DNA of 64,000 nucleotides, from contig OX439050.1 in the NCBI GenBank assembly GCA_949317995.1, forward strand, positions 51,399,777-51,463,776, read 5' to 3'. Position numbers and translations under genes: made by a program. Source of the stretch: Acholoe squamosa. Lineage: Eukaryota; Annelida; Polychaeta; Phyllodocida; Polynoidae. Position 1 is the first letter of the stretch. Each line of letters begins with the position of its first letter. The notes under the pieces were generated by a model. That model did not search any database. It worked only from the letters and a program-made list of their open reading frames with translations, and had not been told where the DNA came from. Of this stretch, positions 1-64,000 are shown piece after piece.

Positions 1-345
1 CACCCACCTCAGGAAGGGTCAAAGGTTTTTGTGCCCCCCCCCCTGAAACCCACCACCCCATGTTGATAAATAATGTAGGCCCCGTGACAACACTGGCAAT
101 GCAAAAGTATTTACCCTGCGTTGTACCATCAGATCACGGATCTCTCTCTATAGAACAAACTCTCTGCAATTTATAGAACAAGAATAAGTATCTCTCTTAT
201 ACTTATGAAGACGGGGTTCGTATCATGTTTCTTTGACACCCTGATGTACCCATACAGGAAAGTCGAGTAACTCTCCAGGAGAGCATCAATAAAACAGAAC
301 TACTCCAGTGATTCACTTGCCAATTTAGCATGGCGAGTTACTCAC
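1..345. other. HES intron 2 (partial) with foldback-MITE remnant
   Basis: No coding sequence is visible here. Positions 1 to about 80 (a C-tract, then a TTGATAAATAATG end) match one end of the G/C-tract foldback family seen complete at 30728..31005. Confidence 0.6.
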
Positions 346-1609
<1,264 letters not shown>

Positions 1610-2408
1610 TTTGTCACTTTGCTGGACCCTTCCCCTTTTCCACTCTGTCTTGTCTTCTCTCTCTGTCTTTCACTTTCTATCCTTTCTGTCAAAATCACAA
1701 CCTCCAGAGTTCCCTTACTTGGGTCTTAAGTTCCGAAGTTGAGCTGTCTAAAGTCACAAAACATATGGACTTCAATAATACAAGATGTTCACTCTGTTCC
1801 TCTCTCCTGAAATATTGTGTCTTTTATTGGAACAGGAAGGTATTTGGCGAGGACTGAGTTAATAAAAATGTCCTTGTGCCTCTATCAGATCCGCATGCAC
1901 TTTAGGTTTGTAAACAGTACCAGGTATTCATGCATGAGTCCCCTTAAACATGCTATTTCCCTGGAACAGCTACAGGGAATTTTGACCAATCCTATAGTAT
2001 GTTGGGCTTGTATTCCACGACCAAGAATCAAATTAGAATGGTTATTCTAATTGCTTAAATCCGTTCTTGAATGATGTCATAAGAAAGGAATCACAAAGTA
2101 TGAGTCAGCTAGTATTGACACTGGATCCGAAGTCTCTGTTCTCACTCCCTGATCAAGTATATCAGCAAGGAGTGCTGATCACCAGAAGTCCTAGTTTCAG
2201 TACCATATGCAGTGAGTGGTAGCAGAGCAGTAGGCCCCGTGGGTGGCACAGGTTGGGGGTGAGGGCAGCACACGCCCTGGAGGAGGTCCAGCTGTGTCCC
2301 AGCAGTACGCACCACGCTCCCTGCACGCTCCTCTAGCAGCACAGACTTGTAACACACTCCTTTCCTCTCCTGTACATGACTTAACCCTAGCCCCAGCACA
2401 CCCAACCA
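1610..2408 (-). other. HES 5' leader region between start codon and TATA-like box
   Basis: There is no coding signal. If the TATA-like box at 2409 is used, about 770 nt would be 5' UTR or UTR plus intron. A closer start site cannot be excluded. An AGTGAGAA sequence (minus strand, near 2139..2146) is one mismatch from the Su(H)/RBPJ consensus YGTGRGAA. Confidence 0.4.
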
Positions 2409-2701
2409 TATATAGTAGACACGGGTGGCTGGGCGCTCAGGCACGCCCCTTGTTTTGTGTGGAGATGGCTTCCACCCTCCGTAAGCTATGTGTTCTATGC
2501 CCACATACCTGTGGAGAGTCAAAGGGCCCCACCTGAGGTTTGGCACGTGAGGGCATGGGGTGACCAATCAGAAACTGGCATGGTGCCGTGATGCCTGTAT
2601 CACGTGCTGTGATTGGCTGAGCGGGCGGCTGGGCACCTGTCTGTTAGGGCAGACACCTGTCGTCAAGGGAAGCAGGGTGGATGCCACGCGATCTACAGGT
2701 G
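2409..2701 (-). promoter_or_regulatory. Putative HES promoter with TATA box, CCAAT boxes and E-box cluster
   Basis: TATATA lies at 2409..2414. A CCAAT box is at 2564..2568 (plus-strand orientation) and its complement ATTGG at 2612..2616. E-box or HES-type sites are CACCTG at 2530, CACGTG at 2544, CACGTG at 2601, CACCTG at 2634, CACCTG at 2654, CACGCG at 2685 and CAGGTG at 2696. CACGTG and CACGCG are the class B/C sites bound by HES proteins, which fits autorepression. The block is GC-rich against AT-rich surroundings and lies upstream of the HES start. The motifs are seen; promoter activity is inferred. Confidence 0.5.
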
Positions 2702-2942
2702 TGTAGGGCTGCTATGGGGAGGGAAATCTGGGCAACCTACTGGTGACAGTGGATGGCTCGTCCTATCTCTGCCTACCACTAGGTGTTCTTGTCTCTGTGT
2801 CTATCCCTGCCTATCTTTGTTAGTCAATGTGCATCTCTGACTCCCCATGCCTCTGTCTATCACCTGCTTGCACAGCTCATCTAAATCACATCTTCTTTAT
2901 ATAGTTCTAGGTGATGAAATTTCATGTACAAATGATGTATGT

Positions 2943-3152
2943 AGATCTGATGAGAGGGCTTCCCTAGCCTACTTAAAAGGGTCTATTTCTCCTCTTTCCT
3001 ATCCCCTTGGGATGTGTGTGGTGCACATATGCGCGGGCACTGACACATTCCCCTGTGAAATTGTGTAATGTAGTTCTCGCCATGAATATGACCTTAGCTG
3101 TCGAAATGGCGTTAAACATCTATTACTCACTCACTCACTCAGATCTGATGAG
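2943..3152 (+). mobile_element. SINE-like retroposon, copy 1 (ACTC-tailed), with 12-bp target duplication
   Basis: The body is 2955..3140. It starts AGGGCTTCCCTAGCC, shares about 115 bp with copies at 22945 and 41562, then has a GAAATGGCGTTAAAC segment and an ACTCACTCACTC tail. It is flanked by perfect direct repeats AGATCTGATGAG at 2943..2954 and 3141..3152, proving insertion by target-primed reverse transcription. There is no clear pol III B box and no coding capacity. Confidence 0.9.
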
Positions 3153-3750
3153 TTGTGCTAGCTGGGGCTAAAAGCGGGTCTGGAGCTGGTTCTGGCGACA
3201 GCCACTGATAAGATGGGACCAGCATGTCCTTGGAAGTGGCGTTAACCAGGGACAAGGTACCAATCAGGGTATGTCTTATCAGTGGGTTTTACCTCAACCA
3301 ACGAAATTCAAGATGGTGGATCTACTAGGCCTCCATACTGAGTCCTATATAGGTCGAATTAGGGCTCCAATATTTATGTGATTTGCAACATGTTGGCATA
3401 CCTGGTAATCGCAAGAGATATAAGTACAGCAGGGAGTAGAGAACACAAGGACACTGTTGCGATTTCTTATAAAGCTTTTGAGATATCATACATTGATTAT
3501 ATAGGTTTATAATTCTGTATTACGCATTTTATGTCCTGAAATCACAGCAGTGTGCTTGTGTTCAACACTACCCCCTGTATTTGCTGGCTATCTAATTGGC
3601 GGACTTTCTACATCTGTTTGCCCCCTTATCTCCTCAACTCGTTACCTTTGTCCATATCTCTTTTGTGTCTCTCTACCCTTCTTTTATTTGCCTTCCCTTC
3701 CATGTTCTTTTACCTGCCTTGCAGAGTTGACATGATGCCCCAGTGAACAT
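3153..3750. other. No gene recognised
   Basis: AT-rich unique sequence with a pyrimidine-rich patch around 3600..3720. I see no exon with matching splice sites and homology. Confidence 0.5.
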
Positions 3751-3899
3751 TACCGTAGTGGTCCGTTTAAGTGGCGGGTCATTGAATTAAATAGCGCCAG
3801 TCTCGAAAAAGTACTATAGGTTATGTCTTGAATAAGTGCCGGGAATAAAGTGGTATTTAGATCTATAAGCGGTGGGGCATTTAAATAGAGACTACGGTA
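3751..3899. mobile_element. MITE, TACCGTA family, copy 1
   Basis: The ends are perfect inverted repeats TACCGTAGT (3751) and ACTACGGTA (3891..3899). The interior has AAGTGGC, AATAGCGCCAG and AATAAGTGCCGGG, the degenerate TAAGCGCC-type subrepeats of this family. Confidence 0.75.
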
Positions 3900-5347
3900 C
3901 TGCAGGTAGCTCCGGCGTGTCCATGCTTATAGCAAATGAACCCAAGCAACTGAAGAATGATTCTGCTCATGAATGGTTTACCCTCTTTTACTATATTAGA
4001 GTTAGGTTTATGGGTGGAGTGTGGCATGCCAACAAGAAGGTAGGACAGCACGGGAGGAGGCAGGGCGTGGGAACGTGCCCCCGAGTGCCGACGCGTGACG
4101 TGCCGTCCTCCGGCAGCATGCGTCTCCCGCCAGCAGGACATCGAGGCAAATGCTTCAAACCTCAATCTGCCACGGGGCCTTCCGTTTGCCCTTTGCCTCA
4201 CACCAACCTGAAGACTGCTGCCACGTGAAATTACAGCAAATGCGGAGAATAGTTTGATATATTTGTGATATTATGCTTTATAAGCGAACCTAATGTGAAC
4301 TATTAAAAAATGTGAAAAAAACAATCTGGGCTTCCTCATTGCTTATGGCCAAAGTCACCGTATACGCGAATGGCGTCTTATATGCGAGGTATGGTAGTTA
4401 AGAAACTGCTTGAGCAGGTTTCTGTACAGCGGCAAGCACCTCTCACTATCAGACGTTGACACGCCACAGACCTGCCACCTGCAGGCAGATTCTGCAACTG
4501 ACACACTGCCAACACTCTGAGTCAATTTTCTTCTAGCTGTGGAGTGCACGGTATTTGATACTGTCTAGGCTGACTACGAATTGGAAAAGTGAGTAGAAAA
4601 GGGAATGATTGATCTCATGGTAGAAGGTCTGATTTTTGTCATGTTTGATCCTATTGGTCCCTCATCTGGCGAATTAACACAGATCAATCACCAAAACCTT
4701 TACTTACGTGGTATAAGTTACCAGGAGATTTTTTTTCTCTCCTCAGAATGGACTGCCTAACATATATGTCTATAATTTGTAGTGTGATATAAAATGGCTA
4801 AAAATTCTCCAAGTTATAGAGAGTAGCCATGCCAATGGAAAACCTGACAATAACATCACAGAATAAACTGAAAATAGACACTTCAATATGAGAGTAGAGT
4901 CGGAGTAATAGAATGGTATAAAAAGAGGTACAATGTAAAAAAGATAATGGACCATTCCTCTTCCAAGAGTTGCCAGAGATTCGGCGCTATTTTCACAGAG
5001 ATTCCTTGTACATTTGTGTACCACCGTACTGCCACCTATGGCTTCTTGTAAAAACTACACTGGTTCAGTGCTTTTCAATAACAGCGGTCCACTGTTCTGT
5101 TTTATGAGGATCCCTGGTAGATTCAACAGTTAATTTTGTACACTGTATTGTATATTCTGACTGCATACATTAGTTTGCTAACAGAAAATGGGTTCATTGA
5201 TTGGATATACCTCCTGAAATGTCCAATGTATAGCATTATATACATGATATCATTATGATATTGTGATATGGTGAGAATCCTATACATGGAGGCATGGTAT
5301 AATGGTGTCTCTAAACTATTGTCACCTTATAAGCAAAGGTTCACGAG
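3900..5347. other. No gene recognised
   Basis: The stretch contains a GC-richer patch (4020..4220) open on both strands but without homology I recognise. A segment near 4350..4395 resembles the end of a MITE (TATACGCG, ATGGTAG). Confidence 0.45.
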
Positions 5348-5470
5348 TTGGAGGAATGTCGGGGGGTTATCGCACGCGCCGATCAGGTGCCGTATCGCAC
5401 GACGCCCGCAGGGCGGAGTGCGATGCGGCACCTGATCGGCAAGTGCGATAACCCCCCGACATTCCTCCAA
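5348..5470. repeat. Long palindrome A with CACGA...GAGTG centre
   Basis: Arms of about 50 bp (5348..5397 and 5421..5470) are nearly perfect complements, starting TTGGAGGAATGTCGGGGGG. The centre, 5398..5420, reads CACGA-CGCCC-GCA-GGGCG-GAGTG, itself a hairpin. The same central design recurs at 10360 and 51375 with different arms. It is probably a foldback/MITE-like mobile hairpin. Confidence 0.85.
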
Positions 5471-8400
5471 CGAATGTGCCTTTGCACTTATTTCATGTTA
5501 TTTTCATCTAAATCAGATAAATAGAATCAAATTTACCAGAATTACTCGCCATAGGTATTGTTTACATCGCCATCTTGGAGCTATGACGTCATCAAATGGT
5601 CACGTGACCTCGGCGTGTGATATTTTCGCGGGTTATCGCACGGGGGGTGTGCGATACGGCCGATCGAGTGCTAGAGCTATGGGCTGTCAGTATCTCGGGC
5701 ATATCAACATGAAATAAAAGCTGTAGCTCCACTGTGGCGAGTCTGCTGCGAATGTTATCGTACACGTGTGTACATGTATCTGGGAGCAGTCCCAAGTGTC
5801 AAATCGTTTTGGTTTAGAACAGCAAATGTTGTCCCAAGCCACTTGGGTGTTACATGAACATGTAGTCCCAGTAAGTGATCTACTACTGCACTATTTTTGC
5901 GAGAACACGTGTACAAGTGCAAGTCGCATAACCAAAATTGTGACAGTGCACCCCTCACTTTTCAAAGAAATCAATTAAACCTTATTCTACATGTCTGTAC
6001 TGGACAGAGCACTGTAAGGACGGTGTTCAAATGCACATCTACGCAGTTGGCAGAAACTAGTCCAATGAGGCCTATGTAAGCTTGCATGATGTGCCCCATA
6101 TCCAATGAACGGTTGAGCTTACATTTGAAAGTCAAGATGACAAACCCCCTTTCTTCAGACCAAAACACCACACATCACATATGGCTGGACATCATCCAAG
6201 CATGTAATAAAGTGGCTAGTTCTGCCACTGAAAGTACAGGAGTTAGAGAGAAAGGTGTGAAAATCACAGAAAATCACTGAATGGTTGACTTGTACTACCT
6301 TCTTGGCCAAATATTATTCTAAGGTAATCAAAAGCCGATATTTCTATAGGTAAAGCGGACTGGGTGCAGGGGCATATGGAGGATGCATGTACAACGCATG
6401 CTCTGTGGACAGAGCGATGCGCCCCCAAACGTGTGACTAAAGAACTTAATCCAATTTCACGGCCAGACTGAGTGAGTAAACAGTGATGGGTGCAGAAGGA
6501 ATCTCTCGTTTGCAGGTAGAGTTCTAGCTTGACTCTAGAACGTATAGGCCTGGAATATCGCATATATGGCGCATCCCATGTATAAGAAGCACCCTGAGCT
6601 CAATGATAATCTATGCATTATAAAATGTGCATTTTGGTTCATATTTTGGCCATTCAAGTACTGTTCCATAGTAATTGATTATTGCTTATAAGGCGCACCC
6701 CTTACTGCTGCTTTTATAAGGCACAGAGGGGTCCATCCTTGCATATAAGCCACACCTTACACTTGGGGAACTACTGTACTGTAAACCATTACTGTCCTGT
6801 ATTGCAGTGCTGTCATAATGCAAGAAATAGTAACTATAATTTTGATATGTATATTTGCACTTATCAGCCCAAATTCCAAATTATGATAAAGGGCCTGAAA
6901 AACCTTGGATTAGCAGTACATCGTTAGTAGCGTGGGACTTTTGCTCATTATCTAAATCATAAAAGTCTTCCGTCTTTCCCAACTCTTTCTTATATTATAC
7001 CAGCATGACTAGCCCATCACATGGAGGAATGGACATCTGGGGCAACAGTTCCTAATATTATGATGGGCTCTACTCATTTTCCTCAAGTCATTGGTTAAGA
7101 ATACAAATATTGCCTTTTTCACATTATCAGATTCAACTACGGTGACGGCGTCCAGTACAATTTGAAGAGATGCGATCACGGTAAAAAAAATTCTGGTGAA
7201 AACCTCACTTTCACTTTGGGGCAAAGGCATGCTTGCCAAGTTGGGACCACTCCATACATTTTAACCGAAGGCTACTTAATTATGGACCAAGCTTAGATAT
7301 ACTGTAGGATTATCTAATATGACTGGTTGTCAGTTTAAAGCTCTCTGGTACCAATTCTAATAATCTCTTATCACTTACACAGCTTATAAATTACAAAGAG
7401 AGGTTTACACTTGAATCATTTATTGTCAGCAATATCTCTGTGCTCAGTCCATGGTTTTCCTAAACCCTTCATTGCTCTAGCAAGCCTCCCTCTGTAGGCA
7501 ATCCCTAATAGTGGTCAAGGGGGGTCCTGGGGGAGATTATCTATGATCTGCACCTTTCAGCAGCCTTCCTTTGCCACAAGCCTTGTCCTGATAGTAAGAA
7601 CAGCCTAAGGACGATCCCACACTGATAAGGGATCACGTCACTACCACCAGTCCCTTTCATGGCACAGACGCACTGAAGTCTCCACTGGCATTAACTCACA
7701 TTGTACTTACACCTTATTGTAATTGCATACTCTAACAGAGATATGGCAGTGTGAATCTAGCATCTAACTTGGTTCTCATATAAAATAGGTGAATGAACTA
7801 CCATTTTGACAAATGCATATACAGCAATATTCTACCTTTATGTGAAGTGTTACTTCTGATAGAGTACATGGGCTCCATTACAAATGCCATGTGTAATTTG
7901 TGATATCTTCAACTATAGAGGCTTTAGCTGCATAATAGGGCTAGAAAAGGGACGGTATTGTCAATGAAAATGGGATTTCCTGTCTAAGTACTAGATCTAA
8001 CAAGGCAGTGTGTCTGCAAAATTGATAGTGGTTTTGCCAAATATTTCATTTGTCCTTTTAGTTCAATATCTAATATTGTATTATTTGTAGGAGGGTACAA
8101 TGTGGGAGACATCCATAGAAACAGCAAATACGCATTAGTCCAGTCTCATTAGTGGACGCCAGGTCCCCTGACCGGCACTCTTCTCTCAAGTGGGCATCCT
8201 TTAGATATACCACCCTCAGACAGAAGACAGCAATAGCTGTAAATAGACCCAATGTAAATGAGGTTTATTGGCCTCTTACACCCACCACGACTAGCCTAAA
8301 ATGGGCTTTCTGTCGGCAATGTCCCTTTATTGAAAGCCCTCAGCACAGCAGCCCCATGTCTGCCTTATTACCATATTAACTACATTTGGCCTTTTTGTAG

Positions 8401-9240
8401 AGGTAAATCAGAATATTGTTTTGATATATGCAGAAGTAAAGGGAGATAGAATTTGGTGAAACCTGATTTTGGTGTTTGCATTTTGTTAGTTGGTGCCTGG
8501 AAGACTAAACTGGGCATTATGCTGATTGCTACCCAAGCTGTATAACGGGTTTTAATGAACTAAAAGTTAAACACCTATGAGACAAAAATGATGTCAAGTT
8601 ACAACTAGTAGGTCAAAATGCCACAAAGCAAAATTTCTCAACCCAAAATGTTAATGCTACTCTCCAGCAAAATTAAGGTGAGAATGTGGTATAAACATCG
8701 ATAATTAAGAAAAGAATCTGCCCACCCACCTCCCCAGCATTCACCTTTAGTTCACACCCCCAATCCGACCCCACCAGTGGACAGTGTCCACTCTAGGAGG
8801 TGGGAATAAGGGAGGGCTACCTGTAGATAACGGTTTCACTGTCCATTAATCTACCTGAAGTGCGTCCACTTAAGATAAAGATCTTCCCACGCGCCACACT
8901 CATGGCAGGCGCCAGCTGACTTAAGATGGCACGTTGCAGACCTCCTACCTCTCATTTTAGACCTGGGGAATCTCCACCATATTTAACCACTCAAGACCGT
9001 CATTTTATTATCATGATAAAGAATGGAACGTTGCTAAGTAACTTCCTACCATTTCGCTTCAAAATTGTGAGGGTCTACGTGGACAATATATCAGATTTTT
9101 TTGTGGTCAAACTGTGCTCTGGACATTTTGTAGCAACTTTTGTTGTCATTTTGTGAGAGAGTCTTCTGTAGAAGTTTGTGGATACTTTGTTCTGTGTGGC
9201 TATAACACACAGCATAACCTTGTCAGTTCTGCATTCATGA
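5471..9240. other. No gene; partial copy of palindrome A at 5628..5683
   Basis: Around 5628..5683 is a half-site (GGGTTATCGCAC, GTGCGATACGGCCGATC) resembling one arm of palindrome A. At 6540..6740 there are TATAAGAAGCACCC- and TATAAGGCGCACCC-like repeats, probably a degraded MITE. The rest is unique AT-rich DNA. Confidence 0.45.
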
Positions 9241-9249
9241 TATCTACAC

Positions 9250-9412
9250 CAGGGCGCTCATAAATCTTTAGTAGGCTCTACCCCCCAAGTGCTAATTCAA
9301 GACCGGCGCTTATTCAAGACTTGAATTATAGAGCATTTTGAAATTTGAATACCCCTGTATCCCCCGGCACTTCTTCAAGACCGGCGCTCATTCAAAGGCG
9401 CTTTTAAATACA
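9250..9412. mobile_element. MITE, TACCGTA/TAAGCGCC family, diverged copy
   Basis: It carries AAGACCGGCGCTTATTCAAG and two further GCGCT(T/C)ATTCAA motifs, as in the copies at 28.0 and 29.2 kb. Terminal repeats are eroded. Confidence 0.55.
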
Positions 9413-9514
9413 AGCCAATACCAACAAGGTCTGATTTTAGCAGAACAATTTATCGATACTATTTGGAAGGAGCATTTTGGTTCTCATTTTAATATAGATA
9501 GATAGTTATTTATA

Positions 9515-9600
9515 CGAGAGTGATCATTTTTCATCAACGGGGGGAGGTAGGTTTGAGGTGGGGGGTCAGAATTCTTTCGAGCCCTTGACCAGGTCCCAAT
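9515..9600. mobile_element. G/C-tract foldback MITE fragment
   Basis: GAGTGATCATTTTTCATCAACGG followed by G-tracts and GGGGTCAGAATT matches the left end of the element at 34508. Confidence 0.5.
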
Positions 9601-9746
9601 TTTTTCAAAATAGTTTCGCCTGTTATTATAGGTTAAAAGGCCTTATTACACGATTTCTGTGATTCTGAGTGCTTTTCCTGGATATTCCCATGCACATACC
9701 TGTCGATATTGCACACCATGATACCTGCATCATGACTTTTGTAAGG

Positions 9747-9803
9747 GGTGTGGTTATCCAAGGATGACATCCAGTGCGGTTATCCATGGATAACCCGCAC
9801 ACC
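9747..9803. repeat. Short hairpin
   Basis: GGTGTGGTTATCC (9747) is mirrored by GGATAACCCGCACACC (to 9803), with a second GCGGTTATCC inside. Another small foldback sequence. Confidence 0.55.
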
Positions 9804-9854
9804 TTACATGTCCTTACATGTCATATGTTACATGTTAAAACCCACAAAATTTTC

Positions 9855-9928
9855 ATGACCAGGGTAGGGATCGAACCCGCAGTCTCGGATCCCAAGTCCA
9901 ACTCCCTATGCATTGCGCCACAGGGACT
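9855..9928 (-). mobile_element. tRNA-derived SINE head or tRNA pseudogene
   Basis: On the minus strand it has an A box (TGGCGCAATGC, 9910..9920) and a textbook B box (GGTTCGATCCC, 9867..9877) about 33 nt apart. The flanks do not make a 7-bp acceptor stem, so I read it as the pol III head of a SINE, not a functional tRNA. Confidence 0.7.
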
Positions 9929-9964
9929 GACAAGAAATGCTTGGTTAGAACCAGGTGTTGATAG

Positions 9965-10072
9965 GATAGGCAGGACGAGTCCCGGTCCGGGCACATTTTT
10001 TTTTTTGCTGTGTGTCCGCTACCATACCCGCGGGACGCATTGAAGGAAAGCCAAGCCGAGACGGGCGATGAA
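9965..10072 (+). mobile_element. SINE body, 5'-truncated copy
   Basis: It starts at AGGCAGGACGAGTCC, has a T-run and GCTGTGTGTCCGCTACCAT, and is a diverged direct repeat of 10125..10226. It lacks the tRNA-like head. Confidence 0.65.
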
Positions 10073-10078
10073 GGGTGA

Positions 10079-10226
10079 GACGCGGTGGTCTAGTGGTTAG
10101 CGCATTGCGCTCAGCAGTTAGAGGTAGGCAGGACGAGTCCTGGTCCAGGCGCATCTTTTTTTCGCTGTGTGCCGCTGCCATAACTGCGAGACGCATTCAA
10201 AGCAAACCTAGCCGGCTGGCTTCAAG
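10079..10226 (+). mobile_element. tRNA-headed SINE
   Basis: The head has an A box (TGGTCTAGTGGTTAGCGC, from 10086) and a B-box variant (GGACGAGTCC, 10131..10140). The body (T-run, GCTGTGTGCCGCTGCCAT) repeats the unit at 9965. Confidence 0.7.
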
Positions 10227-10318
10227 TCCCGGGGAGGGGGAACAATTTTTGTTTTAAACTTGAATTTATTGATATTCTATTGATTATCTATTGGTATCGT
10301 GTAATAAAATAAGTAGTA

Positions 10319-10412
10319 AATGGATAATTCATGACTTGTGTGTTAGCAAAGGATAATTACACTCGGGCTACGCCCTCGTGTAAACACACATGCGTCATGA
10401 ATTATCCATTGA
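10319..10412. repeat. Long palindrome B with CACGA...GAGTG centre
   Basis: Arms AATGGATAATTCATGAC and GTCATGAATTATCCATT bracket GTGTGTT/AACACAC and a central hairpin at 10360..10380. On the minus strand the centre reads CACGA-GGGC-GTA-GCCC-GAGTG, the same layout as palindromes A and C. Confidence 0.85.
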
Positions 10413-10439
10413 TTACTTGTTCAACATTTGTGCATGATT

Positions 10440-10542
10440 TTTTGTCCCTTTCGGGGTGGGGGGTCAAAAAGATTTTTTTCGCATCCGCAAACCCAACAAC
10501 CCCCCCCCCCCCACTGTTGTTAAAAATTATCACTCCCTAAGA
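10440..10542. mobile_element. G/C-tract foldback MITE, short copy
   Basis: A GGGGTGGGGGGTCAAAAAG left part and a C-tract followed by GTTGTTAAAAATTATCACTC at the right match the family at 34508. Confidence 0.6.
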
Positions 10543-10668
10543 CTAAGAGTTAGCCAAGAAATATCAGGTGAAGAGACTTCTGTTCCACATGTCCCTACAT
10601 ATCTCACCCCTGAACTAGGCTCCTCCATTACCGCCAGTCATTGTCTCACCCTGTCATCAAGCTACAGG

Positions 10669-10678
10669 GCGCATGCGC
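10669..10678. promoter_or_regulatory. Perfect NRF1-type palindrome GCGCATGCGC
   Basis: The 10-bp palindrome equals the NRF1 consensus core. It sits in a slightly GC-richer stretch with no gene beside it that I can support. Confidence 0.4.
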
Positions 10679-10832
10679 ACAAGTCACCAAGTCAGGACAC
10701 AGTAGTTGGTGTCCTAGAGATGAAGTTCCCATCTCGCTCTCCAGGGGACCTCGTGAGACGACGACTTGGTGGTGGTTTTTGGACAGGTTGGGGTGGGCTG
10801 TGATCAATCTGGGCAGACATACATCGAGGGGG

Positions 10833-11022
10833 TTAACCCTTTAAAGGCCACTGATGCAGAAGTGCATCATGGCCATTGGTCATCATGATGCGTGAATGCA
10901 GCCCTGGCGATGTACTCGCCAGGGCTGCATTCATGTATCATGCCGACCCTATAGGGCTGAGATACTCCAAGTGGGTTAGCATGATGCTTCAATGTGCACT
11001 CCAGCAGCCCTTAAAGAGTTAA
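10833..11022. mobile_element. piggyBac-like MITE, copy 1 (TTAA target duplication)
   Basis: TTAA at 10833..10836 and 11019..11022 flank inverted ends CCCTTTAAAGGCCACTG and CAGCAGCCCTTAAAGAG. The interior is palindromic around CCCTGGCGATGTACTCGCC. The TTAA duplication and CCCTTTAA-type ends fit a non-autonomous piggyBac element. Confidence 0.7.
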
Positions 11023-11668
11023 AGGGGCATAACCAACATATACTTCATCTTCTGGTTGTCGGTGACATTCCAAAAAGTAAGGAACATCTAGAGGTGCATC
11101 CCAGACTAATGTAAATTTTAGCTATACCTTCTGAATCACTAGACAGAGAATTAAGTATTCTGATATACAGAGCCATGGAAAATCTAGGTCTTGACCATGA
11201 CGCAGAGTTTTAAAGGGACATACCTGTATTATGATCTATTAAATGAGCCCTAATGTTCAGCATGTGTTGATAGTCAAGTTCTTGGAGAGAAACATTAGCT
11301 ATTATACCCCCTGCGTCCCTGAGGTTTACAGGTGTTGTGAGGTGTTATAAAGTGATCCTTAACATTACCACATCCTGGTGGTATGTACACGAGTACTTCT
11401 AGTCTTCTCAACTTTATCCTCGGTCGATGAGCCTGTTGACAGATCCAACCCCACAGGGGTCTCTCATATCCCATACACTTTCAAAATGGAAGCTGGACTA
11501 AGAGTCAATGGGACATATCTATTCATCTTACCATGAGGAATGGATAGATATTGGTGAAAGTGAAACTCAAATATAATCTCATAAACTGATAACAGTCATG
11601 TCAGTTTGTATAAAATGATATGCCACTGAATGAATAACATGACCCACCTCAGGTTGGCTTATCTAACA

Positions 11669-11840
11669 TATCGTAGTGGCCTGTTTAAGCGTTGTGTCTT
11701 TGAATAAGCGTCGTGGGTAGGTTGACTTCAGAATTGAAATTTACACTATAATATATGTCTTGAATAAGCGCCGGTCTTGTATGAGCGCCGGAGATGAAGG
11801 GGTACTGAAATCTATTAGCACCGGGGATGCCACTACTGTA
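11669..11840. mobile_element. MITE, TACCGTA family, copy 2
   Basis: The ends are TATCGTAGTGGCCTGTTTAA and GGGATGCCACTACTGTA. The interior has AATAAGCGCCGGTC, ATGAGCGCCGG and GGGGTACTGAAATC, as in the 15.2-kb copy. Confidence 0.75.
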
Positions 11841-13480
11841 CCTCAGAATCCAGAGTGGTGAAAATTCTACAAAGAAACCCACGCATCTCATTTTGTTTTG
11901 AGCAGGTAGAAGACATAAGTTTGTATTTCCTGCAGGAATTCAATGATTCAAGTACAATTGAGAATATACGATTTTGCAAAAATTGTTCTCAACTTAAAGG
12001 ATGTGGTAATTTATTTACCGTCGATCTGTCATCCACCTCCACCCGTTTGATTTCAGTTCAGGTATACAGTCTCCTATGATTTCTTCTCTGTTGCCTTTGT
12101 AATCAAATATGGGATCATCATAAGTTTTTTGTTGGTGATCTGATATAAACCGTACTTAAGCTTGTATTTATCTCTAAATAAGAATAAAGAAATGGAGACG
12201 CTAACCATATGGTTGGGGATACCCTGATGGACCGGAGGCAGCAGGCCTGAACTGCTTTGGCCATTTGTCTTCTTGATTTGAATGCCCAGGCCCAGGTAGA
12301 CAGCAGTAGGAAAGGTAAGGGGCATTGATACATGTCATCAACTAAGGCCCTTAGGGCTGTAACCCGATCTAACGCCACATTTTCAGCCGCAGACAACTTT
12401 CAACCTCTTCATTAGGGTGGATCCTAAGGCACAGGACGTCAGTGTCTGGCTGCCTAGGGGAGGAGAGTGAAGGATTGTGGATTAATGGGTGGAGATTGTA
12501 AAAGATTACGTCAAGATCCTGTGAAGGTTGGACGTAGTGTTTAGTGGAAGAAGAATGATGTGTCGAGATTTAGACTGAGAAATGGCTTTAGGCGGCTTTA
12601 GGCTCAGACTAACCCTGTGGGGACAGCACAGGTGTGGGGCTATGGCAATACCTTTTCCAAAATCAAAATTTTAAAATTGAGTTCCTTCAAAAGAGCATCT
12701 TATACGGAGCCTGACTTAAACTGAGGATGTTAAGCAAGGGGAGGTCTGAGGATTTTCTTTGCTGACATAATCCAGTCTCGAAAATCCAACTTCAGCAGAT
12801 TTTAAAAACAATGTGCGAGAGAATATTCCATAGATAAGACCATACATGAAATGAATTAGACCCGGAATTAGACCGGTGTCAGATGCAATATTTCTATTTT
12901 ATTCGTTTACAGAAATTCGTAACTTACAATGCTTCTGTGCTTAAAAGTCGAAGATTATTAATGAACAGGTGAAAGGGCTTCAAAGATGGGTTTGACCCCC
13001 CTTGTTCCCACCCTGTCCCCTATAACCAGCATAGAGGGCACCCCCTGAGGGTTTTAAAGGCTGTAACCCTGCTGAAGTCAACCCTCCTCTGTCAATGTAT
13101 AATTGTAGACTTGGTCGGGCGTCTGTCATACCTGGGCGTTTATAATAAATGCTTGTGTTTGGCAATATATAAGGTATAGGTATTCACCTAACCCTTTTAG
13201 AACATTATGTTATTGTTTCACTGTATACTTTATCCATAATGTTGGCATTTTGATGAAAACTATTAGAGTTGACTTGAGTCGACTCAATTGGTATGTTCAA
13301 TTTCTGGTACAGCATTTGTTCATCAACTTGATCAAAATGAACAAAAGGAATCCCAACTGCATCATAGCCTAAAATGGTTATGTGGATCCGACATGCTTTG
13401 TTTTCTGCTGAATACCGGTTGCAGCATAACCCTGCCATCCATAGGTCGTCGTGCTTACGGCCCTCACTCTGTCATTAAGC
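11841..13480. other. No gene recognised
   Basis: Unique AT-rich sequence. None of the open frames has recognisable homology. Confidence 0.45.
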
Positions 13481-13760
13481 GACATCGGACGCGACCAGAG
13501 CGCGTGCGCACGGCGGCCAGTGTCGTAAAAATCGGAAAATGTCGTCTGCCACAATAAGGAGCGAAGTCTCGCCCGCCGTGATCCGGCACGGGAGGTCGTG
13601 AGAACGCTGCAGCTTGAGCCGTAAATCCGCTGGTGTCCAGGGACCCCTGACGGAGGTGGGGCTGACCGCTGGGCACAAGCTGCAAACCGGACATTTGTCG
13701 TCTGCTCCCTGCCTCCGCCCCCGGGCATGCGCAGTGAGAGGTGGCAGGGCGATAATTGGA
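13481..13760. promoter_or_regulatory. CpG-rich island with two NRF1-like sites
   Basis: This roughly 280-bp block is strikingly CpG-rich against AT-rich flanks. It has GCGTGCGCA at 13502..13510 and GCATGCGCA at 13725..13733. It is open in several frames because of its base composition; I recognise no protein. It could be a promoter of an unseen gene or a CpG-rich repeat. Confidence 0.4.
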
Positions 13761-15182
13761 GGATCGGACAGCAGGGTTGTCGTGGGTCAGGTACGAGCAG
13801 AGTAATGTGGCAAGGTAGAGCAGAGTGTTGGGGGTGGGTGTAGGGTGAGGGTCAGGATGGGCTCAAATCTATGCTGCAGCAAGAACAAAAGCAATTTTGA
13901 CCTTTTGGAAAAAGTGATTTGAATTTAGCAGCAACATTCGAAGAGGCTGGGCCTACATAGGCTTCGGAATACAGGGCCATTAACTTGTACAATGTATGAA
14001 TTCAAATTTGAATTGTCATCAATAATGCGCTGGCAAATCAGGAGGGCAATGTTAACACAATGATAACATCTTGAATTAGCATTATGGGTCAAAATCCATC
14101 AGACAGTAAGGGGTACAGCTCATGCATTCCCTTGCGGATGTTGTTCCACTATATGTCCAATCAAAAGGCCAGACAACAATCCTTCAAACATTTAATGAGA
14201 AGAAAAGAATGGTTTAGTGTCCATTCTGCATTTAAGTTGTCCCAGACCGATACTACAACTATCAATGCCATACCTTACCAGAGCATTCCAGACATTTTGA
14301 CTGTGCTTGATACCAGAATATACGCAGCTATGCAGATACTCTGTGTCTAGGGCTCACCTTACAGAATAACACTCACAGGCTTTGTGGGTGAAAAGTAAGA
14401 AATAAACGCCCCCTTTTTACCAAACATACACCAACATCTTCCCCTGGATGAATGACTCTGTGGTCTAGACTTTCCCAAGAGTGACGCATACCAACACTTG
14501 TCTTTGTGGGTAGCTGTATAGGATGCACATAGGTGCACCGTCACCTGTAACACAAGGCTAGGCAGGCCAGAGGATATCCTATAGAGACGCCCTATAGAAT
14601 GTCCCTGTGAATAGCTAACCTGCAACCCAAGCCAAGGCGCTATCACACACACGAAGCACCATTACCACCTCAAACATTAAACAATCCTACATTCTAAACC
14701 ACTTCCAGCAGAATCTTCCTGAAAACGGTCCCACCCTCTTTTTTAGTATATATAAATGGATGACTACTTTAATTTTCTAAACCTTATTAGGTAAATTCAT
14801 TACTAATGCCTATGCAATTTTATCAGGGCCTATGCCAGTGTTAGTAGATGGATTATGATTATGCTAGCTTAATCCTATTGTGAATAATGTAGATTGAGGG
14901 TAGAGTGTTGAATGAGAGGGTGGGCATGTGTGTGTACTATATGTAGTCACACTGGGGTGGCAGACCCAGGCAGGTCCCACCCAGGTGGTGAATTGACAGG
15001 TGAGTGAGAAGGGCCTCATCAGGCACCAGCCATCTCAGTATGTGTACACAAGGGGTGTGAGGACATGAAATTAGGGTAAAAAATAAATACTAGTTGTTTC
15101 AGGTCATCCAACTAAACTGAGCCACACACTTAGGGTGAGTTCTATCTGTATGGAAAGGAAATGGGTCCACAACATTAAGAAC
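13761..15182. other. No gene recognised
   Basis: Unique sequence; nothing recognisable beyond simple GT/AG-rich patches near 13800..13850 and 14890..15000. Confidence 0.45.
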
Positions 15183-15379
15183 TACCGTAATGGTCTGTTT
15201 AAGTGCTGGGGTCTCATATAAGCGCTGGTCATGTATAAGCACCAGGGTACAGGGTCACTGAAATCATTCTTAGACACTAAAAATAGTATTCAAATAAGCG
15301 CCTGTCTTGTGTAAGCGCCGGGGGTAAAGTGGGAATGAAATCAATGTGCACCCGGCTGCTTATACGTGCCATTATGGTA
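15183..15379. mobile_element. MITE, TACCGTA family, copy 3
   Basis: The terminal inverted repeats are TACCGTAATGG (15183) and CCATTATGGTA (to 15379). The interior carries ATATAAGCGCTGG, AATAAGCGCCTGTC and GTAAGCGCCGGGGGTAAAG. It is the best-preserved copy here. Confidence 0.8.
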
Positions 15380-15687
15380 GCTACTTTACTACATTTTGAT
15401 CTACCATGGCCCAAATTAAGACATCCATGTGGGGCTTTATTGCACGCCTCTCTCTACAAATGTCTGAGATGAAATCTCTTGTGGACTGAGTAGAAAGGTA
15501 ATAAGTGTGGGAGTAGAGGTTCAGATAGTCAGGGCTGGGGTAAGGGCCATCAAAGTATGGGGGTTACCTGTTGGTTTTGGGTGACCATCTTTTACACCTG
15601 GGCTTTGTCGGCAGGTGACATGATCGGCTTGGTATGTGAGGTGTGAGTGACCGCTGGTCACATACCTCAACACACCTGTACCACCCC

Positions 15688-15945
15688 TTAACTCTTTAAG
15701 GGCTGCTGATGCATTAATGCATCATGCCCATTGGTCGGCATGATGCACCAATGATTGCAAGACTGCTTGCCAGCACTTCATTGGAGCATCATGCCGACTC
15801 TCCGGGAGTATATGTATTGACCCCATAGGGTCGGCATAATGCTCCAATGAAGTGCTGGCGAGTAGTCTCGCCAGCACTTCATTGGTGCATCATGACGACC
15901 AATGGGCATGACGCATTAACACATCAGCGGCCCTTAAAGTGTTGA
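15688..15945. mobile_element. piggyBac-like MITE, copy 2
   Basis: TTAA (15688..15691) and a mutated TTGA (15942..15945) flank ends CTCTTTAAGGGCTGCTGATG and CATCAGCGGCCCTTAAAGTG. Long internal inverted repeats (GCATCATGCC, CACTTCATTGG, CTCGCCAGC) make almost the whole element a foldback. Confidence 0.7.
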
Positions 15946-17668
15946 CACTCCACACCCCATCCCTTCTCACACCTATCACACACATCACACACACCCTCTC
16001 ATTCAACAACCATCAACACCACTCCCCACACTTCTGCCACAATCCTAAGCCACAAAAGTACACCTTTTCCGAGGGGATCCACTGTGAAGCTCTTTTAAAC
16101 AGCAAGCCCTTCAAATAATCATGAGCTCATGAGAGCAAAAATGGTCTGCATCAAACATCACATTTGTCATCAGCATTGTATTAGCACATCATTGTGATAA
16201 AATTATATTTAATTATGAAATATGTAACATGAACAAGGTATTCCTTAAAATTTACCATTGTTGAACTAATTTGTGAAAATATAGTAAGATATAAAAGGCT
16301 AATAGCAGCTCCTTTAATTTCCTTTCTACAATTTACTGGTTCTTCTGATCCTATCATTATTGTATAGCATATATAGAATAACCCTGTTGTATTAAAACAA
16401 CATTCTTTTGTTGTGCTTTTTTTCCTATATAATTTGCTTTGGGCATAATTATTTCGATTAAATCAACAGTTCAACAATAACTGCATAACCTTGAAACCGT
16501 ACACAAAGACAACCATCTATAAACATCTATACACATTGCTACCGCCTACATAGTTTCTCTTTTTGCAACCAGGAACTAGGGCGAATACCTTTGTGTATGC
16601 ATTTCCATAAACTAAATTAGTAATTTGTATTCAACAGGGCCTTCCTACTTAGTGCCTATGGCTGCAACCATGCATCTCCACCTAAATGTTTTCAAACAAG
16701 CAGGTCTTACAGGAAGTATACTCAGATCTCGCGGCGTGCGTGATCAAACGAGGAAACGCGTGACATGGATGAGTCGCTGGGTGCCCGAGTCAACATTGCT
16801 ATTGTCATGGATACACCTCCACGTGCGGACAGGGCATATCCGGTTTACCTCGTTCTCAATGGGTCTGCCATATTTGTTTATGCTCGTATCGCGCCCCATA
16901 GTGTCACGTTCTGAACTCAAGGTGACTTTGTATGTAGAGGGTGTAGAAGGACTGAGCAGGGATGGGTGGATGGTAGTAAGGGGAACCAGTACGTGTGTAC
17001 ACGCATAGTGTATATGATATGTGTTAGTAGTATAGGCTTTCCCTTACTATGACTTTTCACATGGCGTACTTGGTTTTCGCTATACCCTACCTATGTCAAA
17101 AAAAGGTCTGGTCTACTCCAAGCCACCTGGGGCTTATCTTGATATAGGTGACGACAACATAGACCACAAATCATCAGGAAACGACCATATTCAGATTATA
17201 GTCACTACCTTAGTGACTAAAGTGCTACGGCTACTCTACCAAATCCTGTGTGCATGATTGTAGAAACCTGTTTTGGGGGAAGAAAAACGACACCCTGTCC
17301 TCTCAGCATGATAGGCAAATCGTTAGTAGATTTTGAGATTGCATGGCAGCGATATTGAGATTTATACGCTCCAGAGAGTATATCTAGATGGAAAGTAGAC
17401 GTCGCAATCATTGCAGTTTTCCTGAGAGGTGAAGAAAGCATTCAACTGTTCAAGAAAAGAATAATAGATTCAGGTAGGAGCAGACTGTGGCCTGTCAGCT
17501 CAAATGGACCATACTGGCTGTACTCGAATTTGATTCCTCTGTCCAGAGCAACATTAAAGGGAAAGGGAGAGTAAAAGGTTTCCTAACTCCACGCTGTGGG
17601 CATTCCTCCATCCTCCCCCACCAAAGTACTTTTGCACATTTCATCTCATCTAACTTTAAAAAAAGAGT

Positions 17669-17670
<2 letters not shown>
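15946..17670. other. No gene recognised
   Basis: AT-rich. A 127-codon open frame at 16625..17008 has no recognisable domain, no splice context and ordinary composition; I do not call it. Confidence 0.45.

Positions 17671-17747
<77 letters not shown>
17671..17747. repeat. Microsatellite (AT)n
   Basis: About 38 uninterrupted AT units; perfectly self-complementary. Confidence 0.97.
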
Positions 17748-17751
<4 letters not shown>

Positions 17752-20555
17752 GCATAAATGTATCCTCCACTATCCTATTCCCTGCTAGCATTTTACTCAT
17801 ACATAAAGTGGAGGGTGTGTTGAATGCCCTAATCCCCATTTACATATACACAAGGTGTGCTTTGAATGTGGTTCAGCTCCTATGAGATAAAGGGGTGAAG
17901 AGACTTTTTTTTTATCCTAAACACCATTTGGCACACGTTCAACGCTATAGACGGCTTGTGCGTTTGCTTTCATGAATGTACGGCGCATGTTTTTCGTCCA
18001 TTTGTGTTTCGATCCTTGCTTTCCGAGGTGAGAGCACTCGGGTGCACCTGAGGAGAAATACGATGAAGCATGGAAATAAAGGTGTCTTTGAGATGAAGAA
18101 TACAACAGCATAGCAAACATGTGTTTTTTTTATGGGATGTGCGTATGGCATACAGCTTTTAACATAACCATATAAGCCATGTGTTGCAGTAGCTTTGTAG
18201 TTAAATCAACCCATGTGGGCAAGATGACAATAGGTTGGGAGCCCTTCTCACCATAAAAGTTGGGACTACAACTTGACAGTGGACTTTTGATACGTATATT
18301 AACATATATATTAGGAGAAACACCAAAGTTCTCAATTAGAAGTCATATTATTTGTGTAACAACATTATCATCTATGATCATTACGACAAACAAGCGGGTA
18401 GGAGATGGAGAGCGAATCGAAACTTTGTGGCTTGAGACATTATTTCATCTTTCTTGGTGGTTGGTCAAAGGTTGTGGATGTGGTCAGGTCCCAAGCTAAC
18501 CAAAGTCCAACCATTGCCATTTGTAACAATCCTAACATTGGCTGGTACGTTACCTTGACCACAACCATCTGCTAGCCACGATTGTTTGCATGCACAACTT
18601 GAGAGAAAATTGAGCCACTAACCCTGACCAAAGGCCCAGAATTGTCTACCTTCCAATGTACCAAGATAACCCAAAGGAGTAAATAGAGGGACTGAGACAT
18701 ATTGTCGTATGCAGGCATAGATATCGAAAAAAGGTGAGAAATCTCCATGAGAGGAGACAAAAAGAGTATAGGAAGATAGTGTAACCAGGTAACTTTCTAC
18801 TCAAGGCACATACGAAGTGAAACATCACATTTCCTATATGGGCCACCCAAGTGGATTCCTTCATTAAATAAAACCTGATAAACACATCACATAAACAGCT
18901 TTCGTGATAAAGTCATTATCACTACCACTAGAGACTAATGTACAGCGGAGCGCAAAGTGCCTGGGACCTTAGAAACTCAGAGATGCTAAAAGCTTTTTCA
19001 TGTCACCATAGCTCAGCATTTGCCCTGATGTAATCATCTGAATACCCCTTGACCTTTTAATAGGTTCACTCTCCGATCTTCTCTTAATGTATGTTTTATG
19101 GTTGTGATTTACATCCTCGCAACTATAAAACCCTTAAAGGCTGCACGAGACATCAAGAACTTAATAATGTTCTCTTGTTATACTGCTGCATTATGGGAGA
19201 TCAAACTGATCTTTTGGCATCAGGTTGGTATGACTTATGGACGCAGACCTGGTGCATTACTTACCAGGTATTCAATCATGCACCATGGAAACAAAGCTAA
19301 GGACTCTACATCAAAGCATCATTCATTTTTTTTAAAGATTATAGATGTTCAAAAGAGGGACAAACAGCAGAGCCTTTGAAGATCTTAATGGATATCCATA
19401 CTTGTCGAGAGGACCTTCTGTATGTCTACATTAGGATTTCTCCACTATAAAGATGTATACATGTCCTATACATCTCTTTTGCTCCAGATTTCCATTTAAA
19501 CCATATTTGTGTTAAAGTATCCAAACTATAGTTATGTCTCTTTGTTGTCATTATGCGTTACAGTCACTTTCCCCATCCATTCCCACGTCCAGACCAAGAA
19601 CTGTGGCCAAGGAATAGGGGATGTTTCAGGTGACTGTTGCACCATGGAGGTACATGAGAATACCTCCATGGTTGCACTCCCTGTTACACTCACATAACAT
19701 TGGTGAGTGACACTACAGAACTGATCAATCATAGGTGTTTGGAATGTTAGTCTAATGTACAAATGAAAAATGGGGGTAACTGTATAGCAATAAAAAGTTA
19801 TATATCTTCTATGGCCTAGCTTAATGTTGCTTTTCCAATACACAGCACTTTGCCATGACACCGAGGAAGGCTCTCATGTCTCCAAGAACCTCCTTAGAGA
19901 AGACATGTCCACACCCAAGTCAGTACTTCCGGTCATGTGATCCATGAAGAGGATATGTGACCTGGAATGGCACTCTGAAGAGCGTTCTGAGCTTTAGACC
20001 CTCCTTAACCCGAACGACACCAAATAGACCCTTCCCTCGGAAGAAGCAATATCCAAGTCTAAATGGCAGAATATGTGCATAGATGATTGCATTTTGAATA
20101 CTATGTGAATCACAGTTGCTCCTTCTCAGAGAATGTTTGGTACAAGTCTCTCTGAAAATAATGTCTGACTTATTTCCTCTTCTATAGAAAAAAAAATAAC
20201 CAACAAAAACATATCAACTTAATACCTTACAGCTGTGACTTCTGTATTCTTTTATAATTCTTTTGGAAATAACATGTACACATTATCATTCATCATAATA
20301 ATAGCAAGAGCTGACCAAATATATGTAAGGGAGGGGCGGGGATTTCCACCAGAGATCTCGCTTTTAGATGAGATTTGCCATTGGTTCAGCCATTTTGCTC
20401 TTTCAGTCCGGATGTTATCTTAATTAATTTTAGTCAGTAAAATCCATTAAAGTTCCCCCTAGCTCAAACACCATATGAGTATAATTAGAAGGAACAGACT
20501 AGTTAATTGCCTCGTGAGTGAAATGAAATTGAATTTTCCAATAGTAGTGATTTAT
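17748..20555. other. No gene recognised
   Basis: Unique AT-rich sequence. A short perfect hairpin (CCATGGAGGTA / TACCTCCATGG) lies at about 19643..19672. Confidence 0.45.
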
Positions 20556-20790
20556 GACAGAAGGCACATTATACATACAAGGCCTAACATTGAGCCCTGG
20601 GGTACGCCAGGCTCCTCCCAATTCCAGCGTGCAGTGTTTACTATTGTTCCCATGCTTCAAGCCTTTCCTGATAGTTATTATTGATGCAATTGTATTTGAT
20701 GTCAAGTGAATTAAAAAGTACAGGAGTGCGCAAATGAAATGCCTTGTGGTGGTCAATTAAATAGATTGCATTATTACCAAGCATTCAAGG
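20556..20790 (-). pseudogene. Degraded non-LTR retrotransposon reverse transcriptase fragment
   Basis: On the minus strand, one frame reads WNWEEPGVPQGSMLGLVC around 20585..20630. It contains the GVPQGS(x)LG signature of LINE reverse transcriptases (CR1/Jockey-like). Upstream in the same frame are IDHHKAFHL and YQERLEAWEQ, matching the usual VDH..L and SYL..R.Q positions, broken by stop codons. It is a dead fragment. Confidence 0.6.
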
Positions 20791-22932
20791 CAGCGTGGTG
20801 CATGGCACAGCCTACACCTGTGTGTAGGGTGTGCCATTTTTAATATTGAATGAAATTAGTGTGAGTAGTATTGGGCATGGCATGAGAAGTCGAACATATG
20901 GTTTCCTGATAAATACATATTCATATATACTGGGCTACATCAGTGTTTTTGCCTTGTATCGTCACTGTACTATAATTATAAGTACTAAAAATACATAATT
21001 ATGACGCTCGAGGAGTCATTTGGGCCTAACATTGTTACTTACTTAAGGCTCTCTCAGTTTCCTCCCGCTGCCAACTTACCATCAATGTCCATGCCTCTTC
21101 TATAGAATCTTCCTATCAGCAGTATGTATTTTTCTACAGCTGTGACACTCTTTTATCTATGCAATTCATCTGTCATCTGTAATATGCCTTCTGTCACCTC
21201 TTTCTCTCTCTTCAAAACCCCCCTACATTTCATGCTCATCTTGCAGGTGTTTCCTCAACACATTTGACTTTCTTATATCTTAAAAAGTCGCGTTTTAATG
21301 AAACTCTCTGATTTGAATCTTGTTTTCTCAACAATTCCCTGTCATGTGTCTATTCTCTACCCCCATTCTGGCCAATGTTCCATTCTCTGTAGACTGACAT
21401 GAAAGATGACAAGCACAATCCGGCTGTCTATCTTATTCATTATGCCCTTTCTATGCCCACAAGGTTGGAGTGGAAAAGGATTCTTTGATCTTTAAGGGCA
21501 ATGTAGCAGTTCTAATATTCAATTCCTGGTAGGAAACTCACCCTTGCTGTTCAAGGTTGTACCCTTCTCTTTTAAGGGAGTTGACACATTGATTGTCCTT
21601 CTACACTCCTACAATGCCCGATTTTGCAACCGATTTGGATGTTTACCCTGATGATCAGCCAGTTTTACAATCGTCTAATTGGTTTAGGCCCTAAGCCTTG
21701 AATTCCCTCCTCAAAGGGTTATAAACATACAGTATTCACCCATCTGCCCACACAAAGACTGACAACACTTGGCCACTGACAGACATGTGTGTGAAGGTTT
21801 TAACCCCGGCATTGACAGCAAGCAAACCTTATTGTCACTGACTTGTGCCTGTATAGGCATAATGGTGACAGTCATAACAATCCATTCTATACACACACAT
21901 CCTGCCTGGCGCCATCTTACAATAGGCATAGGGATGAGGCAACTGATTCATATCCCCTGACCCCCTTTAGTCAATTCTGCGATACTTATCACCCTTTTAA
22001 GCATATTTTCTTCGCTTGATAATTAGATAAGGCCCTCATGCACAGCTGCATTGAAAAAACTGTTGTATCAGGGTTCATATACGCTTAGAACCTATTTTCC
22101 AAAATGTAGAAAATCAATGATTCCTTAGGATTTAGCCATACTGCCTTGGATAAGGCGATCCAAGTCTCATTGAATTAGAAACTATTCGAACAACACAAAT
22201 AGGAGCCTGGAGCAAGCACTGGGGCAAAATGGTTATCCATGTGGAAAATAAGCAACCAATTCTGGCGATTTCAGCAGTACTAGCACACCTCTAGATTTGT
22301 GTGGCCTTATGAAGACATGGCGGCTTCTCAATGCCACCAGCCATGTAGCAATAGATCAAAGACTAATCCCCTGTCTGAGGTTAGCCCTATCTACCTACCT
22401 GTCATTATAGGGCATTAGCATATTAGGCTATGGAGGCCGCCATATTGGTTATGCCCCGACTCCAGAGCAGGGCATTCTGGGTAAATTTATTATCAGTATC
22501 AAGAAAAATGGTCAGTGATAAGACTGATAGGGTATACAGCCTGCCCCTTATCTCAATCACCCTAAGTACCTCTCTATTGTTTCAGGTGTGAAAGAGGGTG
22601 ATAACCCAGATAAGAGACAATGCCCTGATTGGCTCAACTGTTGTTTCAAACAGAAATTTCAATGATCTATTGCTCTTTCATTTCAAATATTTAATCTATT
22701 TCTAGATCAGCTAAATAAAGCTATTGCTATGGAGTACCCACACATATGATTTATAAAAAAAATCCCATGGATAGTAATTAATTGACAGGTTGCCAAAATA
22801 GACTGCACAAAGAGACCAAATGGTCATCTAGCCCCCGACTACATGAGCCACATAGCTAAACCTCTTAGTACCAGCAATGTGCTAGTCCCGTATAGGCCAA
22901 GGTTAAACCTTAATGCATTCATGATGTGTCTT
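20791..22932. other. No gene recognised
   Basis: Unique AT-rich sequence with a pyrimidine-rich patch at 21050..21400. Confidence 0.45.
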
Positions 22933-23137
22933 AGATCCATTCATGGGCTTCCCTAGCCCACTTAAAAGGGTCTATATCTCCTCTTTCCTATCCCCTTGGA
23001 TATGTGTGGTGCACATGTGTGGGGACTGACACATTCCTTTGTGAAATTGTGTAATGTAGTTCTCGCCATGAATATGACCTAAGCTGTCGAAATGGCGTTT
23101 AACCTCTATTACTCACTCACTCACTAGATCCATTCAT
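22933..23137 (+). mobile_element. SINE-like retroposon, copy 2 (ACTC-tailed), with 12-bp target duplication
   Basis: The body is 22945..23125, same start (GGGCTTCCCTAGCC) and same ACTC tail as copy 1. Perfect target repeats AGATCCATTCAT are at 22933..22944 and 23126..23137. Like copy 1, the duplicated target begins AGATC. Confidence 0.9.
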
Positions 23138-23559
23138 CTTTATGATGCATGCATCGCCTATGCATGGTGCCAAGCATTTCAGATTATATCAAGCCAGTAG
23201 AGTTGTAATCTATTAATGTTACATGTGTAAGAAACAATCCAGTGGTCCGGGCCAGTGGTACAGTAGTTTAATACAGCAGTGAAAGGGGATGCTGAACTTC
23301 AGCGCTCTGAGATTCCTTCATTGTCCTTACTTTGAATGAGGATAGAGATCCGTTGAGCTCTCATTATGGTCTGTCTAACCGTGGAAACTAGTTGGACCAT
23401 GCCCATGCCTTGGACAATATTTCAGCGCACATATACATTGACTAAAAGCCAATATTCATTCACGATCATAGTATTAAAGAGATGACACTGATGTACACAT
23501 TTGCCCTAGCACAAACTGAGGCGCACTTTATTAGAATTTATAACAAGTGAAAAAGAAAA

Positions 23560-24290
23560 AAAATTGTAGTGATCATGGCGGTAACAGAAAGCAATATGGC
23601 GAACATTTGAATACCATGAGTATATGTGACCAGATGGGGGAAAACCTGCATCCAAGGGGGAAATGACTTTTTAAAGTTGAAGTCATGTGCTTTAAAATGA
23701 TATCTAGATATCTTAAGCTAAAATATTCCAGATAGTTCTTCTGTAAATGCTTGTCAAACCTAGGTCGGTGTGAGCAATTGAATGAGAATAAGGTCTAAAT
23801 ACATTATATCCTTACTACATAGTGATAATGCAAAAAGTACAGTTTTGTTGAAAAATAAACAAAGCAATGTGATTTTTCTATCATAGGATCGGTTCTAGAG
23901 GGAATTTTCTGGGTCTGTTTTCGGTTCTGAGTTCCTTATGTAAATATCCAACACATTTGTGGCAAAAATTACCATTTAGTATAATGGAGTTTTTTTCCAT
24001 GGCAACCATTAATTGCCATATATGCCAATTATCTATGTTTCCATGGCAACGGATGTCTCTTTTGCATCCCATAATTGGAACCTTTTCAGTAGAAATGGAC
24101 TTATTCTGAACATACCACTGAATTTCCCATTAAAAGTTGATCTAAGCCATCTTTTGGTAAATTTGTCAGTGTAATATTCATACACTGCCCCCTGGTGGCC
24201 AAATGCAGAACTGAAAATCCCCCCCCCCACCTGGATGCACGTTTTCTCCAGATGAGTCACATATATATCCATCCCCCTAGTGGTGGGAAT
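23560..24290. repeat. Dispersed repeat family R1, copy 1
   Basis: It shares diverged blocks with 25780..26320, including TTTCCATGGCAAC, TTGGAACCTTT and CCCCTGGTGGC, in the same order. GACCAGATGGGGGAAAACC with the AAAGTTGAAGTCA block also resembles 54004..54070. It is likely an old transposon family of unknown class. Confidence 0.5.
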
Positions 24291-24532
24291 CTAAACCAAT
24301 GGTCTGTTACCAATAGATGTGATACGTTTCATTAATATATGCCAATATTCTATTCTATAGTATTATATACATAATAACACCAATAGAAATTCCCAAATTA
24401 TGATTTTTCACATATTTCGCAAAACTCAAAATTATATATTTGGGGGTAGATATCATCATGGTGGTTTTCTGATGGGTTAATTAAGATGGAAGAGGAATAC
24501 ATGCATTTGTAGGTGAAGATCGTTCAGCTTCA

Positions 24533-24701
24533 TGGTGGATCCAGGATTTGGAAAAGGAGGGGACGCGGCCCCAAAAGGAGGGGGCGCACCCCTATTTTTG
24601 GACAAATTTTGGGTCCAAAATATGTAGTTAAACTCTTAAGTACTGGGGAAAAGGGCGGCGTGCGCCCCCGTATCCCCCCCCTCTAAATCCGCCCCTGAGC
24701 T
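24533..24701. mobile_element. MITE with GGATCCAGGATTTGG / TAAATCCGCCCCTG ends
   Basis: The left end (GGATCCAGGATTTGGAAAAG then GGGG runs) and right end (CCCCCCCTCTAAATCCGCC) are imperfect inverted repeats around a GC-rich AT-centred core. Confidence 0.6.
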
Positions 24702-25779
24702 CGACACAATCACAGGATGGAAGCAGGGCTGGACATTCACCAAGGTTTTCTATGGTTTGATGTTTCCTTTCAAATGTAAAACTACCTTTCAAAGACAATA
24801 CATCTCCAGGGCACAATAACCTTCATAATACATGGATGTTATAAATCGATGATAGGCAAACCGCCGCCGCATCGCTTTAGTTAGTACAGATAAATTTAGT
24901 AAGTACAGAGGGATTAAGTTTCAGTCATGGGGGATAATCTCTCTCCCTTTTGGCCCTCACCTATATCATCCTTGACTCCCAATCCACACAAAAACCAATC
25001 ACAAATGGCTTCGCTTTAGAAAGTAGTAACTCTGAGCCAGAAATAACTATTATTAAAGAACATTAATCAAGGAGCAAGTCCATTAAATGTACTGTCCTGC
25101 CAATATTTGGCAGATAAGGCCATGTCAGTGTCTTTAATAGTAAGAACCACATGAATATAAATTAAGGGGAAAGCCCTTTTTTATGACTAACCTTTCATGG
25201 GACAAGACACATCGTATAAAATATGCCCCTATCTGTATTCTCTGACCCGCGTGCTAGTCAGTTAATCACCTGCCTGCATTTGTGCATCATAGCAACAAAA
25301 GAGAATAATTACGACGCCTCGCAAATGCTAGATCTACGCTAAAATATTGTGCATGTCATCGCAACGGAAGAAATTTCTTTTATGTGAAAGAAGATTGAAG
25401 TCACATTATTGAATATGACTTTCAACTACATACTTCAGGTATTTCATCTGGTACTTCCCCCAGGGTCAATAAAATACACCTCTAGATAACACCATGATGT
25501 AAACCATCTTTGCTTTTCGGATTTTACCAGGAAGATACTACTTTTGTTGAATGGAAGAGATGTTTTGTTGAATGGAAGAGATATTCACCTTTTGAGTTAG
25601 ATGCAATTTATATAGAACGGTAGATATGTGAAGAGGCCTTATGCTGTTTGGGACTGCAGGGGAATTTCTTATGTTGGCTGGGTAAGTGGAATTGTTCAAA
25701 CAATATCCATATATTAAGCTAAATTGTAGAGGCAAGGAGAAAGGGGGCTCCGTGCTAAAAGTCAACTTTAAAATTCAGA
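24702..25779. other. No gene recognised
   Basis: AT-rich. A short direct repeat (TTTTGTTGAATGGAAGAGAT) is present twice around 25540..25582. Confidence 0.45.
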
Positions 25780-26320
25780 TCACTAGCTTTTCAGTGATAT
25801 ATTGCAAGAGAAGATACTCCTGTTAGTTTTAGAGGAATGGCTTGTTAAACGTAGGTAGGTGTGACCATTTCCTGAATGGCAATAAGCTCTATGCCTAATT
25901 GATCATGAGATACATCTATAATTAGCATAATTTATGCTAATTAGCTAAATTAGCATAATCTTTTATTCTTTTGCCTATAACTTTTGATCTAGAAATGGTA
26001 TTGTCGTTCTGTTTTCACCATAGTAAACCTAGTGAAAGATTCTTTCACATGGGACCAATTGATTTTCCTATAAAGAATGAAAATTATGTTTCCATGGCAA
26101 CAGACATCAACAAAAATGCCTATTTAGGCCCAAAAACATTCTTTTTACATGTCTAATTTGGAACCTTTCCACCCAAAATAGAAGTTTTATCTAAAATCAT
26201 TGAATTCTCCATAAAAAAGTACCATATAATAGTTTAAGGCATATTTTTCCTATTCTAGGCCATAGTGGTGTCCCCTGGTGGCTAAAACAGGTACTTAATC
26301 CCGCAGGAACCCCCATTTCT
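25780..26320. repeat. Dispersed repeat family R1, copy 2
   Basis: A diverged partner of 23560..24290. Shared blocks include GCTTGTTAAACGTAGGTAGG versus GCTTGTCAAACCTAGGTCGG, and TTTCCATGGCAACAGA. Confidence 0.5.
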
Positions 26321-27965
26321 GCTTGCTGGCTCACTAATATCCATATATTAAAATGAGTCCATTATTTGTACTGATACTATTGTTCAATGATAGGGCATGG
26401 TCTCAGGAAATAAAGCTACAATAACTTAGTCACTGGCCACTGTCTCTTTTATGCATCAACTTTCGGGAGAGGTAATGTTGAAATCTAAGATTTAAAAGGG
26501 AAGAGATTTCAAAAGAGTTGGTAATGTGATACCCCTTTAACACAAGTCGAGTTAGCTTTATACGGGTAAACACCTATTAAGATAAGATATTTTAGTGCAT
26601 TGTTATCTAAGATATCTGTGGTACTTAGTGAATAAGCTTAGCCTTCAAAAAGAGAGTATCAGATTATATCGGCCTTTCTTTGGTTTATTACCTTGACTAA
26701 CACACAGAGTTCTACACTAAATAGGGAAAAGGTTGCCATGATATCAAGCAAGGAGTACTACACTTCCCTGCAGGGATCATGCTGGCAACCCAATTTCTAG
26801 ATCATTTATTAGGGGTTTACCTTGTAAGGAAAGTGTGGGTTGATTCTAGCCAACAAATCAGACTTACACCCAACCTGCAATCTCATGTAAACTGACCTTA
26901 AGGATCCGCCTCAACTGCCACAGGAGGCAGATACAAATTATTTCTCTATTCATCCCCTATACGTGATGATCACCTAGGGGTGAATCGTTATCAGTGGGAT
27001 ATCGAGGGAAGGGGTGTTACCGTTGGATATAGCAGTCTGTGGGTATATATCTTTGTTGTAGAGCATATGGTGCAAACTTGGGGCTGAACCCCTGGGGTGA
27101 CTTGGGGTTCTTTACAAATCACAAATCAGGGGGTGTGTATGAAATACTTTCTCATGGTGCAGGGGTTGCTGCTCCTCCCTGTCATTAATCTAGTGAAGAA
27201 GACAGACTTTGAGATCAAAATCTGAGTGAAATTGTAATCTTAGAGCGTGGTGGCCATATCACTTACCATCCAAAGGCCATACAGTGTGTTATTGTATTTG
27301 GAGTAGGTATTGTTGTAATTAATGATGCAGCGCTGGTAGAGAAGCACCAGTGATGCATTTATGCATCATACCAACATCTTGTCATGTACAAAAAGATGAA
27401 TCAGCATGATACACTGACACATTGAACAGAAGTGGGTTATTTACAGAGTGCACCACTCACTACAGCAGAGAGACATTGAACTTGTGGTATCACACAGACC
27501 GTAATGGTTTACAGGACACCCTTATCATTAATTCTATGAAAATGGACTGGAAGATAACATGATAAGGTGGCTGTGTGTAATGTGATAGCTTTAGAATTTC
27601 ATGATTGAGGATTGATACACACTTTATATTACATTGGTGTGAAATTCGTTCTCAACTTTTAGGACTATTGTGCAAAGGGAGCAATACATACAATATCATT
27701 CTAAAATATAGGGTTGTTTCAAAAATTCTGAATTACATCATGGACCTAAGCTGTATTTACATGAGATGCCTCGCAACTGCATCTCCTTGTTGTAATTTTA
27801 TCCCAGACATTTGCAAATGATGAAACTTACAGAGGTGTCACGTCCATAATCTGGACTGTATGGAGGAAGGCTAAAGCCATTCAACTGAAACGTGCCTTTC
27901 TTTCCAATGAGAAATGAGCAGTTATCCTTTTACTCTGATGATAGCGAAGCCCCTTTCTTTCAGGG
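26321..27965. other. No gene; weak piggyBac-MITE-like remnant near 27325..27420
   Basis: Positions about 27325..27420 (CAGTGATGCATTTATGCATC, AGCATGATAC) recall the interior of the TTAA-flanked MITEs at 10.8 and 15.7 kb but lack intact ends. The rest is unique. Confidence 0.4.
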
Positions 27966-28166
27966 TACCGTACAGTGGCCCGTATAAAGTACCCAAGTGC
28001 CCCAAGACTCCTGTACCCAGACACCGGACCCAGACCCTTATTGAAAACCGGCGCTTATTTGAATATTATTTTTAACACTTACATTTGATTTCAATAGTTC
28101 CTTACCCTGGTGCTTATTTGAGTCTAGCGCTTATTTGAGACCCCAGCTTAAAGGAGCCACTATGGA
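27966..28166. mobile_element. MITE, TACCGTA family, copy 4
   Basis: The ends are TACCGTACAGTGGCCCGTAT and GGAGCCACTATGGAAT. The interior has AAACCGGCGCTTATTTGAA and TAGCGCTTATTTGAGACC. Confidence 0.7.
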
Positions 28167-29188
28167 ATCGTTTTCCAGCAACTGGACAGGGTGATTTCAA
28201 ATGGATTAGGGGCCTAAAAAACTCTTGAATATTCGTTAGACATTCTCTTAGCCCACTCACCCTCTATTGGCAGATCCACGTACTTGGCTACTTGCTGTCT
28301 CATTTACTATAAATCTTACAAAACAGCTTTGTATCTTGTTAAACATGAAGAATTTACATTTTATCATTAATTGTCCTTGCACTATTTGACATGACTTTGA
28401 CATTCCCTATAACCCAACCCAACAATAAGGTCTATCCATGCATAAGAGGAACACATGAGTGAAGACGAACCCCTGTGGCCTCTTTCTTTGGTCACCGTAT
28501 GGTGTTAGATCTTCACCTGAGATATTCCAACTTATCTTAAGCCTCCTACCCTGACTTTGATCTCTCCCTTTTCGCTACATCCCTTTGATCCGCCCCGATG
28601 TTTGATACCTCCACAAAGACCTGCTGTATACAGTTACGGGCTACAATCGCAGTGAAATCGAAAAATAGCGTTGGGGTACAGTACTGTAACGTGTAATCAG
28701 GTCTGGAGATCTGAGGAGAAATGTTGATCTTTGGTTATTTTTTTGGCTGTGGTAAGATAACCATCTCAGTGTGGGAACGCGTGGTGTCTAGGGTCTGCGT
28801 GTGGCAAGGACAGGGAGGTATGGGCTGCATGGCTTGGGGGACATAGACAAACTGCAGGAAACTGCAGGAACAAATAGAATGAGGTCCAGATCATAAAGTC
28901 ACCTTACGTTTTGGATATATATTCTTAACAGACTTATTCTTAGGATTCTGTAGTGTTGCATTGAATGCTTACAAGACATATTAGCAAATTACTTTGATGA
29001 TGTGCACGTTTTTGGCACATAACTATTAGAAAGAATTGGTGATTTTTGCAAACCTTGTTGCATCACCTGGTTGCATGCTGCTCGACCTTGACCTTTGCAG
29101 ATGTCAAGTAGAAGACCCAGTGCTACCATGTTTTTCTGTATAGGTACCTGTGCACTCATTGATTTCAACCTGGCTCTACCCCTGACAC
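28167..29188. other. No gene recognised
   Basis: Unique sequence; a short GAAACTGCAGGAA direct repeat lies near 28850..28870. Confidence 0.45.
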
Positions 29189-29318
29189 TTGTGATTAAGA
29201 CCGGCGCTTATTCAAAACTTTAGTGAAATTTCAAATTTCAATACCCCTGTACCCCCGGCGCTTATTTGAGACTGGCGCTTACATTCAAGACCCGGCGCCC
29301 ATACAAGCCAGTACGGTA
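29189..29318. mobile_element. MITE, TACCGTA family, 5'-truncated copy 5
   Basis: AAGACCGGCGCTTATTCAAA, CCCGGCGCTTATTTGAGACT and GACCCGGCGCCCATACAAG precede an intact right end GCCAGTACGGTA (29307..29318). Confidence 0.65.
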
Positions 29319-30727
29319 TGTGATAACGTGCATATAAGAGAAAGTCACAGGGGAATATGCAGTAGCGGATCCGACAGTTCTGCCAGGACCCTTTGCAGTA
29401 CACGTATTGTATTTGATACCTTGGACCATCAAGGCACGTCAGAAATAATACAAAGTATAATTTAGGACTCATTTGTTCCATGGTGAACTTGATATATTGC
29501 AGTTCATGGAAAACGGTACAGTGACATCTTTCAACAAAATGACAAAGCTATCAGCTAGGCCCTGACAAACCCCAACAGTACCTATGACCAGTTGTTTGAA
29601 AGTACATATTTTTTTTTTGTTCGAGGACTGGGAAGAGAGAGGCTTGGTCTGCTCTGTGAGTGGGTAGACCAAGCTGGGGTTAGGGATATTTGTTCTCCCC
29701 CCACCTCCAGAGTCGTCATCTGATATTGTAAGCCATAGTGATTAGTGGCTTGGATAATCGCATGGAAACTTATCTATTTCAAACAGGCATTACTCCATAC
29801 AACACCTGAGTTTATTCAAGACATAGTTTAATAACAACTTTCAATTGTAATATCTCTATTCTCCAGTCTGGAATTTGAGACTTGTCCCTTTTCAAAGAGG
29901 CGGCGTTCATGGCACAGGTTGAGAACTGTATTTAATCCATTGTCTGGTATAATTAGTGAATTGTCAGCTAGTTTCAGATATATAGTTTTGCTTTCGTCAA
30001 TAAGCTCCGGGATTATTAGTTACCAAATTATACCTGAACAAGATGGCAACTTTCAAGGAGAAAGAAGAAGAAAAAGTACAAATATAATTCTCTGCTGGTG
30101 TTCTTATACATATCAATCGTTCAGACCATTAGTGTCCATATTACATGGTGAATTTGGACGATGCCAGGGAGAATGACCTTCTTTTCCCTCTAGCTATACC
30201 CCTCTAGCAGAATGATATGGATATAGGAGATGGACTGCGGTACATTTAACCCATGACGTGTGGCAGAGAGACATGTATGTCATTGATGTGCACGTGTCAG
30301 CCTTGTGTCCCAGGGCCAGGCTCCAAGGTATTAAAGGTGAATAAGGTAGGGGTACCTGTAGAGTCCGACTTGTGTTTCTTTCTGGTTTAAAATTAAACTA
30401 TAACATTTACCAATAAGTCAAGAGAACTTAGTAAACCCCACGTAAATCTGTGCCTGATCGCCATTTCAAATTCCGATTAATTTACTTTGATTCTCATCAA
30501 ATTAGAAAGGAATAGGAAAGCATAGAATTAAGGTCCGATCCAATGTGATGTTTGAGGCTTTAAATGGCTACAATGACCCGGCCATTGATCCTCTAAAAAC
30601 CTGGTGCCATATTTGTGCATTATTACAGGGAATGCCAAGACGTCTTACCAGGTAAGGGGTAAACGGTTGCTCCGGGAGGTGAGCATTCCACAGGCTTGTG
30701 TGATCAGGGTCATATCCGCCAACTATA
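29319..30727. other. No gene; possible isolated micro-exon near 30628
   Basis: At 30628..30650 (plus) a 23-nt segment sits between TTATTACAG and CAG|GTAAGG. The splice signals are good but nothing links it to a coding frame. Confidence 0.3.
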
Positions 30728-31005
30728 AGGAGTGGTCATTATTTATCAATGGGGGGGGGGGGGGTGGTGGGTTTATTTTTTTTATGCCCCCCCCCTCGAC
30801 AGTAGTCAAAATTGTTTGCAGCCCCCCAGCGCCGGAGGCGCGCAGAGTTTTCGCGCCCCTCTTTGATCTGTAGTAGCACGCTGGCTTTTCTGCTAAAAAG
30901 AGGGTGAATTTTTTTAGCCCCCCCTCAACCGGGGTCAACATTTTTTTAGCCCCCCCCCTCAAACCCACCACCCCCCCCTGTTGATAAATAATGACCACTC
31001 CCTAA
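30728..31005. mobile_element. G/C-tract foldback MITE, full copy
   Basis: The terminal inverted repeats are GGAGTGGTCATTATTTATCA (30729) and TTGATAAATAATGACCACTC (to about 30999), about 27 bp long. Just inside are a G-tract (left) and C-tracts (right), then GGGTTTATT/AGCCCCCCC blocks. Confidence 0.8.
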
Positions 31006-31482
31006 GTACATTGTAGATGGAAGTCGGGAGAGCTTTAGGGATTCAGATACATGTATAATGTTGACCTGCAAATGAAGCTGTAGGCTGCCTATTAAAAGGT
31101 TTACGCCTCTTTTCAATCTAACATACTTTATGATAAAAAGTGGCCCTGTCCTCTGTGTGACTTTTTCAGGCCTTGGTGCCTATAATGATTTGGAAGACAA
31201 TAGACAGTAAGGCATAGAAACCCCATTACTCTCACTATTACTGACGAGCAGGACATTTAACCCCAGGTTTTGTGTCTGTGCCCCTCTAAGAACGACATCT
31301 TTTCAACAGTCTGTGTGCATGGATGGCGCTCTAATTTAGCTATCGCACCAAGGTTCCCATCATACCTTAAGTTTGATCATGGGGGTGTATAACAGACTCA
31401 TCTACCGCATTATTTGATACAGATCCAAATAACTTTGTAAATACATCATCTGAACTATCCAATATATTTTTTGTTTGTTTTA
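31006..31482. other. No gene recognised
   Basis: AT-rich unique sequence leading into a strong polypyrimidine/AG site at 31482. Confidence 0.45.
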
Positions 31483-31809
31483 GGCATCATGTTATTCCCA
31501 GAAGGGTTAGGTATAGTTCTCCCCCAGATTACTCCTGCCAAAGTTCCAGCACACACCCTGCGGACGGCAACCCAAGCTGGCCTGTCTAATAGCCTGCCCC
31601 TTACCTGCACAGACAACGGAAACCACCAAACAACGACCAGGTCAGACGACATTTCACAGGAACCATGTTTCTCTTTGTATTTGGTCCGTCACGGGGAACA
31701 GTGGCGCCGCCATGGAACGGATCAGGGCGGTGCGGATCCGAAACCTGACTCTGCTGATGGATTGGGGGCTAGTGGTGAAGGTGGAGGGCCCCTGACAAGG
31801 TCAGATTAA
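31483..31809 (+). CDS. Possible terminal coding exon, unknown product (low confidence)
   Basis: A strong acceptor (TTTTTTGTTTGTTTTAG) immediately precedes an open frame of more than 100 codons to TAA at 31809. The frame begins IMLFPEGLGIVLPQ and is Thr/Pro-rich, then acidic and Gly-rich. It is GC-richer than its flanks. I recognise no domain and find no convincing partner exon. It may be a real last exon, a retroposon fragment, or chance. Confidence 0.25.
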   Translation, partial: GIMLFPEGLGIVLPQITPAKVPAHTLRTATQAGLSNSLPLTCTDNGNHQTTTRSDDISQEPCFSLYLVRHGEQWRRHGTDQGGADPKPDSADGLGASGEGGGPLTRSD

Positions 31810-33180
31810 GGTCAAAGTCAGGGTGTTGGAGGTGAAAGTAAAGCTTGAATCTGACATGTCGCCCGCGTCTAGGAAAGGCTCATCTCAAGTCCCCCATAAA
31901 AAAAAAACCAGACTTTGTTGCCAGCGGGGACACGGTGATGGTTGGGACTCTTTCAGCCTTTTCACTAAAGGAAAATAGCATTTTAAGTCAAGTTCATGCA
32001 AACAGCTTTAATTGAGTCGTAATTGGAGGAATTGGGAGACTTCGAGTGTAATTTCGAAAAAAAAGAGGTACACAAATAAAAGTCATTTTAATTTTCAGTA
32101 TTTCGTTTCTAGTGTTGGTGTTTGAATTTGAAAGGATCAATTAAAGTTTAGATGATGAAAAGTCTCTCTTCTAATTTGTTTTAGACTGAATAGTTTTATG
32201 GAGACAGATTGCTTTCCAGACAGCTTTGAGTGAACCCAAAAGCATCATCAATGAACAAACAGGCTTTGCAGTGTAAATAGCTTTCTGGGCAAATAGAACA
32301 CCCTTATTTGTTTTTTACAGCTTGGCCTAAACATATGGTGGTCGGGTTTTATTTGCTGTAGTATGAATAAATAAGAAGCTGTTTGACCATAACTACACAC
32401 AAACGCTGCTGGAGATCATACCTGTGCCTTGCTGGGTTCATCTGCTGGACTGACCAAGCCTAACCCCTGCTGGGAGCTCAGCCTTTGCACAGACACCGCC
32501 TTGCAGGTAAAACACCAACTAAAGCCACCTAATGGTGTCCACAAGTGCCACAGTGGGACGGAAATGAGAGAGGCTAAGCTGCCGCTTAACCCACTACAGA
32601 CAGTGTGCTGCACTAACCCTTTGGTCGTCATAGTGTAGGACTGGATCCCTAGTCGACTCGTTTAGCACTCAATTTATTTGAGTTTTATGCCAACCAATCC
32701 TTTGGTATTGCCACACTCCCAATGGTTTGGCGTGATGCTTCCATTGCTGGGCAGAAGACCCCCGAAGTAGACGCACCATCACTGCATTGCTGTATCATAA
32801 CGAGCAAGACACTCTAGTTTGAGGCATAATGCTGCCTTCAAGGGCTAGAAGAATTCCAGTACTAAAGCTCAGCATGGGGCAGAGGAGACGAAACATACCG
32901 CAGGTGGCAAGATGGACTCAGTCCTGACAACCACAACAAAACCCGCCAAAACGAGGCTGACACGTGACCAGCGGCAGACGACAATAGGCAGTAGTTCTCA
33001 CCGCACTCACCAGGGGTCCAGGAGGTGATGTTCTCCATGCAGATCCTGCACTTCAGCCATATATATTGAAAGCGATATATAGCTCTGCCTTAACCCATGT
33101 TTGGATGCAAAAACTAAGAAATGGCTGGCAAGGGCACATTTTCAGCAAAATGTTCCTACTAAAATGTCCCTTGTAACGGT
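31810..33180. other. No gene; possible degraded MITE at 32590..32850
   Basis: Around 32590..32850 there are TTAACCC, GGCGTGATGCTTCCATTG and GCATAATGCTGCC motifs reminiscent of the piggyBac-like MITEs, strongly diverged. Confidence 0.4.
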
Positions 33181-33183
33181 CTA

Positions 33184-33773
33184 CACACAAAAAAACGTAC
33201 CTAAGAAAACTTAGTCAAACTGACTTATTATTCTTACTTAGTACTTATGGCTAACATGTATTTGAGGCTTTCAAAATTCAATCTAACATTACACTTGGTC
33301 AAATGTACCAAAAAGGTTGATGCCTTGTCAAATGAAATAGGTAGTCAAAGAGGAACACCTGTTCTGTGGTAATCTAGATGAATACAATATCCACATTTGA
33401 ATTTGCTTCTTTGTTGGAAACCCAGAGTACTTTGGCACAAGGGTTCTAAATGAATATGGTGTGAGGCATTTCAAATGCTTCCTGAGCAATGAGAAGACTC
33501 TGATCTGTCAGGTGTGAATCCTACATAGAGCTTAACACAATCACCAGTTGAATTGAAGTAAAAATATCAAGTAGTGTACTTAGTCAAATCAACCAAGGAA
33601 TCCTAGTCAAAATCAGGCAAGCCAAGGCAATTTGGCCACTTTGTCTAATGGTTAGTCATATTCCACTAAACAAAAAAAGAGACGTTTAAAGACGGCGTTT
33701 TGACTAACTATTGCTAGAAAGTTAGATGACTCGCATATGATTAACATTTGGAACATATTTTTTTCAGTGTAAT
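33184..33773. mobile_element. Candidate A-tract-ended MITE with TTAGTCAAA repeats
   Basis: The left end ACACACAAAAAAACGTA and right end TTTTTTTCAGTGT are imperfect inverted repeats. The interior repeats (C)TTAGTCAAA or its complement at least six times. Confidence 0.45.
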
Positions 33774-34507
33774 TTTCAGCAAAATGCCTTCAGGAAGGGT
33801 CAGCTTTAGATAAAATACCCCAATTTATGTGTGGAATTCCGAAATCTTTAATGAAAATTGTCCCAGTTTTCACAAAAATAGGATGACCAAAATTGAAATT
33901 TTCCCTAAACAATAGGAATGTGTTAAAGTAATTTTGAGCTAAATCAAGGATTAGTGTGTCAAAAGTGCCCTAGCAAGTGTAGGTTTTTGAAGAAAAAAAA
34001 ACCACGAATGGGTACCCTACTAATTGTGTGGGCGGCTTGAGTCTCTTGGGTCTGTAGTTCATGCTTGGAGAGTACAGTAAACCACAAATCGCTGGATGAA
34101 GTGAGGCGGAAAGGAGGCTGAAACTTATAGCCACTAATTACCATACGGGTATTGTGAAAAAGCGTATTGGTGAGTGGCAACCGGAACGGACACGTCGAGG
34201 CTGACCAAGGGTCAGGGGTTGGATGTAATAGGGGTTGAAGCTGTCAGAAACTACGCCCAATTTCACCTGTGTAAAATGGGCGTTAAGGGCTAGAGATAGT
34301 GATAGGAGATGGGAGGTCAGGAGGAGAGAAGGCCAGGAGTAAGTTGCGTTAGGGAATGTGAGAAGGAAAAGCTGGTACCTACAAGATAGATCTAAGAGGG
34401 TACAGAGTGTGCAGCAGTTGGGCGAATATGAATCTATGGTCGATCTGCGAGGGGAAATGGGCAGTGGAGAGGGGATAGTGTGGATGGGAGATATAAAAGG
34501 CAAATTC
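33774..34507. other. No gene recognised
   Basis: Unique sequence; the long minus-strand open frame at 34138..34503 is compositional (Ser/Leu/Pro-rich) without a domain. Confidence 0.4.
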
Positions 34508-34822
34508 TAACAGGATACTGAGGGAGTGATATTTTTTTTGAATAACGGGGGGAGGGGAGGGTGGGTTTGCCAGCAGCACAAAAACTTTTTGGCCCCCCTC
34601 TCAAGGGTCCAAATTTTTTTGACCCCCCCCCCCCCACTGGAGGTCCGACAATGCACCCTTTTAACTTATAGTAACACACTGAAAACAGGTGAATTTATTT
34701 TCACCTCCCTGGTCAAGGGGTCAATATAATTCTGACCCCCCCCCTGGTCAAGGGGTCGAAAAATTCGACCCCTCCCAACCCACCAGCCCCCCTCCCTGTT
34801 GTTAAAAAATGATCACTCCCTA
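34508..34822. mobile_element. G/C-tract foldback MITE, large copy
   Basis: The ends are GGGAGTGATATTTTTTTTGA (34510) and GTTAAAAAATGATCACTCCC (to about 34819). Several GACCCCC and GGTCAAGGGGTC blocks form nested inverted repeats inside. Confidence 0.75.
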
Positions 34823-37260
34823 AGGATGAGGCAAAATCAAAGGCTAAGGTACAGGAAAATGGCCGTCATCACACATCAACATGTTATACACTGCACAATA
34901 GTCTGACACTTGAATTGTGAACCTTTAAATTTGCGATAGAACCTTATAAATTTGTTGCACTGTACTCATGAAAACATGAAGTTTCTAATCTGGATTTGAA
35001 ATCAACCTACATACATGTTTCCCTTTTATGAAAATATTAATGTTGGCGCTTGGATTTCAGAGTAGACAATATCATATTTTCCTGTGCCTCCATGTACCAC
35101 TATATGAAATCACCAAGAGTGAAATCCTACCCTGTATGCAGCACAAGGGGTGAGAGAGGACATAACGTGCAGATCTATGGTGACAGACAGAGACACAAAG
35201 ATGGGCCGCCTCACCTGTCCTGTGTTCCTCCTCTAGTACCCCATGGGCACCCAGGGGGCGCTGCTGTAGCCACTGGAGCAGGCATGCCCCCTGGCGGGAT
35301 TAGATAGGATTACAGGTCCTTAAAGCGGACTATAAGAAAGTGTCAACCAGTACCCTTAGCCTGAATATACAAGTCGATGTAAGGTTATTTATAACACCCT
35401 GTATTCCTCAAAATTTGAATTGACCTTCTGTCCTCAAGTGCTCATGACAACAGCGTCGAATGTTATTTCTTATGATGACGGATGGTATAATGGTATCATG
35501 GTTCCAAACTTTGCAAACAATCATGAATACTTCTTTTCAGCCAGTTTCCTTTATGACCTACGTTAGAGCCCGCCTTACCATACTCCACCCCCCCCCCCAA
35601 TCAATCAACCCTCCCATTTTCTCTGCCATTTTTCTCTAACATACCTGACATACATGTACACCTTTAAACCAGGTTTTGCCATATGCTGAAGTCACATCTA
35701 AAATCTACATGTCAGCAGCCCCCCTTTATCTTAGCATGAATAATGTGCCTTAAATATGACATCTGTCTCAGGTAAACTATCCCAAACCATTCAATAAAGC
35801 CCTTTCTTTATCACCTTTTGACGTGGCGTGGCACCTGTTTAAAGAAAGTGTCAACTTTCTCTTACTAATTGTTGGTTGTAAGCCAATATTTCAGGTGTGA
35901 TAATTCAAACACTAAATGGAGATATATTGTCTGTCTTATTTGTAAAAGGAAGAGGTGTGAATATACCCGAGGGTAGAATATTTTCATACAAAACTGCCAT
36001 TTGTAAAGTTTAAACTTGTTACTGAATTATAGACTAGAATTGACCTTATATATAGATAATGATTGAAGCATGCATAACATCCTAATGATTTATAAAGGCA
36101 AGTTCACCATCACATAAAGGACCGTATTACACCTCACTGAAATATGTCTATATGTAAAACTGTAAAATGTCGTTGAAATAACAGTTGAATCATGCCAGGT
36201 TCATGTCAGTTGAGCAATGGTGCTTGGGGTGGGTCATGGGAACTTCCTGGTAGCCCCTCCCCAACACACATGATACACAGACACAAACCGTTGATACTTG
36301 TTTGTATTATGATGCAGTTTTTATCTGAAATACTAGGGGATCATGCACATGTAAGACGTCATCAATTTTCAGGCATTTTCAAGAACCCCCCCCCCCCACC
36401 TTGTCATTATAACCCCCTAGATTTTATGTCATTCACCTTTTGAAACTCCCCCTAGGGTTGAAGACATTTGACTAGGATTATTATCCTGGATAATTATTGG
36501 TACCGATTTAAGCAAGCATTCCACAAAAGAGCTAAATAAACTTTAGACATTTAATGATGAAATTGGCAAAACTGTGCCGGCCACCTAAAGGAATCTTACA
36601 ATGTTTTCAGAGACAGACATTTATAAAGGGTACATACTAGTAGCATCTGTTACCGACTTGGAATGACAGCAGAAATGGAACAGATCTGATCCTTTTGGCA
36701 TTTACAGATAAAGCCATTTACACCCTATGAGGAGAAAAGACTTATCATTCTCTTTATGCAGGTTCCCTAGAGTTTTCTGTCATCAAAAGCCAAACGGCCC
36801 ACACCCCCTAGCGATGACGTCATTTGGGCATGGCCCCTAGTGGTGATCATGTTAATTGCCTGTTAAAGCACCTATCTAATATAGAACGTTAAAAAGACCA
36901 ATGAATGTTTCAACTGTTCTCTAGTATTCTAGAACGAATGCAATTATTCTTCAGGAAGGTGCTTGTGTTTCGACAGGGACAAATGCCACAAGCTATAGTT
37001 GCATATTGTGTTGATAGTGAAGATGGTCTCTTTGAAAGGCACAGTCCGGATGGGACATGGCATCGACGCTATAAGTTCTCTCACGTATGGGCTAAAGCAG
37101 GAGGACTATTGGCATTTGGGGAAACATTTTGGGACTCAATCATTCTTTTACACAAATAAACAGTCCAGGGTCTCTGTCCATCGACCACAAGCCTCATTTA
37201 AATGGGGTTTCTACTGAACCAATTTATGTCAAACATAACCAGAACCATCGGGAGTGTCCT
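34823..37260. other. No gene recognised
   Basis: A GC-rich patch at 35190..35310 follows a good polypyrimidine/AG (CCTCCTCTAG) but has no recognisable protein. 36800..36841 carries TGACGTCATTTGGGCATGG and CCCCTAG as in the elements at 39.6 and 59.3 kb. Confidence 0.4.
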
Positions 37261-37502
37261 CACTGAGAAAAAGATCTTACTCACTTGAGTCTAGATCCAG
37301 ACTCAGGCAATGTCGCCAAAATGAGTATTGTTTAAAACTCAGCCTGATCTTTAGATGATACTCAGGCAGATCCTGAGGTTGATCCTGGGGTGATACTCTG
37401 GCTTTGCCTGAGTATCATCCAAGGATCTCAAATCATACTTATTTTGGCGACATTGCCTGAGTCTCGATCGAGACTCAAGTGAGTAAGATTTTTTTCTCAG
37501 TG
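37261..37502. mobile_element. MITE with about 67-bp inverted repeats, CACTGAGAAAAA ends
   Basis: The left arm starts CACTGAGAAAAAGATCTTAC and the right arm ends AAGATTTTTTTCTCAGTG. Arms match through GACTCAGGCAATGTCGCCAAAA. Inside are further ATACTCAGGC / GCCTGAGTAT repeats. Confidence 0.85.
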
Positions 37503-38719
37503 CTGCCTCAAAATATCAATTATGTGTCCATAATTCATATTCTTGGGCCATTGCGATGTCTGCTAAAGCAGTGCTGGAGGACATTCCTGAACAATGTTAA
37601 GTCTGAAAAAAAGACTATTGCCCTGCAGAGCCATATGAGAATGCACTGTACAAAATAACTGTAGAATCTTCGAGGGATCCTTGTAAAACCGAACAGTGAA
37701 CTACTGTAATTGCACACTAGAGAGCCTTTGTATATTTTACAAGAAGGCACAAGGAAATCCTATGAAAATAACAATATCTCTGTGAAAATAATTTCTGGCC
37801 ACTTTGGGATGAGGATTCCATCGTTATTTCGCCGACATTTTTGTACAGTGTGAATCAGAAAGATTTAAGACACATCTTAAACTTAGCTATCAAACAAGGA
37901 GTGATCTTAACAAAAAAGAGGCAGGAAAAAATAAAGATTTTAGATTTTATGTAGGGGTTAACCCTGTAAGGGAGCCCTTTTACTTTAAAGAAACACTTTT
38001 GTCATCCTCAACCCCCCGCCCCCCCCCCCCTCAAATGAAAGTACATGTATGTAGCCAGCTGCTGGGGTCGACTTGCTAGAGCGGCATGTACCATGGCGAC
38101 AAAATATCACATGCTTTTCATAAACATTGCTCTGTGTGATTCAAAGGGTTAGGGGATGGGGCGCAGTATTATAATTGTTGAAAAATTCAGGGTAAATACA
38201 CAGAACCAAGACAAACTAATTATCTTCATGTCAGTGCACCATAGAGGTTTATGGAGATGCCACTCGTCTTAGTGGAAGTGTGCCTAGTGAGGAAATGTAA
38301 ACAAAGGATAGCTGACAAAAGAAAGACAAACGTGCAGGTGTGATAAAAAGCAATGGTAGGGCCGTTGAGAGCAGAAGGATGTCCTTGCTGTGGACAAAAG
38401 TGGCAAAACTACATGACACAAGAAAAATAATAATTTCTTTGAATAGGGAAGTGCCATCCTATCTGTACTTGTGTACTAACAGTTTTTGCCTGAGGTTATG
38501 CGTTATGCTTCTTTCTATGGATTCGGTAATACAAAGAGTCCGCTATGGCGCGGGAGGCTATTATGGGACCTGCTGGACTCTGACAGCAAAGAGCAATTCA
38601 CAAAATGGACTCTGTTTCGAAAATAACCACCATTTGAGCTGTTGTATCTGCCACGATGAGAACAAGTTTGTCTAACAGTTGAATTAATCATTAGTGACAT
38701 TGCCAAGTCTCCACTGTCT
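37503..38719. other. No gene recognised
   Basis: AT-rich. The open frame 38340..38675 has no recognisable domain. Confidence 0.4.
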
Positions 38720-38822
38720 CATACAGGAGGGGGGGAGGGGGGTCCCACTCCCCATGACCAAGCATGATAAGGGGGCAGAGGGGGGTCATGGGCTGCATGA
38801 CATCATGTCATGAAAAAAAAAA
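38720..38822. mobile_element. G-tract/TGACATCA element remnant
   Basis: G-runs followed by GGGCTGCATGACATCATG and an A-run, a diverged relative of the CATGACGTCA-ended elements at 39.5 and 59.2 kb. Confidence 0.45.
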
Positions 38823-39142
38823 TTGCAAGTTGCTCCAGTTTTGGCAAGAAAAAAATTATTTGTAAAGGTATGGAAATTTAATGTATTCATCTGTTATCCT
38901 GAGACATCCCACTCAATGATTGTCACTGCCATCAGTGTCAGTGTTGGTCCATTACTCTATCCTACCTCCTACCCAGGCCCCATACCACTTTGAAATACCC
39001 TTTTAGTTGGACTCATTTAACCAAAGGACATCATATATAGGTTGATCCATATGGGTAAGAAGCACCCTGGCATTGAGAATTCAATAGAAAGATTCAAATG
39101 ACCCAACTTCTATTCTATTTAATATTTCACAATTCAAAAACC

Positions 39143-39441
39143 CATATGTATATATTGGGTTAAATTAATGGTGTTGGAAACAGGTGGGGCTTTTTCCACC
39201 ATCCCTGGTCCGAAATCATGCTGGGCTAATATTGGGTAGGTAGGGATTTTTTTTTGAGAATTTTTTTGAGGTTGGCACTTCTAGAACTTCTAATTTTTTT
39301 CGACCCATTATTTGAACACAACAATTTTTTTAAGCCTTACCAATTCACACCCATTATTAGCCAAGCACGGTTTCGGACCAGGGACGGTGGAAAAAGCCCC
39401 ACCTGTTTCCAACACCATTAATCTAACCCAATATATACATG
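39143..39441. mobile_element. MITE with about 70-bp inverted repeats
   Basis: The left arm (ATATATTGGGTTAAATTAAT, then GGTGTTGGAAACAGGTGGGG) and right arm (CCCCACCTGTTTCCAACACC ... CCCAATATATAC) are near-perfect complements flanking a T-rich core. There is no coding capacity. Confidence 0.85.
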
Positions 39442-39481
39442 TCCCTTTGAACCATCTCAATTTGCTATACTCTCTTCATGT

Positions 39482-39632
39482 ACTTTGGGCCGGGAGGGGG
39501 GGGGGTATCTCTGCATGACGGGGGGGGGGGGGGGGGGTCAAGCATTGTATGATGAAACATAACAAGGGGGGAGGGGGGGGGGTCAAAAATGGCCCAAAAA
39601 AGCATGACGTCATTTGTACACAGCCCCTAGGT
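39482..39632. mobile_element. G-tract element with CATGACGTCATTTG end
   Basis: Two long G-tracts, GGGGTCAAAAATGG, then AAGCATGACGTCATTTG and CCCCTAG. The same parts occur in 59135..59323. Confidence 0.55.
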
Positions 39633-41024
39633 ATTGACTACTTGTACTACATGTCAGTCCAGCTTTACTTTCTTTTTCTCCAACCATGTGTATTGTTGTC
39701 TAATATGTGCTGCTATCTTTATCCTTATCTTTTGGCTAAGAAGAAAAGCTTGCACTGTGTCTGATGTCTTTGCCAAATAAAAGTTTAAGTTTAAGCAAAG
39801 ATAGGATGTTAGGGGGATACCTACATGAACCATGTCTGATATGATTCATGTAGAATTAGATTATGATGGATGAACTCAGACAATCACAAGAAAACGTTCT
39901 GTAATTTGATACAGGATTGACAGTAGAGTCTTCATATTTAGAGACCTCATTAATATCAAATATTCATGAATCCACTGACCTCCTGACTTGAGAATTTCAT
40001 GATATTAGCATGGTTTCAGACCACCTGTGAAACACTATCTTCATTTACCGCTCAACCACTCTAAACGTGGATATAGTATTTCAGACCACCCAAACACAAT
40101 AACCAATATATCAATGGTTGAGCTTATGATATTAGTCTTCATGGGCTTCTGCCAGGGCCTATTTCTCACACAAGTTTTTACCTGTGGCCTTTTAGACAAA
40201 GTTGAATAGTCTGCAGCATTTTGTGTTGCGTCAATGCATATGCTCTTAGACACCTCTTAGACAGTTATAGTAGCACAGCAAGCAGAGGATGATAAAGGTA
40301 ATACAGGTTTGTGTGGTATTGGGGTGACATCTGGTGGTTCATACACGAACCATTCATGAGACCCAGAGCGCTATGAGCTTATCCCAGCTAAAAGTTGTAT
40401 GATTGGGGTGCCTATGCATGAGTAAAAAGTGATGTTGTGATGCAGGGGTTTGAAAAAGTGATGCAGGGGCTTTAAAAAGTGTCGGACAGAGACACTATCA
40501 AAAGTTCCCTGTACAATGGCATTTAGCTAAAAAGTGACAGAGTTACGCGCCATCCTTCCTAAAATGTGATGGCGTGACGTCCTAAAAATGTTGAGCACCC
40601 ATGTATAGGCACATTGGGCATAAGTGTGCATCGATTTAAGACAAGGGAGTGATATATTATGGATTAAATCGACAAATCTCTCATTAATTCGTGTGAAAGA
40701 CTTTGATTAATCCTGGTCCAAGGTCCTGATTATTTCCAGTGAACCCCGAACAATGTTGATGACTTCTTCAGGGTTGTACATTGTGGATGGACAAGGGAGA
40801 GATATATGGATCAAATCGAGAAGTCTCTTATTAATCTGAGTGAAAGACCTTGATTAATCCTAGTCCAAGACCCTGATTATTCATGGTGAAATCCCAGAAT
40901 AATCCTGGTGAAGTACCCTGATTAATCCACCTCAAAACCCCTGACTCTTTACACTCATTAAGGATGGTTGACCAAAGGAAAGCATTTCCTTTCCATAGAT
41001 AGGTGTATATATTATAAGATACCA
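39633..41024. other. No gene; local repeats at 40650..40930
   Basis: TTAATCCTGGT(C/G)/GATTATTC motifs recur several times between 40650 and 40930, a weak tandem-like patch. No gene recognised. Confidence 0.4.
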
Positions 41025-41143
41025 CCCACTTGGCAAAAAACGTTTTAAAACGTTTTTTCAACCAATTTTCAACCAAATAACCAATAGGGAAACCAATAAA
41101 AACGTTTTTTAACGTAAAAACAAACGTTTTTATGCCAAGTGGG
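41025..41143. mobile_element. Short MITE, CCCACTTGGC ends, AACGTT-rich
   Basis: CCCACTTGGCAAAAAACG (41025) and TATGCCAAGTGGG (to 41143) are inverted repeats. AACGTTTT/AAAACGTT occurs repeatedly in between. Confidence 0.75.
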
Positions 41144-41547
41144 CAATCAATACATTTAATAATTCTAGTAGTTTCGGTATCTGTGAGGTAGCGAGAGTTA
41201 CCCCTATAAAGTTGCCTCGTCACAGGGTGTTCGGCTACAGGCAAATCTTATATATGTGGATGGACCTGAGATACTCTTAGGTTTTTGAATTTGAGAATCC
41301 CTCGAGTAGAGCAAAAGGTATGGCATTTCATATATTTTTTTCTAGCAGATTCACAGGGGGTGTGCCCTATACATGGGGTATGTGCGTCTTATACTCTGGG
41401 TATTACTGTAGTTATCCCTGCCCTCAATTTGTGTTATATTGGATTTTGTGCTGTTAGGTATTTTGACATCACTCATACCCATACTAGCTATATATCGTTA
41501 ATAGAGGATCCCTTATGCCACCATCTCATAATAGCTTTGTATTGCCG

Positions 41548-41756
41548 AATTAGAAATATTTCGGGCTTCCCTAGCCCACTTAAAAGGGTCTATATCTCCT
41601 CTTTCCTCTCCCCTCAGGATGTGTGTGGTGCACATATGCGCGGGAACTGACACATTCCTCTGTTAAATTATCAACCTGTGAAGCACGGGATAGCCACTTA
41701 GTGCCGCTAAAGTGCTGTAAAACACAAATCAATCAATCAATCAATTAGAAATATTT
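41548..41756 (+). mobile_element. SINE-like retroposon, copy 3, with a different (AATC-repeat) tail
   Basis: The body is about 41562..41742. It begins GGGCTTCCCTAGCCC like copies 1 and 2. After about 115 shared bases it switches to a different 3' module (GAAGCACGGGATAGCCAC) with an AATCAATCAATC tail. A perfect 14-bp direct repeat AATTAGAAATATTT lies at 41548..41561 and 41743..41756. Confidence 0.9.
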
Positions 41757-43500
41757 GAGCCATAGTGACCTTACCATACAAACACGTAGAGGCTGATGTG
41801 ATGCATTGGTTTGTTTGCTGCAGGGGCTATAATTAGAAGCAATTCCCTACTGTTACTCACGGTATTGGTTTTGTAAGTGAAAGTGGATGGGGGTCTGCGA
41901 ATTCCTAACTCCACGCTGTTGACATATCAGATATGGCTTTACCAGTGGGTCCAGTGTGTGCCCCTATTCGAGATCTATGCTAGTAATAAAGATGTACAAA
42001 TACGATTAGGTTAGTGTATGAAATTAGAGTGATAGACTGACCTGCATGTGGATAGCCTATGGATGTAGGGAGTAGTAAACTACCTTGTCCGATTCCATGG
42101 AAAGCCGTGCTCGAAGTTTGAAGGTAGGTTCGGTTCTGATTAAATAGCTATTGCCTCTACTGTAAGACATATTGGTGGTCGTACTAAAAAGTGGTTCAAA
42201 ACCGTTTTGTTTCTGTTTAGAAAGAAACTACTGTATCTGCTATCTGAGCAGTGTGGGTGGCAGTCTCATTGTCACTTACTCAAGAGTCTCTTAGTCTGCA
42301 ATCAAGGACCCTCACTGTCGGCGTGTAATTATGGAAAGTGCTTGACAGGCAACACCTCGATGGTATTCATAAGTATTCCGACAGTAAGTCTCTGTTACGG
42401 CTCGGCAGATTGTTCCAATAGCGTGAGTTACAGTCACTAATTGTTACTATTTATGGGTCTCTGTGGGCAGACAAACCAATGTACTGAATTGACCGTATCT
42501 TGTTCTAAGCTGGATAGAAACCTTTATGGGGTTTCTACGGGATATAGATACCCATACTTATTTAACTATGTATTATAAAATAGAACTAAATATCTTCAGA
42601 AGTACTTCCTCATGGTACAGCTGCCTGACCACGTGTTGGCAATGTTTGCCCGCAGCTAACCACCTTCTGACGTAACAGAGGCCTAACTGTAACTCACGCT
42701 TGTGCCCTCATGCTTGTAGATATCTTTACTCGCATCTATTCTCCTACCGGTAGCCAGTGTCCCTAATGATTAATCCAAAAATGATCACTTCATTGCCTCA
42801 GTGCAACAAGGATTTAACTGCCTCTGGGTCAACAAAATGCATCTGCAGTTGGGGTAAGTAACCCTAACTCGACCCCTCGACATGTTCGTATCTTAAGTCA
42901 ACCATCCAGACTACAGTCTATTTTAGCAAATGGTAATTAATGTTTTGAGCATATTCATGGTCAGCTTCATTTAGTCCCTGATGCACAAAACATTTAATCT
43001 TGTAGGCTATGTTATCTAAAAGGAAGTTATACTAGGTTGTTCACTTTAAGGTGCCACCATGCCTACTGACCGAGTCAAGGATGACTTACCCTACAACAGT
43101 GTAGCACTCAGGCGATGACCTTAGGCTAATATAGCCAGAGCTCCAATAGCATCACATACGCATGTGCCTTGCCAGTGATATTTTTATCCATTGTCCTATT
43201 TGCTTTTATATTACTTCACGAATTATTCTCACGCCAATATGACATCCATTTCAGAATCACCCAGAAAATGTAAGAAAAAAAACCCAACAAATCAAATGAT
43301 TTGAGAATGTCACAAGTAAGGCACCAGACACTAGTGGAGGTATAGGGCTTATCAATTATAAGGTTGCAGATGCTCCTGACATTTATAGAATAGAAGATAA
43401 TCTGTTTTCAGACTGCCAGTGCCTTTAAAGAGAAAAAAAGATGAATGAATAAAAGTCATGACCATCTTCCTTGTTAATAACTTTTTATTTTGTCGGGAAA
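41757..43500. other. No gene recognised
   Basis: Unique AT-rich sequence. Confidence 0.45.
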
Positions 43501-43916
43501 TCTGTTCATCACATTTCAAAGTTTGTAACTTGTATCACATCAGAAATAACACCCACATACAAAGTGTACTTGACTGGTTTTTTTTTTGTGTTAATCTCCA
43601 TTTAAGTTGTCTGAATCCATTGGAAGACTGGACATATAGGTGGTACTAATTACCACTCAGTTACCCTTTAGATGATAATACAAATATGTTCAATTGGTAT
43701 TAAACATAGTCGTTTATTTCTTAAACAGAGGGTTATCACATTCAAGAGACAGAGTTATTTCTGTTGCAGTAAAACATGACCAAAATATGCGAAAACATGC
43801 TTCTCAGTTTAACTAATAATGAGGACAGACCTCTACTGCTGATAATCGTCGGTCACGAGGAATGAAACTTGGTTCCACTGTGTTGGTTGGACCACTCTTT
43901 TTTCTATACAGTGCGA

Positions 43917-44088
43917 CCTTGATTATCCCTCCCCTGATAGTCAGTCATACATGGGATCCGGCCAGGCTATGGCTAGTACATTTATATACAAATCTATTGT
44001 AATATGCTTCAATAGTCCGTTAGCTTTGAGATCCGACCAACATTTGTCTGCAACAGAGGTGGCCGGACTATCAAGGCCTCACTCTATA
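43917..44088. mobile_element. pogo/Tigger-like MITE
   Basis: TA-flanked ends CAGTGCGACCTTGATTATC and GACTATCAAGGCCTCACTC are inverted repeats resembling Tigger/pogo termini, with a TA target. It is internal to the duplicated region and absent from the partner at 45.8 kb. Confidence 0.65.
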
Positions 44089-44091
44089 TAA

Positions 44092-44471
44092 CCCAGGAGT
44101 AGACACTAACGTTTTTAGCCACTGGCCACCTGGGCCAACAGCTTGGGAAATCTATTGGCCCGCAGTTAAAGCTGTTGGCCCGGGATTTGTGGCTGGAAAG
44201 AAACGTTATGTAAAAGAAACAACTATCTATGATAGGTATGTTACTGGCAATATTGACCTACAATTTGACCTTCTTCATGTCCCTCAGGTACAGGAAATTC
44301 CCAGAAAAAAGATATCACAGTTTTGAATTGTCTTTTAGCCACAAGGTCAAAGGGAGAAAGCTCACTGGCCACCCGAGCCAGTAGGAAGCTTGTTTTTGAA
44401 AAAATCACTGGCCAGCACTCAAAACTACTGACCATTGGCCACCGGGCCAGTGTTAGTGTCTACCCCTGGGT
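44092..44471. mobile_element. MITE with CCCAGGAGTAGACACTAAC ends
   Basis: The left end CCCAGGAGTAGACACTAAC and right end GTTAGTGTCTACCCCTGGG are inverted repeats. Both sides continue with GCCACTGGCC / GGCCACCGGGCCAGTG segments. Confidence 0.7.
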
Positions 44472-46265
44472 TTAACCTATATAAAAAATCAATGGACAAG
44501 CCAAGAAAATTAGTCGAGCGACATGTGCAGTGGACCATCACTGATAAAGTATGATTGTTAAAGTATACCTTTCTTTGTGTCTTGTGAGTTTTTACATACA
44601 AAACTCATCTGACTTTAAACTAAAAGAGAGAAAAAGAGTGACACTGAGAAACAATCCTGTGGATAATGGACTACGCCATCCATCATGAAGATTCATATAA
44701 TTGAATCAGAATTTGTGACATCTAAAAAAAATCAACTATAAAACGTAAATTGTATCACATCGGAAATAAGATCCACATACAAACATAACCGTTTATATCT
44801 TAAACAGAAGGTGATCACATTCAAAAGACACAGTTATTTTTGTTGCAGTAAAACATTTGACCAAGGAAATGTGAAAACATGCTTCCCAACTTAACTTAAA
44901 ATGAGGGCAGACCTGTACTGCTGATAATCGTCGGGTCAGTTAGTGGTCAGTCGGGATTAGTTTTGAGAAGATCGGAGATAAGATAAGGGTCGAATTGAGG
45001 CTTCCTACTTCTGACCCCTGGTTTACAAATCTCTCTATTTTTGTAAAATGAATCATTTCTTTTACTAAATTGGCTGTAATTTTCTACACATCCTCAGGTT
45101 AAAAAATTCCTGTCTATTTTCGATCATTCTGTTCATTTTTCGTCTAATCTTTAAATGATTTTGTGATTTTGCGAAATTTCTTATTCACACGTGTTTATAT
45201 GTCACGTGGAACTAAATCCATTTCCTCTATGTTTCTATATAGCATAACACACAAAAACAGCCGCCTAAAATATTCGTTGGTAAAAATTTCAACCATAGCA
45301 CGGTTAACTCATCCCTCATACACAATCTGACAGAATGTTGGATAGGCTTAACCCTGAAAATCCTAAATAAGGGAATGATATGTGCAGTGAGTGCCATTCT
45401 ACCCTATTTTGGGCCTAAAAATCTCCATAGGCCAGATTAACTTTTGCATGCCTCATAAAATCCCCAAGGCCTGGCATAATATAAAAGCACTCCTACTATT
45501 CCATTTATTAACTATTTGGGAACACTAGTACTGTCTGGTCCTGTGATTTTTTTCATAATTTTACCAATATTTCTTCTGTCTAATTCTAAACCAATCAGCA
45601 GTCAGAACACCCTTCAGTGCAGTCCTGAATACCATATGACTCACGAGAGGGCGACATTTACGTCCACGTAACCTAGAGTCCCACTGTCCATGCCCGCATC
45701 ACCTCCCAGCTCGGGAGGTTAAAAAAAAAACTGACAACTGACTGGGGTCACCAGGAACATAATTATCTTGGTTCCACTGCGTTGGTTGGACCACTCTTTT
45801 GCTAATTGGATGATTTTTTTTTCTATATATAAAAACTATAACCTATATAAAAATCATCAGAAAAGCCAACATAATTGATTGAGCGACACAGTGGAACCAT
45901 CCCTTATATAGCATAATTAATAACGTATACCTTTCTTTGTGTCTTGTGAAAGTAGTTTATCATTTTAAGCAATCCATGATGCTCTCATGTTTATATACAA
46001 AATAACTCATCTGACTTTAAACTAAAAGAGAAAAAAAAGAGCGACACTGAGAGGTTCAGCAATCCCAAGGATAATGGACTACGCCATCCATCATGAAGAT
46101 TCATAAGAACAGGGACATCCACAAAATATCAACTATAAAAGGTAACTTGTATCACATCGGAAATAAGATTCACATACAAAGTGTACCTGACTGTGCTTTT
46201 TTTTTGTTCATTTCCATCTAAGCTGTCTGAATCCATTGGAAGTCTGGACATCTAGGTGGTACAGA

Positions 46266-47188
46266 CCTGTACTGTTGTACGAAACAACCATGGCGAGAGG
46301 TGGATCAATGAGACTGTACGACAGGGAGTTTAGTTCTGTATTTATTTCATGTTATATTGATATTTAAAAATGTTTAAAATCAACGAAATTAGCATGTCAT
46401 GTGAACAGCAGTCTTGTGACCAGCAGTGTGGATTGAGACATTTTACGCCACTGGGGGGTATGGCGTACGTCCCTTCAATGTTATCTCTATGGGTCATCGT
46501 TATTCGCATGAAATAAATGATCAGCCCACATGGTAGTGAGTCAGTTTTCTTATCGGTGGACAAATACATAATAAGATTGTCTTTTCGACATTAAGGAACA
46601 GCTCAACCTTATATCATACATACATTCATTCAGTGGAAAACCCTGCTTGTGATTCCTGTAAACCCTAATACCATCACTATTAAATCCCGATAGTGTCAAA
46701 AAGTAGCACCATTTAGTTGAAAATTTCAGCACCTTCCATGACTCACATTGGGCTATGAAAACGATGGGTAACATGGTCTGGCCAGCAGACAGTGAGAGTA
46801 CATTGTAATAGACTCTGTGGTTATCAGGGTATATGTTTAAACAGTAGTTGGTTTAACAAAGGTTTATAGACTACCTGGCTTATTCACCATGCTGACTAGG
46901 ATCCTGTCTGCAGCAATATCTAAGGCAGTGTTTTAGGTTTGTTAGGCTGAATATATTTTAGTGCATTATTTGTTACAGGGACATTGAAATTATATGTATT
47001 ATACATCACTGTGACTCGGATTGATGTCTGATTCAAATAAGATCCATTTTATGGCACGGAGTGAAAATGGAACAAAAACACTCTTTTTTAGCTTCTCTTT
47101 TTTTTAATGGAATTAGCGGATGGAAATTCCATATGAGTATATGTTCTGATGATTGGAAACTTATCCTGAAGTCATTTCATGAGGAGGG
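46266..47188. other. No gene recognised
   Basis: Unique AT-rich sequence. Confidence 0.45.
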
Positions 47189-48217
47189 TTTTTGAATTGT
47201 GTCGTTATTTCAATTGTTAAGGTCTGGAGAGCTTTCCAAAGTTGCATAGTTACAAAAAAAAGGGTAAATTTTAGAGAGAGGAAAATGAGTGAAAATATAG
47301 GAAAATCACTTAATTTTAGTAACTATGCAAATTTGAAGACTTCATCTGACCTTAATAATTGGAGTATCGAAACAATTCAAAAAACCTCCTCAGGTATTGA
47401 CTTCAAGATAAATTTAAAATTGTCAGAATTGATAATCATACAGAATTTCCATTCCATAATTCCGTTTTGAATTGTGTCGTTTTTTCAATTGTTAAGGTCT
47501 GGAGAGCTTTCCAAAGTTGCATAGTTACAAAAAAATGGTAAATTTTAGAGAGAGGAAGATGGGTGAAAATAAAGGAAAATCACTTTTTTAGTAACTATGC
47601 AAATTTGAAGACCTCATCTGACCTTAATAATTGGAGTATCGAAACAATTCAAAAAACCTCCTCAGGTATTGACTTCAAGATAAATAATTAAAATTGTCAG
47701 AATTGATAATCATACAAAATTTCCATTCCATAATTCTGTTTTGAATTGTGTCGTTATTTCAATTGTTAAGGTCTGGAGAGCTTTCCAAAGTTGCATAGTT
47801 ACAAAAAAATGGTAAATTTTAGAGAGAGGAAAATGGGTGAAAATAGAGGAAAATCACTTTTTTTAGTAACTATGCAAATTTGAAGACCTCATCTGGAGGC
47901 CGTTTCACCGCATTCATGAATCAAACACGGACGTCCGTCTCCGCAACACGGACGTCCGTCTTTGCAGAGATGGACATCCTTGTTTCGGTTTTAGGGTCCG
48001 TAGTTGGAACACGGAGGGGGTAGGGGGCAGTAGGTGTAAGAATATGGACAACACGGATGTCCGTCTTTGCAAAGACGGACGTCCGTGTTTGATTCATGAA
48101 CGCGGTGAAACGGCCTCCTGACCTTAATAATTGTAGTATCGAAACAATTCAAAAAACCTCCTCAGGTATTGACTTCAAGATAAATTTAAAATTCTCAGAA
48201 TTGATAATCATACAAAA
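47189..48217. repeat. Tandem array, about 275-bp unit, three copies
   Basis: Units start at about 47190, 47465 and 47739 (TTTTGAATTGTGTCGTT) and run to AATCATACA. Copies are highly similar. Each contains an inverted repeat GCATAGTTAC ... GTAACTATGC. The third copy is interrupted at 47895 by the MITE 47896..48117 and resumes at 48121. Confidence 0.9.
47893..48120. mobile_element. MITE (222 bp) inserted in the tandem array, 3-bp target duplication
   Basis: The element 47896..48117 has near-perfect inverted ends of about 50 bp starting GAGGCCGTTTCACCGC, then TTCATGAATCAAACACGG. It is flanked by CTG at 47893..47895 and 48118..48120. The uninterrupted array copies show the empty site CATCTGACC. 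The interior repeats GGACGTCCGTCT. Confidence 0.95.
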
Positions 48218-48548
48218 CAGAAAAAAATACATAGCCATACCACTGCAGTTTTCAAATCATGATTCAGAGGTAATCTATGTTAATAGATTGTTACGCTAAA
48301 GTTATGAAGGGCATTATGTGTCTCTCAAGGGCTCATTTGTAATCATAACGATTATGATGTCCTCACACTAAGAATAATGTCCTGATGAACTGCATATATG
48401 CAACCAAACCATAAATAAAGATAACATAGTCCAATATGGATTTAAAGTGGAATTTCTAGAATGTCAAGCCAGAGGCTGAATATTCATATAAAAGGTAAAT
48501 GGTGTATGGCATTAGAACCAAAGTAATGTGTAATTAATTACCCTTAGT
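48218..48548. other. No gene recognised
   Basis: AT-rich sequence downstream of the protease gene. Confidence 0.4.
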
Positions 48549-48683
48549 CATTGTAGAAATAACGGTGAAAATCCGTAAAAATTATGGTGACTTTGAAAAA
48601 ACGGTGACCGTTAAAAAAACGGTGAAAGATTGGCATCCATTATTGCCAATGATTCGTTTATTCTACGGTAATTTCTAACAGTG
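48549..48683. mobile_element. MITE, CA(T/C)TGT(T)AGAAAT ends
   Basis: CATTGTAGAAATAACGGTGA (48549) and TTTCTAACAGTG (to 48683) are inverted ends. The interior holds ACGGTGA repeats. Confidence 0.6.
48657..48662 (-). terminator. Candidate polyadenylation signal AATAAA for the protease gene
   Basis: AATAAA on the minus strand, 267 bp past the stop codon and inside the MITE 48549..48683. An ATTAAA variant at 48768..48773 is an alternative. Confidence 0.35.
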
Positions 48684-48929
48684 TATATTAACCCTGGTAT
48701 GTTCCTTCATCATTCTATTGTTGTTTCCTGTGGTTTGGAACTGAGTTGTCTTGAATGCTGTAATTACTTTAATATTATGGACCACAAACTATCACTATCA
48801 TTTGCTCAGATTATAAAGTAGTTTACAACCAACCTTGGACATGTAGACACATGCAGTGCTTTCTACATGGAAGTATTTATGAACAAGTGTAACTGCATTA
48901 ATATCTTCCCTGTTCCTATCTTACATGCC

Positions 48930-49108
48930 TTACTCTCTGAATTCTACATGTTCTTTGAGATAGGTGTGGAAGGAAGCCTCAGTGATGCGGCTTATATCAG
49001 GCATACCATACCCATCGTCTACTGTGGGTGTTCGACCGCATACATTCTTGTCCCTCAGAATGTTCTTGATGTGGTAGGATGAAGTCAATAAAGTTCTCTT
49101 CTCTGCAC
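48930..49108 (-). CDS. Protease gene, terminal exon
   Basis: 179 nt after acceptor TCTCATTGCAG. It completes a Gly codon and runs to the stop at 48930 (AEKRTLLTSSYHIKNIL ... HVEFRE). The helix after the Ser motif and a short hydrophilic tail follow; there is no proprotein-convertase P domain. Confidence 0.85.
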
Positions 49109-52100
49109 CTGCAATGAGATAGATATGTTGGATGAGCAATAAGACATTGGAAAAGGACCTTGATCTAAATTCGTAAATGCATTTTATTTCACTTCAAGAA
49201 TGAGGTGGTTTTACTGAACAATTATGGGGACACCAATTGTTGAATTCTTTACAGCAGAAACCGAATATTTTTCTCCATGTCCCATTCTCTACTGTAAAAT
49301 TGTCAAAATAGCCTCAAACCCATTTCAAAAAGTGATTCAGATTTTATTAGGGTTATTATAAGGACAACATGAAATAGATAAAGATCCACTTAAACTGCTC
49401 CAAACTAAATATTTCCTCACTCATTATAGCCTCGACACAGGATTCCACTCAGCTTTGCCTTGTGTATGGAATAGGTCTTCGAGGCTAGCTCACAAAGAAA
49501 CACTCAGTTTGTTTGTAACAATTCTAGTGACCGTCTGTCTATTAGTGTCAAATTAAATAGAGAAGACCTAATTAATGATATCCTAGGCAAATGTACATCA
49601 AGTCTCATTTATACTCACCTAGACTCCGTTCAATAAGGACTATAAGCAGAGCAGCAATCCCAGCACAATGAGGTGCAGCCAGTGAAGTCCCTGAGGCTTT
49701 GGCAAATCGATGCGCGTCACCATTAAGTCGATAGAGACTCGATGTAGATTGGATCTCAGTGCCAGGGAAGAGGAAGGAAAGTTCCTGGCCTTTAGAGCTG
49801 TGGCTGCATCTATTGCCCAAATTGTCACAGCTCCCTATAGCAATGACGTATGGATGTTTTGCAGGAAACGTGATGGTCTCTGCTTTGATGTTGCCATCAT
49901 TGGCCGCTGCAGCAATGATTACCTGTTTATAAAAAAAAGGATATGATTCAAATGGAGGGAAAGCTTTGCTATTGATAAGTCAACAAATGCAATTACCTTC
50001 TATTTTAAAAAAAAGTTGAAACTGAAACCCTAATCAGTGATGCATGCTGAGGAGTGTACCCAATATTGTTTCAACAAGTAAGGACTGGTTTTAAAAGTTG
50101 CTGACTTATATTATTATTGACAGTAATCAAAACAGGTATTTAGGTATAATTTTGCAATTGTAGATTCATATAATTATATCAGATATTAAACAGGGTGTAG
50201 GTCTAGAACTTAGTAAATGGAATGTCTCAATGATATATTTACCTTGTCCTCGCCAAGCCTACCAAGCAGTCTGGAGACCCGCTTGTCATATTGTCCAGTA
50301 CCAAGCGATATGAGAATGATGTCAACCTGCATTGTACAGGGATGTAAGTCAGGCATGGGCAAAAATCAGGAAGCCATACATTTACTTGATATAAAAGCCT
50401 TCTATTTTTCCAAACCGCCCTCCTTACCACTTGTATAAGGAAAATACATGTCATTCAAAATTTCCAGAAATTAGGAAATCCTGATAAATCCTGAAGACTT
50501 ACATCCCTGATTGTAACAGATTTCAGTTTAACTTTGGATAACTGCATATACTGCCTTATCTATTGAATCCCAACCAACACCTGATCAGAAAAGATTTTGG
50601 ATCATTTTGAATTACTTGTCTCCTTTTCCGGACTACGTTGGGAGTGTGTGCATGATATTGGTGTGTCTTTTGAATATTGGGTAAGGAGACCAAGGAATTA
50701 CATATCAAGTCCTGACCAAAAAGTCCTATGTCTACTTGTTACCTTTTCATCTGGATGGTCTCTATCCCACTGCTCAATGTAGTATAAAGCACGTCTGATG
50801 TAACTCAATGAACCAGACCCTGTGTTCCTCAGAACCTGTGAAGAACGACCGACGATGCATGTTTTGATTAATTTCCTTAAAAAATATAAATAGGAGCACA
50901 TGGCGGAAAACATCTTACATGAGGGGCTTCTTTCTTGTTGGGTTGGATATATGACACCAGAATTAACAAGGGATGAAAATTGATACCTTTAAAATTAATG
51001 CTTACAAACCAATGAGATTGTAATAGTTAACATCCCCATGTAACCTTGATACCCATACCAATCTGTATCGATTTAAAACAAGAACAATCAAAATTTGCTA
51101 CACTGAGGACGATTTTACAACAGTTGACTATAAAATAAATACCTTGAGATTGAGTATCTTTGTACAGTTGCCTGCTATCTGCCAGAGAATGCCAGCAACC
51201 ATTGTGCCATGATTATGAGAGTCTTGTGTCAGATCCTCCTCTTGACAGACCACATCATCATCATTACGGGGTACAAAGTTCTTACTGGCCAGTATCATCC
51301 CCTGGAAAGTGCAAATTAATTAGCGTTTAATCAACGTTATGAGAGAGCACGCGTGGGTCTATGGTTCAATATTCCACGACCGCGAAGCGGGAGTGGAATA
51401 TTGAACCATAGACCCACAAGTGCTCTCTCATAACGTTGATTAAAGCGTTTATCGAACATATTTCTCCATTTTGTATCAATTTCTTACCTTATAACCCCAG
51501 AATTAATCCAGGAGAAGACATTTTGTAAGTCCATCCTATCCGCACGGTTTGCCAAGCCAGCGTAGCCATTGTTTTTACTCCACCCGTCAGACCCTCGTAT
51601 TTCCAACGAATTTTCGGGTATAATCCAAGGATGTCAAGCCCTGTTATTCTAACAGGGCCAAATATACGATCTCTAGTTGGTGTTCGCATACATTTTGTCT
51701 CCATTCTCTTCGAAATAAATAAGAATCCATTGATTTTCCATAACGATCCAACGCACACGGCCCTGTACACGGCCATTTCGTCTTGTTGACAAAGCGGGGA
51801 GGTGCCCGGATGTAAAAACTAGGTCAGCCACGCGTCGAGCAAGGAATGGCCGGACGGGGCGGGTCCCGACTCGTATCGATGTGGAAAATCAATGGATTCT
51901 TATTTATTTCGAAGAAAATGGAGGAATTTGGCATGGTATGTTCATCTAGGATATCTAAGGATGGTTTTGTGTTAATAACTCCACCAGGCTCCATATATTC
52001 TAGGCTATCGAGGTGTGTAAACTTCAGGTATGTCGGAAAACCTTTTCAAATCCTCCATGTGCAGTGGTTTCTAGCACCGGTCGGCTTGGTATAGTGGACA

Positions 52101-55100
52101 GCGAGCTCGCCTCCTGCCCCAGCGGCCGGGGATCGATTCCCCGTTGAAGCTAAACGGTTTTAACTGGAAAACTATGGCGTGGTTGACTTTGTATACTTCG
52201 CCAATTTATTATCATGTCCAGATTGAAACCAGCAGCCTCTTGAAGACGAAGAAAAGGTCTCAGAGTGCGTTATGGCTGGATAAGGAACTGGGGTTATGAG
52301 CAAAAAAGCACAGTTGAGGCTCAGATAGTTAGATAATGAATCATATTCCCTCTATTTGTGACATTTGGCTTAGCCAAACCATATAATTTTCACAGTTTTT
52401 AACTCACCAGACTGGCACTGGAGGGCCTGCAAATAATAAAAAGAATTCTGAACATCAATTTTGTGGGCTGATTTTGAGTTTTTTCATCTTGTCTACAGGT
52501 CAATTCACAATGGTATTTGTAAAGCTAACACAACATACATTATTTTACCCCCTTATTAATATTACAAGATGCCTGTAATCAAAAGGATTTATATAATTAA
52601 CCTGCTAGTCATGGTCCTCATTTAAAAATCTTACACCTACTAACAATATCAAAGCTGCAGTGACCTGATACTCAGTCATAATCAAAGAACAAAGAAGACA
52701 TAATGTAGCTTAGATCTGTTTGGAGGTTTAAGCTACGACTATCAATTATTTTAATTATTACAGTCATCAGGATTATCTGCCAGAACCTGCTGTGGACCTC
52801 AGGGTGGATTTATACTCATGGAACTGGGGTATCCAGCCCACAAGAGAATTCTGTCAAATTTGGCTCATACAATTTTCTAAAGAATTTGAGGTAGTTCGTG
52901 AAGACACAATGAGGCTGATGGCATTGTATCTAGGGATATGGCACTCTAAAATTATGCATCAACACACTAAAAGAATTGTTGTTGAGATAAGGGTTAAAAG
53001 AGATTAGAATTCAAAATTCAGATCACAGTTTCAGGGATGTGCCACATAAGAAGTATTTTTGTTATTGTTAATCCTCAAATATACTCGATAAAAAAGTATA
53101 TGTACCTGAAGGTCTGGGTGTTCATATATACCAGAATCTAGTACAGCGATGATGACTGGGTGAGATGGTTGATGCTGTAGCTGGTCGCGAAGAGCTTGGA
53201 TGTCCTTAGCCATCCACTGCAGGCCAGGGTTGATGTGTGCTATGGGACATGTGTTCTGTGGTACACCCACCATCTGAAAAAGGTTTAGCTATGTAATCTG
53301 ACATGAGTATTTATGGGCCAGAACTGATTACTGAAATAACAATGCATACACATATTTATTATGGATATAGAAAATTACATAATCTACAATAAGTTCATGA
53401 CGTACCTGAGATTCCTGGACTGGGTATGGGAGATTGTCAGCCTCTGCATGGCCTGAAAGAGTGATTCCATATTCCAGTTAGCTGTACTTTGAAACCACAA
53501 AACAAATCGAAGTGATTTTAGCAATCACAACTTTCTCTAAAGTGTTGATTAAGTCCCGCCTTTTGCCTGTCATATTTGAAATCCTCTTCCTTATATCCTA
53601 AGAGTATAGTATAGTATAACAATGACCATGATAAGTATAATTCATAATTGGAGAACTGATATTTCTACCATGTTCACCTTATATTCAGATTCTTTCTGTG
53701 CCCACAATTAGGTGTTGAAATTATAATGCATCCTTAGCATAACAGAATATAAAATGAATCGATATAATTTTATATATACATAAAAAACCATCAATGTTCA
53801 CCTTTTTTCAGGAAATAAAATATGTTTTGGCATAGCTACCTCTCACTGAATCTTCACTTGGTGTTGTCTGTTCCTTCCCCTGTGATACAAAAAAATAATG
53901 TTTTAAATTGTTAACCATTATCGTGAATGCTCTTCATATTGAACCATAACTTAAGCCTACTACAAACATATTCAGTCAGATGGATATTTTACTTATTATT
54001 TGTGGCCAGGCGAGGGAAACCATGGCTTTAGGGGTGAAATTACTTCTTAAAGTTTAAGTCACTTGAGTTACATACTACTGCAAATGACAAATACACTTTG
54101 TTTCTAGAAGGAATTTTCGAGGTGCATGAGTATTTTCAAAACATTTTGGCCATAACTTCTTATTTTGAATGGTTTGGATTCCATGGAAATAGAACTATAA
54201 TCTATTTCATGACTTGGAAATTGCAACCCAGTAAACGCGGTCATGTCGTGAGAATAAATTACATGGAATCAATTAAGACACCTAACATAGTTTGCTTAGC
54301 ATCATGCTTCCTACCTCTTGATCCTCTGAATCTGTTAACTCTGCAAGATGTCCATCCAGTAGCCATAGTACGTTTGGGGATCCAGCTGGTGATGAAGTTG
54401 ACTGATCACGGTTTGTTGATGGAAGGTGTTGGCCACCCGGTACACAGAGGATTGAGCCAGTTGTAGAAGATGAAACAGAGAAAGGCATTATCTGTGTGAA
54501 TTAAACCAATACTCAAGTTATTTGCAGACCTGCATTTTAACGGCATTACACTACAACCCCCACCTAAACAGCCATCAGAACTCGGTATGAATCAAATAAA
54601 CAGAAGAAAAGGAAAAAAAAGAAGAGAAAAAAACAAGGACAAAACTAAAATTGTTTTCCATAAAACGACACCAAGCAATGGCTGATAGGCTACATATGAT
54701 GTCAAAAATGATACAAATAGATATTATTAGAATATCAGTCACTCCTTGGTATAAATTTATCAACAAAGTGCATAAGCACTTCCGGACCCTCAAGAAACTT
54801 ACACCTTCAAGCGACTTTCTAGAGCTCTCCCCAATAATTCATATTCACCAACCCTTTTGAATTAGGCCTGAAAAGTGTGTTTTGTTCAGGTAACGCTACC
54901 TACCCTAACTTATTTTATGGGAATTTTTTGGGAAAATCAGATATTTTAGCACCTATCGAGAATGGAGTCTTTTTATTATGATATCACACGTCAAATTTGC
55001 ATCGCATAAGTGCTAATTTACAGCCAGCCTCAAAAGAATTCTCCAAAATAAAAGAAAATTTCCTTACCTACCTACCATAATTTTAGACCCCATTACCTGA

Positions 55101-57556
55101 ACGCAACAATTCTTTTTAGGCCTTAAATGAATCCAGATCTATACTTACTCGACTGGCCATATCTGTTGTCGGAAAGTAAGATTTGCTGTCAGCATCCTTT
55201 TCTTCAGCACTATTGGAGAATATCTGATCTGTAATATCACAGCCTGTAGCGGGGTTCACAATACGCATGAGTTTTTTCTCCCTTGATATCATGTGACCTG
55301 TCTCTGGCACATTAGTATCGTTAGTTTTTGCATCAGAGATCTTTAGGAGGAGTTCTTTTGATATATCACAGCCAGTAGCCGGATCGACAATGGAGATGAG
55401 CCTCTTTTCTTTATTAACTCTCCCTGATTTTGGGTACTCAGGGTTGTTAATTCTTGTGTCAAAACCATTTGAAACAGTGTTTGCAAAGATATCGCGCCCT
55501 GTGTTTGGGTCAATGATGCAGACTGGGTTCTTTTCTCTTCTCGTGAATGGACCAGGCCCAGGATGTTCACAACGTTTGGCGATTCGATCGGCATTGTGTG
55601 CTGATAGTTTCTCTAAGATATTCTCTCTAAGCTCTCTGGCTGGGTCCAGTCTGATATCATAGAAACTTTGGGCATCTGCCTCGCCGCCTTCACTAGGCTT
55701 GGAATCATCATCTGCTGTTGGATCGGTAATATGAATGAGATCCTTCCCTCTGTCATCTGATGTATGTTCCTCTTCACTGAGATTTGGAGAAGGTGTACTG
55801 AGTGATTGATGATAATGTGGGACTGTCCGATTGAGTACATGAGAGATGCCTGAGGGCCAGTGTGGTGGTGCGAGGACTTGGCGTAGTTGTAGGAACTCGT
55901 TATCATAGCGTACCTTGGTCTCTGTATTTTTTATGACCATTGTATCGCCTTGGATACTTGGGTTTAGTTCTTCAGGCAGCATGGTGAGAGGCTCCTCAAC
56001 TAAATACCTCAGTATCCATTTGCATGTATCTGGTAGGGAAAAGAATAATCGCAATGATTATTACATGCATGTACAATGTTGTGAATACTTCACGGATGAA
56101 CATACACAAAACTGGTTGATGCTGTAGATAAGATGTTGTTACCCTCACAGGGAAAAATCAGAAGCACATGATAGCACGTGCCATTTGTAAAACAGCACAG
56201 CTAAAAATAATTTTCTTGATTTAAGAAAATGAGAAAAATTATCTTACGTGGCGGACAAAACTACCAGTTTTAAGAAAATAAAAAATCTTAAAACTGTTAG
56301 TTTTGTCCATCAGGTAAGTTTATTTAAGATTTCAAGAAAATTATTTTTAGCTGTGAGAATGTAGAGCTTAGATACCAGTTAATGCCGATTGCTGCTTGTA
56401 TATTCATGTTTCTTTGCACATTATTGCTGATTTATGTATACCCCTAATAGCCCCGAGCCCAGGCAATCATGGAAAACAAGGGGCCTACTGCAGTCAAGAA
56501 TGGGCATAAGCAACAGGGACATAGGAAAAGGAGGACCAGGGCCGCAGGCATTTACCCCAAATCACAGATGAGCTCAGGGAAGGGGGCATTTTTGACCCCC
56601 ACCCCCCCCCCCCCCAAAAAAAAAGAAGAAATTGTCAAGACCTCATAACAAAATTAATTCGCAACCTTAATACCACTCACGTTGGAAAGGGAAAATATGG
56701 GCAAGTTTATATATTTGGACATGCATCTTGTTTGAATGAATGCCTTTTGTAAGAAACAGTCCTGACGTTTGAAATGGGACATTAGGGCAAAAAAACAACC
56801 TTTTTAGGCCTAATGATGTTGCATTGGAAATTGGACATTGATTTTTCCATACAAGAATGTGTAAATAAGGGGTCTAATTTGAAACAGGACTATGTATAAC
56901 CTGCTTTATTAGAAACGGGACTCATCATAATTGGGATTATAAAATTAGACAGGACTTTTATATAAAGTCTACAACTTTTGCACTAATTTTATGTCAGTCA
57001 ATACCTGACACCCAGGTATAATGGATAAGGCATCTACCCGCTGCTCAAGCTGTCACGGGTTTGAATCTTAATTTGCTTCACACCATTACTTGACAACAAC
57101 AAAAAGTGAGAAATGGAACATTTTTCATTTTTTTTTTAAAAACTTGATTAGACGATTACTTTTACTGAAACCTTGTCCAAAAGCCTATAATTTTCTTCAG
57201 AAAGGGAGTAAAAAGACGGTCTGTCCTGTTTCGCTAGGTATACAGCGTCGGGTTACCTAAAACAAACAATTTGTTTCTTTGGCCTCATCATTTGCCATTT
57301 TCTGTCATATACTAATTGATCAATTGCTGATAAATGTGAGAAATTGTGCCACCTGCAGCCATCAGAAACAACCCGTCACCACCCGCAAACCATAACCTAT
57401 CAATCGATCAATTTGAACAATCCTGATGTATAAGAAGATTCACTAGAGCCAACTCTTGGCAGTGAGTTTCAAAAGTAGAAATTGCTTTTTCATCACTTAC
57501 CATAGGAAAGGATTGTCCCATATAAAGACCTGATCTCAAATGTATGTATGTCTACT
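48930..57556 (-). CDS. Chimeric subtilisin-like (S8) serine protease with eIF4G-like N-terminal region; 11 exons, 5' end incomplete
   Basis: The model joins, in transcript order, 57501..57556, 55149..56029, 54315..54491, 53840..53879, 53406..53452, 53106..53273, 51143..51301, 50743..50835, 50243..50326, 49619..49922 and 48930..49108. All ten introns are GT-AG and every phase agrees, giving at least 728 residues to the stop. The C-terminal half is a complete subtilase domain: VIIAVLDSG (Asp446), HNHGTMVAG (His487), AAAANDG (oxyanion Asn576) and GTSLAAPHCAG (Ser648), with normal spacing. It should be an active endopeptidase. Residues about 55-280 look like eIF4G: RYDNEFL (Tyr60) and DPxTGxDI repeats. 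No signal peptide, inhibitor-I9 prodomain or membrane segment is seen, but the first exons are missing. The first exon is the least sure. Confidence 0.85.
49619..49922 (-). CDS. Protease gene, oxyanion Asn and catalytic Ser exon
   Basis: 304 nt. Begins VIIAAAANDGN (oxyanion Asn), continues TFPAKHPYVIAIGS, and has ASGTSLAAPHCAGIAALL with the nucleophile Ser in GTSxAAPxxAG. Confidence 0.95.
50243..50326 (-). CDS. Protease gene, VDIILISLG exon
   Basis: 84 nt, 28 codons, VDIILISLGTGQYDKRVSRL and onward. VDII.(I/M)SLG is the substrate-binding strand before the oxyanion region. Confidence 0.88.
50743..50835 (-). CDS. Protease gene, substrate-cleft strand/helix exon
   Basis: 93 nt, VLRNTGSGSLSYIRRALYYI and onward. 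It corresponds to the KVL...GSGS..I..ALYYI segment of subtilases after the His helix. Confidence 0.88.
51143..51301 (-). CDS. Protease gene, catalytic His exon
   Basis: 159 nt, phase 0/0. Begins GMILASKNFV, continues with an acidic insert, then HNHGTMVAGI, the S8 histidine motif (HGTxVAG). Confidence 0.93.
51322..51449. repeat. Long palindrome C with CACGA...GAGTG centre, intronic
   Basis: Arms of about 54 bp (CAACGTTATGAGAGAGCAC ... GTGGGTCTATGGTTCAATAT) are almost perfect complements. The centre 51375..51395 is CACGA-CCGC-GAA-GCGG-GAGTG. It starts about 20 bp upstream of the acceptor of the catalytic His exon. Confidence 0.9.
51701..51921. repeat. Inverted repeat pair, 40-bp arms
   Basis: 51701..51740 and 51882..51921 are inverted repeats with one mismatch (core CTTATTTATTTCGAAGA), separated by 141 bp of GC-richer DNA. 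Reading towards each arm gives WKINGFLFIS on both strands. Confidence 0.8.
52079..52152 (+). mobile_element. tRNA-derived SINE head or tRNA pseudogene (intronic)
   Basis: A box TGGTATAGTGGACAGC (from 52087) and B box in GGGGATCGATTCCCC (52128..52142), which forms a perfect T-arm. No acceptor stem pairs, so a SINE head is likelier than a working tRNA. Confidence 0.6.
53106..53273 (-). CDS. Protease gene, catalytic Asp exon
   Basis: 168 nt, phase 0/0. Ends VIIAVLDSGIYEHPDLQ: the S8 aspartate motif (D-S/T-G) followed by the typical HPDL. Confidence 0.92.
53406..53452 (-). CDS. Protease gene, small linker exon
   Basis: 47 nt, HAEADNLPYPVQESQ. Acceptor CTCTTTCAG and donor CAG|GTACGT. It leads directly into the catalytic domain exon. 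Confidence 0.7.
53840..53879 (-). CDS. Protease gene, small linker exon
   Basis: 40 nt, GKEQTTPSEDSVR plus one base of a Gly codon. It joins in phase to 53406..53452. Confidence 0.65.
54004..54200. repeat. Dispersed repeat family R1, intronic copy 3
   Basis: GGCCAGGCGAGGGAAACC with the TTAAAGTTTAAGTCAC block resembles 23629..23695, and ATTCCATGGAAATAGAAC recalls the TTCCATGGCAAC block. Confidence 0.4.
54315..54491 (-). CDS. Protease gene, linker exon
   Basis: 177 nt, phase 0/0, Ser/Thr-rich linker between the eIF4G-like region and the protease (IMPFSVSSSTTGS ... DSEDQE). Acceptor TTCACACAG, donor GAG|GTAGGA. Confidence 0.7.
55149..56029 (-). CDS. Protease gene, large exon encoding eIF4G-like region
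   Basis: This 881-nt exon runs from CCCTACCAG| to CGA|GTAAGT. It encodes 293 residues plus a split codon. In model numbering, RYDNEFL at 59-65 and PSGISHVL about 12 residues on match the eIF4E-binding segment of eIF4G (YDREFL ... GLPHISDVVL). DP motifs follow at Asp121, Asp147 (degenerate), Asp192, Asp234 and Asn277. The clear ones read IIDPNTGRDI, IVDPATGCDI and IVNPATGCDITDQI. eIF4G has one IRDPN.GG.DITEEI motif. The ATG at 56054 lies in the intron and is not the start. The region is hydrophilic and probably disordered between motifs. A plakin-repeat-like origin is the alternative reading. Confidence 0.8.
56197..56357. mobile_element. MITE, CACAGCTAAAAATAATTTTC ends (intronic)
   Basis: The left end and its complement GAAAATTATTTTTAGCTGTG (to 56357) are inverted repeats. 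A second inverted repeat (ACAAAACTA / TAGTTTTGT) is nested inside. Confidence 0.8.
57010..57072 (+). mobile_element. tRNA-like SINE fragment (intronic)
   Basis: AGGTATAATGGATAAGGCAT (A-box region) and CACGGGTTTGAATCTT (degenerate B box), about 35 nt apart. Probably a decayed SINE head. Confidence 0.45.
57501..57556 (-). CDS. Protease gene, most 5' exon found (tentative)
   Basis: A 56-nt segment between ACTTTACAG and G|GTAAGTG. Its frame, VDIHTFEIRSLYGTILSY, joins to the next exon with a split Asp codon. There is no family match of its own, so it rests on splice signals and phase. Confidence 0.45.
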
Positions 57557-59134
57557 CTGTAAAGTAGGTATACATATGACTAAAATTTTCAAATGCATGA
57601 GATCTCTTGGATTTTAGCATAGTTCTTTCCACAAATATGTGAGAAGTAACATGCAGAGATGTCAGTTCGATATTTGGCGAAACTCTGAAAATTATTTTTG
57701 GGCACTTCAAAAGTGGGGTTATACCCTAATCAGAGTGACAAATACCTTCAAAATTAATCACTTAGGGTTTGGTGTATCTTTAAGGATTATCAGAATTATA
57801 AAATATTCATTTTAAATTTTTTTCCTTATTATTTCTGTAGTAAAATATCACCTTTGAAACTCTGAAATCAGAGAAAATCTGAAACTCTGCCATCTCTGAA
57901 CATGCTTGTTGAATTGTAATTTTAGGATCATTTTGGGTGAGTTATTGAGGGTTTTGTGAGACAAGGCTGGACAAATTTTTGTCATGAAAAATTAGAAGGA
58001 ATGTCTGTGGCTACATTTTTGCCACAATTTGAGAAGAGATATACCTCAGTAAACCATTATATGTCCTGAAAGCCAATGACATTATGGATACAATGCTGTT
58101 TAAAAGAAGCTTGTTAGACCTCTAGATGCAAAGATATGGATTTTTGAAAATAAAAAAGCTAGGAAAACCATGAAAATTGCCCAAAATTAATACTTTAATT
58201 GCTGCATCCTAGAAACCTATGTTTACATCGATAGATTTGTGCCATATTTGGCATACTTAATGTTTAGGTAATTTCCTAACTCTTTAAATACTTTTTGAGT
58301 CACTTGATGTAATAGAACCTCCATATTAAAAATGAGGTCTTAATTAGACACTGACCAATTAGAGTTGACCCAAATTTCCAAAACTAAATGAAAGGAAATA
58401 TTGTATACTTGATAACAAAATTCTAAGAAATATTATCCAACTAATATCAATTGTACTTAAAAGGCTATAACACAGAGCTGTCCCTGCACAACCCCTTCCA
58501 CAGTGGCAGTTTTCTATGACAAGGTCCGTGCTCATAGCAGCCCCTCCTTTTCACAAGGGGATGTGCACTTAAATTTCTATCATTTAGGCCTCTGTAGGAT
58601 TATAAACGGATACTGAAAATACATACACTGTCTCACCTTTCGATTGCATATCATTGGGGCGAAATTTCTGTGTTCTATGATTATCTTTTAAATTATCATT
58701 TAAATGTCTACAAAGTGCCTAACAATGCTCACTTCAGTATTTAAAGGGCGCCTAGCATGCTTCAGTATTTAAAGGGCGCCTAGCATGGAAATAATCATGA
58801 TCGGTACCTGCTCAAAGATCGTGCATATTATAACTTCACGGGACCCAGCTCTGGTTAAATTTGATTCATTGTGCTCCGGTCTGGTTCCAATGTATTCAGG
58901 ATAAGCAGGTCATTTCTAACACATTGCATTACATTTAGAACAGTAGTTTCCCCAGGAATAGCATAAAAAATATAAAACATACACACAAAAAGGTAGAAGG
59001 CGATTTACGCCACAATAGGAGAAACAATTTATTTTGGTGTGGGGATTAGGAGGGCTTGTCATCATATTTCAAATGTGTTATTGAATCCCCAATTAACTTG
59101 ACTTGTAATGTGATAAAATAATTTGCTTTGTTTC
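57557..59134. other. No exon recognised upstream of the protease gene
   Basis: AT-rich. The missing 5' exons of the protease gene should lie here or further right, but no segment joins by phase and homology. A 22-bp unit ending TATTTAAAGGGCGCCTAGCA occurs twice in tandem at 58735..58785. Confidence 0.4.
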
Positions 59135-59323
59135 AAGGGGGCATCCCCAAATGACGTCATGTTGGAGGGGGGGGTGGTGGTGGTCAGCCCGGCATGACAT
59201 AATTAATTTTCCATCTACCTTCAGCATTGCACAATTGGCAAAAAAAAACATGACGAGAGGGGGGGGGGATCAAAAATGGTTAAATTATGCATGACGTCAT
59301 TTATGGATGGCACCTTGCCCCTT
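59135..59323. mobile_element. MITE with AAATGACGTCATG inverted ends and G-tracts
   Basis: The left end CAAGGGGGCATCCCCAAATG then ACGTCATG, and right end GCATGACGTCATTTATGG to GCCCCTT, are imperfect inverted repeats. G-tracts and GATCAAAAATGG lie inside. TGACGTCA is a perfect CRE. Confidence 0.65.
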
Positions 59324-59426
59324 CCATAGCAACAGTGTCTGTTGGGTGGGGTAATTTAAAATAGCTTTTACATCCTCTTAAACGAAAGTTTTTTTTAACA
59401 ACACACCTCGAAATCCTCTGTTTAAA

Positions 59427-59956
59427 TATATCATGGCTAATGCTTAGGTACCGGTAGTAACAAATTAGCTGGGACAACTATAAGTACAACTATAGATGGC
59501 GACACCATGAGCAGGGGCCCGGGGGGGACACTCATTATATGCCACAGACAGGAGTGTGCGGCTGGCAAGGTCACTTTTTGGCCAAAATCCCTTTCACTAA
59601 GGGTCTGGTTTTGGTCAAAATCCCTCTCACCAAGGGTCACTTTTAGCCAAAATCCCTCTCACCAAGGGTCACTTTTCTCATATTTTGATCGTATATCATG
59701 GCTAATGCTTAGGTACCGGTAGTAACAAATTAGCTGGGACAACTTTAAGTACAACTATAGATGGCGACACCATGAGCAGGGGCCCGGGGGGGACACTCAT
59801 TATATGCCACAGACAGGAGTGTGCGGCTGGCAAGGTCACTTTTTGGCCAAAATCCCTTTCACTAAGGGTCTGGTTTTGGTCAAAATCCCTCTCACCAAGG
59901 GTCACTTTTAGCCAAAATCCCTCTCACCAAGGGTCACTTTTCTCATATTTTGACCC
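59427..59956. repeat. Direct tandem duplication, 265 bp x 2
   Basis: 59427..59691 and 59692..59956 are almost identical (one clear difference, CTATAAGTAC versus CTTTAAGTAC, plus the last bases). The duplicated unit covers the left part of the GGGACACTC element and its flank. Confidence 0.95.
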
Positions 59957-60203
59957 TGCACGTCAAAATAAGTGCCAGTTTTCGGGATTTCCATCAAAAT
60001 TTCTGCCGAATATGGTCAGTTTTGATAAAAATTCCGCACATCAAGGGTAAATTTCAAAATAAAAAACTGTGCACATTTTTTACCAAAATCCCTCTCACCA
60101 AGGGTCACCTTTTGCCCAAAATCCCTCTCATCAAGGGTAAGGGTTGTCAGAGGCCCAGCCGCACACCCCCGTCAGAAGAAATCTGAGTGTCCCCCCCCCC
60201 CGG
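59513..60203. mobile_element. GGGACACTC-ended element with internal minisatellite
   Basis: The left end CCCGGGGGGGACACTCA...GTGTGCGGCTGG is mirrored at 60155..60203 (CCAGCCGCACAC ... TGAGTGTCCCCCCC). The interior repeats AAAATCCCTCTCACCAAGGG about eight times. The left end is present twice through the 265-bp duplication. Confidence 0.75.
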
Positions 60204-60698
60204 AGCAGGGGATGTGAAACTAGGCCAAACTCCGGAGCCAAACTCCTTTCTATTTCCGGGAGAAGAACGCTGGGGCTTAATATTCAACATTTAAATGTTT
60301 ATAAATGGAAAACTCAAGTGTGACAGTGTGGAATTTTGATTGCGCTCGCTAAATGTCTTTAGCTAGGATAATTAACAGGCAGGTAGAAAATTGTACTGTA
60401 CTCTGTCAAAGACGCCCGATCTTGCCGCAGGCATGGTTGTATGGTGGTTATAGGTTGTAGGCTCGTGTCGATACTCGGCAAGCAATCAAGACTCGGATGA
60501 GCAATGTCTACACTATAAACCATGAAATCTTCCGTTTTATCAATCCTTCCCACAGACAGCTGACAAAGGATGCAGTTTCTGTATGTTGTATAACAGGAGA
60601 CCTAGAGTCTATCGTCTTCCTTCCCGTAGAGGCATACACTATATGCACATTAAACAGTGAGTGAGTGACAGTAGGCTGTGGAAGAATGTTCTAGACAG
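60204..60698. other. No gene recognised
   Basis: Unique sequence up to the LTR element. Confidence 0.45.
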
Positions 60699-61421
60699 TG
60701 TTTTGTCATCAATAGCCAATAATTATAATGAACGGGTATAACAGGGTACACTTGTGTAGGTATTTATTGTATGCTGCATTATGTGTGTATTTATTATATG
60801 CTATATTGGAGAGTGCTATGGGAGTCCTGTATAGGGTTTATGGTAGTATAGAGTTTATGGTAGGCTGTGGAATGTGTAGACGGAGGGGAGTCGACGAGAT
60901 CTGGTCAGGTAGATTCTGTAGAGGGGGAGGGGGGAATACGGGTGAGCCAAACATCGGCGTCTGAAAGGTGTGAGGGGTTGGTAAGAGATAGGGAGGAGTC
61001 AGTATTGTGGGAGCAGCCGAGGAGGCAACACATACTCCTGGAGTAGACGAGGATGAAGCTGTTTAGTATTTAGTATTACACTTAGCCAATGTAAGAACGA
61101 ATTGAACAGGATCTCTATGGCACTTATACCTCTCCAGTAGCATCGGATTGTTAAACATGAACTGCTTGTATGAATAGACTGATGTCGTTGAAGCTGTACA
61201 ACCATGAGTGGACTCATCATCAGCTGTAACTGTGAATAACCAATGAACAATAAATGGTGACTTGTATCGGCGTCTTGGTGTTGGTTAAAAGGATGGGCTG
61301 AGCCAACATCATACCACTAGAGTTAGTCTTCCCAAATACGTGAGAATAGCGGAGTGAGCTGATAATAACTACACAACTTATAACACATTGATATACATAT
61401 AAACACAACCCACACAGCCCA
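60699..61421 (+). repeat. 5' LTR
   Basis: 723 bp, TG...CA ends. AATAAA near 61246 is a plausible LTR polyadenylation signal; T/A-rich segments (TATTTATTGTATGC) near 60760 may hold the promoter. Confidence 0.9.
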
Positions 61422-61825
61422 GATGGTGGAGAACCCGGGTAAGGATAGTAAAAGAATATATAAACATGGAATGGGACAAAGTGCTTAGTAAAGGCGAGTG
61501 AATGAGTAAAATAAATAACAAAGGAAAGAAAAACAAATTGAGAATCAAGAAATGAGAGAATTGTAATAATAAAATATATGTTAGAGGACAAGTTTGCGCT
61601 AAGAATAAGTCACCAATGCAGTGTGGAAAATATATATAGTAATAATGCATGGTATTATATAAGTGTGTTGCATATGTATGTATATAAATAACTATTGAAA
61701 TGTATAATATAATAACGATGATTACCTCAGGTATTAGTGACAAAACAATACATAAGATGTATTCAAGCATAATTTATGCTTGACAATTGGTGTGACTCGC
61801 GTCACAAGAGGGGAGCGCCCGCACC
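61422..61825. other. Internal region of the TRIM-like element
   Basis: 404 bp, A-rich, non-coding. It holds the PBS-like site, a perfect hairpin (TCAAGCATAA-T-TTATGCTTGA, 61763..61783), a GTGAC...GTCAC hairpin (61792..61805) and the polypurine tract. Confidence 0.7.
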
Positions 61826-62548
61826 TGTTTTGTCATCAATAGCCAATAATTATAATGAACGGGTATAACAGGGTACACTTGTGTAGGTATTTATTGTATG
61901 CTGCATTATGTGTGTATTTATTATATGCTATATTGGAGAGTGCTATGGGAGTCCTGTATAGGGTTTATGGTAGTATAGAGTTTATGGTAGGCTGTGGAAT
62001 GTGTAGACGGAGGGGAGTCGACGAGATCTGGTCAGGTAGATTCTGTAGAGGGGGAGGGGGGAATACGGGTGAGCCAAACATCGGCGTCTGAAAGGTGTGA
62101 GGGGTTGGTAAGAGATAGGGAGGAGTCAGTATTGTGGGAGCAGCCGAGGAGGCAACACATACTCCTGGAGTAGACGAGGATGAAGCTGTTTAGTATTTAG
62201 TATTACACTTAGCCAATGTAAGAACGAATTGAACAGGATCTCTATGGCACTTATACCTCTCCAGTAGCATCGGATTGTTAAACATGAACTGCTTGTATGA
62301 ATAGACTGATGTCGTTGAAGCTGTACAACCATGAGTGGACTCATCATCAGCTGTAACTGTGAATAACCAATGAACAATAAATGGTGACTTGTATCGGCGT
62401 CTTGGTGTTGGTTAAAAGGATGGGCTGAGCCAACATCATACCACTAGAGTTAGTCTTCCCAAATACGTGAGAATAGCGGAGTGAGCTGATAATAACTACA
62501 CAACTTATAACACATTGATATACATATAAACACAACCCACACAGCCCA
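61826..62548 (+). repeat. 3' LTR
   Basis: Copy of the 5' LTR at a constant offset of 1127 bp, with no difference seen by eye. Confidence 0.92.
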
Positions 62549-62552
62549 ACAG

Positions 62553-63480
62553 GGCCGACCATTTATTGCCAAAGGGCGGGGGGACGGGGCACTCTCCAAC
62601 TGCAAACCTCGTATAACTCCGAGTCTCTGCATAGACCTGGAAGTCTTTTGTGAAAAAGAAGGTAGGAAAACAGTACTACTTTCCTGCTCTTCTAACCGCA
62701 TCACACACCTCATTTCCATACACTCCAAATATAGTCCATGCGACTTTGTTGAATTTCATCCAATAATACATAAGAGATCGGTCTCAAACTTGCAAAACTA
62801 ATCAATTAGACATTAAACAAAATAACTGTAGTGTTTACTTGATTACATTCTACAAATTCTTATCAAAATGCTTAATGGCCAAAATTGGGCCACTTCTGAT
62901 GAGGAAGCCTTCCCACTACAGAGATGAAAGTGAGTGCCCGCAGCGAAGTATCTGCTGCTTGGAGATTAGGGGTGGGGGGGGGGGAGTGGTAGCCTTGATT
63001 CCCCGGCTTGATTCGGAAGCCAGCAAAATCTTTAACGACCACTACACCAAAGAAATCTAAAAATGTAAAGAGAAAAGAGAAAATCACGTAAGGCTATCTG
63101 TGCCGCCTGACACGTCAAGGTGATTTGACCAAGATAATTTAGTTTTGCCCCCACCCTCCGCCGAGGACCTATTTTTCAAAATACCCCATACACTATAAAA
63201 TACCTCTTCCTGTCCCCTCCCGACAATAAATGACCCTTCCCTCATTGTCGTCCGGCCGTTATGACTGCGGCGCGGCGCTGTACCAGAAACACTAGAGATA
63301 TCTACAACCATGGGAATTTGGACACGCGTGGGTCTAGACCGCTAAATGCGATATGGTGAAATGGCCCTTTCTTAAAATCAACATTGAAAACGGACCCCTG
63401 TGATATAGGCCTAGGGCATGAAGTCAAAACAGGATTTTTTAAGACAGCAAGAGATAGGGACTTTGGTTGACATGTAACAT
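62553..63480. other. No gene recognised
   Basis: A G-tract at about 62970 and a GC-richer patch at 63245..63290. The open frames have no homology. Confidence 0.4.
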
Positions 63481-63507
63481 ATATAGCTTTTATCGGAGGT
63501 GTGGATG

Positions 63508-63760
63508 GGAGGTCCCCCATGTCACATGTCAATTTCAAGAAATGGTCATGTCACATGTCACTTAAATCTCCATGTCCCATGTCACCTCTAAGAGCCTATC
63601 ATGTCCCATGTCTAATTTAAGAAAGCACTAATTTCGACTTTAAGAACTGGCCATGTCACCATGTCGAATTTAGTGGTCCACACCCATTTTATCGATTGTC
63701 TAGGTTTTCTTAAATTTGACATGTGTACGGCATGTGATTTACAAAACAGGTGACATGCCC
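63508..63760. repeat. Degenerate CATGTC-rich minisatellite
   Basis: CATGTCACATGTCA, CATGTCCCATGTCA, CATGTCCCATGTCT and CATGTCACCATGTCGA recur, separated by related TTTAAGAA spacers. GACATGTG/GGCATGTG continue it to about 63757. Confidence 0.75.
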
Positions 63761-64000
63761 GAGTATGACGTGCATCGTGTATGGACCCATGCAGACACAC
63801 AGGCGAGGAGGGAAATGGGGAAGGGGTTCCTCCATACCAAGCTTTGAAAATTCATAGAGATATTATTTTACTCTTGGTCCATCTCATACGAACTAAATTC
63901 TACTAACACCTCTCAGTTGGCATGCATACACCCCCCTCCCCACCCCGCCCCCCCCAGGCCGCGTAGGAGTGCCAATATTGGCCACTAGCTGGTCTTGAGC
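63761..64000. other. No gene recognised; C-tracts near 63930..63957
   Basis: Unique sequence with C-tracts. Confidence 0.4.

Follow-up and report, generated by a model that had tools for sequence, protein, structure and literature searches.

Gene structure of the locus

The window, a 64,000-nucleotide stretch of the Acholoe squamosa genome, contains on its minus strand a joint open frame of 694 residues spread over 10 exons (56029..48930), with AG/GT borders and no internal stops, which closes with a stop codon in the last exon, 49108..48930 (Table 1). In this model, the N-terminal exon, 881 nt long, is followed by three linker exons, and the rest encode a complete S8 subtilisin domain. The proposed start is the ATG at 55982 (context CACCATGC), which leaves 278 codons up to the donor of the N-terminal exon; two earlier ATGs in that exon, at 56025 and 56019, are both out of frame. 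The exon 53452..53406 is identical in 9 of 13 residues to its homologue at L017:4206-4244 and begins in the same phase. An earlier note on this DNA had proposed eleven phase-matched exons; ten of these were confirmed, but the additional first exon (57556..57501) has no ATG in the phase-compatible frame and no match in the paralogous stretches searched, and was rejected.

Table 1. Features of the minus-strand open frame and related S8 loci in the genome
Feature	Position	Strand	Evidence
N-terminal exon, 881 nt	55149..56029	-	open frame, AG/GT, phase-0 donor GTAAGT, paralogous exon C16:55961322
YDNEFL, candidate eIF4E-binding site, unsupported	55890..55907	-	frequent pattern, chance score against own eIF4G site
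Repeat 1, VCIIDPNTGRDI, eIF4G-type PABP-binding motif	55488..55523	-	profile, pattern, shuffle score
Repeat 2, ISIVDPATGCDI, retains I-x-I at presumed PABP RRM2 contact	55362..55397	-	profile, pattern
Repeat 3, MRIVNPATGCDI	55233..55268	-	profile, pattern, shuffle score
Linker exon, 59 codons	54315..54491	-	uninterrupted frame, phase 0 at both ends, AG/GT borders
Linker micro-exon, 40 nt, weakest of the model	53840..53879	-	phase and borders only
Exon ...LPYPVQESQ, common to S8 paralogue	53406..53452	-	homologue ELPYPVQESQ at L017:4206-4244
S8 exon, catalytic Asp (AVLDSG)	53106..53273	-	86% identity to paralogue, 56 aa
S8 exon, catalytic His (NHGT)	51143..51301	-	PDB alignment and paralogue comparison
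S8 exon	50743..50835	-	frame and paralogue comparison
S8 exon (VDIILISLGTG)	50243..50326	-	frame and paralogue comparison
S8 exon, oxyanion Asn (AAANDG) and catalytic Ser (SGTSLAAPH)	49619..49922	-	both invariant in 8/8 aligned copies from the Acholoe squamosa genome
Last S8 exon, stop codon	48930..49108	-	84% identity to paralogue, 58 aa
S8 loci behind ROC-COR ORFs	C16:56.03M, C16:36.79M		COR-A 6.7e-19 and 6e-18 upstream
S8 loci behind Death-like ORFs	C18:46.77M, C18:35.38M		Death profile match and homologue

The S8 protease domain

The full S8 catalytic set read earlier from the sequence is borne out by a Pfam match to PF00082 (E 7.7e-34, 117.8 bits against a cut-off of 21.8) and by PDB alignments, read on 1dui_A, in which an Asp, a His, an Asn, and a Ser of this protein coincide with the catalytic positions of subtilisin BPN'. 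The set is intact and under purifying selection, with a dN/dS of 0.11 relative to the closest paralogue (bootstrap 0.066-0.159; 340 codons, dS 1.28). With the N-terminal exon and the S8 part scanned apart, no I9 propeptide was found among the Pfam matches at E<=1, and no signal peptide was seen by eye. In prokaryote genomes, a profile of the Ser exon matched 45 loci at 24-55% identity.

eIF4G-type repeats in the N-terminal exon

The repeated DPxTGxDI motifs that had been noticed in the N-terminal exon are real, with three copies of the IxDPxTGxDI type. A profile (A1) was constructed from these three repeats and two from a paralogous exon, leaving eIF4G itself out. Its top match among 177,635 PDB sequences is the human eIF4G peptide 1lj2_C (1.8e-4), followed by another eIF4G peptide, 4f02_C (0.24), and then by an unrelated sequence (0.26). 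The motif of the genome's own eIF4G scores 68 against the N-terminal exon, which none of 5,000 shuffles reaches, and the human eIF4G PABP-motif peptide scores 47, which is reached by one in 5,000. The profile and the shuffle scores thus identify the repeats as eIF4G-type motifs. The similarity predicted for profile searches was recovered with the repeat profile, but not with the N-terminal exon alone, which gave no eIF4G match in PDB or Pfam.

The eIF4G signal emerged, then, with the repeat profile only. On its own, the exon drew PHB_acc_N (7e-4; 20.1 bits, where the cut-off is 25) and DUF4452 (0.16) in Pfam, both taken as spurious, and a single weak unrelated match in the PDB, IFRD2 (E 1.4). 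By eye, there are perhaps two further decayed repeat copies in the N-terminal tail.

The core pattern [ILMV].I[IVR][DN]P.[TSQ]G.D[IVM], which is a fitted one, having been chosen after the known repeats were seen (the spacing of an earlier regular expression matched the eIF4G copy only), has six matches in 27 records (628,894 residues in six-frame translation), these being the window and stretches picked for S8 or motif matches rather than a genome census. Three fall in the N-terminal exon, two in the paralogous exon, and one in the genome's own eIF4G. If the repeats are placed, as we do here, on Ile140 and Ile142 of eIF4G, all five repeats of A1 have I, L, M, or V at the first of these positions and Ile at the second, with one variable residue in between. 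The motif is the PABP-binding site of eIF4G, with the two isoleucines presumably packing on RRM2 of PABP (PMC3169606). Since the repeats correspond to this site, PABP, and not the cap complex, is the likelier partner, and we predict that the tail repeats bind RRM1-2 of PABP. Matches to MLLE, a domain of PABP that is also found in UBR5, are present in the Acholoe squamosa genome.

Paralogous loci and the wider S8 family

The closest S8 paralogue is 68-86% identical per exon, and about 67-70 kb upstream of it, on the same strand, lies C16:55961322, the sole repeat-motif exon found outside eIF4G besides 56029..55149. These two motif exons are reciprocal best non-self matches (36-37% identity), and a phase-0 donor, read from the sequence, closes both. 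The strand and order of motif exon and S8 are retained in the two copies, and the random expectation for a motif exon and S8 lying within 71 kb of each other is about 1e-4. With the second motif exon upstream of the closest S8 paralogue and on the same strand, motif exon and S8 were probably linked in the ancestor. Retroelement, NACHT, ROC, and COR ORFs intervene at the paralogous locus, and hence the motif exon and S8 may be separate genes there.

Genome searches for S8 yielded 21 exon-level matches, and flanks were taken at 11 places besides the window (on C13, C4, and C3 as one 10-kb piece each). At four of eight other loci examined (C16:56.03M, C16:36.79M, C18 35.38M/46.77M/53.21M/53.27M/53.41M, and C6:27.05M, leaving out C1, C5, and C17), ROC-COR (two loci) or Death-like (two loci) ORFs are found upstream of S8. 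ROC is detected at 0.0011, below the cut-off, at one of the former and as a 53% homologue at the second, and Death at 2.2e-6 at one S8 locus and as a 43% homologue, below the cut-off, at another. These loci share a homologous S8 domain with the window (Ser exon, 49-77% identity) but differ from it in their upstream modules: no ROC, COR, NACHT, or Death match at E<=0.05 was found in the window, none of the 12 genome COR matches lies near C16:51.45M, and the Pfam scan of the protein contains no Death domain. The family of this S8 domain in the genome includes members that lie behind ROC-COR or Death-like ORFs, in place of which the present copy would carry an eIF4G-type tail.

A possible PABP-docked protease and the alternatives

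The earlier note held that a protease had been joined to an eIF4G segment. An eIF4G-like segment does stand in phase before S8, whereas the single transcript is something that we infer; judging from phase and borders, the ten exons likely form one gene. We propose, at what we consider about an even chance, that this gene encodes a cytosolic S8 protease, docked on PABP via its N-terminal eIF4G-type repeats, that would cut mRNP proteins when triggered. Through the tail repeats, the protease would attach to RRM2 of poly(A)-bound PABP, and there the active enzyme might cut PABP, eIF4G, or other mRNP proteins, and such cleavage could lead to translation shut-off in a stressed or infected cell. Docking, substrate, trigger, and immune role are all features that we infer.

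One alternative is that the frame agreement is a coincidence and that two adjacent genes are present, one for a small eIF4G-motif protein, with 56029..55149 in its last exon, and a separate S8 gene downstream. If the donor at 55149 is unused, read-through meets a stop at 55116, with an AATAAA at 54977, which might mark the end of a small gene of its own. The arrangement at the paralogous locus points the same way, as do the linker exons 54491..54315 and 53879..53840, for which a genome search with the best candidates scored gave no second copy at E<=1. Yet the chance expectation of an AATAAA in that place is 0.37, the GTAAGT donor ends in phase 0 and the next open exon resumes in phase 0 after a gap (55149/54491) of 657 nt, and both copies keep the motif exon and S8 in the same strand and order. 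We regard two genes as doubtful, if a serious contender.

The remaining alternatives concern the partner of the tail. The RYDNEFL site, which had been thought to bind eIF4E and so direct the protease to the cap-binding complex, is present in the sequence, and the exon can be aligned through RYDxEFL and PxGI with the human eIF4G peptide 5t46_B at a score of 44, which three of 5,000 shuffles reach and which is the best among 2,213 ORFs of the window. This likeness, a point for the earlier note, is weak, and several results go against eIF4E binding: the exon scores 27 against the eIF4E-binding segment of the genome's own eIF4G, equal to the shuffle mean and attained by 2,368 of 5,000 shuffles; the final hydrophobic position of the eIF4E-binding consensus, YxxxxL-hydrophobic, is occupied by Gln; and Y[DST]xx[FW]L is common, being matched 23 times in the 628,894 residues of the 27 records, including once at the genuine site in eIF4G. 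Further, the 4E-like site precedes the PABP motif, the opposite of the order in the own eIF4G gene; the paralogous exon has no such match among the two best per locus; and the 36-residue 4E-like piece has no PDB match. The segment was rejected as an eIF4E-binding site on the own-eIF4G score, the Gln, and the pattern frequency, and with the repeats pointing to PABP, recruitment to the cap-binding complex appears highly improbable. It is also conceivable that, within one gene, the repeats bind a partner other than PABP or bait a viral factor that grips eIF4G, making the tail a sensor. The top PDB match, the eIF4G peptide 1lj2_C, comes from an NSP3/eIF4G complex. Rotavirus NSP3 recognizes this region of eIF4G (PMC3169606), and PMC8591160 describes tripwire sensing by NLRP1 and CARD8 as well as viral proteases that shut off translation through cleavage of eIF4G and PABP. 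Death or ROC-COR ORFs upstream of related S8 loci would also fit a sensor. Bait and docking are inseparable by sequence alone, and we consider this alternative improbable.

Comparison with known systems

Among the matches listed from open-licence literature, as far as titles and abstract openings tell, no S8-eIF4G or ROC-COR-S8 protein is described; the terms "subtilisin" and "S8 peptidase" are absent from PMC8195603, as are "protease," "peptidase," and "subtilisin" from PMC6337361. The loci examined point to a link between subtilisins and ROC-COR and Death modules in the genome, an arrangement not found in the literature searched. The nearest S8 subtilase in the PDB is subtilisin BPN', with the intracellular subtilisins 2x8j and 2wv7 matching too; the protein has in common with S8 subtilases the catalytic residues and the domain extent but differs from them in its N-terminal tail of translation-factor motifs and in the lack of an I9 propeptide match. 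With the PABP motif of eIF4G (1lj2_C, 4f02_C, and the own-genome copy at C16:32946454), it shares the hydrophobic-x-I contact positions and the DPxxGxDI-type core. Unlike eIF4G, it has three clear motif copies, against one found in the own eIF4G, is coupled to a protease, and has neither a supported eIF4E site nor MIF4G, which is missing from the Pfam matches of the protein, with none of the seven genome MIF4G matches falling in the window.

A parallel for S8 in immune-type receptors comes from fungal NLRs, among whose listed domains is Peptidase S8; these are fungal proteins, and the passage on them mentions no eIF4G motif (PMC4986451). Tentatively, one may picture the PABP-docked protease proposed here as an animal immune or stress protease with a mimic of the eIF4G PABP-docking motif, which either cuts the poly(A)-bound translation machinery or baits viral attackers of eIF4G and PABP. 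If so, it would be a host-coded counterpart of the viral translation shut-off proteases, with the eIF4G PABP-docking motif in triplicate, or alternatively a bait for viral attack on eIF4G and PABP.

The S8 protease gene

Within contig C16 of the 1.48-Gb genome, a 694-residue frame runs from an ATG at 55982 through ten minus-strand exons (56029 to 48930), all with AG/GT borders. An eleven-exon model had been put forward earlier; these ten exons stand by their borders and joint frame, and the proposed first exon at 57556 is rejected, as its fitting frame has no ATG and paralogous stretches give no match. Upstream of the gene, ORF translations of 59437-60186 contain repeated peptide-like units (KIPLTKGHF and similar), a sign of a tandem repeat. 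An intron holds a 0.9-kb stretch (51439-52336) with 85% identity to positions 6762-7659 of L032, the genomic stretch that carries the paralogous motif exon, where it sits just upstream of that exon; it is probably a dispersed repeat.

The full S8 catalytic set noted previously is borne out by a PF00082 match (E 7.7e-34), by subtilisin BPN' as the top PDB match, with the catalytic residues inside the alignments, and by Asn and Ser invariant in all eight aligned copies of this genome. The six S8 exons are 68-86% identical to those of the closest paralogue (L017, C16:56.03M), with dN 0.136 and dS 1.28 over 340 aligned codons; the resulting dN/dS of 0.11 (bootstrap range 0.066-0.159) is only rough because dS is high, but still far below 1. 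The S8 part is thus a constrained protein and no relic. In this paralogue, the S8-exon acceptor and first codons (MVGIPQHTCPI) occur in four tandem copies (L017:4620-4830).

Coordinates of the gene, of the genome's own eIF4G and of signalling modules near S8 relatives
Feature	Location	Match (E value)	Strand or position
First exon (881 nt, 278 codons past the ATG; holds the repeats)	56029..55149		minus
Three short exons, then six exons forming the S8 domain			minus
Own eIF4G, MIF4G domain	C16:32990446-32991285
Own eIF4G, eIF4E-binding exon	C16:32985753-32985854
Own eIF4G, PABP-motif exon	C16:32946454
Modules at closest S8 paralogue, C16:56.02-56.03M	L018:4466-5734 + 7487-7789, L017:1779-3077	NACHT ORF 2.9e-6; ROC-type P-loop exon; COR-A 6.7e-19	directly upstream of S8
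Modules and S8 exons in a row, C16:36.79M	L016:7014-8280, L015:544-7762	ROC 0.0011 (below cut-off); COR-A 6e-18	one strand
Modules at C18:46.77M		Death 2.2e-6 (PF00531); second Death 0.0044 (below cut-off)	upstream
Module at C18:35.38M		Death-like ORF, sub-cut-off at 0.0022; 43% identity with the 2.2e-6 Death of C18:46.77M	upstream
Death-like ORFs of the two C18 loci	L010:167-469 + 3120-3413, L019:8118-8420, L020:239-391		upstream of S8 exons

The eIF4G-type repeats

The DPxTGxDI repeats of the first exon had been likened to an eIF4G motif, and this assignment is upheld by a profile (A1) built from its three repeats and two of the paralogous exon, with eIF4G left out. Searched against the PDB (177,635 sequences), A1 matched an eIF4G peptide first (1lj2_C, 1.8e-4); only this match stands clear, because the second, likewise eIF4G (4f02_C, 0.24), adjoins an unrelated enzyme (0.26). 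The genome's own eIF4G was located through its MIF4G domain, eIF4E-binding exon and motif exon, and its motif matches the same two peptides. Against this motif the window exon scores 68 (0/5000 shuffles as high), and against the human PABP-motif peptide 47 (1/5000). All six matches to the core pattern in 628,894 six-frame residues (27 records) fall in three exons, namely, the window exon, its paralogue, and the own eIF4G motif exon. According to PMC3169606, the presumed packing partners of eIF4G1 Ile140 and Ile142 are Phe119 and Phe122 in RRM2 of PABP; at what we place as the equivalent positions, the five repeats have V-x-I, I-x-I, M-x-I, L-x-I, and L-x-I. By eye, HITDPTADDDS and IRLDPARELRENIL in the window exon may be decayed copies.

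The accompanying claim of eIF4E binding through RYDNEFL is dropped. The human peptide of 5t46_B does score 44 against the window exon (3/5000 shuffles; best among 2213 window ORFs), but the genome's own site (KAYDRNFLLQMQ...KPDGLPRLPDVIL) scores 27, the shuffle mean (2368/5000 as high). Further, the expected hydrophobic residue is Gln, the pattern Y[DST]xx[FW]L occurs often (23 matches, one being the true eIF4G site), and at its own locus the paralogous motif exon does not rank in the top two matches.

One gene or two

We consider it fairly probable that one gene joins the motif exon and the S8 exons, since the phases agree, the donor is GTAAGT, only 657 nt lie between the exons, and the two parts appear co-duplicated. 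A whole-genome search with the window exon (best 13 candidates scored) returned itself, C16:55961322 (4.8e-9), eIF4G (0.093), and one chance-level match (5.6), and the reverse search (best 25 scored) only the window exon. The Ser exon of the closest S8 paralogue (C16:56031587) lies ~70 kb downstream of C16:55961322 on the same strand, a closeness with a random chance of ~1e-4, and this paralogue has a homologue of exon 53452 in identical phase. Against a single gene stand the stop at 55116 and AATAAA at 54977, should the exon donor be unused, the linker exons, for which the genome search found no second copy among the best candidates scored, and the ORFs between motif exon and S8 at the paralogous locus. 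The paralogous motif exon (L032:7870-8770, C16:55.961M) is proline-rich and carries a GYEEDFPPLS segment as well as two PABP motifs of the eIF4G type.

Signalling modules and a proposed role

Signalling modules lie upstream on the same strand at four of the eight other S8 loci examined, and from their order and spacing we infer that they are spliced to S8. The NACHT ORF may belong to the same gene as the S8 domain of the closest paralogue. C16:36.79M is an apparent ROC-COR-S8 gene; the ORFs before its ROC are CARD-like by eye and gave no Pfam match. C18:46.77M and C18:35.38M are apparent Death-S8 genes, and part of the latter also shares 49% identity with the second Death-like ORF of the former. 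The same queries (E<=0.05) gave nothing in the stretches covered of C18:53.21M, 53.27M, 53.41M, and C6:27.05M, or in the window, and a genome search with COR found none near the window. Hence this copy has seemingly lost, or never had, ROC-COR, and seems to carry an eIF4G-type tail in its position.

An intact, constrained S8 domain is thus observed with three eIF4G-type PABP motifs just upstream in phase, and with relatives behind ROC-COR or Death ORFs. Going by these motifs, we propose that the repeats would dock the protease on PABP and, being three in number, would bind a PABP-covered tail with avidity, and that the protease, once activated, would cut PABP, eIF4G, or other mRNP proteins in infection or stress. 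The genome has four exon-level matches to MLLE, a domain that occurs in PABP and UBR5.

The earlier note knew of no protease with this arrangement; likewise, judged by titles and abstract starts among the matches listed, searches of open-licence literature brought up no S8 protein joined to parts of eIF4G or to ROC-COR, and a term search of a Roco review (PMC6337361) finds protease, peptidase, and subtilisin all absent. Peptidase S8 is listed among fungal NLR domains (PMC4986451) and an S8 domain is found in some bacterial conflict systems (PMC7159879). As recounted in PMC8591160, viral proteases stop host translation by cutting eIF4G and PABP, and mimic sites serve as tripwires in NLRP1 and CARD8; by these parallels, the repeats could mark either an effector or a bait.
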